Source of the DNA: Oscillospiraceae bacterium | GTDB taxonomy: Bacteria > Bacillota > Clostridia > Oscillospirales > Oscillospiraceae | DNA: 45,507 bases | NCBI GenBank assembly: GCA_022799035.1 | Contig: JAAWNQ010000016.1 | Location: 1 to 45,507, forward strand | Reading direction: 5' to 3' | Shown here: piece after piece, positions 1-45,507 of the stretch | Position numbering within the stretch: position 1 is the first letter of the stretch | Layout of the letters: every line of letters begins with the position of its first letter | Translations under genes and position numbers: made by a program | Notes under the pieces: generated by a model | Told to the model about the DNA's origin: nothing | The model's input: the letters and a program-made list of their open reading frames with translations, nothing else | Databases searched by the model: none

Positions 1-20
1 TCTCTCTCTCTCTCTCTCTC
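1..20. repeat. (TC)10 dinucleotide tract inside the methyltransferase frame
   Basis: Ten perfect TC units (AG on the coding strand) occupy the window edge, directly after the catalytic motif codons. The true length is unknown because the sequence ends here. Dinucleotide tracts inside methyltransferase genes can change length by slippage and switch the frame. The tract may equally be where an assembly stopped. Confidence 0.8.
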
Positions 21-140
21 TACATGAACAATTTGTGAACCGCCGCCATAGGGCGGGTCTACCACAGCCAGGTCAAAATACTTGTCTGGTATTTTCCGCA
101 TGGCTTCCAGGCAGTCCATGTTGTAAGCAAAGCTACCCAT
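1..140 (-). CDS. DNA N6-adenine methyltransferase, N-terminal part (cut by window edge)
   Basis: Reading leftward from the ATG at 140, the protein starts MGSFAYNMDCLEAMRKIPD and reaches DLAVVDPPYGGG, the DPPY catalytic motif IV of N6-adenine (amino) DNA methyltransferases. The opening NMDCLEAM is typical of the beta-class, DpnA-like phage enzymes. Only about 46 codons are in the window. Right after the DPPYGGG motif the reading frame enters a pure AG dinucleotide tract that encodes alternating Glu and Arg and runs off the edge. The start overlaps the stop of the upstream gene (TAG at 133-135), so the two are translationally coupled. Such enzymes in prophages usually protect phage DNA from host restriction or mark it for regulation. 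The family call rests on one motif plus the N-terminus. Specificity cannot be inferred. Confidence 0.75.
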   Translation of the reverse strand, partial: MGSFAYNMDCLEAMRKIPDKYFDLAVVDPPYGGGSQIVHVERERER

Positions 141-552
141 TTTTCGCCTCCGCCATGTAGTCGCACCACTTCAAAAAGGCCCGGAGAATAGGGTTTACAT
201 TTCCCTGATCCGCCCACCCCGCAAAGCCGATAAAGCCGTCAGCGTTGAAACTGATACACTCTCTCTGCACAAAATAGTGGGAATTGACATACAGGAAACA
301 CGATGTAATGGAACCATTGGGCCGCTTTTTGATGTTTATTTTCTTGCTGAGGGTCATAGTGGAAACCGAAGTCTCACAGTCCTTTGCGGACTTTTTTAAC
401 TCCTGTTGAAGAAGCATAACCAGGGGAAGAATATCGCCCTCTGTAATGTCGTCATAGGTCAGGCCCTTTTGCTTGAAGTAGTCCCGGGCTTCATCATTAG
501 TACATACTGCGGTTATATCGGTCTTTCGGATGTACGGTTTAGTCCCCATCAC
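133..552 (-). CDS. hypothetical phage-type protein, 139 aa
   Basis: I do not recognise the family. The protein is soluble, mixed alpha/beta in appearance, with no signal peptide or membrane segment. It has an N-terminal stretch with ICNDEA-like acidic residues and a C-terminal segment rich in aromatic residues (FIGFAGWADQG, FLKWCDYM). It starts with GTG at 552 or ATG at 549. The GGAGGGG at 563-569 fits the GTG better by spacing. The start overlaps the end of the MazG-like gene (TAA at 539-541), and its own stop overlaps the start of the adenine methyltransferase. It is therefore embedded in a tightly packed leftward operon. A role linked to DNA modification is possible only by position. Confidence 0.7.
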   Translation of the reverse strand: MMGTKPYIRKTDITAVCTNDEARDYFKQKGLTYDDITEGDILPLVMLLQQELKKSAKDCETSVSTMTLSKKINIKKRPNGSITSCFLYVNSHYFVQRECISFNADGFIGFAGWADQGNVNPILRAFLKWCDYMAEAKNG

Positions 553-835
553 TCATCACCAACCCCTCCAGGCGCTCCAGTTTGGCGATTTCCTGTTCGA
601 CAGGATCCCCGAAGATCAACTGGAGCTGGTTCAGCATGATGGACACATCGGCCATCTCCTCCAGAAGCCCGGCAGTTTTGCCCTTGCTACGCAGCCACTT
701 GGTCAACTCCTTCTGAAGTTCAGCCATTTCCTCAATGGCCACAATGACCTGCTCACGGTAGCCGAACTTCTTAATAGCACCCTCCAGGATGGCGATTTCC
801 CGCTCCTGGGTCATTTCCTTTTTCTGCTCGTTCAT
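539..835 (-). CDS. MazG-like nucleotide pyrophosphohydrolase, 98 aa
   Basis: The helical protein carries a VAIEEMAELQKEL motif and, about 25 residues later, LLEEMADVSIMLNQL. This is the EExxE...ExxD metal-binding arrangement of the all-alpha MazG/dUTPase-like NTP pyrophosphatases. Members hydrolyse NTPs or dNTPs to monophosphate and pyrophosphate. Phage copies may trim modified or alarmone nucleotides in the infected cell. At 98 residues it has a single compact domain, much shorter than cellular MazG. The start at 835 is chosen because AGGAAG lies just upstream (841-852); a longer frame exists but has no ribosome binding site. It follows the 56-aa gene with a one-base gap and overlaps the next gene, within the same operon. 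Confidence 0.75.
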   Translation of the reverse strand: MNEQKKEMTQEREIAILEGAIKKFGYREQVIVAIEEMAELQKELTKWLRSKGKTAGLLEEMADVSIMLNQLQLIFGDPVEQEIAKLERLEGLVMSDGD

Positions 836-836
836 G

Positions 837-1007
837 TCAATTTCTTCCTTCCTGATTAAGTAGACCCAGCAGGGCCATAATTGCATTGTGGGCTTCCTTG
901 TAGAGCGGGTCACCATTGGCAATTCCCCGCAGGCGTAGCCGTTGCGCCGTTTTCTTGGCTCTTTGCATGATTTTCTCACGCTTCGTTGTAGAGTGTTCCT
1001 CCTTCAT
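837..1007 (-). CDS. small basic hypothetical protein, 56 aa
   Basis: The ATG at 1005-1007 overlaps the TGA of the cytosine methyltransferase in an ATGA junction, the main reason to accept this start. The product begins MKEEHSTTKREKIMQRAKK. It is Lys/Arg-rich in its first half and ends in a predicted amphipathic helix (AHNAIMALLGLLNQEG). There are no recognised domains. The size, charge and tight coupling fit a small early phage protein. Nothing shows its function. Confidence 0.65.
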   Translation of the reverse strand: MKEEHSTTKREKIMQRAKKTAQRLRLRGIANGDPLYKEAHNAIMALLGLLNQEGRN

Positions 1008-2722
1008 ACCGCCACCGCCTTTTCCAGCTCTGCCATTGTGGTGATCTCCAAACCGCACCATTCCGGCAGATTTGCCCGGACAAGCGCCGTGGCAAAGGGG
1101 GGTGGGACAGCATTGCCGCACCGGGCCACCTGCTTGGAACGGCCATATTCGTGACCCTCATAATCCCGGTCGATGATGTAGTCAGGCGGGAATCCATTAG
1201 CCCGGTACAACTCCTTGGGGGACAACATCCGCAGACCAATATCTGCCATGTAATACCACACGCCGCCGATGAGGAACAGCAGCACCTCATCATTGGCCAA
1301 ATGATAGCCGCAATACTCATTCAGCAGTGCCCGGATCTGGGGCCACCGTTGAAGGTCGGCTCCTGGGGCCATCTTCTCCACCCGAGTGACCACCAAGCCG
1401 TGGTGGGTTCCCTCGGCGGTGATGGTTGCCAGCGGCCCATCTACTGGGCCACCCACATCGTTATGGTGTAACTTGACCAAGTGGGATATTGCAAGCCCTT
1501 CCCGATCCTTCGTTGTGATAGTATGCAGGGGCGCCGCAACATCCTGACCCTGCTTCTCCCCACTGTAATACTTCACCAGCGTGGGAGCGGCCACCCCATA
1601 GCGGTTGGCGGCATCAATGGTCATAATGGGGTCGGTCACACCCTGCCCCCGTACCCGCTCGGTTTGCTCGGTGTGATACTGGATCATAGCCGGGCAGACC
1701 AGACCCTCGCCCAATTTCGCTGTGATAGTCTGGACAGGTTCTTTCAAACTCTGCCCCCGGAAATCTCCGGCATGGTTCACCTGAACCATATAGGGCTGGA
1801 CTACTCCATGCTTTGCCACCCCCACGGCAGTGGGCAGCGGCTCTTCTGCGTCATGCACCCGTGGGGCCTGTCCCTTGCGCTCCCCATATCCCACAGGGAT
1901 GATAAAGGGATTTGCGGACTGGATCACGAACTTATCCACCCCACGGGCCACCCGGCGCAGTGTGTTGGGGCGGAGCGGGCGCTGGGCTGTCAGGCCGTAC
2001 TTGGCTTTGATTGTCTCCCTGGTGTCAAAGATAGAAGGACACGGAAGAGACCAGTCAATGATCTCCGAAGCACTCCTCCAGGGCAGCTTTTCCCCGTTCT
2101 TGACCTCCTGACTGTCTCGGGAGGCGTGGGTGGCTTCTGGCCAGATAATGGCCCGCCCATCGCACCGGGCAATCAGGAAGAACCGCTTGCGGGTGGTGGG
2201 TGCGCCATAGTCGGCGGCTACCAACTCCCGCCATTGCACATCATAACCAAGGGCATACAGTTGCCGGACGAACTTCTGGAAGGTCTGGCCCTTCTTACTC
2301 TTCACAGGCTTGCCACGGCGGACAGGCCCCCAGGTCTGAAACTCCTCCACATTCTCCAGGATGATGACCCTGGGGCGGACTGTACCCGCCCAGCGCAGGG
2401 CGATCCAGGCAAGGCCCCGGATTGACTTATCAACGGGCTTTCCGCCCTTCGCTTTGGAAAAGTGCTTGCAGTCCGGGGAGAACCAGGCCAGCCCAACCGG
2501 GCGGCCGGCACACACCTCCACCGGGTCTACATCCCATACACTGGCTTGGTAGTGGGTCGTGTGGGGATGGTTGGTCTTGTGCATTAAGATGGCGTCAGGG
2601 TCGTGGTTGATGGCTATATCCACCACTCGGCCCGTGGCCAGCTCCATACCCGTGGAGGCTCCACCGCCACCGGCGAAGTTGTCCACGATGATTTCATCCA
2701 AAAGGTTGACCTGTGCCCTCAT
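1004..2722 (-). CDS. phage-type C5-cytosine DNA methyltransferase, 572 aa
   Basis: This protein methylates cytosine at C5 in duplex DNA using S-adenosylmethionine. Visible motifs in order are: motif I DNFAGGGGASTGME (AdoMet binding, residues about 13-26); the catalytic loop GLAWFSPDCKHFSKAKGG, where SPDC replaces the usual PPCQ (about residues 77-95); motif VI ENVEEF; motif VIII RKRFFLIAR; and the C-terminal motifs IX-X region NGFPPDYII and GNAVPPPFA. Between VIII and IX lies an unusually long segment with about four diverged repeats, each containing a Pro-x-x-TI(T) element, probably the target-recognition domain. Its length exceeds the usual 330-420 residues because of this insert. It overlaps both neighbours by ATGA junctions. 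The SPDC variant is typical of phage-encoded members as far as I know. Sequence specificity is unknown. Confidence 0.92.
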   Translation of the reverse strand: MRAQVNLLDEIIVDNFAGGGGASTGMELATGRVVDIAINHDPDAILMHKTNHPHTTHYQASVWDVDPVEVCAGRPVGLAWFSPDCKHFSKAKGGKPVDKSIRGLAWIALRWAGTVRPRVIILENVEEFQTWGPVRRGKPVKSKKGQTFQKFVRQLYALGYDVQWRELVAADYGAPTTRKRFFLIARCDGRAIIWPEATHASRDSQEVKNGEKLPWRSASEIIDWSLPCPSIFDTRETIKAKYGLTAQRPLRPNTLRRVARGVDKFVIQSANPFIIPVGYGERKGQAPRVHDAEEPLPTAVGVAKHGVVQPYMVQVNHAGDFRGQSLKEPVQTITAKLGEGLVCPAMIQYHTEQTERVRGQGVTDPIMTIDAANRYGVAAPTLVKYYSGEKQGQDVAAPLHTITTKDREGLAISHLVKLHHNDVGGPVDGPLATITAEGTHHGLVVTRVEKMAPGADLQRWPQIRALLNEYCGYHLANDEVLLFLIGGVWYYMADIGLRMLSPKELYRANGFPPDYIIDRDYEGHEYGRSKQVARCGNAVPPPFATALVRANLPEWCGLEITTMAELEKAVAV

Positions 2723-2901
2723 GCCTTCACCTCCCCAAGCCGGAGAGGGATGGCGTCATCTACAACGCTATTCCAGTTTTTCCCCAGCCCCCACAGTTTG
2801 GCCGCCTTATAGACAGCCTCCTTGTCATCTTCGGCGGTCACCGTTTGGGTGGGATAATCAGGGTGTGTCACCCTGAAAGTGTAAATTTTCTGTTTTGCCA
2901 T
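2719..2901 (-). CDS. small phage protein, 60 aa
   Basis: The protein MAKQKIYTFRVTHPDYPT... has a likely beta-strand-rich N-terminus and a helix (DKEAVYKAAKLWGLG). It resembles the many small early phage proteins that sit next to DNA methyltransferases, but I cannot assign a family. GAGGAAAG lies upstream of the ATG at 2901. Its TGA overlaps the methyltransferase ATG (2719-2722), so it is translationally coupled to it. Confidence 0.7.
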   Translation of the reverse strand: MAKQKIYTFRVTHPDYPTQTVTAEDDKEAVYKAAKLWGLGKNWNSVVDDAIPLRLGEVKA

Positions 2902-2919
2902 ATTGCTTTCCTCGCTTTT

Positions 2920-2937
2920 ACCGCTTATAATAGCGGT
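2920..2937. repeat. inverted repeat ACCGCT-TATAAT-AGCGGT
   Basis: A perfect 6-bp inverted repeat with a TATAAT spacer lies in the 42-bp gap between two leftward genes, upstream of the 60-aa gene's ribosome binding site. It could be an operator or a weak processing hairpin. There is no U-tract, so it is not a terminator. Confidence 0.45.
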
Positions 2938-2943
2938 GTAGTG

Positions 2944-3267
2944 TTAGGCTTTAGCCTGACTTCCGCCTTCGGTGTTCGCAGCACCGGGGGCGGTTTCTTT
3001 TTGCTCATTGATGGCCCAGACAGCTACCATTTTTCCACTGCGGCGGCTCCGCCGCTTTCCGATGGTGCAAAGGGCACCAGCCTGGGTCAGCTCGGTCAAA
3101 CGGGGGCGGACTTGATTGGGGTCGTGATAGCCCAGCACCTCCATCACCTCGTCCACAGTCATGGGGCCGTGTTCGGTGATCGCTTCCATGATCTGCTGGT
3201 GCCTAAAGTGCTTTTCCGGCTTGATGTCCTCATGGGCCGCCCGGCGGGTCTCTGTGGTTATGCTCAC
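2944..3267 (-). CDS. winged-helix DNA-binding protein, 107 aa
   Basis: Residues about 22-75 (RHQQIMEAITEHGPMTVDEVMEVLGYHDPNQVRPRLTELTQAG in part) have the helix-turn-helix-wing pattern of phage replication-initiation or regulatory winged-helix proteins: 'hGpmTvdEv', then a recognition helix with NQVRPRLTEL, then a basic wing GKRRSRRSGKMVAVW. The C-terminal 20 residues are low complexity and Ala/Gly-rich. They are encoded by DNA that also forms the hairpin repeat at 2960-2994. The gene lies four bases after the transglycosylase start region in the leftward operon. Function as a regulator or host-takeover factor is inferred only from the fold. Confidence 0.7.
   Translation of the reverse strand: MSITTETRRAAHEDIKPEKHFRHQQIMEAITEHGPMTVDEVMEVLGYHDPNQVRPRLTELTQAGALCTIGKRRSRRSGKMVAVWAINEQKETAPGAANTEGGSQAKA
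2960..2994 (-). repeat. hairpin repeat, copy 1 (matches 5939-5973)
   Basis: Read leftward, this 35-base segment matches 30 of 35 bases of the segment at 5939-5973 and folds the same way, with outer CCGCC/GGCGG and inner GGTG/CACC. In this copy the repeat is inside the 3' end of the winged-helix gene. The second copy is intergenic, after the ImmA/IrrE gene. Confidence 0.7.
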
Positions 3268-3271
3268 AGGT

Positions 3272-3928
3272 TCACCCCCTGAAAGTGGCGGCTGCCGTTA
3301 TAACCATATCGGCGTATGTACGGTCTCCAGTGTCATGGCCGGCGTTGTAGGCCGTCAGAGCCGCCTCCAGATCACCGTCGTATCGCTCCAACTGATAGGC
3401 CAGGTATTCCATACCAGTGCGGATATTGTCGGCCGGGGCCAGGTCAGAAGGGAAATACTTGGGGTTAAGTTGACAGTAGCCATAGCAACCGCTGGCGGTA
3501 TTCAAGGCGTCCGGCCGAAAACTGCTTTCTACCTGGATCAGGCCAAGCCCGATAGACGGGTGGATCTGGCCAGCCTCGCAGGTCTCCAGCAGGGCGGTCA
3601 TTTCCTCATCGGTCAAGGGGACATCCCAAATGGGGCTGGGTTCTCCCATTTGCTCAGGATGGGCGATTTTTACCACATCCAACAGGGAAACCGTTGCAAT
3701 GGCGGGAATATCTAACTTGTTGGTCATTTGCTGGGGTTCGGGCGAGGGGGGGATCTTGCCAAACGCAAAACCAGCGGCAGAATTGCCGACAATGATACCG
3801 AGAATAAGACCGATACAGATACCGGCGACACAGCCGAGTAACTGAACTTGCCGCAATTTCTTCTGGTGTCGCTGTTCCTCCCGGGTCAAAGGCCGGGGAC
3901 GGTCAAGGGTCACAATTCGTAAATCCAT
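3272..3928 (-). CDS. membrane-anchored lytic transglycosylase (SLT family), 218 aa
   Basis: A basic cytoplasmic stretch of about 30 residues is followed by one membrane segment (LLGCVAGICIGLILGIIVG, about 30-50) and an extracellular SLT domain (about 105-215). The domain contains GLGLIQVESSF with the catalytic Glu, then SGCYGYCQLNP and ALTAYNAGHDTG, the standard motifs I-III of lytic transglycosylases, which cleave peptidoglycan between MurNAc and GlcNAc. In an element like this it may help local cell-wall opening during DNA transfer or particle release. The length is normal for single-domain members. The start at 3928 overlaps the TAA of the upstream HTH gene (TAATG), supporting coupling. 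Confidence 0.88.
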   Translation of the reverse strand: MDLRIVTLDRPRPLTREEQRHQKKLRQVQLLGCVAGICIGLILGIIVGNSAAGFAFGKIPPSPEPQQMTNKLDIPAIATVSLLDVVKIAHPEQMGEPSPIWDVPLTDEEMTALLETCEAGQIHPSIGLGLIQVESSFRPDALNTASGCYGYCQLNPKYFPSDLAPADNIRTGMEYLAYQLERYDGDLEAALTAYNAGHDTGDRTYADMVITAAATFRG

Positions 3929-4203
3929 TATGCTTTTTCTCCTTCCGGGGTGTATGGCACCCCAATGATTTCGCAGACTTCCCTCCCGGTGAGATGGAGA
4001 TGGCGGGCAAGTTGGGAGGCCCGGTCAAATCCAAAGCCGTGGTAAAGGTCTTGCTTTCGCTTGGAATAGGCACTTTGCCCCATTCCAACAGCGTGGGCAA
4101 CATCCTGGTCTCTGGGTAGGGCCATATCTACCTTTGCCCTTGCAACAGCCCTTTGGAGGGCTTTTTCCCGTTGCTGTTGTTCGGTCATTCTTGGGCGGGG
4201 CAT
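3928..4203 (-). CDS. HTH (XRE-like) DNA-binding protein, 91 aa
   Basis: The protein begins with a basic, Gln-rich helix and then shows a Cro/CI-type helix-turn-helix (about 30-80: DVAHAVGMGQSAYSKRKQD... with a following LARHLHLTGREVCEIIGVPY). The HTH form resembles the small phage antitermination or activator proteins that open early operons. GGAGGT lies just upstream of the ATG at 4203. It is the first gene of the leftward run 4203-1 after a short gap, so it may control that operon. The specific function is not known. Confidence 0.65.
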   Translation of the reverse strand: MPRPRMTEQQQREKALQRAVARAKVDMALPRDQDVAHAVGMGQSAYSKRKQDLYHGFGFDRASQLARHLHLTGREVCEIIGVPYTPEGEKA

Positions 4204-4275
4204 GGGCGGGAATACCTCCTTTCATCAGTCCGCTTTATTGGACAGGTTGTGTGATATGCTTCGGTTTGTAGCTCC

Positions 4276-4304
4276 TTGCCGCCCTTCCTCAACTGTGGTA
4301 AAAT
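4276..4304 (+). promoter_or_regulatory. sigma-A promoter for the 71-aa gene
   Basis: TTGCCG (4276-4281) and TAAAAT (4299-4304) are separated by exactly 17 bases, and the ATG at 4327 follows 22 bases later with GGGGGTGA as its ribosome binding site. Confidence 0.6.
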
Positions 4305-4326
4305 GTCAGGGAAAGGGGGTGAAACA

Positions 4327-4542
4327 ATGGATCATTGGCCTGATTTTGTTACCTTCATATCTTCACTGAACGAAAATACCATTCAAAATATTGCAGAAGA
4401 CGCAAAGAAAAAGTGTGAAGAGGTGAAGGCTTTTGGCGTTGGAAGCCAAACATTAGCCATTAGTTGGACGGTTTCTCTGGAGCTTTTGGCCCTATATCAC
4501 CAGTGGCTCCGTGAAGAACTCTCGCAAGACCCATCGGATTGA
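4327..4542 (+). CDS. small hypothetical protein, 71 aa
   Basis: The ATG at 4327 is preceded by AAAGGGGGTGA and its own promoter. The product (MDHWPDFVTFISSLNENT...) is acidic and largely helical, with one moderately hydrophobic helix (TLAISWTVSLELLALYHQWL) that may be amphipathic rather than transmembrane. It is the only rightward gene inside the leftward region, and its last 83 bases overlap the end of the 55-aa leftward gene tail to tail. Isolated single-promoter genes of this kind in prophages are often lysogenic-conversion (moron) genes. That is inference. Confidence 0.6.
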   Translation: MDHWPDFVTFISSLNENTIQNIAEDAKKKCEEVKAFGVGSQTLAISWTVSLELLALYHQWLREELSQDPSD

Positions 4543-4627
4543 CTTCAAGGCTTTCCATCTGTCGCCTTTGTAGTTCCGCTATAAGGGCAGCGATTTCTTT
4601 GGGGGATCCGTGGAGCTCTACCTTCAA
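4460..4627 (-). CDS. small helical phage protein, 55 aa (TTG start)
   Basis: The start is TTG at 4627, because a near-perfect AAAGGAGGTGA ribosome binding site lies just upstream. An ATG further upstream lacks one. The product begins (M)KVELHGSPKEIAALIAELQRRQ. The short beta-strand followed by a helix is a common build of small phage regulatory or early proteins. The operator-like repeat 4647-4661 lies immediately upstream. It is the second gene of the leftward early operon, after the Cro-like gene, and its 3' end overlaps the convergent gene 4327-4542. Confidence 0.65.
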   Translation of the reverse strand: MKVELHGSPKEIAALIAELQRRQMESLEVNPMGLARVLHGATGDIGPKAPEKPSN

Positions 4628-4646
4628 GGTTTCACCTCCTTTTGTA

Positions 4647-4661
4647 GTTGCACTACGCAAC
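4647..4661. promoter_or_regulatory. operator-like inverted repeat GTTGC-N5-GCAAC (site 1)
   Basis: GTTGCACTACGCAAC is a perfect 5-5-5 inverted repeat, extended by TA on each side. The same architecture recurs at 4887-4901 and 4972-4986 next to the two divergent promoters. The site overlaps the stop of the Cro-like gene. Confidence 0.7.
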
Positions 4662-4867
4662 TACCCGGCAAAAAAATATTCGCCGAACTGTGCGTTGTCG
4701 ATTTGGAGCAAATCAGCCAATTTCTCGGCTTCGTCAAGATCCATCGGGCGAACTCTGTTCAGCTTCTGTGAGGCAGTCGCCGGAGCGATTCCAAGGGCTT
4801 TGGCAACATCTTTTTGAGTGAGCCGAAGTTCTGCCAAACGGCCCCTCACCTTGGCTACATTCAACAT
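4661..4867 (-). CDS. Cro-like XRE regulator, 68 aa
   Basis: The start at 4867 is fixed by AAAGGAGGTG at 4873-4883; a longer frame begins inside the promoter. The protein is a single HTH domain (RLAELRLTQKDVAKALGIAPATASQKLNRVRPM..., about 10-55) with a short C-terminal tail. It is the first gene transcribed from the strong leftward promoter and lies opposite the repressor. By position it is therefore the counterpart of phage Cro, shutting off repressor synthesis when the lytic programme starts. GTTGC-N5-GCAAC sites lie both before and after the gene. Which protein binds them, or both, is inference. Confidence 0.8.
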   Translation of the reverse strand: MLNVAKVRGRLAELRLTQKDVAKALGIAPATASQKLNRVRPMDLDEAEKLADLLQIDNAQFGEYFFAG

Positions 4868-4886
4868 TATAAGCACCTCCTTTCTT

Positions 4887-4901
4887 GTTGCTCTGTGCAA
4901 C
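4887..4901. promoter_or_regulatory. operator GTTGC-N5-GCAAC (site 2) at the leftward start
   Basis: GTTGCTCTGTGCAAC is a perfect inverted repeat located directly downstream of the -10 box of the leftward promoter, where it would cover the transcription start. A matching GCAA half-site at 4917-4921 sits in the promoter spacer. Confidence 0.75.
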
Positions 4902-4902
4902 T

Positions 4903-4931
4903 AATATACACCTAACGCAAGGTTATGTCAA
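4903..4931 (-). promoter_or_regulatory. leftward early promoter
   Basis: Reading leftward, TTGACA (4931-4926) and TATATT (4908-4903) are spaced by 17 bases, a near-consensus sigma-A promoter. It drives the Cro-like gene and the operon beyond. Confidence 0.85.
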
Positions 4932-4945
4932 TAGCATTACGCAAC
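4931..4945. promoter_or_regulatory. degenerate operator (right half perfect)
   Basis: ATAGCATTACGCAAC keeps the full GCAAC half and three of five bases of the left half of the operator, with the same 5-base spacing. It lies upstream of the leftward -35 box. Confidence 0.45.
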
Positions 4946-4971
4946 TTTTTTATATCTATTTTCATTTTTAT

Positions 4972-5001
4972 ATTGCACTGTGCAATTATTTGTGGTATTA
5001 T
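4972..5001 (+). promoter_or_regulatory. repressor promoter with overlapping operator (site 3)
   Basis: TTGCAC (4973-4978) and TATTAT (4996-5001) are 17 bases apart. The -35 box is itself the left half of the inverted repeat TTGC-ACTGT-GCAA (4973-4985), so a bound repressor would block its own promoter. Confidence 0.75.
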
Positions 5002-5026
5002 CATGGTATCCAAAGGAGGCGGGAAA

Positions 5027-5467
5027 ATGAAAAACGAGGATATAGGTGCCCGTATAGAGAGCCGTAGAAGAGCTCTCGGGCTTACGCTTGATGATATAGC
5101 CCAAGAAATTGGGGTAGCCAAGTCTACGGTATATAGATATGAAAAGGGTACTATTGACAAAATCAAGATGCCAGTTATTGAAGCAATAGCAAGAGTGCTG
5201 AAGGTAAATCCATCTTGGATCTGTTGCAAAACAGATGATATGGATGAAAAACCGCCCGCCCTTACAGAGAAGGACGAGCGTGATATAGCCAAAGACTTGG
5301 AGCGGATTATGGCCCAGTTGGACGCCGGTGGTGACCTTATGTTTGACGGTGATCCGATGAGCGATGAGGCCAAAGAGAGTATCCGGGCTGCCATGCGGCT
5401 GGGCCTTGAAGCGGCAAAGATGAAAAACAAGGAGCGTTTCACCCCAAAGCAATACAGGAAGGAGTAA
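5027..5467 (+). CDS. cI-like XRE phage repressor, 146 aa
   Basis: The start at 5027 follows AAAGGAGGCGGG; a longer frame would begin within the promoter. Residues about 8-60 are a classic XRE helix-turn-helix (RIESRRRALGLTLDDIAQEI, GVAKSTVYRYEKG). The rest is an acidic helical linker and tail (about 75-146). There is no S24 peptidase domain, so repressor inactivation would not be by RecA-stimulated self-cleavage. The adjacent ImmA/IrrE protease gene, seven bases downstream, is the usual partner that cleaves such repressors, as in ICEBs1 ImmR/ImmA. The operators at 4887-4985 fit autoregulation and control of the leftward promoter. Confidence 0.88.
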   Translation: MKNEDIGARIESRRRALGLTLDDIAQEIGVAKSTVYRYEKGTIDKIKMPVIEAIARVLKVNPSWICCKTDDMDEKPPALTEKDERDIAKDLERIMAQLDAGGDLMFDGDPMSDEAKESIRAAMRLGLEAAKMKNKERFTPKQYRKE

Positions 5468-5474
5468 AGCGTCA

Positions 5475-5933
5475 GTGGAAATTAAAGGCCTTGCGGAGAA
5501 GCTGGTGCGAAAGTATGGCACCCGTGACCCCTTCAAAATTGCGGAGGCGCTGGGCTATATCGTCTTATATACGCCCCTTGTTGGGGTGCGGGGCTTTTAT
5601 CAATATTTGAAACGGTGCCATATCATCTATTTGGATCCAGGGCTGGACGAGGCCACTGCTCGCTTTGTGTGTGCCCATGAACTGGGCCACTCGCTCCTCC
5701 ACCGGGGGCTTAATCGGATATTTATGGACACCCGCACCTTCCTGGTCTCCAGTCGCTATGAAACAGAAGCAGACCAATTCGCCGCCGATCTTCTCTACGA
5801 TGACTATGACCTTCAAGACCTGTTGACCTTCCCTGTGGCCACCGCAGCGGCCAGTATGGGGGTTTCGGAGGAGCTGGCCACCTACCGGCTCCAGACCGTC
5901 CAGCCCACCCTCTGCCCGGAGTTGTGGGAATAA
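5475..5933 (+). CDS. ImmA/IrrE-family zinc metallopeptidase, 152 aa
   Basis: The protein holds the zinc-binding HELGH motif in ARFVCAHELGHSLLHRG (about 59-75) and a downstream ETEADQFAADLL helix supplying the third ligand, the hallmark of ImmA/IrrE peptidases. These enzymes cleave the cognate repressor to induce element excision or gene expression. The start is GTG at 5475, seven bases after the repressor stop, with AGGAAGGAG overlapping the repressor's last codons, so the pair is coupled. The length is normal for the family. A hairpin (5939-5973) follows the stop. Confidence 0.93.
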   Translation: MEIKGLAEKLVRKYGTRDPFKIAEALGYIVLYTPLVGVRGFYQYLKRCHIIYLDPGLDEATARFVCAHELGHSLLHRGLNRIFMDTRTFLVSSRYETEADQFAADLLYDDYDLQDLLTFPVATAAASMGVSEELATYRLQTVQPTLCPELWE

Positions 5934-5938
5934 CAAAA

Positions 5939-5973
5939 ACCGCCCCCGGTGCTACCAACACCAGGGGCGGAAG
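5939..5973 (+). terminator. hairpin after immA-like gene (repeat copy 2)
   Basis: The segment folds with CCGCCCC pairing to GGGGCGG and an inner GGTG/CACC stem. It starts six bases after the ImmA/IrrE stop. No U-run follows it, so it may be a processing or stability hairpin rather than a terminator. It matches 30 of 35 bases of 2960-2994 on the other strand. Confidence 0.5.
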
Positions 5974-6066
5974 ACGCAAAGACCCAACCCGTCAAGATCA
6001 AGGCCCTATTGCGCCCTTATTCTACCACAAAAGGGGCGGGGCCGCAAGCGAAAGGAGAAATTTTGC

Positions 6067-7107
6067 TTGAAGGTACCTAAAGCCAGAAAAGTATCGTCCG
6101 GCAACTGGTTTATCCAGCTCCGCTTGGGCGGTGAAAACATCAACATCACGGCTACAACTGAAAAGGAGTGTACCAGACAGGCCCAATTTGTGAAAGCCGA
6201 GTACCTGACAGGAAAACGGCAGCCACCAGAGCCGGAAGGGGAGAAGTACCCAACGCTGGCGGAAGCGATTGACCTATATCTGGCCGCCAGAGATAGTGCC
6301 CTTTCACCGGCTACGGTACGGGGCTATACCCGGATAAAAGCAAACAGGTTTAAGGGCCTCATGCAGCGGTCACTCTCTGACATCACAGACGAGGACTATT
6401 TGGACGCCTGCAATCAGGAGGCGAAACTGTGCGCCGCCAAGACCCTAAAAAATGCTTGGAGTTTTGTGCGCTCTGTGGTAGAATACACCACAGGGAAAAA
6501 ACCGCCAGACGCACCGCTCCCGCAGGTGATCCCCAATGTGCGCCCCTTTCTGGACGCTGACGAGATCCAGATTTTCAGAAATGCAGTCCGTGGAAATCAG
6601 TATGAGATACCGATACTTCTGGCCCTCACCAGCTTGCGCCGGTCGGAGATCATGGCCCTGCGCTGGGAGAATGTTGACTTGAAGCGGCGGCGCATTTTGG
6701 TAAAGGGCGCTGCGGTCTATGACAAAGACGATAAGCTGGTGCAGAAGCCGGAGAATAAAAACCAGAGTTCCACCCGATATGTGCCCATTCTCATGGACGA
6801 ACTTTTTGAAGCGTTGAAAGCAGCCAAGAAGCCCAGCGGATTGATTGTCACCTGCAACCCAAACACGATTTGGGCAAATATTCGGCGGATCTGCAAGAGG
6901 AACGACCTGCCCCCGGTTGGTATCCACGGCCTGCGTCATTCCTTCGCTTCTCTTGCCTACCATCTTCAAGTGCCGGATAAGTACACTATGGCCATCGGTG
7001 GGTGGAACGATGAGCGAACCATGAAGAAAATATACACTCACATAGCCCAGGGCGATGTAAAGAAGTATGAAGACGCCTTCTCTGACTTCTTCAAAAATGC
7101 TAACTAA
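6067..7107 (+). CDS. int: tyrosine-type site-specific integrase, 346 aa
   Basis: This recombinase inserts and excises the element at the att site just downstream. The N-terminal arm-binding domain (about 1-50, GNWFIQLRLGGENINITATTEKE) is followed by a SAM-like core-binding domain (about 58-140) and the catalytic domain (about 160-346). The catalytic residues visible are Arg in LTSLRRSEIMALRW, the HGLRHSF box and the nucleophile Tyr in MKKIYTHI. It starts with TTG at 6067 behind AAAGGAG. The length is standard for phage and ICE integrases. It is the last gene before the attachment site, typical of elements that integrate at tRNA 3' ends. Confidence 0.96.
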   Translation: MKVPKARKVSSGNWFIQLRLGGENINITATTEKECTRQAQFVKAEYLTGKRQPPEPEGEKYPTLAEAIDLYLAARDSALSPATVRGYTRIKANRFKGLMQRSLSDITDEDYLDACNQEAKLCAAKTLKNAWSFVRSVVEYTTGKKPPDAPLPQVIPNVRPFLDADEIQIFRNAVRGNQYEIPILLALTSLRRSEIMALRWENVDLKRRRILVKGAAVYDKDDKLVQKPENKNQSSTRYVPILMDELFEALKAAKKPSGLIVTCNPNTIWANIRRICKRNDLPPVGIHGLRHSFASLAYHLQVPDKYTMAIGGWNDERTMKKIYTHIAQGDVKKYEDAFSDFFKNAN

Positions 7108-7165
7108 AATGCTAACTAAATATTCCGGGGGGCTGCGGCCGTAAGGCTGAAAGGTGTTTTGTAGG

Positions 7166-7191
7166 GGGTTCGAGTCCCACCTCGTGCACCA
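7166..7191 (+). other. att site: tRNA 3' end (T-arm, acceptor, CCA)
   Basis: The sequence contains a T-loop TTCGAGT (7169-7175), T-stem 3' strand CCCAC, acceptor 3' strand CTCGTGC, discriminator A and encoded CCA (7189-7191). The 5' half of a tRNA is absent and the T-stem 5' strand has one mismatch, so this is a fragment, not a gene. It lies 58 bases after the integrase stop, and element-like DNA ends here, so it is read as one attachment junction. The intact tRNA should have a 5' acceptor strand GCACGAG and lie beyond the other end of the element, outside the window. Confidence 0.75.
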
Positions 7192-7218
7192 CGTCGGAGC
7201 GAAATCCGCTCCGCTCCA

Positions 7219-7252
7219 TTTTAAGGCGGTCCCTTTGGGGACCGCCTTAAAA
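7219..7252. terminator. bidirectional terminator-like hairpin
   Basis: A perfect 15-bp stem (TTTTAAGGCGGTCCC and its complement) with a 4-base loop has A/T-rich stem bases at both ends, as in bidirectional intrinsic terminators. Another 7-bp hairpin (CGGAGCG/CGCTCCG, 7195-7213) precedes it. The stretch 7253-7476 otherwise shows only the next terminator. Confidence 0.7.
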
Positions 7253-7368
7253 CTATGCTCCGCTCCTTTGCTCCTCCTTTCCAACTCGAACCCGCTGGGC
7301 TGGGCTTCGAGTTGGCTTTTGGTCCATGATGATCGTTTGCATCTTTTTTTATCAACACATGACAAAAA

Positions 7369-7398
7369 GATTCCGACAGTTTGTCGGGGTCTTTTTTT
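7369..7398 (+). terminator. intrinsic terminator
   Basis: A 10-bp stem including two G-U pairs (GATTCCGACA/TGTCGGGGTC, loop GTT) is followed by seven T residues (7392-7398). Confidence 0.85.
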
Positions 7399-7476
7399 AT
7401 CTCTGTCCCCTGAACACAGGCAAGCCCCCTTCCCCGGCCCCTTCCCTTTTTCTCCCCACTTTTTTCCTTTTCATCG

Positions 7477-7505
7477 TTGCAACTGAAAATCAGGTATGGT
7501 ATATT
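7477..7505 (+). promoter_or_regulatory. promoter of the SLH-protein gene
   Basis: TTGCAA (7477-7482) and TATATT (7500-7505) are separated by 17 bases, about 55 bases before the start codon. Confidence 0.65.
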
Positions 7506-7559
7506 GATATTGTCTGATTTTCGTTAAAAACCCTTTCCAGCTTACTGAGAGGATGATAG

Positions 7560-10064
7560 ATGATGAAACGGAAACAAGTCGTGGCCCTTCTGCTCAGCTC
7601 CACCCTTCTCCTGGGGCTTTTCCTCCCCGCCAAGGGATCGGAACGCCCCTATCTCCCCGACGTGCCCGAGGATCACTGGGCCCGGAGCGTCCTGGAAAAA
7701 TGGCAGGGCTTCGGGGTCCTGGCCGGGGACACCGACACCGGCGCCATCCGTCCCGACGAACCCCTTTCCCGGGCGGAGCTGGGGGTCCTGCTGGACCGGA
7801 TCATGGGCTACCCCCTTCTGGAGCTGAAGCACTTCAACGACGTTCCCGCCGACGCCTGGTACGCCGAGACCATGTCCCGGCTCAACTCCGCCGGCATCAT
7901 CCAGGGGGACGGCAACAACATGGTCCGCCCCCGGGACCCCGTCACCCGGCAGGAGACGGCGGTGATCCTCTGCCGCGTCCTTGGCATCCCCGAGGAGGAG
8001 GCCGACGTGGACTTCCTGGACAAGGAGGAGATCTCCGACTGGGCCGCCGGCTCGGTGGGGGCCCTTTACAACATGGGGGCCATCCACGGCTGGGAGGGCT
8101 ATTTCGATCCCCAGGACCCCATCTCCCGCTGCCATGTGGTGACCCTTCTGGACAACCTGATCGGCGGTGTTATGACCCGTCCCGGCACCTGGGACCGGGA
8201 TGTGGAGGGGGATCTTTACATCTGCAATAAGCAGGCCCTGCTGAAAAACTTTACCGTCACCGGGGACCTGACCCTCTCCCACGGGGTGGACGCCGGGGAT
8301 GTGACCCTGGACCACGTCATCGTGAAGGGGGATCTCATTATCCACGGCGGCGGGGAACACTCCATCCACATCCAGCCCGGCTGTGTCTTTGAGGGAGATA
8401 TCATCCTGGACAAGACCGTGGTGGGCCCCCTGCGCCTGGTGAACGAGACCGAGGAACCCCTGAAGCCCATCCAGGTCAACAACGTCTCCCCCGCCCTGAT
8501 CCTGGAGGGGGACATGACCACGGTGGACCTGGGCTGCGCCGCCCAGGTCACCCTTCGGAAGGGTACGGCGGAGACCCTTAACGTCCGGGTCCCCGGCGCC
8601 GAGGTGACCGTGGAGAAGGAGAGCAAGCTGACCAACCTGACCGTGGAGGAGGGGGCCAAGGGGGACAAGGGGACCACCGTCTCCATCGCCGTGGTGGGAG
8701 AGGTCGCCACCTTCACCTCCCACGCCCCCGCCCGGCTGGAGGTGGACAAGACCGGCAAGGTGACCCTTGCCCACGCCGCCGCCAGCGGCCTTGTGCTGGC
8801 GGGAAAGCGGCCCAACAAGATCACCGTAGGCTCCGGTGCCTCCCGGCCCAAGGATGAGAACGGAAAGACCGTCTCCAATGTGGACTACGTGGGCTCCGGC
8901 GGTTCCGGCGGCGGCTCCTGGAGCGGCGGCGGAAGCTCCGGCGGAGGAAGTTCCTCCTACAAGGGGGATATCAACCTCACCCTCAACGCCCCCGCCTTCG
9001 GAAGGACCCCGGGGAACGCTTTGAAGGGCTCCAACGAGAGCGGCTATACCGTCACCAACACCGAGTGGCGGAACGGGGACGGCACCCCCGCCACCTACCG
9101 CTACGACAGCAATACCTTCACCGCCAACCACACCTATCAGGCGGTGATCACCCTGACCCTGGAGCCCGATCCCACCCCAACTCCGACTCCCACGCCGACC
9201 CCGTCGGAATCCCCCTCGGAGACCCCCTCTGAGTCTCCCTCGGAATCCCCTTCCGAGACTCCCTCCGAGTCGCCCTCGGAATCGCCCTCCGAATCTCCTT
9301 CGGAGTCCCCCTCGGAGACGCCCTCGGAATCTCCCTCCCCGGTCCCCACGGACGCGCCCCCCGAGCCCTCTGAGGGAGACTCCTCCGAAACACCTCCCGC
9401 CGCCCGGACCGCCGCTCCCCCCGCCGCCCGGACCGCCGCTCCCCCCGCCGCCCGGACCGCCGCTCCCCCCGCCGCCCGGGCCGGGGACCTCTATTTTGGC
9501 AAGCCTCTGTCCAACGTCACTGTCTCCCTCAACGGGAAGAAGGTCACCAGCATCACCCGGGACGAGGCCGCCGGGACCCTGACCTGCACCTACGTCTTCC
9601 CCGCCACCGAAAAGAAGGACTTTATTGAAAAGGCCCTTCTCTCCGCCGGGACCACCGAGCTGGAGCCGGGGGGGCAGACCGCCGTTTCCCTGTCCTTTGA
9701 AGACAACAAGCTCACCGATCCCGCCGGTTACCGGTACCAATGGAAGGTGAACGGGACCGACATAGAGGGGGCCGACGGCTCCTCCTACACCGTCACGGCC
9801 GCCGCTGTGTCCGCCCAGGAGGGGGGCTACTCCCTCACCTGCCGGATCTCCGCCCCCGGCCAGGACCCGGTGACCACCCCGGCCCTCACCTTCACCGCAA
9901 AGGGGGAGGTGGTCCCCACCCCCGCCCCGGACCCCACACCCTCTCCCGAGCCTACCCCGGAACCCACACCCTCTCCGGAACCGGAGCCGGAGCCTACACC
10001 CGAGCCGGAACCCACCCCCACCCCGGAGCCTACACCGGAGGGCGGCGGCTCTGAACAGCAATGA
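7560..10064 (+). CDS. secreted S-layer-homology protein with Ser/Pro/Glu-rich repeats, 834 aa
   Basis: A signal peptide (MMKRKQVVALLLSSTLLLGLFLPAKG) leads into three SLH units (about 30-205: LPDVPEDHWARSVLEKW, FNDVPADAWYAETMSRL, then a third), which anchor proteins to secondary cell-wall polymers. Residues about 215-440 are repetitive beta structure (GDLTLSHG, GDVTLDHV, GDLIIHGG), probably a beta-solenoid. A Gly/Ser linker (about 441-470) follows. Next come low-complexity blocks: PSES/PSET repeats (about 548-595), an 8-residue repeat AARTAAPP (from 614), an Ig-like module (RYQWKVNGTDIEGADGSSYTV, about 720-780) and a PEPTP tail. There is no LPxTG motif. It is a cell-surface protein, possibly an adhesin or envelope organiser; the ligand is unknown. 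GAGAGG precedes the start. Codon use is strongly GC-rich, unlike the element to the left. Confidence 0.9.
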   Translation: MMKRKQVVALLLSSTLLLGLFLPAKGSERPYLPDVPEDHWARSVLEKWQGFGVLAGDTDTGAIRPDEPLSRAELGVLLDRIMGYPLLELKHFNDVPADAWYAETMSRLNSAGIIQGDGNNMVRPRDPVTRQETAVILCRVLGIPEEEADVDFLDKEEISDWAAGSVGALYNMGAIHGWEGYFDPQDPISRCHVVTLLDNLIGGVMTRPGTWDRDVEGDLYICNKQALLKNFTVTGDLTLSHGVDAGDVTLDHVIVKGDLIIHGGGEHSIHIQPGCVFEGDIILDKTVVGPLRLVNETEEPLKPIQVNNVSPALILEGDMTTVDLGCAAQVTLRKGTAETLNVRVPGAEVTVEKESKLTNLTVEEGAKGDKGTTVSIAVVGEVATFTSHAPARLEVDKTGKVTLAHAAASGLVLAGKRPNKITVGSGASRPKDENGKTVSNVDYVGSGGSGGGSWSGGGSSGGGSSSYKGDINLTLNAPAFGRTPGNALKGSNESGYTVTNTEWRNGDGTPATYRYDSNTFTANHTYQAVITLTLEPDPTPTPTPTPTPSESPSETPSESPSESPSETPSESPSESPSESPSESPSETPSESPSPVPTDAPPEPSEGDSSETPPAARTAAPPAARTAAPPAARTAAPPAARAGDLYFGKPLSNVTVSLNGKKVTSITRDEAAGTLTCTYVFPATEKKDFIEKALLSAGTTELEPGGQTAVSLSFEDNKLTDPAGYRYQWKVNGTDIEGADGSSYTVTAAAVSAQEGGYSLTCRISAPGQDPVTTPALTFTAKGEVVPTPAPDPTPSPEPTPEPTPSPEPEPEPTPEPEPTPTPEPTPEGGGSEQQ
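9201..9342 (+). repeat. 12-bp-type tandem repeats coding PSES/PSET
   Basis: Degenerate 12-base units with third-position variation (tcggaatcccc, tccgagactccc and similar) encode an uninterrupted run of Pro-Ser-Glu-Ser/Thr. The synonymous differences show that selection holds the peptide rather than the DNA. Confidence 0.85.
9399..9481 (+). repeat. 24-bp tandem repeat coding AARTAAPP
   Basis: Three identical 24-base units (9399-9422, 9423-9446, 9447-9470) and a partial fourth encode AARTAAPP. Unlike the preceding repeat, the units are identical at the DNA level, so they are recent or actively homogenised. Confidence 0.9.
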
Positions 10065-10082
10065 TCCCAGGAGGTCCCTCCC

Positions 10083-10583
10083 ATGCACAACAAGCTGACA
10101 AAAAAGGACATTGAACTCATGCGCCAGGAGCTGGACCACCGGCGGATCGTCCTCCGTCCCAAGCTGCTGGAGGAGGTCAAAACCGCCAGGGCCTTCGGGG
10201 ATTTGAGCGAAAACTTTGAGTACAAGGCCGCCAAGCAGGAGAAAAACCGGAACGAGAGCCGGATCCGCTATCTGGAAAACATGATCCGCACCTCCCATAT
10301 CGTGGAGGAGGGAGGCGGCGGAGACGGGGTGGCCCTCTACGACAAGGTCACCGTCACCATGCCGGGGGACAAGACCGCCGTCTACCGCCTGGTGACCACC
10401 ATGCGGGCCGACCCCCTCCGGGGCCTTATCAGCCTGGAATCCCCGGTGGGCAAGGCCCTTATGGGCCGCAAGCCGGGAGAGAAGGTCCACATCCGGATCG
10501 ACGAGACCTTCAGCTACGACATGGTGATCCAAACCGTTGAAAAGGGCCAGGACGACGGGGATATCCCGCTGAAAAGCTACTGA
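10083..10583 (+). CDS. GreA/GreB-family transcription elongation factor, 166 aa
   Basis: The N-terminal coiled-coil (about 1-75) has the family tip motif ARAFGDLSENFEYKAAK with the acidic pair that reaches into the RNA polymerase secondary channel and stimulates transcript cleavage. The C-terminal domain (about 80-166) has the FKBP-like pattern ending in SPVGKALMGRKPGEKVHI. The canonical tip is GDLSENAEY; Phe replaces Ala here. CAGGAGG lies upstream, and the gap to the SLH gene is 18 bases without a terminator, so cotranscription is likely. It may be a second GreA paralogue rather than the housekeeping copy; only a genome search could tell. Confidence 0.9.
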   Translation: MHNKLTKKDIELMRQELDHRRIVLRPKLLEEVKTARAFGDLSENFEYKAAKQEKNRNESRIRYLENMIRTSHIVEEGGGGDGVALYDKVTVTMPGDKTAVYRLVTTMRADPLRGLISLESPVGKALMGRKPGEKVHIRIDETFSYDMVIQTVEKGQDDGDIPLKSY

Positions 10584-10594
10584 TAAAGGCAAAG

Positions 10595-10642
10595 AAAAAA
10601 ACCGGGCCGCGCTGTACCAAGTACAGCGCGGCCCGGTTTTTT
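10595..10642. terminator. bidirectional intrinsic terminator
   Basis: A 17-bp perfect stem (10601-10617/10621-10637) with loop CAA is flanked by A6 and T6, and so serves the convergent greA-like and anti-sigma genes. Its inner part GCGCTGTAC-GTACAGCGC recurs in the hairpin at 33436-33476. Confidence 0.93.
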
Positions 10643-10649
10643 CACTTCC

Positions 10650-11627
10650 TCAGGGCATCCCGCAGCCCACCCCCACGATGATATCCTCAAAGGGGGAGAT
10701 GATGGAGGCCACGATTTTAATGAGCTCCTCCAGCTCCATCCGCTGGGCCTCCACCTCATACTCCACCCCATCCAAGGTGAAGGAGGCCACATAGATATCG
10801 TAGTACCCGGCGGGCATATTGTAAAGCCCGCTGGGGTCCCGCCGGGTGGGATCGAAGGGGCCGTAGGGCAGGCTGGCGTGGGTGAGGACCACGTCGGTCC
10901 GGTCAAACTGGGTCCCCCGCTCGTTATCCACGGGAAGCAAGGCACAGTGAAGGATGCCCAGCCTGGAGGCCCGGATGGTAAACCCCCTGGGTATGACAAT
11001 GTCGTCCTCCGACTTGGGGCTGCCGTCCTCCCAGAAATCCACCCAGAACCCCCGGCCCGCCTGGTCCTCAATGAGCTCCCCGGTGGCCTTGTCCCGGTAG
11101 ACGGTAAGCCCTACCCCCTCTCCGCCCCCGGTAAGCCCCTCCGGGATATAGGCGGGGGCCAGCTCCCAGCCAAAGTATTCCCGCACTTGGTCCATATCCC
11201 AATGCTCCACCTCATAGAGGGCGGGGTCCATGTAGAACCGGGTGACGTCGGCACTCAGCCCCTCCGACTCGTTCACCTGCACAAACCGCCACTGGATGGT
11301 GTCCTGCCGCCCGGCGGGTGGCGGGATGGGGTCCGCCTGGGCGGGGGCCTGGGAGACCTCCGCCGGGGCCTGGGAGGCCACCGGAGGAGCCACCGCCCCC
11401 GGCCCCTCCGGCCCCGGAACCACAGGGCTTTGCCCCAGCCGGAGGACCCCCAGCAAAGCCAGACACAGGCAGGCCGCGGCGGCAAAATACCGGATCCAGC
11501 CCTGCCTCTTTCCGCCCTCTTTTCGGTTTACATAATTATCATTCCACTCTATCTCCCCCGCCTCCTGGATGTAGGCGGCGTTTATGTCATTCAGTGCCAA
11601 TAAAAGCTGTTTTCCCCCTGGATTCAT
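10650..11627 (-). CDS. membrane anti-sigma factor with extracellular sensor domain, 325 aa
   Basis: The gene starts at 11627 in an ATGA overlap with the sigma gene, so it is almost certainly its partner. The short cytoplasmic N-terminus (about 1-45, with NDINAAYIQEAGEIEW) is the likely sigma-binding part, followed by one membrane segment (YFAAAACLCLALLGVLRLG, about 48-66). A Pro/Ala-rich linker (about 70-105) leads to an extracellular domain (about 110-325). Its end (EEVEAQRMELEELIKIVASII-like) resembles the DUF4367 domain of Firmicutes regulators. No zinc-binding HxxxCxxC motif is seen, so it is not a ZAS-type anti-sigma. The signal is unknown. Confidence 0.75.
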   Translation of the reverse strand: MNPGGKQLLLALNDINAAYIQEAGEIEWNDNYVNRKEGGKRQGWIRYFAAAACLCLALLGVLRLGQSPVVPGPEGPGAVAPPVASQAPAEVSQAPAQADPIPPPAGRQDTIQWRFVQVNESEGLSADVTRFYMDPALYEVEHWDMDQVREYFGWELAPAYIPEGLTGGGEGVGLTVYRDKATGELIEDQAGRGFWVDFWEDGSPKSEDDIVIPRGFTIRASRLGILHCALLPVDNERGTQFDRTDVVLTHASLPYGPFDPTRRDPSGLYNMPAGYYDIYVASFTLDGVEYEVEAQRMELEELIKIVASIISPFEDIIVGVGCGMP

Positions 11628-12178
11628 AGAAAAATACCCTCCTTTTCCAAGTAGATCTTCAATTCCTTCCGCAGACGGTGCAGCGTGGTTTTCACCCAAC
11701 TCTCCCCCGCGCCAAAGCTCTCCCCCAGCTCCCGGACGGAGGCTCCGTACCAGTATCGCAGGAGAAAAAGCCGCCGTTTTTCCGAAGGGAGTCCCGCCAG
11801 AAAGCCGTTCAGGGCCTTCCCGATCTCCCGCCCCTCCGCCTCCCGCTCCGGCCTCAGGTCGGGGAGACACTGGGCCAGTTCCCGGGTCAGCTCCACCACC
11901 GTGGCCGAGCGTTTTTTCGCCGTGAGCCAGTCCACCTTCTCCAGGGCGGCGTAGCGGCAGATCCTTGCCGCGTAAGGGAAAAGCCGCTCCGGCCGGTTGG
12001 GCGGGATGGTACTCCAGACCCGGAAAAGGGTCTCGTTCACCGCCTCCTCCCCGTCCTCCCGGCTTTTCAGAAAGCGGCCTGCCAGACGTAAAAGCCTGGA
12101 GCCGTACGCTTTTTCCAGCTCCTCCAGGGCAGCGGGGTCCCGGCGGAAAATGCCCTCCACCATCTCCCGATCCTCCAT
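11624..12178 (-). CDS. ECF-family RNA polymerase sigma factor, 184 aa
   Basis: Region sigma2 is about residues 8-75 (FRRDPAALEELEKAYGSRLLRLAGRFLKSREDGEEAVNETLFRVW) and sigma4 about 120-180 (LPSEKRRLFLLRYWYGASVRELGESFGAGESWVKTTLHRLRKEL). Both are typical of ECF sigma factors, which direct RNA polymerase to envelope-stress or similar regulons. The start at 12178 is chosen because AGGGAGGGG lies upstream; a longer frame has no site. It is coupled to the downstream anti-sigma gene by an ATGA overlap. A short inverted repeat (12241-12270) lies in its promoter region. Confidence 0.9.
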   Translation of the reverse strand: MEDREMVEGIFRRDPAALEELEKAYGSRLLRLAGRFLKSREDGEEAVNETLFRVWSTIPPNRPERLFPYAARICRYAALEKVDWLTAKKRSATVVELTRELAQCLPDLRPEREAEGREIGKALNGFLAGLPSEKRRLFLLRYWYGASVRELGESFGAGESWVKTTLHRLRKELKIYLEKEGIFL

Positions 12179-12240
12179 CCCATCCCCTCCCTTTTTCTCT
12201 TGGAAGCCTTCCACCCCCCAAGTGGGAGGACGACCCTTAA

Positions 12241-12270
12241 AAGTTACAGTTTGTTTCCAGTTTGTAACTT
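12241..12270. promoter_or_regulatory. inverted repeat AAGTTACA-N14-TGTAACTT upstream of sigma gene
   Basis: A perfect 8-14-8 inverted repeat lies 63 bases upstream of the sigma start, in the divergent region shared with the gene at 12374. A further GTTACC follows at 12286-12291. It could be an operator or overlapping promoter elements for both directions. No protein can be assigned. Confidence 0.45.
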
Positions 12271-12333
12271 ATTGTCATCACTTTGTTACCATCTTTTAGA
12301 CGACCTTTCTCCCCATTTGTTCCCTGTTTGGTG

Positions 12334-12339
12334 TATAAT
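12334..12339 (+). promoter_or_regulatory. -10 box for the 105-aa gene
   Basis: A consensus TATAAT lies 35 bases before the start codon. No good -35 box is at 16-18 bases, so an activator or alternative sigma contact may be needed. Confidence 0.4.
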
Positions 12340-12373
12340 GGGAACGTCGATTTTTCCGAAAGGAGCCCTTTTC

Positions 12374-12691
12374 ATGGAGGAGCTGTTTTTGCCTGTTTTG
12401 TCCCACTTCCAAAATAAGAATCCCTGGTCGGCCAGCGTGGGCCGGCTGCGATACCGGGTGATCCCCACCGTGGCCGAGGATGAGGGGGAGAGCCTTCTCA
12501 CCGCCGAAGTCTGGGAGGGCCCCTGGGCCTATGAGTTTTCCACCGTGGAGGAGAGCAGGACCTTCCCTCTGTCGGAGGGGGGGCTGGAGGAGCTGCCCCG
12601 GTGGCTGCTCCAGTGGGCCGAGACGGTGAACGCCCGTCCCCCCCGGACTCTGGCGGAGGACGACGCCAGACGGATCGCCCCGGAGGGATGA
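12374..12691 (+). CDS. conserved-looking hypothetical protein, 105 aa
   Basis: The ATG at 12374 follows AAAGGAGC. The protein (MEELFLPVLSHFQNKNPWSASVGRLRYRVIPT...) is acidic and probably alpha/beta, with no signal peptide. Two Trp-rich strands are followed by a helix (LEELPRWLLQWAETVNA). I do not recognise a family. It stands alone, divergent from the sigma operon and convergent with the flavoprotein gene. Confidence 0.7.
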   Translation: MEELFLPVLSHFQNKNPWSASVGRLRYRVIPTVAEDEGESLLTAEVWEGPWAYEFSTVEESRTFPLSEGGLEELPRWLLQWAETVNARPPRTLAEDDARRIAPEG

Positions 12692-12732
12692 AAAACAGGC
12701 AGGCCCCGGTCTTGAAGACCGGGGCCTGCCTG
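12691..12732 (-). terminator. intrinsic terminator of the flavoprotein gene
   Basis: A 17-bp stem (12696-12712/12716-12732) with loop TGA is followed on the leftward strand by TTTTT (12695-12691). The leftward gene ends 23 bases before it. Confidence 0.88.
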
Positions 12733-12754
12733 CTTGTAAGGAGAGGTAAAACGC

Positions 12755-15313
12755 TTATTGATGCAGCTCCTCCACGACCTTGCCGCCGCAGACGTAGCCG
12801 GACATGAGGGCCCAGCCGTTATCCGCGCCGCCGTAGGTCACGTAAGCCTTCTTGGGGGAGTAGACCACGCCCTGGCCGTCGGCGCCCACGGCGTAAAGGC
12901 CGCCGATGGGGGTCTTGCCGTCGGTCTGGAGGACGTGGAAGCTCTCGTCGATATCCAGGCCGGCGCAGGTGCCGTAGCAGTGCATACCGGCGTGAATGGC
13001 GTAGTAGGGGCCGGACTCCATGGACACCAGGAACTCGGCGGGCTTGCCCAGGGCATCCTTGCCGGTCTTGCAGCCCTCGTTATACCGGTCCAGCTCGGCC
13101 CTCAGCACGGCCGGGTCAAGGCCCAGCTCCTTGGCCAGGTCCTCGATGGTATCGGCCTTGCTGATAAAGCCGGCCTTCACACCGTCCTCCATGACCTGGA
13201 CGGCGTTGGGCAGGATGGTGCCCCGGGGGATGGGCACCTTGGTGAGCAGGTTGTCGAAATTGCTCTTGATATGCTGGACCGTGTCGTCCACGTCGATGCC
13301 GTTGACGGCGATATCACGGATCATATCCTCGGTGACGATGACGCTGATGTCGGGGCCGCCCTTCCAGGCGTCAAAGGTGGCCAGGGCGTTCTCGGGCAGA
13401 TACCGCTTGCCCACGGAGTTGACGGCAAAGACCTTCTCCCAGAAGCAGAGCATGGTGGGCAGATCCCCCTCGCTCCACATGGCGGGCAGGTTGGTCTTGG
13501 TGGTACGGGCCCCCTCCACCGCCACATTGGGGTAGTTGTTCAGGAAGCCGTCAGGCCCAAAGAGGTGGCACACGGGGGTCATTTCCATGTTGTAGGTGCC
13601 GGCGCCGATGTCGATGGCGGCCTGGAGCATCTTGCCGTCGTTCTGGGTGGAGCCGCAGATATTCCACTTGCCCCCCAGGGGGTACATCTCATTCTCCCCC
13701 AGGTACTTGACGCTCATCTCCTCGCTGCCGGCGAAGCCGCCGGTGGCTACGATGACCGCCTTGGCGTGGATGGTATAGGTGGTATTGGTCACCTTGTTAT
13801 AGGCCTTTACGCCGGTGACCTGGTTGGTGGCCTTGTCATAGAGCAGCTCCGTGCCCTCTGTCTCCAGCAGGTAGTCGCCGCCGTAGGCTGTGAACTTGTT
13901 GTAGAGGTGGTCAAAGCAGTTCTGGAAGGTCTCCTTGGCGATCCGGTCGTTGGTCTGGGTGGGGGCGAAGCGGTACTTGACCCGGAAGGTCTTGGTCTCG
14001 CTGGTATTGCCGCCGCTGAGGCCGCCGCCGGGGGTGTTGAAATCAAAGCCGTTGTGGCGCAGCCAGTCCATGGCGTTGCCCGACTCGTCCATCATCAGCT
14101 GGACCATCTCGGGCTTGGCGTCGCCGCCGGTATAGTCTATCCAGTCCTCATAGAGGGCCTTGGCGTCCACGTAGTCCTCTCCGCCGTTGCGCTCGGCCTG
14201 GAAGGACTTTGGGTTGACCACCAGGGCCTCGCTGGTAAAGATGGTGGTGCCGCCGTAGTTGCCCGCCTTGTCGATGGCCAGGACGCTGGCGTCGGCCTTG
14301 GGATCATTGAGGCGCATCTCCTGGGCCACCCGCAGGGCGGCGTAGGAGCCGGAGCCGCCCATGCCCACCACGACCACGTCGTAGTTCAGTGTCTCCTCCT
14401 TGGCCTCAGGCTTGGGGGCGGCGAGGAAAGCGTTGGCGTCACCGGCGGTCCCACCGGCGGCTACGAAGGCCTTTTGGAGCGCGTCGGTCACGGCAGAGCG
14501 GACCCCCGCGCTGGAGCCGGTGGCCCCGGTGATCAGGTCCACCGCCACGGTCTGGCCCTCCAGCATCCGGGGGACCATCAGTTCGGCGGCGTTGGCCAGT
14601 TTTACGGAGGCCTCGTACACATTGCTGCGATCCACGGAAATATCCAGGATGGCGCTCTCGCTGACGGTCACATCCACCTTGATCTTCTCCACCTTGTTGA
14701 AGCCCCAGGCCTCCCCGGTGTAGGTGCCGGGGGCCATCCTCCCCTTGGAGCTGCCGCTGCCGGCGGCGGTGAGGGCGGAGAGCAGGGCCCCCTTGACTCC
14801 GTTGGAGGTGGCGGTGGCGCCGGAGACGCCGTCGATGGAGGCGCTGCCCGCGGCCAGGACCTGCTCCTCCAGGGCGGGCAGGGCCGCCCCGCCGATGGCC
14901 GGGGTCTCGTCCGCCCCCGTCAGGGTGCAGGCGGTGATCTTACCGCCGCTCACTGTGACGGCGGCGGTGACTGTGCCGCCAAAGCCCTGGCCCTCTCCGG
15001 TGTAGACCCCGTCCTTGAGGGAGGCGGACAGGCCGGGGACATTGACCAGCTTGGCGGTGCCGGGGTCTGCGGCATCCCACTCCACCTGAATGCCCAGCAG
15101 GTCGCACAGGTACCGCACCGGGGCATAGGTGACCCCATCGTAGGCGAACACCTCGGCCGCCTTGCCGGCGGAGCTGGTGGGGTTGACCTCCTGCCCGTTG
15201 ACGGTGAGTCTCATGGAGGTGACGGGGATGGTCTTGTCCACGGCCACAGCCACGGTAGCCAGCCCCATGACCATGGACAGCGCCAGGGCCATGGCAACGA
15301 TCCGTTTTTTCAT
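12755..15313 (-). CDS. secreted flavoprotein reductase with two FMN-binding domains (fumarate/urocanate reductase-like), 852 aa
   Basis: Domains in order: a signal peptide (1-24, ending AVAVA-like); a copper-amine-oxidase-N-like stalk module (about 30-90, NGQEV...FAYDGVTYAPVRYLCDLLG); two FMN_bind domains (about 95-180 and 195-275) with flavinylation motifs DGVSGAT (Thr167) and DLITGAT (Thr265), where Thr is linked to FMN by ApbE; and a FAD_binding_2 reductase domain (about 310-852) starting YDVVVVGMGGSGSYAALR and ending GGLYAVGADGQGV...GWALMSGYVCGGK. Such enzymes accept electrons at the cell surface and reduce fumarate-like, urocanate-like or other small acceptors. The exact substrate cannot be read here. 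The start at 15313 follows AAGGAGAGAA. A LysR gene lies immediately upstream on the same strand. Confidence 0.9.
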   Translation of the reverse strand: MKKRIVAMALALSMVMGLATVAVAVDKTIPVTSMRLTVNGQEVNPTSSAGKAAEVFAYDGVTYAPVRYLCDLLGIQVEWDAADPGTAKLVNVPGLSASLKDGVYTGEGQGFGGTVTAAVTVSGGKITACTLTGADETPAIGGAALPALEEQVLAAGSASIDGVSGATATSNGVKGALLSALTAAGSGSSKGRMAPGTYTGEAWGFNKVEKIKVDVTVSESAILDISVDRSNVYEASVKLANAAELMVPRMLEGQTVAVDLITGATGSSAGVRSAVTDALQKAFVAAGGTAGDANAFLAAPKPEAKEETLNYDVVVVGMGGSGSYAALRVAQEMRLNDPKADASVLAIDKAGNYGGTTIFTSEALVVNPKSFQAERNGGEDYVDAKALYEDWIDYTGGDAKPEMVQLMMDESGNAMDWLRHNGFDFNTPGGGLSGGNTSETKTFRVKYRFAPTQTNDRIAKETFQNCFDHLYNKFTAYGGDYLLETEGTELLYDKATNQVTGVKAYNKVTNTTYTIHAKAVIVATGGFAGSEEMSVKYLGENEMYPLGGKWNICGSTQNDGKMLQAAIDIGAGTYNMEMTPVCHLFGPDGFLNNYPNVAVEGARTTKTNLPAMWSEGDLPTMLCFWEKVFAVNSVGKRYLPENALATFDAWKGGPDISVIVTEDMIRDIAVNGIDVDDTVQHIKSNFDNLLTKVPIPRGTILPNAVQVMEDGVKAGFISKADTIEDLAKELGLDPAVLRAELDRYNEGCKTGKDALGKPAEFLVSMESGPYYAIHAGMHCYGTCAGLDIDESFHVLQTDGKTPIGGLYAVGADGQGVVYSPKKAYVTYGGADNGWALMSGYVCGGKVVEELHQ

Positions 15314-15366
15314 AGAACTTCTCTCCTTTCCGATTGTGGGCGGCACTCCGCCCGTTCTGAAAAGGA

Positions 15367-15372
15367 TTATAA
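15367..15372 (-). promoter_or_regulatory. -10 box for the flavoprotein gene
   Basis: Reading leftward there is a perfect TATAAT 53 bases before the start. The -35 region (TCGTCA) is poor, which fits activation by the adjacent LysR protein. This is inference. Confidence 0.45.
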
Positions 15373-15451
15373 AGCAAAGTGAAAGGTTTGACGAACGGGT
15401 AGAATCGAACGGCCTATCGGAAAAAGCGATGGCAAAAAAAGGAGGACGGTC

Positions 15452-16336
15452 TCAGCCGTCCTCCATCAGCCTGTGGGCTAGGTCCCGAAACCGCTCCCCC
15501 TCCTGGGTCAGCTTGTTCTTGCGCCAGGCTATGGCGTATTTCTTTCTCACGGGACAGTCCCGGATGGGGATAAACCGCAGCTCCGGGTAGCGGTTTCCCC
15601 GGGCCAGCCGCTCGCTCCACAGCCCTACCCCATAGCCGCCGGCCACCAGGATCTCCGCGCTGGTGTGGTCCACGCCGGCCACATAGATCCTTCGCAGGGT
15701 CTCCTCCGGAAAGATCCGGTAGATCACCGATTCCCGATCTCCCCCCAGGCTGACGTAGGTCAGCCCCTGGATCTCCTCCAGGGTCACATATTCCCTGTCC
15801 GCCAGGGGATGGTCCCTCCCCACCACCAGACAGGGGCCGTCCTCCAGGATGGTGTCCAGCTCCAGCCAGCTTTCCCCCAAAAAGGGATTCTCGCAGGCGG
15901 TGAAGGCCAGATCCAGAAGGCCGTCCCGCACCCGCTCCAGCACCAGGCGGCGGGACATCTGATGCAGAAGGACCTTCACATGGGGGTTTTCCCGCCGGTA
16001 ATGCCCCAGTATATTCATCAGATCCCCCTTGAACAGCTCCCCGGGGTACCCCACCCGGAGGATGGCCCGGCAGCCGGCCTGGAAGGCGTTCATCTCCGCC
16101 TCGGTCCGCCGCGCCTCCTGCACCAGGGCCTTTGCCCGGGCCAGGAAGAAGCTCCCCGCGTCGGTAAGCTCCAAGCCCCTGGGCAGCCGGTCAAAAAGCT
16201 TGACCCCCAGCTCGCTCTCCAGGTTGGCGATCTGTTCGGTCATGGAGCTTTGGACGATATAGCACTCCTTGGCCGCCTTGGTGAAATTCAGATGGGCGGC
16301 GGCGCTGATAAAGTACCGCAACTGTCTGAGTTCCAT
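15452..16336 (-). CDS. LysR-family transcriptional regulator, 294 aa
   Basis: The N-terminal winged HTH (1-60: MELRQLRYFISAAAHLNFTKAAKECYIVQSSMTEQIANLE) is standard LysR. Residues about 90-290 form the two-lobed effector domain. The length is typical. The upstream DNA is the divergent region shared with glgB, but the gene immediately downstream on the same strand is the surface flavoprotein, the more likely target. The effector is unknown. A leftward promoter with TTGCAA, 18 bases and TATGAT (RC of 16373-16378) is visible upstream. Confidence 0.93.
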   Translation of the reverse strand: MELRQLRYFISAAAHLNFTKAAKECYIVQSSMTEQIANLESELGVKLFDRLPRGLELTDAGSFFLARAKALVQEARRTEAEMNAFQAGCRAILRVGYPGELFKGDLMNILGHYRRENPHVKVLLHQMSRRLVLERVRDGLLDLAFTACENPFLGESWLELDTILEDGPCLVVGRDHPLADREYVTLEEIQGLTYVSLGGDRESVIYRIFPEETLRRIYVAGVDHTSAEILVAGGYGVGLWSERLARGNRYPELRFIPIRDCPVRKKYAIAWRKNKLTQEGERFRDLAHRLMEDG

Positions 16337-16465
16337 GGTCTGCGCCCCCTTCTCTCCTTTGGGTTGTCTTCTATCATAGCACCTGCTTTACCTTTTTGCA
16401 AACGGGCTCCCCCAGGCCCCTTTTTTCCCACCGCTTTTTTCTCCAGGAATCCCTCCATTCTGTCC

Positions 16466-16494
16466 TTGACCTTTGTCCCATTTGGTTGTATAAT
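16466..16494 (+). promoter_or_regulatory. promoter of glgB operon
   Basis: TTGACC (16466-16471) and TATAAT (16489-16494) are 17 bases apart. A second TATAAT at 16532-16537 lies in a repeated GTATAATTTATA context. The leader to the glgB ATG is about 105 bases with no terminator. Confidence 0.85.
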
Positions 16495-16605
16495 TTATAC
16501 AAATTAGGCAAATGGTTTTTCGGTGTTTGTGTATAATTTATAATTTTCCATTTTCTGGAAAGTTCCGGTTTGTCCCAAACTACCAAACTATGGGAGGTCA
16601 TCTCT

Positions 16606-18849
16606 ATGCCAAAGAAAGTGAAAAACGACACCGCCGCTCTGCTGGAGCGGTTCCTACAGGGGTCCGAGACCCATCTCCAGGACTTTTTGGGCTGTCACAA
16701 GGCGGTCCGGGAGGGGACGGAGGGACGGGTGTTCCGGGTGTGGGCCCCCCACGCCAAGGCGGTACATATCATGGGTGAATTCAACGGCTGGGCCACCGAC
16801 ACCTGCCCCATGGAGGACATCGGCTCCGGGGTGTGGGAGGGGTTTGTCCCCGGGCTCCAGGTCTACGACACCTACAAGTTCGCCATCCACACCCGGGACG
16901 GGCGGGTGCTGGCCAAGGCCGACCCCTTCGCCTTCCACGCCGAGACCCGGCCGGCCAACGGCTCCAAGGTCTACGACCTGGAGGGCTATGAGTGGGGGGA
17001 CGGCAAGTGGCTGGAGTGGCGGAAGGCCCATCCGGTCTACTCCTCCCCCATGAATGTCTATGAGATGCACCTGGGCTCCTGGCGGCGGACCGGGGAGGAC
17101 GAATTCCTGTCCTACCGGGACATGGCGGAGTATCTGGTGCCCTACATGAAGGAGATGGGCTACACCCATGTGGAGCTGATGCCCGTCACCGAGCATCCCC
17201 TGGACATGTCCTGGGGCTATCAGTGTACCGGGTATTTTGCCGCCACCAGCCGGTTCGGCACCCCCCAGGATTTCATGTACTTTGTGGACCAGCTCCACAA
17301 GGCGGGCATCGGGGTGATTTTGGACTGGGTGCCCTCCCACTTCCCCCGGGACGGCTTCGGGCTGTACCACTTTGACGGGGAGCCCTGCTACGAGTATCAG
17401 GATTGGCGCAAGGGAGAGCACAAGGAATGGGGCACCATGGTCTTCGACTACGGCCGGGGGGAGGTCTGCTCCTTCCTCATCTCCTCCGCCCTGTTCTGGC
17501 TGGAGAAATACCACATCGACGGACTGCGGGTGGACGCGGTGGCCTCCATGCTCTATCTGGACTATAACCGCCAGGGGGGAGACTGGGTCCCCAACATCCA
17601 CGGGGGCCACGAGAACCTGGAGGCGGTGAGCTTCCTCCAGAATCTGAACACCGCCGTCTTCGCCGCCCACAGCGACGTGCTGATGATCGCCGAGGAGTCC
17701 ACCGCCTGGCCCCAGGTCACCGCCCCGGTGAGCGAGGGGGGGCTGGGCTTCAACCTGAAGTGGAACATGGGCTGGATGAACGACGTCAGCCACTACATCA
17801 AGCTGGATCCCTATTTCCGGCAGTTCAACCATAAGGACCTGACCTTCTCCTTCTTCTACGCCTTCTCGGAGAATTTCGTGCTGCCCATGAGCCACGACGA
17901 GGTGGTGCATATGAAGGGCTCCCTGCTGAATAAGATCCCCGGGGAGTACAAGGACAAGTTCGCCGGGGTGCGGGCTTTCTACACCTACATGCTCACCCAC
18001 CCGGGCAAAAAGCTGATGATGATGGGCAGCGAGTTCGGCCAGTGGAACGAGTGGCACTATGAGCACTCTCTGGACTGGCACCTGCTGGAGAACAAGGAAA
18101 ACCAGGACATGAAGGCCTTCTTCCAGGCGGCCAACAACCTCTATCTCCAGCGGCCTGAGCTGTGGGAGGTGGACTTCAGCTGGGAGGGCTTCCAGTGGCT
18201 GGAGGCCGACGACGCCAGCGCCAACACCGCAGCCTTCCTCCGGAAGGATCAGAAGGGGGAGTTCCTGGTGGTGGTGTGCAACTTCTCCCCCATCCACCGG
18301 GACGGCTACCGGGTGGGGGTGCCCCTGGCGGGGAAGTACGCCGCCCTCCTCAACTCCGACGACACCGCCTTCGGCGGCACGGGGCTGGGGGACAAGGGGC
18401 AGCTCTCCACCGAAAAGGTCCCCTGCCACGGCCAGGAGCAGTCCATTGTCATTGACCTTCCCCCCATGTCCGGTGTGATCTACCGCTGCGTGAAGAAGGC
18501 CCCCGCCAAAAAGGCTCCCGCGAAGAAGGCGGAGAAGGCTCCCGCCAAAAAGACGGCGGTGAAGAAGGAGGCCGCTCCCAAGGCCGCAAAGGCGGTCAAG
18601 GAGGAGAAGGCCCCTGTGAAGAAGGAGGCCGCTCCCAAGGCCGCGAAGGCGGTGAAGGAGGAGAAGGCCCCCGTGAAGAAGGAGGCCGCTCCCAAGGCTG
18701 TGAAGGCGGTGAAGGAGGAAATGGCTCCTGTGAAGAAGGAGACCGCTCCCAAGGCTGTGAAGGCGGTGAAGGAGGAGAAGGCTCCCGCCAAGAAGGAGGC
18801 GGCCCCCAAGAAGGCCGCCGGGAAGGGAACCGGGAAAAAGGCGAAATAA
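16606..18849 (+). CDS. glgB: 1,4-alpha-glucan branching enzyme with lysine-rich C-terminal tail, 747 aa
   Basis: GlgB cuts an alpha-1,4 glucan and rejoins it as an alpha-1,6 branch. A CBM48 domain (about 30-120, [21 protein letters not shown]) precedes the GH13 barrel (about 150-520) with the nucleophile Asp in [12 protein letters not shown], the acid/base Glu in MIAEEST and the [12 protein letters not shown] motif. The beta-sandwich C domain ends near 627. Residues 629-747 form an unusual Lys/Ala/Pro tail ([12 protein letters not shown], then four 19-residue repeats of the [19 protein letters not shown] type), like histone H1 or bacterial nucleoid proteins. Such a tail is not part of the standard enzyme. 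The start at 16606 follows GGGAGG; an upstream frame lacks a site. It is the first gene of the glycogen cluster. Confidence 0.95.
18559..18816 (+). repeat. 57-bp tandem repeat in the glgB tail
   Basis: Four units of exactly 57 bases (starting at 18559, 18616, 18673 and 18730) and a partial fifth encode a 19-residue Lys/Glu/Ala/Pro motif. The units differ at a few synonymous and non-synonymous positions (for example Ala-Ala to Ala-Val, Lys to Met). Confidence 0.92.
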
Positions 18850-18878
18850 GAGGCCAAACCCCCTCTTTTCCCCGCACA

Positions 18879-18909
18879 TTTTTCACTTTTCATTTTTAAC
18901 TTTTAACTT
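18879..18909. repeat. heptamer array 1 (YTTTTMA x4 + CTT)
   Basis: TTTTTCA, CTTTTCA, TTTTTAA and CTTTTAA follow each other exactly and end in CTT, 30 bases after the glgB stop. The same 7-base pattern occurs at three other places in the glycogen cluster. Here the T-rich strand is the coding strand. Confidence 0.85.
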
Positions 18910-19000
18910 CTCTTTTGGGCAATCCAGGCCCTTTCCCGGCCTGCTTGTTATATATCCCCCGCGCTTTCCATTGTGTCCCTATCAAAGACGAGGTGATTTG

Positions 19001-20212
19001 ATGAAAAAGGAATGTATCGCCATGCTCCTGGCCGGCGGCCAGGGCAGCCGGCTCAAGGCCCTCACCAGTGAGGTGGCCAAACCGGCAGTCCCCTTCGGCG
19101 GGAAGTACCGTATCATTGACTTCCCCCTCTCCAACTGCGTCAACTCCGGTATTGATACTGTGGGCGTGCTCACCCAGTACAAGCCCCTGGAGCTGAACTC
19201 CTACATCGGCTCCGGCCAGCCCTGGGACCTGGACGCCATGGACGGCGGCGTCCACATCCTGCCCCCCTATGTCCGGGAGGACGAGAAGGGCACCTGGTAC
19301 AAGGGTACCGCCAACGCCATCTATCAGAACCTGAGCTTTATCGAGCAGTATGATCCGGAGTACGTCCTCATCCTCTCGGGGGACCACATCTACAAGATGG
19401 ACTACTCCAAGATGCTGGACCGGCACAAGGAGATGAACGCCGCCTGCACCATCTCGGTGATGGAGGTCCCCATGGAGGAGGCCCCCCGGTTCGGCATCAT
19501 GAACGTGGACAAGAACGACAACATCTACGAGTTTGAGGAGAAGCCCAAGAAGCCCAAGAGCAATCTGGCCTCCATGGGTATCTATATCTTCACCTGGAGC
19601 AAGCTGCGGGAGTATCTCATCGCCGATGAGAAGGATGAGAAGAGCAACAACGACTTCGGCAAGAATATCATCCCCGCCATGCTGGGCGCCGGCGAGACCC
19701 TGACCGCCTACCGCTTCAAGGGCTACTGGAAGGACGTGGGCACCATCGACTCCCTGTGGGACGCCAACATGGACCTGCTGGATCCCGACCAGTCGGGGCT
19801 GGACATCTACGATCCCGACTGGACCGTGTACGCCCGGACCGCCATCCGTCCTCCCCAGTACGCCGGGGAGAAGGCCAAGATCACCCACTCCATCACCACC
19901 AGCGGCGATGAGATCAACGGCAAAGTGGAGAATTCCGTACTGTTCCACTCGGTCACTGTGGAGGAGGGGGCTACCGTCCGGTACTCCATCCTCATGCCCG
20001 GGGCGGTGGTGAAGAAGGGCGCGGTGGTGGAGTACGCCATCGTGGCCGAGCGCGCCACCATCGGGGAGAAGGCCCATGTGGGCGGCAAGAAGACCAAGAG
20101 CGAAGACTGGGGCATCGCCGTGGTGGCCCAGGATCTGACTGTGGGCGACGGCGCCACCGTTTCCCCCGCCGCTATGGTCACCAAGAATGTGAAGAAGGGG
20201 GCGAAAGTATGA
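19001..20212 (+). CDS. glgC: glucose-1-phosphate adenylyltransferase, catalytic subunit, 403 aa
   Basis: The enzyme makes ADP-glucose from ATP and glucose-1-phosphate, the committed step of glycogen synthesis. The nucleotide-binding motif [16 protein letters not shown] (about 7-22) and [19 protein letters not shown] are intact; a left-handed beta-helix of hexapeptide repeats fills the C-terminus (about 300-403). GAGGTGAT precedes the ATG at 19001; an upstream extension lacks a site. It overlaps glgD by ATGA and is translated with it, as in Bacillus glgCD. Confidence 0.96.
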
Positions 20213-21327
20213 ACGACCTTCATGGTATCATCTTTGCCTATAAACAAAGTCCCGACCTGCGGGAGTTGGTCCAGCAGCGCAACTCCTGCTCCGTCCCCTT
20301 CGGCGGACGGTACCGGGCCATCGACTTTGCCCTGTCCAACCTGGTCAACGCCGGCGTCACCGACGTGGGTATCATCGTACATACCTCCTATCAGTCCCTG
20401 CTGGACCATGTGGGCTCCGGCAAGGATTGGGATCTGAGCCGGAAGCACGGTGGCCTGCGGATCCTGCCTCCCTTCGGCTTCGCCGGCAAGCACCCCAACA
20501 GCCAGTACCGGGGCCGGATGGACGCTTTGGCGGGGGTATATTCCTATCTGCAGACCATCCGCCAGGACTATGTGATCCTCACCCAGGGCGATCTGGCCGC
20601 CAACCTGCCCATCGACGAAGCCTTTGAGCGGCATCTGAAAAGCGGGGCGGACATTACCGCCATCTGTGTTCCCAGTACCGGGGCCGACCCCCGGCTGACC
20701 ACCTACATGGCGGTGGACGGGGACAACCGGGTGGCCGATATCTCGGTACATCCCTCCAGCGCCAAGGGCAAAGCCTCTCTGGAGACCTACATCCTGTCCA
20801 AGTCCCTGCTCATGTCTCTGGTGGACCAGTGCTCCGCCCATGACGTATACTCCTTCAGCCAGGGAGTCCTTCTCCCCGGCCTTGCCGAAGGGCTGGATAT
20901 CCGGGTCTTTGACTTCAACGGCTACGCCACCCGGGTACTGAAGGTGGGCGGGTATTTCCACTGCAGCATGGAGCTGCTGGATCCCAAGGTCCGGGCGGAT
21001 CTGTTCCGCAAGGACCGGCCCATCAAGACCAAGGATATGTCCAACCCCTCCACCTACTATGGCCCCGACGCCAAGGTGGTCAACTCCCTGGTCTCCGACG
21101 GCTGCCGGATCGAGGGCACCGTCATCAACTCCATCCTGGCCCGTGGGGTCCACGTGGAGAAGGGGGCGGTGGTGGAGAACTGTATCCTGCTCCAGCGGGC
21201 CACGGTACAGGAGGGGGCTGCCCTCCACTACGCCATCGCCGACAAGAACGTGCGGGTGTGTCCGGGCCGGACGCTGATGGGGCATGGGACGTATCCGTTG
21301 GTGATCGCTAAGGATGAGATCGTGTAA
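20209..21327 (+). CDS. glgD: GlgD, regulatory subunit of ADP-glucose pyrophosphorylase, 372 aa
   Basis: This is a paralogue of GlgC in which the nucleotide-binding GGxGxRL loop is replaced ([19 protein letters not shown]) while [18 protein letters not shown] remains, so it is a non-catalytic partner that raises GlgC activity in Firmicutes. The C-terminal beta-helix has the hexapeptide pattern ([21 protein letters not shown]). The start overlaps the glgC stop by ATGA. The stop codon lies inside the first bases of heptamer array 2 (AAG at 21326-21328), so the array begins exactly at the gene end. Confidence 0.94.
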
Positions 21328-21359
21328 GTTAAAAATGAAAAATTAAAAGTGAAAAAGCT
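21326..21359. repeat. heptamer array 2, left end of the S23 cassette
   Basis: Read rightward the array is AAG, TTAAAAA, TGAAAAA, TTAAAAG, TGAAAAA, GCT. It is the reverse complement layout of array 3 (AGC, four heptamers, CTT), making a 34-base terminal inverted repeat with the same phase. Confidence 0.88.
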
Positions 21360-21373
21360 GAGGCGGTGGTCGT

Positions 21374-21727
21374 TTGGATGCGCCTATCTATTCCCTTAGT
21401 CTCAATTTTGCCGTCCGGATCGTAAGGCTTTGCCAATATCTTACGGAGGAAAAGCGGGCATACATTCTCTCCAAACAGCTCATGCGTTCAGGAACCTCCA
21501 TCGGAGCAAATCTAAGGGAGGCAAAATTTGCCCAAAGCAAAAAGGATTTTACCGCCAAATGTACCATCGCCCTCAAGGAAGCTGGGGAAACCCAATATTG
21601 GCTTGAGTTGCTCCATCAGACTGAATTGCTCTCCGAAAAGGAATACCAAAGTATTTCCGCCGACTGCAATGAGCTTGTGGCGATTCTGGTCTCTACTGTA
21701 AAATCATCCAAGTCCAAACCCGAATAG
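21374..21727 (+). CDS. four-helix-bundle S23 / 23S rRNA intervening-sequence protein, 117 aa
   Basis: The sequence YILSKQLMRSGTSIGANLREAKFAQSKKDFTAKCTIALKEAGETQYWLELL is a clear signature of the S23/IVP family (helical bundle; related to Avd of diversity-generating retroelements). Members are basic bundles that bind nucleic acid, first seen in 23S rRNA intervening sequences; most chromosomal copies have no known function. It starts with TTG at 21374, seven bases after AGGCGG. The gene stands between the two inverted heptamer arrays and inside the glycogen operon, with GC content clearly lower than glgD or glgA, which points to insertion. Confidence 0.9.
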   Translation: MDAPIYSLSLNFAVRIVRLCQYLTEEKRAYILSKQLMRSGTSIGANLREAKFAQSKKDFTAKCTIALKEAGETQYWLELLHQTELLSEKEYQSISADCNELVAILVSTVKSSKSKPE

Positions 21728-21759
21728 CTTTTTCATTTTTCACTTTTAACTTTTAACTT
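21726..21759. repeat. heptamer array 3, right end of the S23 cassette
   Basis: AGC, TTTTTCA, TTTTTCA, CTTTTAA, CTTTTAA, CTT. The S23 stop codon TAG overlaps the first two bases of the array. The glgA ribosome binding site follows five bases after it. Confidence 0.88.
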
Positions 21760-21773
21760 GATCGGAGGTTTTT

Positions 21774-23210
21774 ATGAACATTCTTTTTGCTTCTTCCGAG
21801 GTGGCTCCCTTTATTAAGACTGGGGGGCTGGCTGATGTGGCCGGGTCGCTGCCTCAGGCTTTGGCCCGGATGGGACATGATGTACGGGTCATCCTCCCCC
21901 TCCATGAGCGGATCGGGGAGGAATGGCGCTCCCAGATGACCTATCTCCAGAATTACAATGTCCATCTGGCCTGGCGGACCCCTTACTGCGGGTTGTTTGA
22001 GCTCCAGAAGGACGGGGTCACCTACTACTTTGTGGACAATGAGTATTACTTCAAGCGTTGGGATATCTACGGCCACTTCGACGACGCCGAGCGGTACGCC
22101 TTCTTCTCCCGGGCGGTCATTGAGACCCCGGGCCATGTGGGCTTCTGCCCCGACGTGATCCACTGCAACGACTGGCAGACCGCCCTGGTGCCCATCTACC
22201 TTCTGGAGGAGCGGCAGCGGGTCCCTGAGCTGATGGGGGCCAAGAGCGTATTCACCATCCACAACATTGAGTATCAGGGCCGCTACGGCCGGGACCTGCT
22301 GGTGGATATCTTCGGCCTGCCGGGCAGCTATTTCCACGAGGGGATGCTGGCCTATTACGGGGATATCAACCTGATGAAGGGGGCCATCTACGCCTCCGAC
22401 TATGTGACCACCGTCTCCCCCACCTACGCCGAGGAGCTGCGCTATGACTTCTACGCCCACGGTCTGGCCGGGGTGGTGGCGGGCAACGCCCACAAGATCC
22501 GGGGCATCCTCAACGGCATCGACGTGGAGCGGTACGACCCCTGGCATGACAAGCGGCTGCCCAAGCTGTACAGCGCCAAGCAGCTCAAGGGGAAGAAGGA
22601 GTGCAAGGCCGCCCTGCAGGAGATGGCGGGGCTGGAGCAGGACCCCAACGCCCCCGTCATCGGCTGTGTGTCCCGGCTGGTGGGGCACAAGGGCTTCGAT
22701 CTGGTGGTGGAGGCCATCCACGACATCATGGGCTGCGGCGCCCAGATGGTGGTGCTGGGCACCGGAGAGTGGCGGTATGAGGAGGCCTTCCGGAACGCGG
22801 CCTGGCAGTATCCCGGCCGGTTCTCCGCCCAGATCATGTACTCCGACGCCTTCTCCAACGCCATCTACGCCGGGGCGGATCTGTTCCTCATGCCCTCGGT
22901 GGCCGAGCCCTGCGGGCTGAGCCAGATGATCGCCATGCGTTACGGGACCCTGCCTGTGGTGCGGGAGACGGGAGGACTGCGGGACAGCGTCCAGCCCTGG
23001 AACCAGTTTACCGGGGAGGGCACCGGCTTCACCTTTGCCAACATTGACAAGGGGGACATGATGTGGGTGCTGTCCCAGGCGGTGGACCTCTACCGGGAGG
23101 ACCCCAAGGCCTGGAAGAAGCTGCAGCAGAACGCCATGACCGCCGACTTCTCCTGGGACCACTCCGCGGGACAGTACGCGGAGGTCTATGGCTGGGTCAC
23201 GGGGAAGTAA
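21774..23210 (+). CDS. glgA: glycogen synthase, 478 aa
   Basis: The GT5 enzyme adds glucose from ADP-glucose to the growing alpha-1,4 chain. Motifs: KTGGLADVAGSLPQAL (ADP-glucose binding, about 15-30), the HCNDWQTALVP stretch and SVAEPCGLSQMIAMRYGTLPVVRETGGL (about 375-405) with the conserved Glu and the C-terminal binding loop. The length is standard. CGGAGG lies upstream of the ATG. It is now separated from glgCD by the S23 cassette and its heptamer arrays. Confidence 0.96.
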   Translation: MNILFASSEVAPFIKTGGLADVAGSLPQALARMGHDVRVILPLHERIGEEWRSQMTYLQNYNVHLAWRTPYCGLFELQKDGVTYYFVDNEYYFKRWDIYGHFDDAERYAFFSRAVIETPGHVGFCPDVIHCNDWQTALVPIYLLEERQRVPELMGAKSVFTIHNIEYQGRYGRDLLVDIFGLPGSYFHEGMLAYYGDINLMKGAIYASDYVTTVSPTYAEELRYDFYAHGLAGVVAGNAHKIRGILNGIDVERYDPWHDKRLPKLYSAKQLKGKKECKAALQEMAGLEQDPNAPVIGCVSRLVGHKGFDLVVEAIHDIMGCGAQMVVLGTGEWRYEEAFRNAAWQYPGRFSAQIMYSDAFSNAIYAGADLFLMPSVAEPCGLSQMIAMRYGTLPVVRETGGLRDSVQPWNQFTGEGTGFTFANIDKGDMMWVLSQAVDLYREDPKAWKKLQQNAMTADFSWDHSAGQYAEVYGWVTGK

Positions 23211-23240
23211 AGGGAAAAAGGGAATCAGGAAAAAGCCGAG

Positions 23241-23276
23241 GCCGGGATCATTGGAAGGTGATCCCGGCTCTCTTTT
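23241..23276 (+). terminator. intrinsic terminator after glgA
   Basis: A 10-bp stem GCCGGGATCA/TGATCCCGGC with an 8-base loop is followed by TCTCTTTT. Confidence 0.8.
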
Positions 23277-23365
23277 CGCCGGGCTTCTCCCAGGCTTCCG
23301 GGGAGGGTCCCCGGGACAAGCCCTTCTCCGGCCACACCTGCCCCACTTTTCCCTTCTCTCTTTGT

Positions 23366-23394
23366 TTGACAGGGCTTCCACTTTGTGATAATAT
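23366..23394 (+). promoter_or_regulatory. promoter of glgP
   Basis: TTGACA (23366-23371), 17 bases and TAATAT (23389-23394), about 60 bases before the start codon. The terminator after glgA shows that glgP is a separate unit. Confidence 0.75.
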
Positions 23395-23452
23395 AGTTAG
23401 GCTCGGAAAATTTACCCTCTGCCATTTCAATTTTGGAACGGAGTGAACTTTT

Positions 23453-25882
23453 TTGAAAAAATACACGAAAAAAGAGCTGATGGACCTGATCATCGGCAAG
23501 CTGCAGCGGAACTTTGGACGGGATGTGGAGGACGCCACCTCCCAGCAGATGTTCCAGGCCTGCGCCATGGTGATCCGAGACATTATCTCCGCCCGGCAGT
23601 TGGAGACCTCCAACAAGATCCAGGAGGATCACGCCCGGCAGGTCCACTACCTGTCCATGGAGTTCCTCATGGGCCGGTCCCTGCGGAAGAACGCTTACAA
23701 CCTGGGGCTGGAGAAGACCCTGACCGAGGCCGTGGAGGCCCTTGGCTTCTCGGCGGCCGACCTGTTTGAGGAGGAGCCGGACGCGGGACTGGGCAACGGA
23801 GGCCTGGGCCGGCTGGCGGCCTGTTATCTGGACGCCGCCACCACCCTGGAGCTTCCCTTCACCGGCTACTCCATCTGTTATGAGCTGGGTATCTTCAAGC
23901 AGAAGATCATCGACGGCAAGCAGGAGGAGCTGCCCGACAACTGGCTGGACAAGGGGGGCTCCTGGCTCATCACCCATATGGACGAGGCCGAGGAGGTCCG
24001 CTTCGGCGGCGTCATCAAGGACGTATGGTACCCCGACGGCTCCCACGGCATTGAGCACAAGGGCTATACCTCCGTTCTGGCGGTGCCCCGGGACATGGAG
24101 ATCGCGGGCTACGGCACCAAGCACGCCAACGTGCTGCGGCTGTGGGAGGCCCAGAGCAGTGAACCGGTGGATCTGGCCTTTTTCAACCGGGGCGAGTATC
24201 TGAAGGCTTTGGAGAAGAAGGCCAACGCGGAGATCATCTCCAAGCAGCTCTACCCCGCCGATAACCACCGGGAGGGCAAGTCCCTGCGGCTCAAGCAGCA
24301 GTACTTCCTCTCCTCCGCCACCATCCAGTCGGTGTGCCACAGGCACAAGGCGGAGTACGGCACCCTGCGGAACTTCCATGAGAAGCATGTGTTCCAGATC
24401 AACGACACCCACCCCACCCTCATCATCCCTGAGCTGATGCGGATTTTGCTGGACCAGGAGGGCTACTCCTGGGACGACGCCTGGTTCATCGTCAGCCGGA
24501 GTGTGTGCTACACCAACCACACCGTCCTGGCCGAGGCCCTGGAGCGCTGGCCCCAGGATCTGGTGGAGGAGCTGCTGCCCCGGGTGTGGCAGATCATTCT
24601 GGAGATCTCGGGCCGGTATCAGGACCAGTTGGTGGCTTTCTTCCACGGGGATATGAGCAAGGTGGAGAGAATGGCCATCCTCTGGGGCGGTCAGGTCCGT
24701 ATGGCCAACCTGTGTGTGTGCGCCTGCTCGGCGGTGAACGGGGTCTCCGCCCTCCACTCCGATATTCTGAAGGCCGATGTGTTCCACGACGCCTACCAGA
24801 TGTTCCCCCAGAAGTTCCAGAACGTGACCAACGGCGTGGACCACCGCCGCTGGCTCAGCGAGGTGAATCCCCAGCTTGACGGCCTTATCAAGGAGTGCTG
24901 CGGCGGGGACAAGTATCTGCTCCAGCCCTCCTCCCTGTCCTGCCTGGAGAAGTTTGCCGGGGATACCTCGGTCCTGGCCCGGCTGGGATCCATCAAGCAC
25001 GAGAATAAGCTCCGCTTTGCCGCCTGGGCCAAGCGGGAGAGCGGCATCACCCTGAACACCGACGCCATGTTCGACGTGCAGGTCAAGCGGCTCCACGAGT
25101 ATAAGCGGCAGCTGCTGAACCTGCTTCACATCATCTATCTGTGGCAGCGGCTCCACGAGGACCCCCACTTTGACATGACCCCCAGGACCTACCTCTTCGG
25201 GGCCAAGGCCGCCCCCAGCTACACTGTGGCCAAGGATATCATCCACCTGATCAACTCCCTGTCCCACACCATCAACAACGACCCTGTGTGCAAGGATAAG
25301 CTCCAGGTCTTCTTCCTGGAGAACTACCGGGTATCCATGGCGGAAATGCTCATGCCCGCCAGCGAGCTGAGCGAGCAGATCTCCACCGCCGGCAAGGAGG
25401 CCAGCGGCACGGGCAACATGAAGTTTATGATGAACGGGGCCGTGACCATCGGCACCCTGGACGGGGCCAACGTGGAGATGCACCAGGTTTTGGGGGATGA
25501 GAACATCTTCCTCTTCGGTCTCAAGGCCGACGAGGTCCAGGAGATGCTCCGCCGGGGCTACAACCCCCACGGGTACTATATGCAGAACCCTGTGCTCAAG
25601 GCGGTCATCGACCAGCTCTCCGCCGGATTCGACGACCATGTGAGCTACGCCGAGCTGGCTAAGGGACTTCTCTTTGGCGCCGGCGGCCCCGCCGACCAGT
25701 ATTTCCTGCTGGCCGACTTTGAGAGCTACCGGGCGGCCCAGGAGACGGCGGGACGGACCTATCAGGATCCCACCGCCTGGAACCGGATGAGCCTCTACAA
25801 CATCGCCCGCTCCGGCATCTTCGCCGCCGACCGCTCGGTTGCCGAGTATGCGGAGAATATCTGGAAGGTGCCCCACAAGTAA
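23453..25882 (+). CDS. glgP: glycogen/starch phosphorylase, 809 aa
   Basis: The enzyme releases glucose-1-phosphate from the non-reducing ends of glycogen using pyridoxal phosphate. The GNGGLGRLAACYLDA motif (about 113-128), the QINDTHPT site and the PLP-binding lysine in KEASGTGNMKFMMNGAVTIGTLDGANVEM (about Lys657) are intact. The length is normal for bacterial GlgP. It starts with TTG at 23453 behind GGAG, giving MKKYTKKELM. It has its own promoter and terminator, so breakdown can be controlled apart from synthesis. Confidence 0.96.
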   Translation: MKKYTKKELMDLIIGKLQRNFGRDVEDATSQQMFQACAMVIRDIISARQLETSNKIQEDHARQVHYLSMEFLMGRSLRKNAYNLGLEKTLTEAVEALGFSAADLFEEEPDAGLGNGGLGRLAACYLDAATTLELPFTGYSICYELGIFKQKIIDGKQEELPDNWLDKGGSWLITHMDEAEEVRFGGVIKDVWYPDGSHGIEHKGYTSVLAVPRDMEIAGYGTKHANVLRLWEAQSSEPVDLAFFNRGEYLKALEKKANAEIISKQLYPADNHREGKSLRLKQQYFLSSATIQSVCHRHKAEYGTLRNFHEKHVFQINDTHPTLIIPELMRILLDQEGYSWDDAWFIVSRSVCYTNHTVLAEALERWPQDLVEELLPRVWQIILEISGRYQDQLVAFFHGDMSKVERMAILWGGQVRMANLCVCACSAVNGVSALHSDILKADVFHDAYQMFPQKFQNVTNGVDHRRWLSEVNPQLDGLIKECCGGDKYLLQPSSLSCLEKFAGDTSVLARLGSIKHENKLRFAAWAKRESGITLNTDAMFDVQVKRLHEYKRQLLNLLHIIYLWQRLHEDPHFDMTPRTYLFGAKAAPSYTVAKDIIHLINSLSHTINNDPVCKDKLQVFFLENYRVSMAEMLMPASELSEQISTAGKEASGTGNMKFMMNGAVTIGTLDGANVEMHQVLGDENIFLFGLKADEVQEMLRRGYNPHGYYMQNPVLKAVIDQLSAGFDDHVSYAELAKGLLFGAGGPADQYFLLADFESYRAAQETAGRTYQDPTAWNRMSLYNIARSGIFAADRSVAEYAENIWKVPHK

Positions 25883-25886
25883 GGGA

Positions 25887-25907
25887 AAGTTAAAAATGAA
25901 AAGTGAA
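25887..25907. repeat. heptamer array 4 (partial)
   Basis: AAG, TTAAAAA, TGAAAAG, TGAA: about two and a half units, four bases after the glgP stop, in the left-end orientation (like array 2). It runs straight into the terminator stem. Confidence 0.75.
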
Positions 25908-25941
25908 GGACCACGGCGAATTTCGCCGTGGTCCTTTTTTT
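25906..25941 (+). terminator. intrinsic terminator of glgP
   Basis: AAGGACCACGGCG pairs with CGCCGTGGTCCTT around a 5-base loop, followed by seven T. Confidence 0.93.
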
Positions 25942-26023
25942 GAAAAAGGGATGGGAATGGGGAGGGTGAGCCCTGCATGGAATGGCGGGCCGGGTGAGCC
26001 TTGGGGTGGTTTCTTTCGGGAAA

Positions 26024-26045
26024 AATGTAAAGTGTGCTTGACATT
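26024..26045. promoter_or_regulatory. operator 1 overlapping the XRE-gene -35 box
   Basis: An imperfect palindrome (AATGTAAAG...GCTTGACATT) differs from the perfect palindrome at 26071-26092 at a few positions and contains the -35 TTGACA. A bound repressor would cover the promoter. Confidence 0.6.
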
Positions 26046-26066
26046 TCTGAGGGGCCGTGGTATACT
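26038..26066 (+). promoter_or_regulatory. promoter of the XRE/membrane-protein operon
   Basis: Consensus TTGACA (26038-26043), 17 bases and TATACT (26061-26066). Confidence 0.88.
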
Positions 26067-26070
26067 CCGA

Positions 26071-26092
26071 GATGTAAAGCAAGCTTTACATC
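26071..26092. promoter_or_regulatory. operator 2, perfect 22-bp palindrome
   Basis: GATGTAAAGC and its exact complement GCTTTACATC are separated by AA. It lies just downstream of the -10, centred 47 bases from operator 1. Confidence 0.75.
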
Positions 26093-26113
26093 TTTGTGAA
26101 AGGAGGGGCTGCC

Positions 26114-26314
26114 GTGACCAATCGGATCGCGGAATTGCGGCGGGAGCGGCATCTCTCCCAGGCGGAGCTGGCCGAGGGCCTGGAGGTGACCAGGCAGACC
26201 ATCATCTCCCTGGAGAGCGGGCGGTATAACGCCTCCCTGCTGCTGGCCCACAGGATCGCCCGATATTTCGGGCTGACCATCGAGGACATTTTTTTATTTG
26301 AGGAGGAACCGTAA
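26114..26314 (+). CDS. small XRE-family regulator, 66 aa
   Basis: The start is GTG at 26114, nine bases after AAAGGAGG; an upstream in-frame GTG lacks a site. The protein is one HTH domain, NRIAELRRERHLSQAELAEGLEVTRQTIISLESGRYNASLLLAHRIARYFGLTIEDIF in outline, the YozG/Xre-like type that often precedes a small membrane protein gene. The double palindrome at its promoter suggests it represses its own operon. Confidence 0.9.
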   Translation: MTNRIAELRRERHLSQAELAEGLEVTRQTIISLESGRYNASLLLAHRIARYFGLTIEDIFLFEEEP

Positions 26315-26776
26315 ATGTTGATGAAGCTGATCTCCTGCTCTGGCGACTTTGAAAAGTCGCTGAAACTGCGCCGGCTGGTGGCTCTAGCCCTGCTCTGCGT
26401 GGGGCTGGTGGGGTTCGCCTGCTACTTTTTCCTGGTCCCCGGCAGCTCCCTGCCCGACTTTGCCCAGGGGTTCTATCTGGGTGCGGCCAGCGGCATCTCC
26501 GCCGGGGCGGTGGTGCTGTTGTGCCGGGTCCAGTATCTGCTGACCCACCCGGAGGCCCAGAGAAGGGCCAAGATCCAGGAGACCGACGAGAGGGAGCTGT
26601 CCATTCTTCACTCCGCCTTCCAGACAGCGGGGGTGGTGGCCTTCTTCACCGCCGCCGGGGCCCTGTTCGTGGTGTTGCCCTTCTCCCGGGAGGCCTTTTA
26701 CGCCCTGCTGGGGGTGATGGCCCTCTATGCCGTCACCTTTGTGGTGGCCTGTATGGTGCTGGAGAGGCGGGTGTAG
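26315..26776 (+). CDS. integral membrane protein, 153 aa, partner of the XRE gene
   Basis: It begins right after the XRE stop (TAA at 26312-26314) and has GAGGAGG. Four hydrophobic helices are visible: LVALALLCVGLVGFACYFFLV, QGFYLGAASGISAGAVVLL, FQTAGVVAFFTAAGALFVVL and AFYALLGVMALYAVTFVVACMVL. Between helices 2 and 3 is a conserved-looking cytoplasmic loop (RRAKIQETDERELSI). XRE plus DUF-type membrane pairs of this form are common in Clostridia; their function is not known to me. The ETDER-like loop is shared by related families, as I recall. Confidence 0.75.
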   Translation: MLMKLISCSGDFEKSLKLRRLVALALLCVGLVGFACYFFLVPGSSLPDFAQGFYLGAASGISAGAVVLLCRVQYLLTHPEAQRRAKIQETDERELSILHSAFQTAGVVAFFTAAGALFVVLPFSREAFYALLGVMALYAVTFVVACMVLERRV

Positions 26777-26802
26777 GGAGATTGTTTATCTTTCTATATT
26801 CA

Positions 26803-26900
26803 CCTGCCCGGTGGGGGGCCACTCTCCCGCCTGCCCGGTGGGGGGCCACTCTCCCGCCTGCCCGGTGGGGGCCACTCTCCCGCCTGCCCGGCGGGGGGCC
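26803..26900. repeat. 27-bp G/C-rich tandem repeat, 3.7 units
   Basis: Units start at 26803, 26830, 26857 (26 bases, one G less) and 26883 (partial). Each has a GGTGGGGGGCC block. It is in the non-coding 26777-27324 interval, directly after the membrane-protein gene. A hairpin AACCGCTTTAAAAGCGGTT (26903-26921) closes it. Confidence 0.88.
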
Positions 26901-26939
26901 AAAACCGCTTTAAAAGCGGTTCTGGACTCCGAATCTTAA

Positions 26940-27040
26940 GGGCGTAAGACCAGTGGAAAGAAGAAGGAACTACGGTACAACCGTAAAGAGCCCAAATCCA
27001 GAAATGTTATCCCTCGAATGAAAACCCTATAGTTACGCCC
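26940..27040 (+). ncRNA. candidate structured RNA or repeat (function unknown)
   Basis: GGGCGTAA (26940-26947) pairs perfectly with TTACGCCC (27033-27040) around about 85 bases that contain another perfect hairpin (TACGGT-ACA-ACCGTA, 26971-26985). No credible ORF covers it. No known RNA family is recognised. The strand is arbitrary. The rest of the interval (27041-27275) holds a GGGCGCATGATATGCCGCCC near-palindrome (27167-27186), typical of dispersed intergenic repeats in this group, and no gene that I can support. Confidence 0.35.
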
Positions 27041-27275
27041 CATATTGACCGGCGGCTTCCTCAGGTTGACCCGCCGTCCCTCTTGCGCCGCTGCCGCTGA
27101 GGGGAGCGTAACCCTTGGGTCCTTCGCTGTGATTCACGCCGCCTGGGCGGGGGGGCTGGCGGAGAGCGGGCGCATGATATGCCGCCCCTACGAAGGGCAC
27201 GGGGGTTCTTTGGGATGGTCTTGGGATCCTGCCGTCTGCCTTGCAAGGCCGCCATGAAGCGCGGGTGAGTTAGCC

Positions 27276-27311
27276 AAAAAAAGAGCCTTCCCGGAGGAAG
27301 GCTCTTTTTTG
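27276..27311 (-). terminator. terminator of the RNase J gene
   Basis: A 10-bp stem AGAGCCTTCC/GGAAGGCTCT, loop CGGA, with seven A on one side and six T on the other. It lies 14 bases after the leftward gene's stop. Confidence 0.92.
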
Positions 27312-27324
27312 ATGCTGTATTCCC

Positions 27325-28983
27325 TTATACTTCCATAATAACAGGCAAAATCATGGGGTTCCGCTTGGTCTTTTTGAACAGGTAGTTGCTCAGGTCGTCC
27401 CGGATGTCCCCCTTGATGGCGTTCCAGTCCCAGCGGTTGGCCCGCTGGCTCTTTTCCAGGCTATCCAGGGCCACCGTCTTCAATTCCTCCATCAGGCCCT
27501 CGGACTCCTTGACGTAGATGAAGCCCCGGGTGATGATATCGGGGCCGGAGAGGAGCCCACCGTCGTCGGCGGAAACCGAGCAGACCACCACGATCATGCC
27601 GTCCTCGGCCAGGTGCTTCCGGTCCCGGAGGACCACCGCGCCCACGTCGCCTACGCCGTAGCCGTCCACAAATACCCGACCCGCGGGCACTGTACCGTTG
27701 ATACGGGCGGCGTTGTGGCTCACCTCGATGACCTTGCCGATATCGGCAATGACGATATTCCGGGGGTCCATGCCCATGTCCTGAGCCAGCTTGGAGTGGA
27801 CCTTCAGGTGCCGCTGCTCCCCGTGGACAGGGATGAAAAACCTGGGCTTCAGCAAGGCGTGGACAATCTTCAGCTCGTCGGCGCAGGCGTGGCCGGAGAC
27901 ATGGAGGGCCCCCTGCCGCTCGTTTACCACCTCGGCTCCCTTGCGGTAGAGCTCGTTGATAACGCTGCCGATGGCGTTCTCGTTGCCCGGGATGGCCGAG
28001 GCTGAGAAGATGACCCGGTCCCCGGCCTGGATCTCGATCTGCCGGTGGGTGTTGAAGGCCATCCTGGTCATAGCGGACATGCTCTCCCCCTGGCTTCCGG
28101 TGGTGACCACACAGACCTTGTTCTTGGGAAGGCTCTTGATCTGGGCAATGTCCACCAGGACCCCCGAGGGGATGTTCATATAGCCCAGCTCGGAGGAGAC
28201 CTTGATGGCGTTCTCCATGCTCCGGCCGGTGATGGCCACCCGGCGGCCGTACTTGGCGGCCACCGAGATGATCTGCTGGATCCGGTCCACGTTGGAGGCA
28301 AAGGTGGCGATGATGATCCGCTCCTCACAGCCCCGGAACAGGGCGTCGAAGGAGGCCCCCACGCTCCGCTCGGACTTGGTGTAGCCCGCCTGCTCCACAT
28401 TGGTGGAGTCGCAGAGAAGGGCCAGGACCCCGTCCTTTCCAAGCTGGCCCAGCCGGGCCAGGTCGATCATGCCCCCGGAGACGGGGGTGGCGTCGATCTT
28501 AAAGTCGCCGGTGTGAACGCACACGCCCAGGGGGGTGCGGATGGCGAAGGCCACCGCGTCGGCGATGGAGTGGTTCACGTGGATGAACTCCACTCCGAAC
28601 CGGCCCGCCTTCACCGTCTCCCCCGCCTCGCAGGTGATGAGGCGGGTCTTGTTCACCAGATGGTGCTCCTCCAACTTCAGCTTGATGAGCCCCGCAGACA
28701 TGCGGGTGGCATAGACCGGAACGTTCAGCTCCCGGAGAAGGTAGGGCAGGGACCCGATGTGGTCCTCGTGGCCATGGGTGATGAAGATGCCCCGGATCTT
28801 GTCCCGGTTCTTGATCAGATAGGTGAAGTCGGGGATGACCACGTCGATGCCGTACATGTCGTTATCGGGAAAGCCCATACCGGCGTCCACCACGATAATG
28901 TCGCTGCCGTACTCATAGACGGTCATGTTCTTGCCAATCTCGTTGAGACCGCCAAGAGGGATGATTTTTAATTTTTCTGCCAT
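27325..28983 (-). CDS. rnj: ribonuclease J, 552 aa
   Basis: RNase J is the 5' exonuclease/endonuclease central to RNA turnover in Firmicutes. The metallo-beta-lactamase core starts KLKIIPLGGLNEIGKNMTVYEYG and has the zinc motif THGHEDHIG. Then come the beta-CASP domain (TTGSQGESMSAMTRMA, SGHACADELKI, PVHGEQRHL) and a C-terminal domain ending RNPMILPVIMEV. The start at 28983 is preferred because it gives the usual N-terminus. AAGGAG lies 15 bases upstream, rather far, so translation from the in-frame ATT near 28998 or the ATG at 29013 cannot be excluded. There is a long structured leader. Confidence 0.95.
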   Translation of the reverse strand: MAEKLKIIPLGGLNEIGKNMTVYEYGSDIIVVDAGMGFPDNDMYGIDVVIPDFTYLIKNRDKIRGIFITHGHEDHIGSLPYLLRELNVPVYATRMSAGLIKLKLEEHHLVNKTRLITCEAGETVKAGRFGVEFIHVNHSIADAVAFAIRTPLGVCVHTGDFKIDATPVSGGMIDLARLGQLGKDGVLALLCDSTNVEQAGYTKSERSVGASFDALFRGCEERIIIATFASNVDRIQQIISVAAKYGRRVAITGRSMENAIKVSSELGYMNIPSGVLVDIAQIKSLPKNKVCVVTTGSQGESMSAMTRMAFNTHRQIEIQAGDRVIFSASAIPGNENAIGSVINELYRKGAEVVNERQGALHVSGHACADELKIVHALLKPRFFIPVHGEQRHLKVHSKLAQDMGMDPRNIVIADIGKVIEVSHNAARINGTVPAGRVFVDGYGVGDVGAVVLRDRKHLAEDGMIVVVCSVSADDGGLLSGPDIITRGFIYVKESEGLMEELKTVALDSLEKSQRANRWDWNAIKGDIRDDLSNYLFKKTKRNPMILPVIMEV

Positions 28984-29042
28984 TGGTTGTTCAATACACT
29001 CCTTTTCAGTCATACAGGGTTGGTTGGTATGTAGGACAAGGA

Positions 29043-29168
29043 GGGCGACAAAACAAGGCCAGAAGGCCGCCCGGTGCTATCCTGCCCTGTATCGCCGGAT
29101 AGTTGGGCCGCCCCCTCGCCGGGGCTCCTTAGTCCTGGATCGCTTATCTCACAACGCTTTGAAAGCGT
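29043..29168 (-). promoter_or_regulatory. long structured 5' leader of the RNase J mRNA
   Basis: Between the -10-like TATACT motifs at 29197-29207 (leftward) and the coding region lie about 180 transcribed bases. They contain at least four stems: ACGCT/AGCGT (29154-29168), GCCCC/GGGGC (29109-29124), CTATCC/GGATAG (29077-29102) and GGCC-AGAA-GGCC enclosed by GGGC/GCCC (29043-29072). Since RNase J and RNase E mRNAs are often autoregulated through their leaders, this may be the target. That last step is inference. Confidence 0.45.
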
Positions 29169-29356
29169 GAAAAGCCGTATCAAGTGGAACACGGTCAGTA
29201 TAGTATAACACATTTGAATGGAAAAGTATACCACAAAAAGGGAAAAAGCCAAAAGAAAAAGGATATGGGTATCCCCATCCCCCGTCCTCCCCCTGACTTT
29301 GTCAGAAAAGGTTTATGTTTTCTTTATATCCCAGAAAAGATTCCTTGAGACTTCCC

Positions 29357-29365
29357 TGGTATACT
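29357..29365 (+). promoter_or_regulatory. extended -10 promoter for the BceAB-like operon
   Basis: TGGTATACT is an extended -10 element 35 bases before the start codon. The -35 region is poor. ATGAGAAGGAGGATGG provides the ribosome binding site. Confidence 0.45.
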
Positions 29366-29399
29366 GGGTTTACTTTCTTGATGAGAAGGAGGATGGGAC

Positions 29400-30167
29400 A
29401 TGGATCCTATTTTACACGTGCAGGGACTGGAAAAAATATACGGAGGCAGGGGAAACCGGACCCACGCCCTCCGGGGGCTGGACCTGAAGGTGTTTCCCGG
29501 GGAGTTCGTGGGGGTCATGGGGCCTTCGGGCAGCGGCAAGACCACCCTTTTGAACTGTATCTCCACCATCGACGCCCCCTCCGCCGGGTCCATCATGGTG
29601 GACGGGGCGGAGCTGACCCGGCTGAAGGGGAAGGCCCTTGCCAAATTCCGCCGGGAGCGGCTGGGGTTCATCTTTCAGGACTGCAACCTGCTGGACACCC
29701 TGACGGGGCTGGAGAACATCGCCCTGGCCCTCACCATCTCGGGGACCGACCCCCGCTCGGTGGAAAAGCGCGCCCGGGAGGCGGCGGCGCTTTTGGGGGT
29801 GGAGGACGTGCTGGACAAGTTCCCCTATCAGATGTCCGGCGGCCAGCAGCAGCGGGTGGCGGCGGCGAGGGCTATGGTGACAAATCCCGCCCTCATCTTT
29901 GCCGATGAGCCTACGGGGGCGCTGGATTCCAAGTCCACGGGGATGCTGCTGGGGCAGCTGGACAAGCTCAACCGGCAGGAGGGGGCCACCATTTTGCTGG
30001 TGACCCACGACGCCTTTACCGCCTCCTACTGCCGGCGGATCCTGTTTTTGCGGGATGGGCAGCTCTACAAGGAGCTTCACCGGGGCGGGACGGACCGGAG
30101 GATGTTCTTCCGGGAGATCTTGTCTGTGGTCAGCGAACTGGGAGGTGACAGCGGCGATGTCCTGTAA
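29400..30167 (+). CDS. BceA-type ABC transporter ATPase, 255 aa
   Basis: Walker A GPSGSGKTTLLN (about 41-52), the Q-loop FQDCNLLD, signature MSGGQQQRVAAARAM, Walker B ALIFADEPTGALD and the H-loop LLVTHDA are all intact. The sequence is of the MacB/BceA type, which powers membrane-protein complexes that detach antimicrobial peptides from lipid II-cycle targets rather than translocating a substrate. It overlaps the permease gene by 11 bases. No BceRS two-component system is next to it, so regulation may be in trans. Confidence 0.92.
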   Translation: MDPILHVQGLEKIYGGRGNRTHALRGLDLKVFPGEFVGVMGPSGSGKTTLLNCISTIDAPSAGSIMVDGAELTRLKGKALAKFRRERLGFIFQDCNLLDTLTGLENIALALTISGTDPRSVEKRAREAAALLGVEDVLDKFPYQMSGGQQQRVAAARAMVTNPALIFADEPTGALDSKSTGMLLGQLDKLNRQEGATILLVTHDAFTASYCRRILFLRDGQLYKELHRGGTDRRMFFREILSVVSELGGDSGDVL

Positions 30168-32016
30168 GCTGGCTTTTCGGAATGTGCGGCGGAGCATACG
30201 GGACTACGCCGTCTACTTTCTCACCCTCACCTTCGGGGTGTGTCTTTTCTATGTGTTCAGCGCTTTGGACGGCCAGAGCGTGATGCAGTTTCTGGCCAGG
30301 AACAACAACCCCAATGTGGAGGCCATCTTTGTGTTGGTGGGAGTGTTCTCCGCCTTTGTGGCGGTGGTGCTGGCGGGGCTGATCCTCTATGCCAACCAGT
30401 TTTTGATGAAGCGGCGCAAGAGGGAACTGGGGACCTATGCCCTTTTGGGAATGCCCACAGGGCGCGTGGCCCGGCTGCTGGTCATGGAGACCCTGTTCAT
30501 CGGCCTTGCCGCTCTCCTCTCGGGCATCGCCTTGGGCATTTTGGGGTCCTGGGCCCTGGATAAGCTGACGGTGGCCATGTTTTTGGCCACGCCCGGGGAT
30601 ATCTTTACCTTCTCCATCTCCTGGGCGGCGGCGGGAAAAACAGCCCTTTACTTCGGGGTCATCTTCCTGCTGGTAATGGCCTTCACCGGGGTCTCTGTCT
30701 CCCGGGCCAGGCTCATCGACCTCATCCGCTCGGGGCGGACCAACGAGGAGGTGGCCCAGCGGCCCCTGGCCCTTTCGGTAGCTCTGTTTCTGCTGGGGTG
30801 CGCGTCTCTGGGGACGGCCTACGCCATCCTCCTCAGCCGGGGACTGCTGCGCATCGACCTTCTCTGGTTTATCATGCTGGGGCTGGGGACCTTGGGGACC
30901 TTTCTCATCTTCCGGTCCCTGTCCGGGTTCCTGCTCCGGATGACCAAGGGCCATGCGGGGTATTACAAGGGCCTCAATATGTTCGTGCTGCGGCAGTGGA
31001 GCGGAAAGGTGCACACCAACTGCGCCTCCAACACGGTCATCTCCATCCTCCTTCTGCTGGCCATCGGGGTCACCGCCTGCTCGGTGGGGCTCAACGATAC
31101 CATCACCGCCACGGTGGGGGGCCAGACCCCCTACGACCTGACGGTGCTCAACTTCGGCCGGGAGGGGAACTATGAGGAGGCGGACGTGGGCTCGCTGTTC
31201 CGGAACATCGGGGTGGAGCCGGAGACCTGCTTTGCCAGCATGGAGAGCGTGACGGTCTACTATAACGAGGAGGCCATCACCGGCTTTCCGGAGGCGGGGT
31301 TCTACGCCGCCATCGGCCTGAGCCGCTACAACGAACTGATGGAGGCGCGGAAGCTGCCCCTTCTGACCGAGGACGCCCTTCCCCAGCGGACCCCCGACGC
31401 CATCGTCAACGGTCCCGCCGCCGACGGGATCGTGGTGGTCCCCGACGCCATGCTCTCCCAGCTCCGGCCCCGGCGGCAGATGGTGAATATCAATTACGCC
31501 GGGAACGTCTCCCAGGTGGACGACCTGGTCCGCATGTCCCTGGACGAGGCGGAGGACTTCCCCGCCGGGCTGGACATCATGATGAACTACAAGCTGGACA
31601 ACTACTACGACCTGATGGGGGCCAAGATCCTGGTGCTCTACATGGGGCTCTATCTGGGGCTGGTGTTCCTCCTCACCGCCGCGGCGGTGCTGGCCCTTCA
31701 GCAGCTGAGCCAAGCCGCGGACAACGCCCAGCGCTACGAGCTTCTCTCCAAGCTGGGCGCTCCCGAAGCCATGCGCCGGGGGGCCTTGATCCGGCAGGTG
31801 GCGCTGGCCTTCCTGCTGCCCCTGCTGTTGGGAGTGGTCCACGCCTTTGTGGGGATGAAGGCGGCCAACCAGGTCATCAATGTGATGGGGCATGTGGATT
31901 CGGTCCACTCCAGCCTGCTCACCGCCCTGTTCCTGCTGGTCATCTACGGAGGCTATTTCCTGGCCACCTGCTTTGGGGCCTGGCGGGCAGTACGGGGGAT
32001 AGGAGACCGGAGATAA
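30157..32016 (+). CDS. BceB/FtsX-type ABC transporter permease, 619 aa
   Basis: The start at 30157 overlaps the ATPase stop; a longer frame reads through ATPase coding DNA. About ten membrane helices are seen: one at 18-38 (YFLTLTFGVCLFYVFSAL), several more by residue 300 (including FtsX-like segments with KRRKRELGTYALLGM), then a large extracellular domain (about 310-500) and three or four C-terminal helices. This is the BceB architecture, slightly shorter than Bacillus BceB (about 645). It is likely a bacitracin/lantibiotic-type resistance pump; the ligand cannot be deduced. Confidence 0.9.
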   Translation: MSCKLAFRNVRRSIRDYAVYFLTLTFGVCLFYVFSALDGQSVMQFLARNNNPNVEAIFVLVGVFSAFVAVVLAGLILYANQFLMKRRKRELGTYALLGMPTGRVARLLVMETLFIGLAALLSGIALGILGSWALDKLTVAMFLATPGDIFTFSISWAAAGKTALYFGVIFLLVMAFTGVSVSRARLIDLIRSGRTNEEVAQRPLALSVALFLLGCASLGTAYAILLSRGLLRIDLLWFIMLGLGTLGTFLIFRSLSGFLLRMTKGHAGYYKGLNMFVLRQWSGKVHTNCASNTVISILLLLAIGVTACSVGLNDTITATVGGQTPYDLTVLNFGREGNYEEADVGSLFRNIGVEPETCFASMESVTVYYNEEAITGFPEAGFYAAIGLSRYNELMEARKLPLLTEDALPQRTPDAIVNGPAADGIVVVPDAMLSQLRPRRQMVNINYAGNVSQVDDLVRMSLDEAEDFPAGLDIMMNYKLDNYYDLMGAKILVLYMGLYLGLVFLLTAAAVLALQQLSQAADNAQRYELLSKLGAPEAMRRGALIRQVALAFLLPLLLGVVHAFVGMKAANQVINVMGHVDSVHSSLLTALFLLVIYGGYFLATCFGAWRAVRGIGDRR

Positions 32017-32032
32017 TAAGAAGAGAGCAAAA

Positions 32033-32072
32033 GGGGAGCCACCCGCGAAACTGCGGAGTGGCTCCCTTTTTT
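32033..32072 (+). terminator. intrinsic terminator after the transporter
   Basis: GGGAGCCAC pairs with GTGGCTCCC around an inner CGC/GCG stem, followed by TTTTTT. Confidence 0.88.
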
Positions 32073-32183
32073 AGGCGCCTCCTGTTGAAATGGACCCCAA
32101 AAAATGATATGCTTTTTTCAATCCCCCAAACACAGGAGCGCAGTCCCTTTGCTGTGTCTATCTTTGACAAGGAGGTTTGCTCT

Positions 32184-33353
32184 ATGGGCGTATTTATCCA
32201 AGCGGCCCTTTTCCCCGGCGGGGAGGAACTGAAATGCCGGATAGCTCTCCAGCGGGCGGCGGACGACAAGTCTCTGGCAGTACGTCTGGGCGGGTGCCGG
32301 TGGCATCTCTATGACAAAGGCCCCGCCGTCCTTTTAAACGACGGCTGCTGCGGCTATGAGGCCTTGGCGGAGCGGCTCTCCGCCTCCTTGGCCGGACCGG
32401 TGATGGTCCTCTACATTTACGACGATGACTATTGGGGCTATTTCCTCTGGGAAAATGGGACGGAACTGGACCAGTTTGCCTCCTTGCCCGACTATTTTGG
32501 GGCCGGCTCTCCGCCTGACCGGCCGGGGAACGCCGCTCTGGCAGCCCGGCTTTTCGGGGTGGAGGAAAAGGTCATCGCCCCCTATTTTCTCCCTTGGGAC
32601 GAGGAACAGATGGGGTCCTATGCCCGGGAGGGGGATCAGGCCGTCATTGGGGATAGTTGGCAGATGGCCGATTTTATGGAGGCCTTGGGCTTTGACTACG
32701 ACCTGCTGTGTCCCCCGGCTTCCGAAGAGGTCCATGATCTCCAACAGGCTGCCCCCATGGCCCCGGCGGAACTGAACCAAGAAATCACCAAGGGCCACCC
32801 TCTTCCGGTGGACACCCCCACCCTGCCCGACGCTCTCAATGACCGTGCCTACGCCCTGAAACGGGCGGCGGAGGTCCGGGACTTAGCCCCGGAGACGGTA
32901 GCGCTGGTGGAAAACATGCAGTACCAGAGTGCGGTGGCCCCCCTCTCCCAAGCCATTCAGGCCCATCCGGACCGGGCGGGGCTCTATCTCCTCCGGGCCT
33001 TCTGCTGGAGCCAGACGGAGGGGTTGGCGACGGGTCTGAGCCGGAAGCCGGATATGGACCGGGACCTGGGGAAGGCGCTGGAGCTGGAACCGGACAATGT
33101 GATGGCCCTCCGGGCCAGATGTCCAACGGCGGGGACCACCGCCCGGTACCGGCGGCATATCACAGAACTGACCCGGCTTATGGAACTGGACCCGGAGAAC
33201 CGGGACTACCACCAAGTCAGCCGGGCCTACCGGTATCACTGGGTGGGGGACGACCAAGCCGCAAGGGCAGATTTGCAGGCCGTTTTGGACCGGGGAAAGA
33301 TTTGGACGGTAGACCTGACCTATCTCTGTCAGGAGCTGGGGCTCATCTCATAA
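32184..33353 (+). CDS. hypothetical protein with TPR-like C-terminus, 389 aa
   Basis: The start at 32184 follows CAAGGAGGT; a 42-codon longer frame has no site. The N-terminal half (about 1-215) is acidic, rich in aromatic residues and without a recognised domain (VMVLYIYDDDYWGYFLWENG, DYFGAGSPPDRPGNAALAARLFG). The C-terminal half (about 250-389) shows two or three tetratricopeptide-like helix pairs (AVAPLSQAIQAHPDRAGLYLLRAFCW, DLGKALELEPDNVMALRARC, LTRLMELDPENRDYHQVSRAYRYHWVGDD). No signal peptide is present. It could be an immunity or scaffold-type cytosolic protein; I cannot assign a function. It is monocistronic. Confidence 0.75.
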   Translation: MGVFIQAALFPGGEELKCRIALQRAADDKSLAVRLGGCRWHLYDKGPAVLLNDGCCGYEALAERLSASLAGPVMVLYIYDDDYWGYFLWENGTELDQFASLPDYFGAGSPPDRPGNAALAARLFGVEEKVIAPYFLPWDEEQMGSYAREGDQAVIGDSWQMADFMEALGFDYDLLCPPASEEVHDLQQAAPMAPAELNQEITKGHPLPVDTPTLPDALNDRAYALKRAAEVRDLAPETVALVENMQYQSAVAPLSQAIQAHPDRAGLYLLRAFCWSQTEGLATGLSRKPDMDRDLGKALELEPDNVMALRARCPTAGTTARYRRHITELTRLMELDPENRDYHQVSRAYRYHWVGDDQAARADLQAVLDRGKIWTVDLTYLCQELGLIS

Positions 33354-33435
33354 AAGCCTGCCCCACGAAGGGCGTTCCATGAACTGGCGGCACGTATAGG
33401 AAGCCGCGCCCTGCATGAGATGATATGCCCCTAAA

Positions 33436-33476
33436 GATACGGGAGGCGCTGTACAAAGTACAGCGCCTCCCGTATC
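33436..33476. terminator. hairpin between convergent genes
   Basis: A perfect 19-bp stem (GATACGGGAGGCGCTGTAC and its complement) with loop AAA. No clear T-run follows on either side, so termination is less certain than the fold. The inner 9 bp equal those of the terminator at 10595-10642. The 80 bases before it (33354-33435) hold no gene, only a GCATGAGATGATATGCCCCTA segment resembling part of 27167-27190. Confidence 0.65.
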
Positions 33477-33477
33477 C

Positions 33478-34242
33478 TTACTTTTCACTTTCCTCCGCGT
33501 ATGGCCTGCGGCGGTGCTCCACAGGCTCCCAGGCCGTCAGGGGGAGCCGCTGCATGGAGCCAAAGACCCGCTCCTTCAGGCCGGGGTATTGCTTTTCCAG
33601 GTCAGCTACCAACTCCTTGACTTCCTGGCGCTTGGTGCTGCCATCGGCAGGACAGGGATTTTTCACGATGGGCAGGCCGTTCCGTTTTGCCGCCCCCCGG
33701 ACCATACCCTCCCCGCAGTAGAGGAGGGGTCGGATCTGGGTGATCCCGGTCCTTGTCAGCTCGGTCACCGGCTGAAAGCAGGAGATGCGCCCCTCGTAGA
33801 AAAGGGAGAGGAAGAAGGTCTCCACCGCGTCGTCAAAGTGGTGACCCAGGGCGATCTTCCGGATCCCCCGCTCCTGGAGGGCGTTGTGGAGGGCCCCCCG
33901 CCGCATTTTGGCGCACATGGAGCAGGGGTTCTTCTCCTTTCGCAGGTCGAAGATAATGTGGCTGATCTCGGTGGGAATGAGGGTGAGGGGGACCCCGATA
34001 CTGCCGCAGTATGCCTCCAAAGGGGTAAAGTCCGCCCCCGGCCGGCCCTCCGCCGCCCCCAGGTCCAGGGTGACGGCCTCCACGGTGAAGGGCTTGGGAT
34101 AGAAGGTGGACAGCCTCTGGAGGGCGGCCAGGGTCACCAGGGAGTCCTTGCCCCCCGAGACCCCTACCGCCACCCGGTCTCCGGCCTGGATCATATCATA
34201 GTCCTCCACACAGCGGCGGACCAAAGAGAGTATTTTTTCCAT
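33478..34242 (-). CDS. TtcA-like tRNA 2-thiocytidine synthase (PP-loop ATPase), 254 aa
   Basis: The PP-loop SGGKDSLVT (about 29-37) adenylates the tRNA base, CSMC (about 107-110) and NPCPADG supply the cysteines that hold an iron-sulfur cluster, and HHFDDAVETFFLSLFYEG is the family signature of TtcA/TtuA. The length is as expected. TtcA thiolates C32 in some tRNAs; related enzymes act on other positions, so the exact target is uncertain. The gene is leftward and alone, with its promoter in 34243-34350. Confidence 0.88.
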   Translation of the reverse strand: MEKILSLVRRCVEDYDMIQAGDRVAVGVSGGKDSLVTLAALQRLSTFYPKPFTVEAVTLDLGAAEGRPGADFTPLEAYCGSIGVPLTLIPTEISHIIFDLRKEKNPCSMCAKMRRGALHNALQERGIRKIALGHHFDDAVETFFLSLFYEGRISCFQPVTELTRTGITQIRPLLYCGEGMVRGAAKRNGLPIVKNPCPADGSTKRQEVKELVADLEKQYPGLKERVFGSMQRLPLTAWEPVEHRRRPYAEESEK

Positions 34243-34355
34243 TTCGGCACCCCTAAAAATTTAAAAATCGAAAGTGAGTATATAGAAGAAAACAAAAGAA
34301 AACAAGAGATATTTTGAGATTTTAACTTTCTAAATCAAAAAGTTTCAAAAAGCCG

Positions 34356-34384
34356 TTGACAGAAGGCCATGGGGGTATTATAAT
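34356..34384 (+). promoter_or_regulatory. promoter of rplM-rpsI
   Basis: Perfect TTGACA (34356-34361), 17 bases and TATAAT (34379-34384). Confidence 0.95.
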
Positions 34385-34389
34385 ACAAA

Positions 34390-34466
34390 ACGCTCCGGAG
34401 GTCCAGTTTCCGGGCATTTTTCGTGTAAAACCGCTCTTTTACTTGAGAGCTAAGGAATTGGAGGTA
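34390..34466 (+). promoter_or_regulatory. 5' leader of rplM, candidate L13 autoregulatory leader
   Basis: About 80 untranslated bases contain the hairpin GCTCT-TTTACTTG-AGAGC (34433-34450) just before the ribosome binding site (TTGGAGG). In Firmicutes the L13 mRNA leader is a known autoregulatory RNA. This one matches only in position and size; sequence identity to the family was not checked. Confidence 0.35.
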
Positions 34467-34471
34467 ACACC

Positions 34472-34903
34472 ATGTCCACATTTATGGCAAATAAGGGCAA
34501 CATCGTCCGCAAGTGGTACATCGTTGACGCCGCCGGCAAGCCCCTGGGCAAGACCGCCGTCATCGTAGCCGACCTGCTGCGGGGCAAGCGGAAGCCCGAG
34601 TACACCCCCCACGCTGACTGCGGCGACTACGTCATCGTCCTCAACGCGGAGAAGGCCGTGCTCACCGGCAAGAAGGCCGAGCAGAAGTTCTACCGCCGCC
34701 ACTCCGGCTGGGTGGGCGGCCTGAAGGAGACCAAGTACCGCATCCTCATGGAGGAGCAGCCCGAGCTGGCTATGAAGCTGGCCGTCCGCGGCATGATGCC
34801 CCGGAACACCATCACCAAGGATTCCCTCTCCCGGCTCCACATCTGCCGCGGCAACGAGCACAAGTACGCCGCCCAGAAGCCCGAGCCCTGGACCATGGAC
34901 TAA
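34472..34903 (+). CDS. rplM: 50S ribosomal protein L13, 143 aa
   Basis: MSTFMANKGNIVRKWYIVDAAGKPLGKTA and the motif RGMMPRNTITKDSLSRLHI mark L13, an assembly-initiator protein of the 50S subunit. GGAGGTAAC precedes the start. It is followed by rpsI after 14 bases, the universal L13-S9 operon. Confidence 0.98.
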   Translation: MSTFMANKGNIVRKWYIVDAAGKPLGKTAVIVADLLRGKRKPEYTPHADCGDYVIVLNAEKAVLTGKKAEQKFYRRHSGWVGGLKETKYRILMEEQPELAMKLAVRGMMPRNTITKDSLSRLHICRGNEHKYAAQKPEPWTMD

Positions 34904-34917
34904 GGAGGTAACGGAAT

Positions 34918-35322
34918 ATGTATAAGAGCAAGAAGCCTTACCTGTACGGTACCGGCCGCCGGAAGTCCTCCGTGGCCCGGGTACACCTGTTCCCCAACGG
35001 CACCGGCGCCATCACCATCAACGGCCGGGACATTGACGAGTACTTCGGTCTGGAGACCCTGAAGATGGTGGTCCGTCAGCCCCTCAACACCACCGACCTC
35101 GTCGGCAAGGTGGACATTGACACCACCGTTACCGGCGGCGGCGTCACCGGCCAGGCCGGCGCCATCCGCCACGGCATCGCCCGGGCTCTGCTGGAGATGA
35201 ACCCTGAGTACCGCCCCGCCCTGAAGGCTGCCGGGTTCCTGACCCGGGATCCTCGTATGAAGGAACGGAAGAAGTACGGCCTCAAGGCCGCCCGTCGGGC
35301 TCCTCAGTTCAGCAAGCGCTAA
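34918..35322 (+). CDS. rpsI: 30S ribosomal protein S9, 134 aa
   Basis: S9 features: [21 protein letters not shown] at the N-terminus and [25 protein letters not shown] at the C-terminus; the last Lys-Arg reaches the P-site tRNA in the 30S subunit. AAGGAGGTAAC precedes the ATG. Confidence 0.98.
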
Positions 35323-35332
35323 AAATCCTCAA

Positions 35333-35369
35333 ATCCCCGGAACCGCAACGGTTCCGGGGATCTTCTTTT
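35333..35369 (+). terminator. terminator of rplM-rpsI
   Basis: A 13-bp stem ATCCCCGGAACCG/CGGTTCCGGGGAT, loop CAA, then CTTCTTTT. Confidence 0.9.
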
Positions 35370-35461
35370 AATCGATCCTGCTATGGCCTGAGGCAGTAAA
35401 ATGAAAAAAGTCGAGGTTGATCTGTGGTTAAAAGGATATTTCCGGGTTCAATTTGGGGATC

Positions 35462-35504
35462 AAAAAATGGGGGAGGCTGTATGGTAAAACCATAAGCCTC
35501 CCCC
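35462..35504 (-). terminator. terminator of the met transporter operon
   Basis: GGGGGAGGCT pairs with AGCCTCCCCC, with an inner ATGG/CCAT, followed leftward by TTTTTT (35467-35462). It lies 65 bases after the amidohydrolase stop. Confidence 0.85.
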
Positions 35505-35568
35505 AAGGGGTAAAAAACCAACTAACAAGGTTCCCGTGAGCGGGTTTTCGATCTCCTTTAATATTATG

Positions 35569-36756
35569 TCAACTAATCTCCCCCGTGAGATACCTCCAGG
35601 TATACTCGGCGTGAAGGGCGGCGGCCACCGCGAGCACCCCCTCGTCCATGTCCACATAGCCGTTGTGAAGGGGATACCGGGTGTTGGGGTCGGCAGGGTT
35701 GGAGCTGCCCACATAGGCGTAGCAGCCGGGAACGGTGAGGAGGAACTCAGCAAAGTCGTCCCCCCCCAAAGAGATGGGCCGGTCGGTGACCAGAGCCTGG
35801 GAGCCGAAGAGGTCGCTGACCACCTCCCCCGCCTCCTTACAGCCCCCCTCCGGGTTCACCAGGGGGGTGGCGAAGTCCACCCACTCCACCTCCGCCGTGC
35901 CGCCGTAGAGCCGGGCGGTCTGGGCGCAGAGGGCGTCGATCCACTCCCGGGCGTTCCTCCGGGTCTCGGGGGTCATGGCCCGGACCGTCCCCTCCAGCGC
36001 CGCGTCCTCGGCCACGATGTTGTAGGCGGTGCCCGCCGTCAGCTTCCCCACCCCGATGACCAGGGGATCCACCGGGGAGGTCCGCCGGGTGACCAAAGCC
36101 TGGATCCCCACCACCATCTGGCTGGCGATATAAAGGGCGTCCACCCCCAGGTGGGGGGTGGAGACGTGGGCGGCCTTGCCCCGGACAGTGATCTTAAAAT
36201 AGTCCACGCTGGCGTTGTTGGGTCCCGCCTTGACCCCCACGGAGCCCACCGTCAGATCGGGGGCCACATGGACCCCGAACACCCGTCCGGAGCCCTCCAG
36301 CAGCCCCTCCTTCACAAACACCCGGCCCCCGTGGCCCACCTCCTCGGCGTGCTGGAAGAACAGGCGCACCTCCCCGCCGAACTCCCCCTTATGGGCGTAG
36401 AGGAGCTTGGCTCCCCCCAGCAGTCCCGCGGTGTGGCAGTCGTGGCCGCAGGCGTGCATGACCCCCGGCTCCCGGGAGCAGTAGGGCAGCGCCTGGTTCA
36501 CCTCCTGGATGGCCAAAGCGTCGGTGTCCGCCCGGAGGGTCATCACCCGGTCCCCGGGCTTCTCGCCGTGAAAGACGGCGTAGACCCCGCTGCCGTCGAT
36601 ACGCCTGTGGTCGGTGATGCCGATATCGTCCAGCTCCTTTTCGATGCGCTCCGCCGTCCAGAACTCCTTCCGGCTCACCTCGGGGTGCATGTGAAACTCC
36701 CGGCGCAGGGCCGACAGATAGGGGGCCAAGGCCTCCCCTTCCCTTCGAAAGTCCAT
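35569..36756 (-). CDS. M20-family amidohydrolase/aminoacylase, 395 aa
   Basis: It belongs to the M20D group (HipO/AmhX/N-acyl-amino-acid amidohydrolases). Metal ligands are seen in MHACGHDCHTA (about 101-111), QHAEEVGHGG and VHVAPDLTVG; the dimerisation domain (about 175-290) includes KAAHVSTPHLGVDA. The gene follows metQ on the same strand after a hairpin. It may release methionine or another amino acid from an N-acyl or peptide precursor taken up by MetNIQ. That substrate is inference from position. Confidence 0.88.
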   Translation of the reverse strand: MDFRREGEALAPYLSALRREFHMHPEVSRKEFWTAERIEKELDDIGITDHRRIDGSGVYAVFHGEKPGDRVMTLRADTDALAIQEVNQALPYCSREPGVMHACGHDCHTAGLLGGAKLLYAHKGEFGGEVRLFFQHAEEVGHGGRVFVKEGLLEGSGRVFGVHVAPDLTVGSVGVKAGPNNASVDYFKITVRGKAAHVSTPHLGVDALYIASQMVVGIQALVTRRTSPVDPLVIGVGKLTAGTAYNIVAEDAALEGTVRAMTPETRRNAREWIDALCAQTARLYGGTAEVEWVDFATPLVNPEGGCKEAGEVVSDLFGSQALVTDRPISLGGDDFAEFLLTVPGCYAYVGSSNPADPNTRYPLHNGYVDMDEGVLAVAAALHAEYTWRYLTGEIS

Positions 36757-36776
36757 AAAAAATACCTCCCTTTATC

Positions 36777-36802
36777 AAAAGAGGCGGGCCGGAGCCCGCC
36801 TC
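36777..36802 (-). terminator. hairpin between metQ and the amidohydrolase gene
   Basis: GAGGCGGGC pairs with GCCCGCCTC around CGGA. Leftward it is followed by TTTTG only, so termination is probably partial and may lower amidohydrolase expression relative to metQ. Confidence 0.6.
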
Positions 36803-36815
36803 TTCCCTTTTTGGA

Positions 36816-37640
36816 TCAATACTCAAAGGCGGGGAGATAGGTGCCCTTAAAGATCTCCTCAATGGCTTTGGCGGTCTCGGCCGTCTGATAGGCGGCCAAA
36901 ACCTTCTGGTAGGTCTCGTTCTCCACATCGGCGGTACGGCAGGCGATGATGTTGATGTAGGGGTTATCGCTGCCCGGCTCCACCTGCTCGGTATAGATGG
37001 CGTCGGCGATGTTCAGCCCGTTGTCCACCGCGTGGGCGCCGTTGACGAAGGCGGCGGCCACCTCAGGATCGCTGATCTGGCTGGCGGTGTAGGCGGCCTC
37101 CACCTCGATAAACTCCAGATTCAGGGGATTGGCGGTGATGTCCTTCAGCTCAGGGACATAGCCGGCGGCGGGATCCACCTCGATGACCCCGGCGGACTCC
37201 AGGATCTTGAAGCAGCGGCCCTCGTTGGTGGGATCCTGGGGCACGGCGATCTTGTCCCCCTCCTTCAGCTCGTCCAGGGAGGCGATCTTGTCCGAGTAAA
37301 CGCTGAGGGGGGCGATGATGGTGTCCCCCAGCACGGTGATGTCATACCCCTGGGCGTCAATCTCGTTGTTGAGGTAGGCCTTGTGCTGGAAGGCGTTCAG
37401 ATCCACCTCCCCGGCGTTCAGGGCGTCGTTGGGCATGTTGTAGGCGGTGTACTCCACCATCTCGCACTTGATGTTGTCCTTGGCCAGCAACTCGTTGACG
37501 GTCTTCCACTGGTCGTTCTGGGTGCCCACAACGCCAACCTTCACGACGGTCTCCTGATCCTTCTTCCCCCCACAGGCGGTAAGCAGGCCCAGGGTCAGGA
37601 CGGCGGCAAGGGACAGGGCGATCACATTCTTCTTTTTCAT
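36816..37640 (-). CDS. metQ: methionine ABC transporter substrate-binding lipoprotein, 274 aa
   Basis: MetQ/NlpA family: a lipoprotein signal (MKKKNVIALSLAAVLTLGLLTACGG, lipobox LTAC) and the binding domain with VGVVGTQNDQWKTVNELL near the start, AFQHKAYLNNEI and VNGAHAVDNGLN. It delivers methionine to MetNI at the membrane. AGGAGGAAT is upstream. Confidence 0.95.
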   Translation of the reverse strand: MKKKNVIALSLAAVLTLGLLTACGGKKDQETVVKVGVVGTQNDQWKTVNELLAKDNIKCEMVEYTAYNMPNDALNAGEVDLNAFQHKAYLNNEIDAQGYDITVLGDTIIAPLSVYSDKIASLDELKEGDKIAVPQDPTNEGRCFKILESAGVIEVDPAAGYVPELKDITANPLNLEFIEVEAAYTASQISDPEVAAAFVNGAHAVDNGLNIADAIYTEQVEPGSDNPYINIIACRTADVENETYQKVLAAYQTAETAKAIEEIFKGTYLPAFEY

Positions 37641-37722
37641 GTCAGATTCCTCCTAAATGTTTGATTCCCTTTTTTGAATTGGATGTATCCTTTCGTACAA
37701 CTTAATACAGGCGGGGCCGGGA

Positions 37723-38400
37723 TCAGTGGGTGGCCCTCTGGGCGATCCGGTTGCCTATGTACTGGATCAGGCTCACCATGACCAGGATGATGAGAATGAC
37801 CACATAGGCCACGTCCATCTGGTTCCGCATACCGTAGGAGATGGCGAAGTTGCCCAGACCCCCGGCCCCGATGGCTCCCGCCATGGCGGTGAAGCCGATA
37901 AGGGACACCAGGGTGATGGTGCCCCCCCGGACGATGCTGGGGACGGACTCCCGCAGGTAGACCCGCCACAGGATCTCCCAGGGGGAGCAGCCCATGGACT
38001 GGGCCGCCTCCACAAGGCCCGGGGAGACCTCCGCCAGGGCGGACTCCACCTGCCGGGCGAAGAAGGGTACCGTTCCAAACAGAAGCGGGATGATAGAGCC
38101 CTTCACCCCGGAGGCGGTCCCCACCAGCAGCCGGCTCAGGCTCAGCATGATGATGGCCAGCAGGATGAAGGGGATGGAGCGGAACAGGTCGATGACCTTC
38201 CCCACCACCAGGTAGACCACCCGGTTTTCCAGCACTCCCCCCGGCCTGGTGGCCACCACCGTCACTCCCCAGACCAGTCCCAGGAAAAAGGAGATCGGGG
38301 CGGTAAGGGCCAGCATCTCCATGGTCTCCACAAAGGCCTTCCAGAGAAGCTCCGGCTTGCTCATCACGTTGGGGATGATGACATTCAGAAGATCAGCCAC
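37723..38400 (-). CDS. metI: methionine ABC transporter permease, 225 aa
   Basis: Five membrane segments and the EAA-type loop (ALAEVSPGLVEAAQSMGCSPWEILWRVYLRESVPSIVRG) identify MetI. It overlaps metN by 8 bases, and metQ follows after an 82-base gap. Confidence 0.95.
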   Translation of the reverse strand: MADLLNVIIPNVMSKPELLWKAFVETMEMLALTAPISFFLGLVWGVTVVATRPGGVLENRVVYLVVGKVIDLFRSIPFILLAIIMLSLSRLLVGTASGVKGSIIPLLFGTVPFFARQVESALAEVSPGLVEAAQSMGCSPWEILWRVYLRESVPSIVRGGTITLVSLIGFTAMAGAIGAGGLGNFAISYGMRNQMDVAYVVILIILVMVSLIQYIGNRIAQRATH

Positions 38401-39427
38401 GCTTCAACACCTCCACCATCACGTTACATTCGCTTAAGTAGTTGACCGCCTCGGTGATCCGCTCCCCGCTGAGGATAGCCACCAAGCCCCCCAGGGGCTG
38501 GCCGTCGATGATCTCCACGTTGCCAAAGACGATGCTCACATCCACGTTGAACCGGCGGGAGACCTCGGAGATGGTGGCCTCGCTCACGTTGCTCTGTCCG
38601 TAGTTGAGCCGGGCCACGATCTCCCCGGGCTTCACCGCCACGATGGGGTCGTTTGCGGCGATGAGCTCCTCGATCTTGCCCAGGTTGGAGGTGGTGGCGA
38701 TAAAGGAGCGGGTCACCGGCTGCTGGGGGTTGGAGAACACCTCAAAGACGCTCCCCTCCTCCACCACACAGCCCTTGTCCATCACGGCCACCCGGTGGCA
38801 TATCTCCTTCACCACCGCCATCTCGTGGGTAATGACCACCACGGTGATCCCCGTCTTCCGGTTGATGTCCCGGATAAGCCGGAGGATGGACTGGGTGGTC
38901 TGGGGGTCCAGGGCGGAGGTGGCCTCGTCACAGAGGAGCACCTTGGGGTCGCTGGCCAGGGCCCTTGCGATGGCCACCCGCTGCTTCTGCCCGCCTGATA
39001 GCTGGGAGGGATAGGCCTCCGCCTTGTCGGGCAGACCCACCAGCTCCAAAAGCTCCAAGACCTTTCTTCGGGTCTCCTCTCTGGAGAGCCCGGACCCCTT
39101 CAGGGGGAAGGCCACATTCTGCTCTACGGTGCGGGAGGGCATCAGGTTGAAAAGCTGGAAGATCATGCTGATCTTTTTCCGGGCCTGACGCAGCTCCCGC
39201 TCGGGCATTCGCGTCAGCTCCTGTCCATCCACCGTCACCGTCCCGGCGGTGGGCCTCTCCAGCAGGTTGATACACCGGACCAGGGTGGACTTGCCCGCCC
39301 CGGAGTAGCCGATGATACCGAAGATCTCCCCGGGGGCGATATGTAAGGTCACGTCCCGGACGGCGTGGACCCCGTTGGTCTCATTGCCGAAGGTCTTGCT
39401 GATATGCTCCAGCTTGATCACGTTCAT
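38393..39427 (-). CDS. metN: methionine ABC transporter ATPase, 344 aa
   Basis: Walker A GYSGAGKSTLVRC (about 38-50), signature LSGGQKQRVAIARAL, Walker B VLLCDEATSALDP, and a C-terminal NIL (C2) domain (about 265-340) that binds methionine and causes trans-inhibition of uptake. This domain is the mark of MetN. It is the first gene after the leader peptide and attenuator, 42 bases downstream of the attenuator U-tract. Confidence 0.96.
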   Translation of the reverse strand: MNVIKLEHISKTFGNETNGVHAVRDVTLHIAPGEIFGIIGYSGAGKSTLVRCINLLERPTAGTVTVDGQELTRMPERELRQARKKISMIFQLFNLMPSRTVEQNVAFPLKGSGLSREETRRKVLELLELVGLPDKAEAYPSQLSGGQKQRVAIARALASDPKVLLCDEATSALDPQTTQSILRLIRDINRKTGITVVVITHEMAVVKEICHRVAVMDKGCVVEEGSVFEVFSNPQQPVTRSFIATTSNLGKIEELIAANDPIVAVKPGEIVARLNYGQSNVSEATISEVSRRFNVDVSIVFGNVEIIDGQPLGGLVAILSGERITEAVNYLSECNVMVEVLKRG

Positions 39428-39468
39428 CCCTCATTTCTCACCTGTCAGGCTCTGCCCCTCTTGCAGAC

Positions 39469-39503
39469 AAAAAGAATGGGAAGCGCGTGTGCGCTTCCCA
39501 TTC
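39469..39503 (-). terminator. attenuator terminator before metN
   Basis: A 13-bp perfect stem GAATGGGAAGCGC/GCGCTTCCCATTC with loop ACAC is followed by UUUUU (39473-39469). It lies between the Met-rich leader ORF and metN, with no other gene between. Its 5' arm is complementary to codons 22-28 of the leader ORF (see 39532-39627). Confidence 0.92.
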
Positions 39504-39531
39504 CTTTGAAACCAGCCAAGGCTGTGATTTC

Positions 39532-39627
39532 TCAGAATCCTTCATGGGCAGGCGCGCACGAAATCGTGGGCATCGGCATCATAGCCATGTCCATACCCCG
39601 CATCATCATACCATAACCGTGTGTCAT
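39532..39627 (-). CDS. methionine-rich leader peptide, 31 aa
   Basis: ATG at 39627 follows AAGGAGG (39644-39638, ten-base spacing), and TGA is at 39534-39532. The peptide MTHGYGMMMRGMDMAM...P has nine Met in 31 residues, eight of them among residues 7-19. After the Met run, codons 23-27 contain GTGCGC and CCCAT (39559-39554 and 39548-39544). These can pair with GCGCAC (39494-39489) and ATGGG (39501-39497) of the terminator 5' arm. A ribosome stalled at Met codons would leave that antiterminator free; a ribosome reaching the stop would cover it and let the terminator form. A third hairpin (39508-39531) lies in between. It should act as the methionine sensor for metNIQ. Confidence 0.85.
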   Translation of the reverse strand: MTHGYGMMMRGMDMAMMPMPTISCAPAHEGF

Positions 39628-39662
39628 AGTCGGCGCGCCTCCTTCCAAGGTGATTTTTTGTT

Positions 39663-39691
39663 ATCTTACCATTTCGTTCCCAGGCTGTCAA
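39663..39691 (-). promoter_or_regulatory. promoter of the metNIQ leader
   Basis: Reading leftward, TTGACA (39691-39686), 17 bases, TAAGAT (39668-39663). The transcript would start near 39656 and have a 230-base leader before metN. Confidence 0.88.
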
Positions 39692-39721
39692 TAGGAAATT
39701 TTGGGCCTCCCCCTCAAAGTC

Positions 39722-41158
39722 TCACTCCAAGGGCATGATCCCCAGGGCCTTGTTCATCTCCTCCGGATCCATCAGGTCAATGACCGTCGCCTCGGCGGGG
39801 GGCTCGGTGGCGGGGGCGGTCTTACCCTGGGTGTAGCCGCCCTCCATGGTCATCTCTACGGTCATAAGGCCAGCCATGTCCATGTGCATTTCAGCGGTCA
39901 TCTGATCCTTGTCGTCCACTCCCACCGTCATGTCCATGGATACGGTCACGCCCTCCTCCTCGGCAGCCATGGCCACGCTCATCACATAACCTGTGACGGC
40001 CTCCTCCTTCATCTCCATCACAAAGACCAGAGTGACCACAGCGTTGCCCTGCTCAAAGTCGATGACGGCGGTATACTGGTCACCCTCCTTCACAAAGCCC
40101 TCGTCGGACAGGGCCGTCACCACCCCCTCCACGGCGGTCTTCATGGTGTCATAGGCGGCGGTGGAGTCGGTCAGCTCCAGGGAGGAGAGGGCCTGCTTCA
40201 CCAAAAGGGTGTAGTCCAGGTTTTGGGAGGCCGAAAGTAGCTCCGTCCACTCCACGCCGGACTGGGCCAGAAGGGCGGCCATGTCCATTTTATACCAGGC
40301 GGCGCTGTCCATGCCGGCGGCAGCCAAAATCTCGCCCCCCATGTTCATGTAGAGAGTCCCCAGGCCCATATCGCCCCGCAGGGAAATATCCATCCCCTCC
40401 TCCCTAAGGGAGTCCAGCATAGCCTGATCCTCGGGGGAAAGCTGGGCCTCCTCCCCGGCCAGCAGGGCCGCGGACTGGATGAACTGGGTCATATCCATCT
40501 TCATGTTCATGTCCATGCTCATCTTCGTACTGTCGGCCACCGTGCCCTTCACAGCGCCGTTCATGGTCATGGGCATTCCAAGTATGGTCATATTGGCGTC
40601 AAAACCCGCCTCCATATCCCAGATGCCCTCGTTGTACTTTTTACTGTACTCCATCAGCCTCTCCAGATAGGTGAAGCCCTTTCCCTCCAGGGCCTTTTCC
40701 ACCACCATGTCGGTATCCACGATAACGGCGGTGGCGGTCTGCTGATCCCAGCCCACAGCGCAACCGAAGGCCTGGGCGGCAAAGCGGACGGGGACGTAGG
40801 TCCGCCAGGTGGTGTTATCCACATAGGGGGCCACGTCCATGGTGATGGGGGTAGTCTTGCCCCCCTCGGTGAGGGTGGCGGCGGTCTCGTTCAGGGTCAT
40901 GGTCAGGGTCCTGCCGTCCCGGGTGGCGGTGATCACGCTGCCCTCGCTCTTCACCTCCGCCCCCATGGCCTCGAAAACAGCCCGGAAGGGCAGGAAGGTG
41001 CGCTGATCCCTCACCTGGGGCACGGCGTCGGTAAAGACCAGGTTCTGGCCGTCCAGCTGGACGGCGATCCCATTCTCCTCCGCGGCCAGGGCGGCGCCGC
41101 AGCCCACCAGGGCGACGGTAAGACCCAAAGCTGTAAACCAGCGAGTCCATTTTTTCAT
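39722..41158 (-). CDS. secreted Met-rich protein with copper-amine-oxidase-N-like stalk, 478 aa
   Basis: An N-terminal signal (MKKWTRWFTALGLTVALVGCGAALA) contains LVGC, a possible lipobox, so it is a lipoprotein or a processed secreted protein. Residues about 30-140 are two copies of the stalk-like module (DAVPQVRDQRTFLPFRAVFEAMG and NTTWRTYVPVRFAAQAFG). The rest (about 150-478) is a DUF6612/LolA-like sheet with very many Met residues: about 42 in 478 (9%), in clusters such as MSMDMNMKMDM and EMHMDMAG. A role as metal-binding or sacrificial methionine store is speculation. It lies directly upstream of the met leader and may read into it. AAGGAGG lies upstream of the start. Confidence 0.75.
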   Translation of the reverse strand: MKKWTRWFTALGLTVALVGCGAALAAEENGIAVQLDGQNLVFTDAVPQVRDQRTFLPFRAVFEAMGAEVKSEGSVITATRDGRTLTMTLNETAATLTEGGKTTPITMDVAPYVDNTTWRTYVPVRFAAQAFGCAVGWDQQTATAVIVDTDMVVEKALEGKGFTYLERLMEYSKKYNEGIWDMEAGFDANMTILGMPMTMNGAVKGTVADSTKMSMDMNMKMDMTQFIQSAALLAGEEAQLSPEDQAMLDSLREEGMDISLRGDMGLGTLYMNMGGEILAAAGMDSAAWYKMDMAALLAQSGVEWTELLSASQNLDYTLLVKQALSSLELTDSTAAYDTMKTAVEGVVTALSDEGFVKEGDQYTAVIDFEQGNAVVTLVFVMEMKEEAVTGYVMSVAMAAEEEGVTVSMDMTVGVDDKDQMTAEMHMDMAGLMTVEMTMEGGYTQGKTAPATEPPAEATVIDLMDPEEMNKALGIMPLE

Positions 41159-41192
41159 AGGAAGGTCCTCCTTTTTACTTTAAGATAGCTTT

Positions 41193-41220
41193 ATTATACT
41201 CTCCTGTCTATAAATTGCAA
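41193..41220 (-). promoter_or_regulatory. promoter of the Met-rich protein gene
   Basis: Leftward TTGCAA (41220-41215), 16 bases, TATAAT (41198-41193). Confidence 0.7.
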
Positions 41221-41249
41221 GGAAATCCCTGTCTCCCACGGTCAGATTG

Positions 41250-41289
41250 TCCTTTTTGCATAAAAAGGACAGCCCGCCCCCGGGGGCGG
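41250..41289. repeat. two inverted repeats in the divergent region
   Basis: TCCTTTTT-GCAT-AAAAAGGA (41250-41269) and the 16-base palindrome CCGCCCCCGGGGGCGG (41274-41289) lie between the leftward Met-rich gene and punA. Possible operators or a weak terminator for a short antisense transcript. No protein can be assigned. Confidence 0.5.
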
Positions 41290-41322
41290 ATCTTTGCCGG
41301 AAACTCCAGATAAATCAATGGA

Positions 41323-41351
41323 TTGCATTTTCCTGGAAAAGAGTGTAAAAT
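41323..41351 (+). promoter_or_regulatory. promoter of punA
   Basis: TTGCAT (41323-41328), 17 bases, TAAAAT (41346-41351). Confidence 0.65.
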
Positions 41352-41401
41352 GGTAAAAATTGATTTCCCGCCGGCCCCTTAGGTCAGAAAGGATGGTCCC
41401 C

Positions 41402-42226
41402 ATGAATGCTCCCTTCTCCCACTATCAGGAGAGCGCCGACTATATCTCCTCCCGGCTGGGGGGCTTTCTCCCCCGGGTGGCCATGGTGCTGGGCTCCGGC
41501 CTGGGCTTCCTGGGCGACCTGGTGGAGGATCCCATCGTCATCCCTTTTGGAAACATCCCCCATTTTAAGGTCTCCACCGCTCCCGGCCACGCCGGGCGGC
41601 TGGTCTGCGGGCTTCTGGGGGGACAGCCGGTGGCCGTCATGCAGGGCCGGATCCACCACTATGAGGGCTACTCCCTCCAGGAGGTCTCCTACGCCGTCCG
41701 CGTCCTGAAGCTGGTGGGCTGCAGCCGGCTGATCCTCACCAACGCCGCCGGCTGTATCAACAGGGACTGGAGCGCCGGGGAGATCATGCTCATCACCGAC
41801 CACATCAAATTCTTCCTGGATTCCCCCCTCCGGGGGGAGAACCTGCCCCAGTTCGGCACCCGGTTCCCCGATATGACCCGGGTCTATACCCCCGCCCTCC
41901 AAAGGGTCGCCCGCGAGAGCGCCCAGGAGCTGGGACTGCCTCTGCGCCAAGGGGTCTACTGCTACTTCCCCGGCCCCCAGTTCGAGACCCCCGCCGAGAT
42001 CCGGGCCGCCCGGGCCCTGGGGGCCGACGCCGCCGGCATGTCCACCGTCCCAGAGGCCATCACCGCCGCCCACGCCGGCATGGAGACCCTGGGTCTCACC
42101 CTTCTGAGCAACATGGCGGCGGGGATCCTGGATCAGCCCCTCTCCGGGGAGGAGGTCAACGCCACGGCGGAAAAAAGCCGGGAAACCTTTTCTCAGCTCC
42201 TTTTAAGGTGCCTGGAAAAAATGTAG
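41402..42226 (+). CDS. punA: purine nucleoside phosphorylase, 274 aa
   Basis: PNP family with VLGSGLGFLGDLV (phosphate loop, about 27-39), the GQPVAVMQGRIHHYEGYS stretch (about 64-85), LTNAAGCIN and GADAAGMSTVPEAITAAHAGM (about 200-220), the signature of PNP/MTA phosphorylases. It splits inosine or guanosine to base and ribose-1-phosphate. Trimeric PNPs and MTA phosphorylases are close relatives, but Glu/Asn-type base contacts (the PxFETPAEIRA and NAAG motifs) point to PNP. The start at 41402 has AAAGG nine bases upstream; an earlier ATG overlaps that site. It may act in one route with the next gene. Confidence 0.92.
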   Translation: MNAPFSHYQESADYISSRLGGFLPRVAMVLGSGLGFLGDLVEDPIVIPFGNIPHFKVSTAPGHAGRLVCGLLGGQPVAVMQGRIHHYEGYSLQEVSYAVRVLKLVGCSRLILTNAAGCINRDWSAGEIMLITDHIKFFLDSPLRGENLPQFGTRFPDMTRVYTPALQRVARESAQELGLPLRQGVYCYFPGPQFETPAEIRAARALGADAAGMSTVPEAITAAHAGMETLGLTLLSNMAAGILDQPLSGEEVNATAEKSRETFSQLLLRCLEKM

Positions 42227-42242
42227 CCATTTTGTCATTTTT

Positions 42243-42258
42243 GTTACCGGTTTGTAAC
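42243..42258. promoter_or_regulatory. inverted repeat GTTAC-N6-GTAAC upstream of mtaD-like gene
   Basis: GTTAC-CGGTTT-GTAAC is a perfect inverted repeat in the 70-base gap before the deaminase gene. TTGTAACCATCTTTT at 42252-42266 matches 14 of 15 bases of 12283-12297 near the ECF sigma gene. Confidence 0.35.
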
Positions 42259-42296
42259 CATCTTTTCTCCCATTTCTTTATCAAAAAGGAGCTTTC

Positions 42297-43595
42297 ATGA
42301 ACACTCTTTTTCAGAACGTCACCGCCGTCCTTATGGACCCGGCCCACACCGTGCTTGAAAACGCCTTTGTGGCGGTGGAGGGCGGTAGGATCGCCTCGGC
42401 GGGCGCCCAGAGGCCGGAGGGGAGCTTTGACCGGGTCATTGACGGGCGGGGCGGTATCCTCATGCCGGGGCTGGTGAACTGCCACGCCCACACCGCCATG
42501 ACCCCCATGCGGGGCTACGGGGACGGCCATGACCTTCAAACCTGGCTCCACGACTACGTCTTTCCCGTGGAGGGCCGGTGGGACGACCGGGCCATCCGGG
42601 CCGCCGCGGACCTGGGGCTGATGGAGATGATCGCCTCAGGCACCACCTGCATCGCCGATATGTATATGCGCATGGAGGTGATGGGGCAGGCGGTGGCCGA
42701 CGCGGGGATCTCCGCCAACCTCTGCAACGGGGCCATCTTCTTTGGGGAGGCCTTCTCCCCCACCGGGTGCGGGGACTGCCGAAAGCAGGAGGATCTGTTC
42801 TCCGCCTGGCACGGCTATGACGGCGGGCGCATTTTGATGGACGCCGCCCTTCACGCCGAATACACCTCCCCCCCCGAGCTGTGGGAGTGGATCGCCGATT
42901 TTGCCAAAGGCCGCGGGGTGGGGATGCACGTCCACATCTCCGAGACCCAAAAGGAGCACCAGGAGTGCAAGGCCCGCCGGGGCAAGACCCCCATCCAGGC
43001 CCTGGCGGAGCGGGGGGTCTTTGACGTGCGGGCTATCGCCGCCCACTGCGTTTTCACAGAGCCTGAGGACTGGGCCATCATGGCTCAAAAGGGGATCACC
43101 GCCGTCCACAACCCCTGCTCCAACCTGAAGCTGGGCTCCGGGGTGGCCCCTATTCCCGGCCTTCTGAAGGCGGGGGTCAACGTGGCCCTGGGCACCGACG
43201 GGGTATCCTCCAACAATGACACGGATATGTTTGAGGAGATGAAGCTGGCCGCCATCCTCCAGAACGGCGTGCTGCAGGACCCCCTGGCCCTCACGGCCTG
43301 GGACGCGCTGGAGATGGCTACCGTCAACGGGGCCAGGGCCCTGGGCCGGGAGGCGGGGGCCATTGCGCCGGGACTGTGGGCCGACCTCATTGTTCTGGAT
43401 GCCGACTCCCCCAACCTGATCCCCTGTCACGACGCGGCCAATAACATTGTCTATGCCGCCCACGGCTCCAATGTAAAGCTGAATATGTGCCGGGGGAAGG
43501 TCATATATGAAAACGGGGAGTTCCTGACCATCGACAGGGAGAAAACCCTGGCGGAGGTGCGGCAGTACGCCATTCCCCTGCTGTTTGGGAAATAA
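42297..43595 (+). CDS. MtaD-family deaminase (MTA/SAH or related purine deaminase), 432 aa
   Basis: Amidohydrolase superfamily: the metal site HAHTAMTPMRGYGDG (about 61-75), then HVHISETQ, AHCVF and GTDGVSSNNDTDM (about 303-315). The GTDGxxSNNxxDM form is typical of MtaD/TrzN/AtzA-like deaminases; in Clostridia these mostly convert 5'-methylthioadenosine, S-adenosylhomocysteine or adenosine to the inosine form. PNP upstream would then release hypoxanthine. Together with metNIQ this suggests recycling around methionine and AdoMet. Substrate identity is not proven. AAAGGAG lies upstream. Confidence 0.85.
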   Translation: MNTLFQNVTAVLMDPAHTVLENAFVAVEGGRIASAGAQRPEGSFDRVIDGRGGILMPGLVNCHAHTAMTPMRGYGDGHDLQTWLHDYVFPVEGRWDDRAIRAAADLGLMEMIASGTTCIADMYMRMEVMGQAVADAGISANLCNGAIFFGEAFSPTGCGDCRKQEDLFSAWHGYDGGRILMDAALHAEYTSPPELWEWIADFAKGRGVGMHVHISETQKEHQECKARRGKTPIQALAERGVFDVRAIAAHCVFTEPEDWAIMAQKGITAVHNPCSNLKLGSGVAPIPGLLKAGVNVALGTDGVSSNNDTDMFEEMKLAAILQNGVLQDPLALTAWDALEMATVNGARALGREAGAIAPGLWADLIVLDADSPNLIPCHDAANNIVYAAHGSNVKLNMCRGKVIYENGEFLTIDREKTLAEVRQYAIPLLFGK

Positions 43596-43618
43596 TCCCG
43601 GAAAGGCTGTGGAAAATC

Positions 43619-45286
43619 TTGTCTGAATCGCAGAAAAAAAATACCTTTTTCGGTGGAGCGGCCATATTGGCAGCCGGCTCCATCATCGTCAAACTCATCG
43701 GCGCCGTCTATAAGATACCCCTGGGCCGCATCCTCTCCAAGCAGGCCTTTGTGGATTTCAACACCTCCTACAACATCTATAATTTCTTCCTTACCATCTC
43801 CACCGCCGGACTTCCGGTGGCCCTGTCCAAAACGGTCTCGGAGGCCAACACCCTGGACCGGCAAAACCAAGTCCGGAGGGTTTTCACGGTAGCTCTGCGG
43901 ACCTTTCTGCTGCTGGGGCTTGTCAGCTTTCTTGCCATGTCCGTTTTCGGCCAGCACCTGGCCAACTTCATGGAGGACGAGTCCGCCGTCTACTGCGTCC
44001 GCGCCCTCAGCCCCTCGGTGCTGTGCGTATGCGTCATGGCCGCCTTCCGGGGATACTATCAGGGCCACTCCAACATGGTGCCCACGGCGGTAAGCCAGAT
44101 CATTGAGGCTTCCTGCAAGATGGTCTTCGGTCTGGCTCTGGCCTACGCCGTACTCATGCTCCTGCCCGGCGACCCCAGCTATAAGCAGCGTATGTCCGCC
44201 GCCGGAGCCATTGCGGGGGTGTCTGTGGGCAGTGTGATCGCCCTCGCTTATATGCTTTTCCACTTTGCAAGGGACCCGGACCGCCGGAAAAAACGCGGGA
44301 ACGATCCCGCCGACAGTGACAGCGCCATCCTCTCCCGGCTTCTCAAGCTGGCGATCCCCATCACCCTGGGCTCTGCCGCCATCTCCATCGTCACCATCAT
44401 CGACAGCAAGGTGGTCATGTCCCTTTTGAAGCAGATGTATATCGATCTGCCTGACCTTATCACCCCTGAGGCCATTGCCCAGCAATTTGAGGACGGCGGC
44501 GTGGAGCCTGTGCTCTATATGGCCCAAGGCCTTAAGGGCATCTACGACAAGTGCATGGCCATCTACAACCTGCCCTCCCAGCTCATGGTAGCCATTACCG
44601 CCAGCGTGATCCCCGCCGTATCCGCCGCCCTGACCCGAAGAGACAGGAAGGGCGCCTCCCGGATCAGCGAGTCCGCCCTGCGGATCGGGGCGCTGTTGTT
44701 CCTGCCGATGGGGGTCGGCCTGTGCGCCTTGGGCGGACCTATTGTCCAAATGCTTTTCAAGTTGGAGGACGCCGCCGCCGGACCCATTATGAGCGAGCTG
44801 GGGATCGCCTCTATTTTCGTGTGCCTTATGCTCATCTGCAACTCCATCCTCCAGGCCCACGGGCTGGTGAATCTGCCCATGCTCACCGTGGTGGTGGGAG
44901 GTGTTGTGAAGATCGTGGTCAACTATGTTCTGGTAGGTAACTATGACATCAATATTGAAGGCGCGCCCATCGGTACCATCTGCTGTTTCGCGGCGGCCTC
45001 CCTGATGGACCTGTTTTTTATCCACCGGGCCATTCCCCAACCGCCCCGGTATGGGCGGGTCTTTTTCAAGCCCTTGGCCGCCTCCGTGCTTATGGGTCTG
45101 TCGGCTTGGGGGTCCTATGGCCTGCTGAACCGATTCTTAGGCAACAGCCTTTCCACCATAGGGGCCATTTTTGTGGGGGTCGTGGTCTATGCCATATTGG
45201 TGCTGGCCCTGCAAATTTTGACCCGGGAGGACCTTGCCCTGATGCCAAAGGGGGACAAAATCGCCAAAATCCTGAAAATTCAATGA
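43619..45286 (+). CDS. SpoVB/MurJ-like lipid flippase (YabM type), 555 aa
   Basis: MATE/MVF-fold protein with about 14 membrane helices. It begins NTFFGGAAILAAGSIIVKLIGAVYKIPLGRIL, the typical N-terminus of the SpoVB group. These flip lipid-linked glycans outwards; the Bacillus homologues take part in spore cortex or peptidoglycan precursor export. It starts with TTG at 43619, 24 bases after the previous stop. The gene is followed by mazG, as in Bacillus yabM-yabN, which supports the call. A sporulation role is inferred from this context. Confidence 0.88.
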   Translation: MSESQKKNTFFGGAAILAAGSIIVKLIGAVYKIPLGRILSKQAFVDFNTSYNIYNFFLTISTAGLPVALSKTVSEANTLDRQNQVRRVFTVALRTFLLLGLVSFLAMSVFGQHLANFMEDESAVYCVRALSPSVLCVCVMAAFRGYYQGHSNMVPTAVSQIIEASCKMVFGLALAYAVLMLLPGDPSYKQRMSAAGAIAGVSVGSVIALAYMLFHFARDPDRRKKRGNDPADSDSAILSRLLKLAIPITLGSAAISIVTIIDSKVVMSLLKQMYIDLPDLITPEAIAQQFEDGGVEPVLYMAQGLKGIYDKCMAIYNLPSQLMVAITASVIPAVSAALTRRDRKGASRISESALRIGALLFLPMGVGLCALGGPIVQMLFKLEDAAAGPIMSELGIASIFVCLMLICNSILQAHGLVNLPMLTVVVGGVVKIVVNYVLVGNYDINIEGAPIGTICCFAAASLMDLFFIHRAIPQPPRYGRVFFKPLAASVLMGLSAWGSYGLLNRFLGNSLSTIGAIFVGVVVYAILVLALQILTREDLALMPKGDKIAKILKIQ

Positions 45287-45322
45287 TTTTTTTTAAAAAC
45301 CCCTTGCGGAGGAGAATAAAAT

Positions 45323-45507
45323 ATGATAGATTTTGTAAGGAAAAATTCCTACGGCCTCAAAGACTTGGAAAACATCGTCTCCATCCTTCGCTCTCCGGGG
45401 GGCTGCCCCTGGGACGCGGAGCAGGATCACAAGAGCCTGCGGCGGGCCCTGCTGGAGGAGAGCTGCGAGGTCATTGAGGCCATTGACGAGGAAAGCCCCG
45501 CCCATCT
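45323..45507 (+). CDS. mazG: MazG nucleoside triphosphate pyrophosphohydrolase, N-terminal part (cut by window edge)
   Basis: ATG at 45323 follows GGAGGAG. The 61 visible residues ([55 protein letters not shown]) contain [18 protein letters not shown] and [13 protein letters not shown], the MazG N-terminal signature with the EExxE metal-binding helix. It hydrolyses abnormal NTPs. The rest lies outside the window. Confidence 0.93.

Follow-up and report, generated by a model that had tools for sequence, protein, structure and literature searches.

A predicted methionine-responsive leader-peptide attenuator upstream of metNIQ in Oscillospiraceae

Background

Leader-peptide attenuation is well known for amino acids other than methionine, the classic cases being the trp, his, leu, thr and phe operons, and has hardly been described for methionine itself. 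Accounts of methionine regulation in Firmicutes usually centre on SAM riboswitches, methionine T-boxes and repressors. In relatives of the same class but outside the order studied here, metN can be preceded by SAM-I (S-box) riboswitches, which sense SAM and contain no ORF.

The closest prior claim that we found concerns Streptomyces lividans TK24, for which a methionine leader peptide, metL, has been proposed upstream of metNIQ (PMC8079986). According to that report, metL has three Met, including the start, in 29 residues, along with many Thr and a leaderless start, and its authors report that a typical Rho-independent terminator is missing (PMC8079986). Compared with metL, the leader described here has eight Met in 13 codons, a Shine-Dalgarno (SD) sequence, a terminator, potential competing pairings and a wide recurrence; no sequence resemblance between the two was seen by eye. 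Two further systems are comparable. Histidine leader peptides of hisS and hisZ replace T-boxes in Firmicutes (PMC2965389); unlike the present leader, they sense histidine and control aminoacyl-tRNA synthetase genes. The attenuator uORFC-8-2, with cysteine codons before cysS in Rhodobacterales, resembles ours in combining sulfur amino-acid codons in an upstream ORF with an intrinsic terminator stem, but it contains Cys only, belongs to alpha-proteobacteria and precedes a synthetase gene (PMC8632094).

Methionine T-box riboswitches precede Staphylococcus aureus metICFE (PMC3771891) and a methionine transporter of Lactococcus lactis (PMC7058034); that of metICFE senses uncharged tRNA, brings about premature termination with methionine present and prefers the initiator tRNA (PMC3771891). 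They are similar to the leader described here as RNA leaders controlling methionine genes, whereas T-box RNA binds tRNA directly and without a leader ORF, and the internal AUG codons of our leader call for the elongator tRNA. A survey of Actinobacteria did not find conserved RNA structure at methionine operons (PMC1262725). In searches of open-licence full texts, we found no methionine leader-peptide claim at metNIQ beyond S. lividans metL. The mechanism proposed below is already known; methionine, as far as we could find, is new for such an attenuator in this phylum.

Anatomy of the metNIQ leader

The DNA analysed here, referred to as the window, is a 45,507-nt stretch of an Oscillospiraceae genome (contig JAAWNQ010000016.1). 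Its minus strand, between 39691 and 39469, contains a promoter, an SD-led ORF of 31 codons and a strong intrinsic terminator, with metNIQ about 40 nt downstream (Table 1). The peptide reads MTHGYGMMMRGMDMAMMPMPTISCAPAHEGF and has eight Met within codons 7-19. These features had been outlined in a first-pass annotation of the DNA, and the near-consensus promoter (TTGACA, 17 nt, TAAGAT) and the leader ORF with its ribosome binding site and eight Met were found as described there, the consensus scan adding a TG that precedes the -10 element. The annotation had also recognized a 13-bp terminator followed by five U residues; terminator and U tract are present, but the stem has 14-17 bp, with a dG of about -25 to -28 kcal/mol. 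The annotation had seen neither a SAM nor a T-box motif, and an Rfam scan of the whole window agreed, with zero families at the gathering score and neither a T-box (RF00230) nor a SAM riboswitch; a known RNA family is ruled out as the identity of the leader by this lack of an Rfam match in the window.

Table 1. Coordinates of the leader and of the downstream genes in the window
Feature	Position	Strand	Description
Leader-transcript promoter	39663..39691	-	TTGACA 39691-39686, 17-nt spacer, TAAGAT 39668-39663; consensus scan
SD of the leader ORF	39638..39644	-	AAGGAGG; sequence
Segment 1, GGAGGCGCGCC	39632..39642	-	Partner of segment 2; the pairing would mask the leader SD; duplex and fold
Leader ORF	39532..39627	-	31 codons plus stop; ATG at 39627, stop ends at 39532
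Predicted regulatory Met codons 7-19, MMMRGMDMAMMPM	39571..39609	-	Sequence; Met positions invariant in 14 aligned genus peptides
Segment 2, GTGCGCGCCTGCCCAT	39544..39559	-	Partner is segment 1 or the terminator 5' arm (via GTGCGC and CCCAT)
Intrinsic terminator hairpin	39470..39507	-	Segment 3 (5' arm) 39507-39491, loop ACAC, segment 4 39486-39470
U5 tract of the terminator	39469..39473	-	Overlaps the longest stem at its 3' end
metN, methionine ABC transporter ATPase with NIL domain	38393..39427	-	TIGR02314, 1e-120 (below curated cut-off); Pfam NIL, 6.7e-18 (above cut-off)
metI, permease	37723..38400	-	NF008049, 1.2e-51 (below curated cut-off); Pfam BPD_transp_1 above cut-off
metQ, NlpA/MetQ substrate-binding lipoprotein	36816..37640	-	PF03180, 2.1e-70
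M20-family amidohydrolase	35569..36756	-	TIGR01891, 7.8e-96

Segment 2, at the end of the ORF and just past the Met run, has two potential partners. The 2:3 pairing, which would form the antiterminator, joins GTGCGC (39559-39554) to GCGCAC (39494-39489) and CCCAT (39548-39544) to ATGGG (39501-39497). The 1:2 pairing, absent from the first-pass description, joins the SD region (39642-39632, GGAGGCGCGCC) to 39557-39550 (GCGCGCCT) and is the stronger of the two: its duplex reaches -27.0 kcal/mol, and none of 300 shuffles was as good. Folding of the leader as a whole gives z = -6.05, a stability matched by none of 200 shuffles. The second pairing noticed earlier, between the terminator arm and the ORF end, does exist, but the bare 2:3 duplex is not beyond chance in this sequence (p = 0.21); when the footprint of a ribosome on a Met codon was masked, a fraction of 0.03 of 60 shuffles performed equally well.

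The locus has the parts of a leader attenuator, that is, a promoter and an SD-led ORF with a codon run, an intrinsic terminator, a codon that matches the operon function, and a 1:2 pairing. As in the classic attenuators, a promoter, a short ORF with a run of cognate codons, a 1:2 pairing, a possible competing 2:3 pairing and an intrinsic terminator stand before the cognate operon. It differs from them in that the cognate residue is methionine, which also initiates translation (and is often accompanied by Cys outside the genus), and in that the operon serves uptake and lies in Oscillospiraceae and relatives, Firmicutes in which T-boxes are usual.

Conservation within the genus

In a DNA search, all 16 genomes of the genus, the window's genome included, proved to contain the leader, and each of the 16 has the Met-run ORF, TTGACA 5' of it and GAGG ahead of its ATG. 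metN lies 3' of the leader in 15 genomes, the contig of the sixteenth (L004) ending first, and both the terminator and metN were kept in all 15 genomes whose contig reaches that far; the distance from the leader ATG to metN, with the first in-frame start taken, is 133-221 nt in the 15. Alignment of 14 of the 15 distinct peptides (that of L009 was left out) revealed invariant Met at positions 7, 8, 9, 12, 14, 16, 17 and 19. D13, A15 and P20 are also invariant and P18 is nearly so, and this conservation exceeds what the counting of Met needs. The C-terminus varies in sequence and length. Although its residues differ, both segment 2 (GCGCGCCTCC or close to it) and the terminator arm (GGGAAGCGCG or a close variant) persist, altered in some of the rows. 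The first-pass annotation had expected Met codons, terminator and antiterminator to be conserved while the other leader residues drift. The Met codons and the terminator behave in this way; drift is seen mainly at the C-terminus and between genera, but several non-Met residues of codons 1-21 are conserved within the genus.

The wording of this leader appears confined to one genus, because the exact Met-run DNA motif matched 15 contigs, taken as the genus relatives, in a collection with one genome per species (which may not hold the window's own genome). A peptide-profile search of 400 family genomes gave strong matches in genus genomes alone, the best match elsewhere (1.9e-4) lying inside an 889-aa frame. 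A search of genome contigs for related loci confirmed the leader in none of 39 stretches, and distant BLAST found no plasmid relatives.

Met-rich leaders in other genera and families

A search for MetN in 200 family genomes gave 90 places in other genera; the upstream DNA was read for 66 of these (24 were not read), and 65 regions entered the Met-run test (L122, with 98 nt, was left out). An SD-led short ORF with at least five Met in 14 codons was found within 400 nt in 14 of the 65 regions, as compared with none in 1300 dinucleotide shuffles of these regions and none in the 65 antisense strands; examples are MKKNCFMMMAMMMYMPGCMCMSRRAQKYDSSCVRFQ (L107) and MQKRFGGMMMDMMRMCSMCMMLCAQKRCLPRPISV (L156). 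Three looser leaders (L095, L097 and L098) raise the count at metN to 17, and five further operons, which by eye begin with metQ, have an SD-led short ORF with at least four Met in 14 codons ahead of metQ, 1.1-1.5 kb upstream, so that 22 of the 66 loci have Met-rich leaders at metN or metQ. Neither leader nor T-box was found in 29 of the 66, many of which were read for 900 nt only and one for 98 nt.

Of 58 MetN places in other families of the order, 39, hand-chosen for spread over genera, were read (leaving 19); 15 of the 39 have an ORF with at least four Met in 14 codons within 1400 nt (that of L200 being weak), and seven reach five Met within 400 nt, where shuffles predict 0.0. Beyond the order, the class gave 87 MetN places, of which 29 were read (58 were not), two of them with under 400 nt, and one weak candidate, L201, was seen; the upstream stretches of class loci include 142 nt (L212), 1093 nt (L221), 349 nt (L227) and 1453 nt (L211).

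The 33 leaders from outside the genus are 22-43 aa long, and Met and Cys make up 21.8% and 9.0%, respectively, of their 1093 residues. Met and Cys codons are mixed in many of them (L107, L113, L125, L145, L156 and others), and the composition suggests that such leaders may sense both sulfur amino acids jointly. Runs of other residues were also found in the short ORFs of the 65 family regions: Arg runs in 15 (4.75 expected) and Thr runs in five (0.15 expected), as compared with an expectation of 0.0 for Met; some of these Arg- and Thr-run ORFs look, by eye, like out-of-frame readings of metQ. Because Arg and Thr runs are over-represented too, a single-residue run alone is not proof of a leader.

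Terminators and competing pairings

Forty-eight leaders (15 from the genus and 33 others) were used for the terminator and pairing tests; L200 and L201 (weak), L095, L097, L098 and L004 (contig end) were left out of the terminator, duplex and folding tests. A hairpin of -10 kcal/mol or better with a T tract lies at most 130 nt past the leader stop in 47 of the 48, as compared with 36 of 240 shuffles, and hairpins of -20 kcal/mol or better were found in 27 of the 48 and in none of the 240 shuffles. The one miss, L130, has a strong hairpin by eye and was omitted from the ribosome-masked folding. Differently worded Met-rich leaders, together with terminators, recur at the same gene in many genera and several families, in agreement with the attenuator reading.

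The 1:2 duplex reached p < 0.05 in 10 of the 15 genus leaders, whose rows are related and not independent, and in nine of the 33 others. The corresponding numbers for the 2:3 duplex were one of 15 and four of 33, one of the four (L130) being an artefact of the misplaced terminator. When a ribosome was masked onto the Met codons, the terminator 5' arm was paired upstream more than with the ribosome at the stop in 45 of 47 leaders, and more than without a ribosome in 43 of 47. Mean upstream pairing of the arm was 0.80 in the genus and 0.75 in the others with the ribosome on the Met codons, 0.46 and 0.28 with it at the stop, and 0.50 and 0.49 with no ribosome. The contrast between stop and Met codons follows in part from the set-up, since a ribosome at the stop leaves less RNA free; this does not apply to the contrast with shuffles, in which 24 of the 47 leaders fell in the top 10%. 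In short, the 1:2 pairing that would hide the SD is strong in the genus, and the 2:3 antiterminator is plausible, though supported only when the whole leader set is taken together and weakly in any single sequence.

Exchange with T-boxes and SAM-I riboswitches

A motif search recognized a T-box with an ATG specifier at the same gene in 15 of the 66 family loci, none of which also has a leader. Seven of these T-boxes reach the Rfam gathering score upstream of metN, and the alignments of eight T-boxes have AUG at the specifier place. The T-box motif was also found in eight of the 39 loci from other families of the order (one at the gathering score). Among 20 class loci scanned outside the order, SAM-I lies upstream of metN in six and a T-box in two. 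The Rfam scan did not include the non-window genus loci, L115-L120, L168, L208, L211, L212, L217, L220, L221, L226, L227, and L230 onward.

On a quick maximum-likelihood tree of 63 MetN (40 with leaders and 23 with motif-called T-boxes; L200 and the loci with neither device were left out), at least seven changes between T-box and leader are needed, 18 of the 60 inner branches being weakly supported. Both devices can occur in the same genome: in G187, a T-box precedes one metN copy (L099) and a leader precedes another (L145), and G512 has a T-box copy (L183, by motif only) and a leader copy (L166). In the window's genus, SAM-I exists elsewhere in 13 of the 16 genomes, before metK (named by eye) in three of four loci inspected, the contig of the fourth ending, and T-boxes exist elsewhere in all 16. 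A Met-specifier T-box pattern with a gap of 90-120 matched none of the 16 genomes; a similar setting (85-115) recovered 11 of 15 controls. In one locus, L112, a T-box with AUG at the specifier place (268-522, minus strand) lies not upstream of metN but about 1 kb downstream.

Two other explanations were considered. The Met-rich ORF might encode a working small peptide, either a Met/His/Cys binder of copper or another metal or a nascent-peptide metal sensor, with a terminator that is incidental or metal-controlled; the genus peptide is indeed conserved beyond Met in codons 1-21, the richness in Met and Cys of the leaders elsewhere would suit Cu(I), and the upstream neighbour (39725-41158) is itself Met-rich. 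However, relatives bear Met-specifier T-boxes and SAM-I riboswitches at the same gene, the genes downstream are methionine genes, the C-terminal residues vary while segment 2 persists, and across genera, by eye, little is kept except the Met/Cys richness, at lengths of 22-43 aa. We regard a working peptide as very improbable. A new riboswitch for methionine or SAM, that is, a structured RNA that is AUG-rich by chance, would account for the very stable fold of the leader (z = -6.05) and seems slightly less probable still. The Met codons share a single frame that follows an SD, which was a condition of the search, yet shuffles give no such ORF at five or more Met; within the genus this frame persists although the surrounding DNA changes; no structure shared across genera was seen by inspection; and the window has no Rfam match at the gathering score.

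Leaders at metY and metG

A loose Met-leader DNA pattern gave matches that, among those listed, were mostly coding. Fifteen with a Met run behind an SD were picked by eye, as a non-random sample, of which seven were Met leaders (L300, L301, L302, L304, L305, L307 and L308) and eight were not. Among the matches listed, MKNALYMCMMMRRTALNRM (L300) and MARTMMMEMMAMHMCSMCLSCRAHRRVQSSR (L301) precede O-acetylhomoserine sulfhydrylase (metY), and MGCSCYMCMMMLRTALSHL (L304) precedes methionyl-tRNA synthetase (metG), all three in genomes of one other genus of the family. The Met codon matches the function of the target both in the window (metN, metI and metQ) and in these relatives (metY and metG). In the DNA of L300 and L304, by eye, GACTGCC/GGCAGTC joins the leader end to the terminator arm and GAGGGC/GCCCTC reaches the SD region.

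We rejected metG as a general target of Met leaders: of 30 metG loci surveyed, two were not located, and the 28 assessed contained one clear leader, at L315, which is the L304 site, and a weak ORF with four Met (L337), with none at the four metG loci of the window's genus. The leaders of L300 and L304, from two species of one genus, are alike (YMCMMM.RTAL) and precede different genes; judging from this likeness, the attenuator seems to have moved between metY and metG.

In the least probable alternative, the hairpin serves chiefly as the 3' terminator of the preceding gene (39722-41158) and the leader ORF is a chance reading of the intervening DNA. The position of that gene on the same strand would allow this, but it is opposed by the near-consensus promoter in between, with its TTGACA in 16 of 16 genus genomes, and by the recurrence of leader-terminator pairs ahead of metN, metQ, metY and metG elsewhere.

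Proposed mechanism

From the anatomy of the locus, its conservation in the genus, the recurrence of leader and terminator at the same gene and their replacement by T-boxes or SAM-I in relatives, we interpret the metNIQ leader as a methionine-responsive, ribosome-mediated transcription attenuator that senses charged elongator tRNA-Met, and assign this reading a probability of about 0.87. It is the interpretation that the first-pass annotation had offered, and the comparative tests support it; ribosome stalling, formation of the antiterminator in the cell and the response to methionine are the parts of the attenuator model that we infer.

RNA polymerase would start at the promoter (39691-39663), and a ribosome would enter the leader ORF. 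Internal AUG codons are decoded by elongator tRNA-Met. With charged elongator tRNA-Met plentiful, the ribosome should pass the eight Met codons and reach the stop, where it would cover part of segment 2 or leave it to pair again with the SD region (1:2); the terminator (3:4) would then form ahead of metN. Under a shortage of charged tRNA-Met, the ribosome would stall in codons 7-19 and leave segment 2 free to pair with the terminator 5' arm (2:3), so that transcription could continue into metNIQ. The signal is taken to be the charging of tRNA-Met because relatives carry Met-specifier T-boxes at the same gene, and because differently worded leaders recur in the same place, uptake is probably turned on when ribosomes are short of methionine.

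Methionine starvation should also limit fMet-tRNA, and hence initiation at the leader itself, which a classic attenuator would be expected to tolerate poorly. A broader proposal, to which we give clearly less than even odds, is that these leaders form a class of attenuators of one order, reading Met or Met plus Cys, exchangeable with Met T-boxes and SAM-I, with a small regulon (metNIQ and metQ, and in one genus metY and metG) and a two-phase response. The latter is suggested because methionine is needed to begin every protein and because the leader SD is hidden by segment 1: at mild shortage, with elongator tRNA-Met limiting at the eight codons, the switch would be on, and it would be off at severe shortage, when too little fMet-tRNA would be left to start the leader and the 1:2 pairing and terminator would form.

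If the attenuator reading is true, methionine becomes one more amino acid for which a leader attenuator is well supported in this phylum, and a ribosome-read device at methionine genes spans many members of one order, including the Oscillospiraceae, which are gut bacteria. RNA regulators would have been exchanged repeatedly at a single gene, and a ribosome-dependent sensor would serve, paradoxically, for the amino acid that also starts translation. The leaders would also mark genes in poorly studied gut bacteria that may respond to methionine or cysteine.

Neighbouring genes

The M20-family amidohydrolase is likely the final gene of the operon, judging by gene order and strand, and perhaps frees methionine from an acylated or peptide form imported by MetNIQ. 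The gene upstream of the leader (39722-41158, same strand) ends about 30 nt before the -35 element of the leader promoter; by eye its product looks secreted. It has a copper amine oxidase N-terminal domain, and its C-terminal half is strikingly rich in Met. A similar gene end was seen in several loci of the genus (L004, L005 and L009). Divergent from metNIQ, the plus strand at 41360-43595 encodes a purine nucleoside phosphorylase followed by an amidohydrolase that resembles MTA/SAH deaminases at scores below the curated cut-offs, and these genes are possible neighbours for methionine/SAM salvage. A gene for the bacterial large SRP RNA was recognized near metN in two genomes of one genus (L162:703-969 and L165:716-981).
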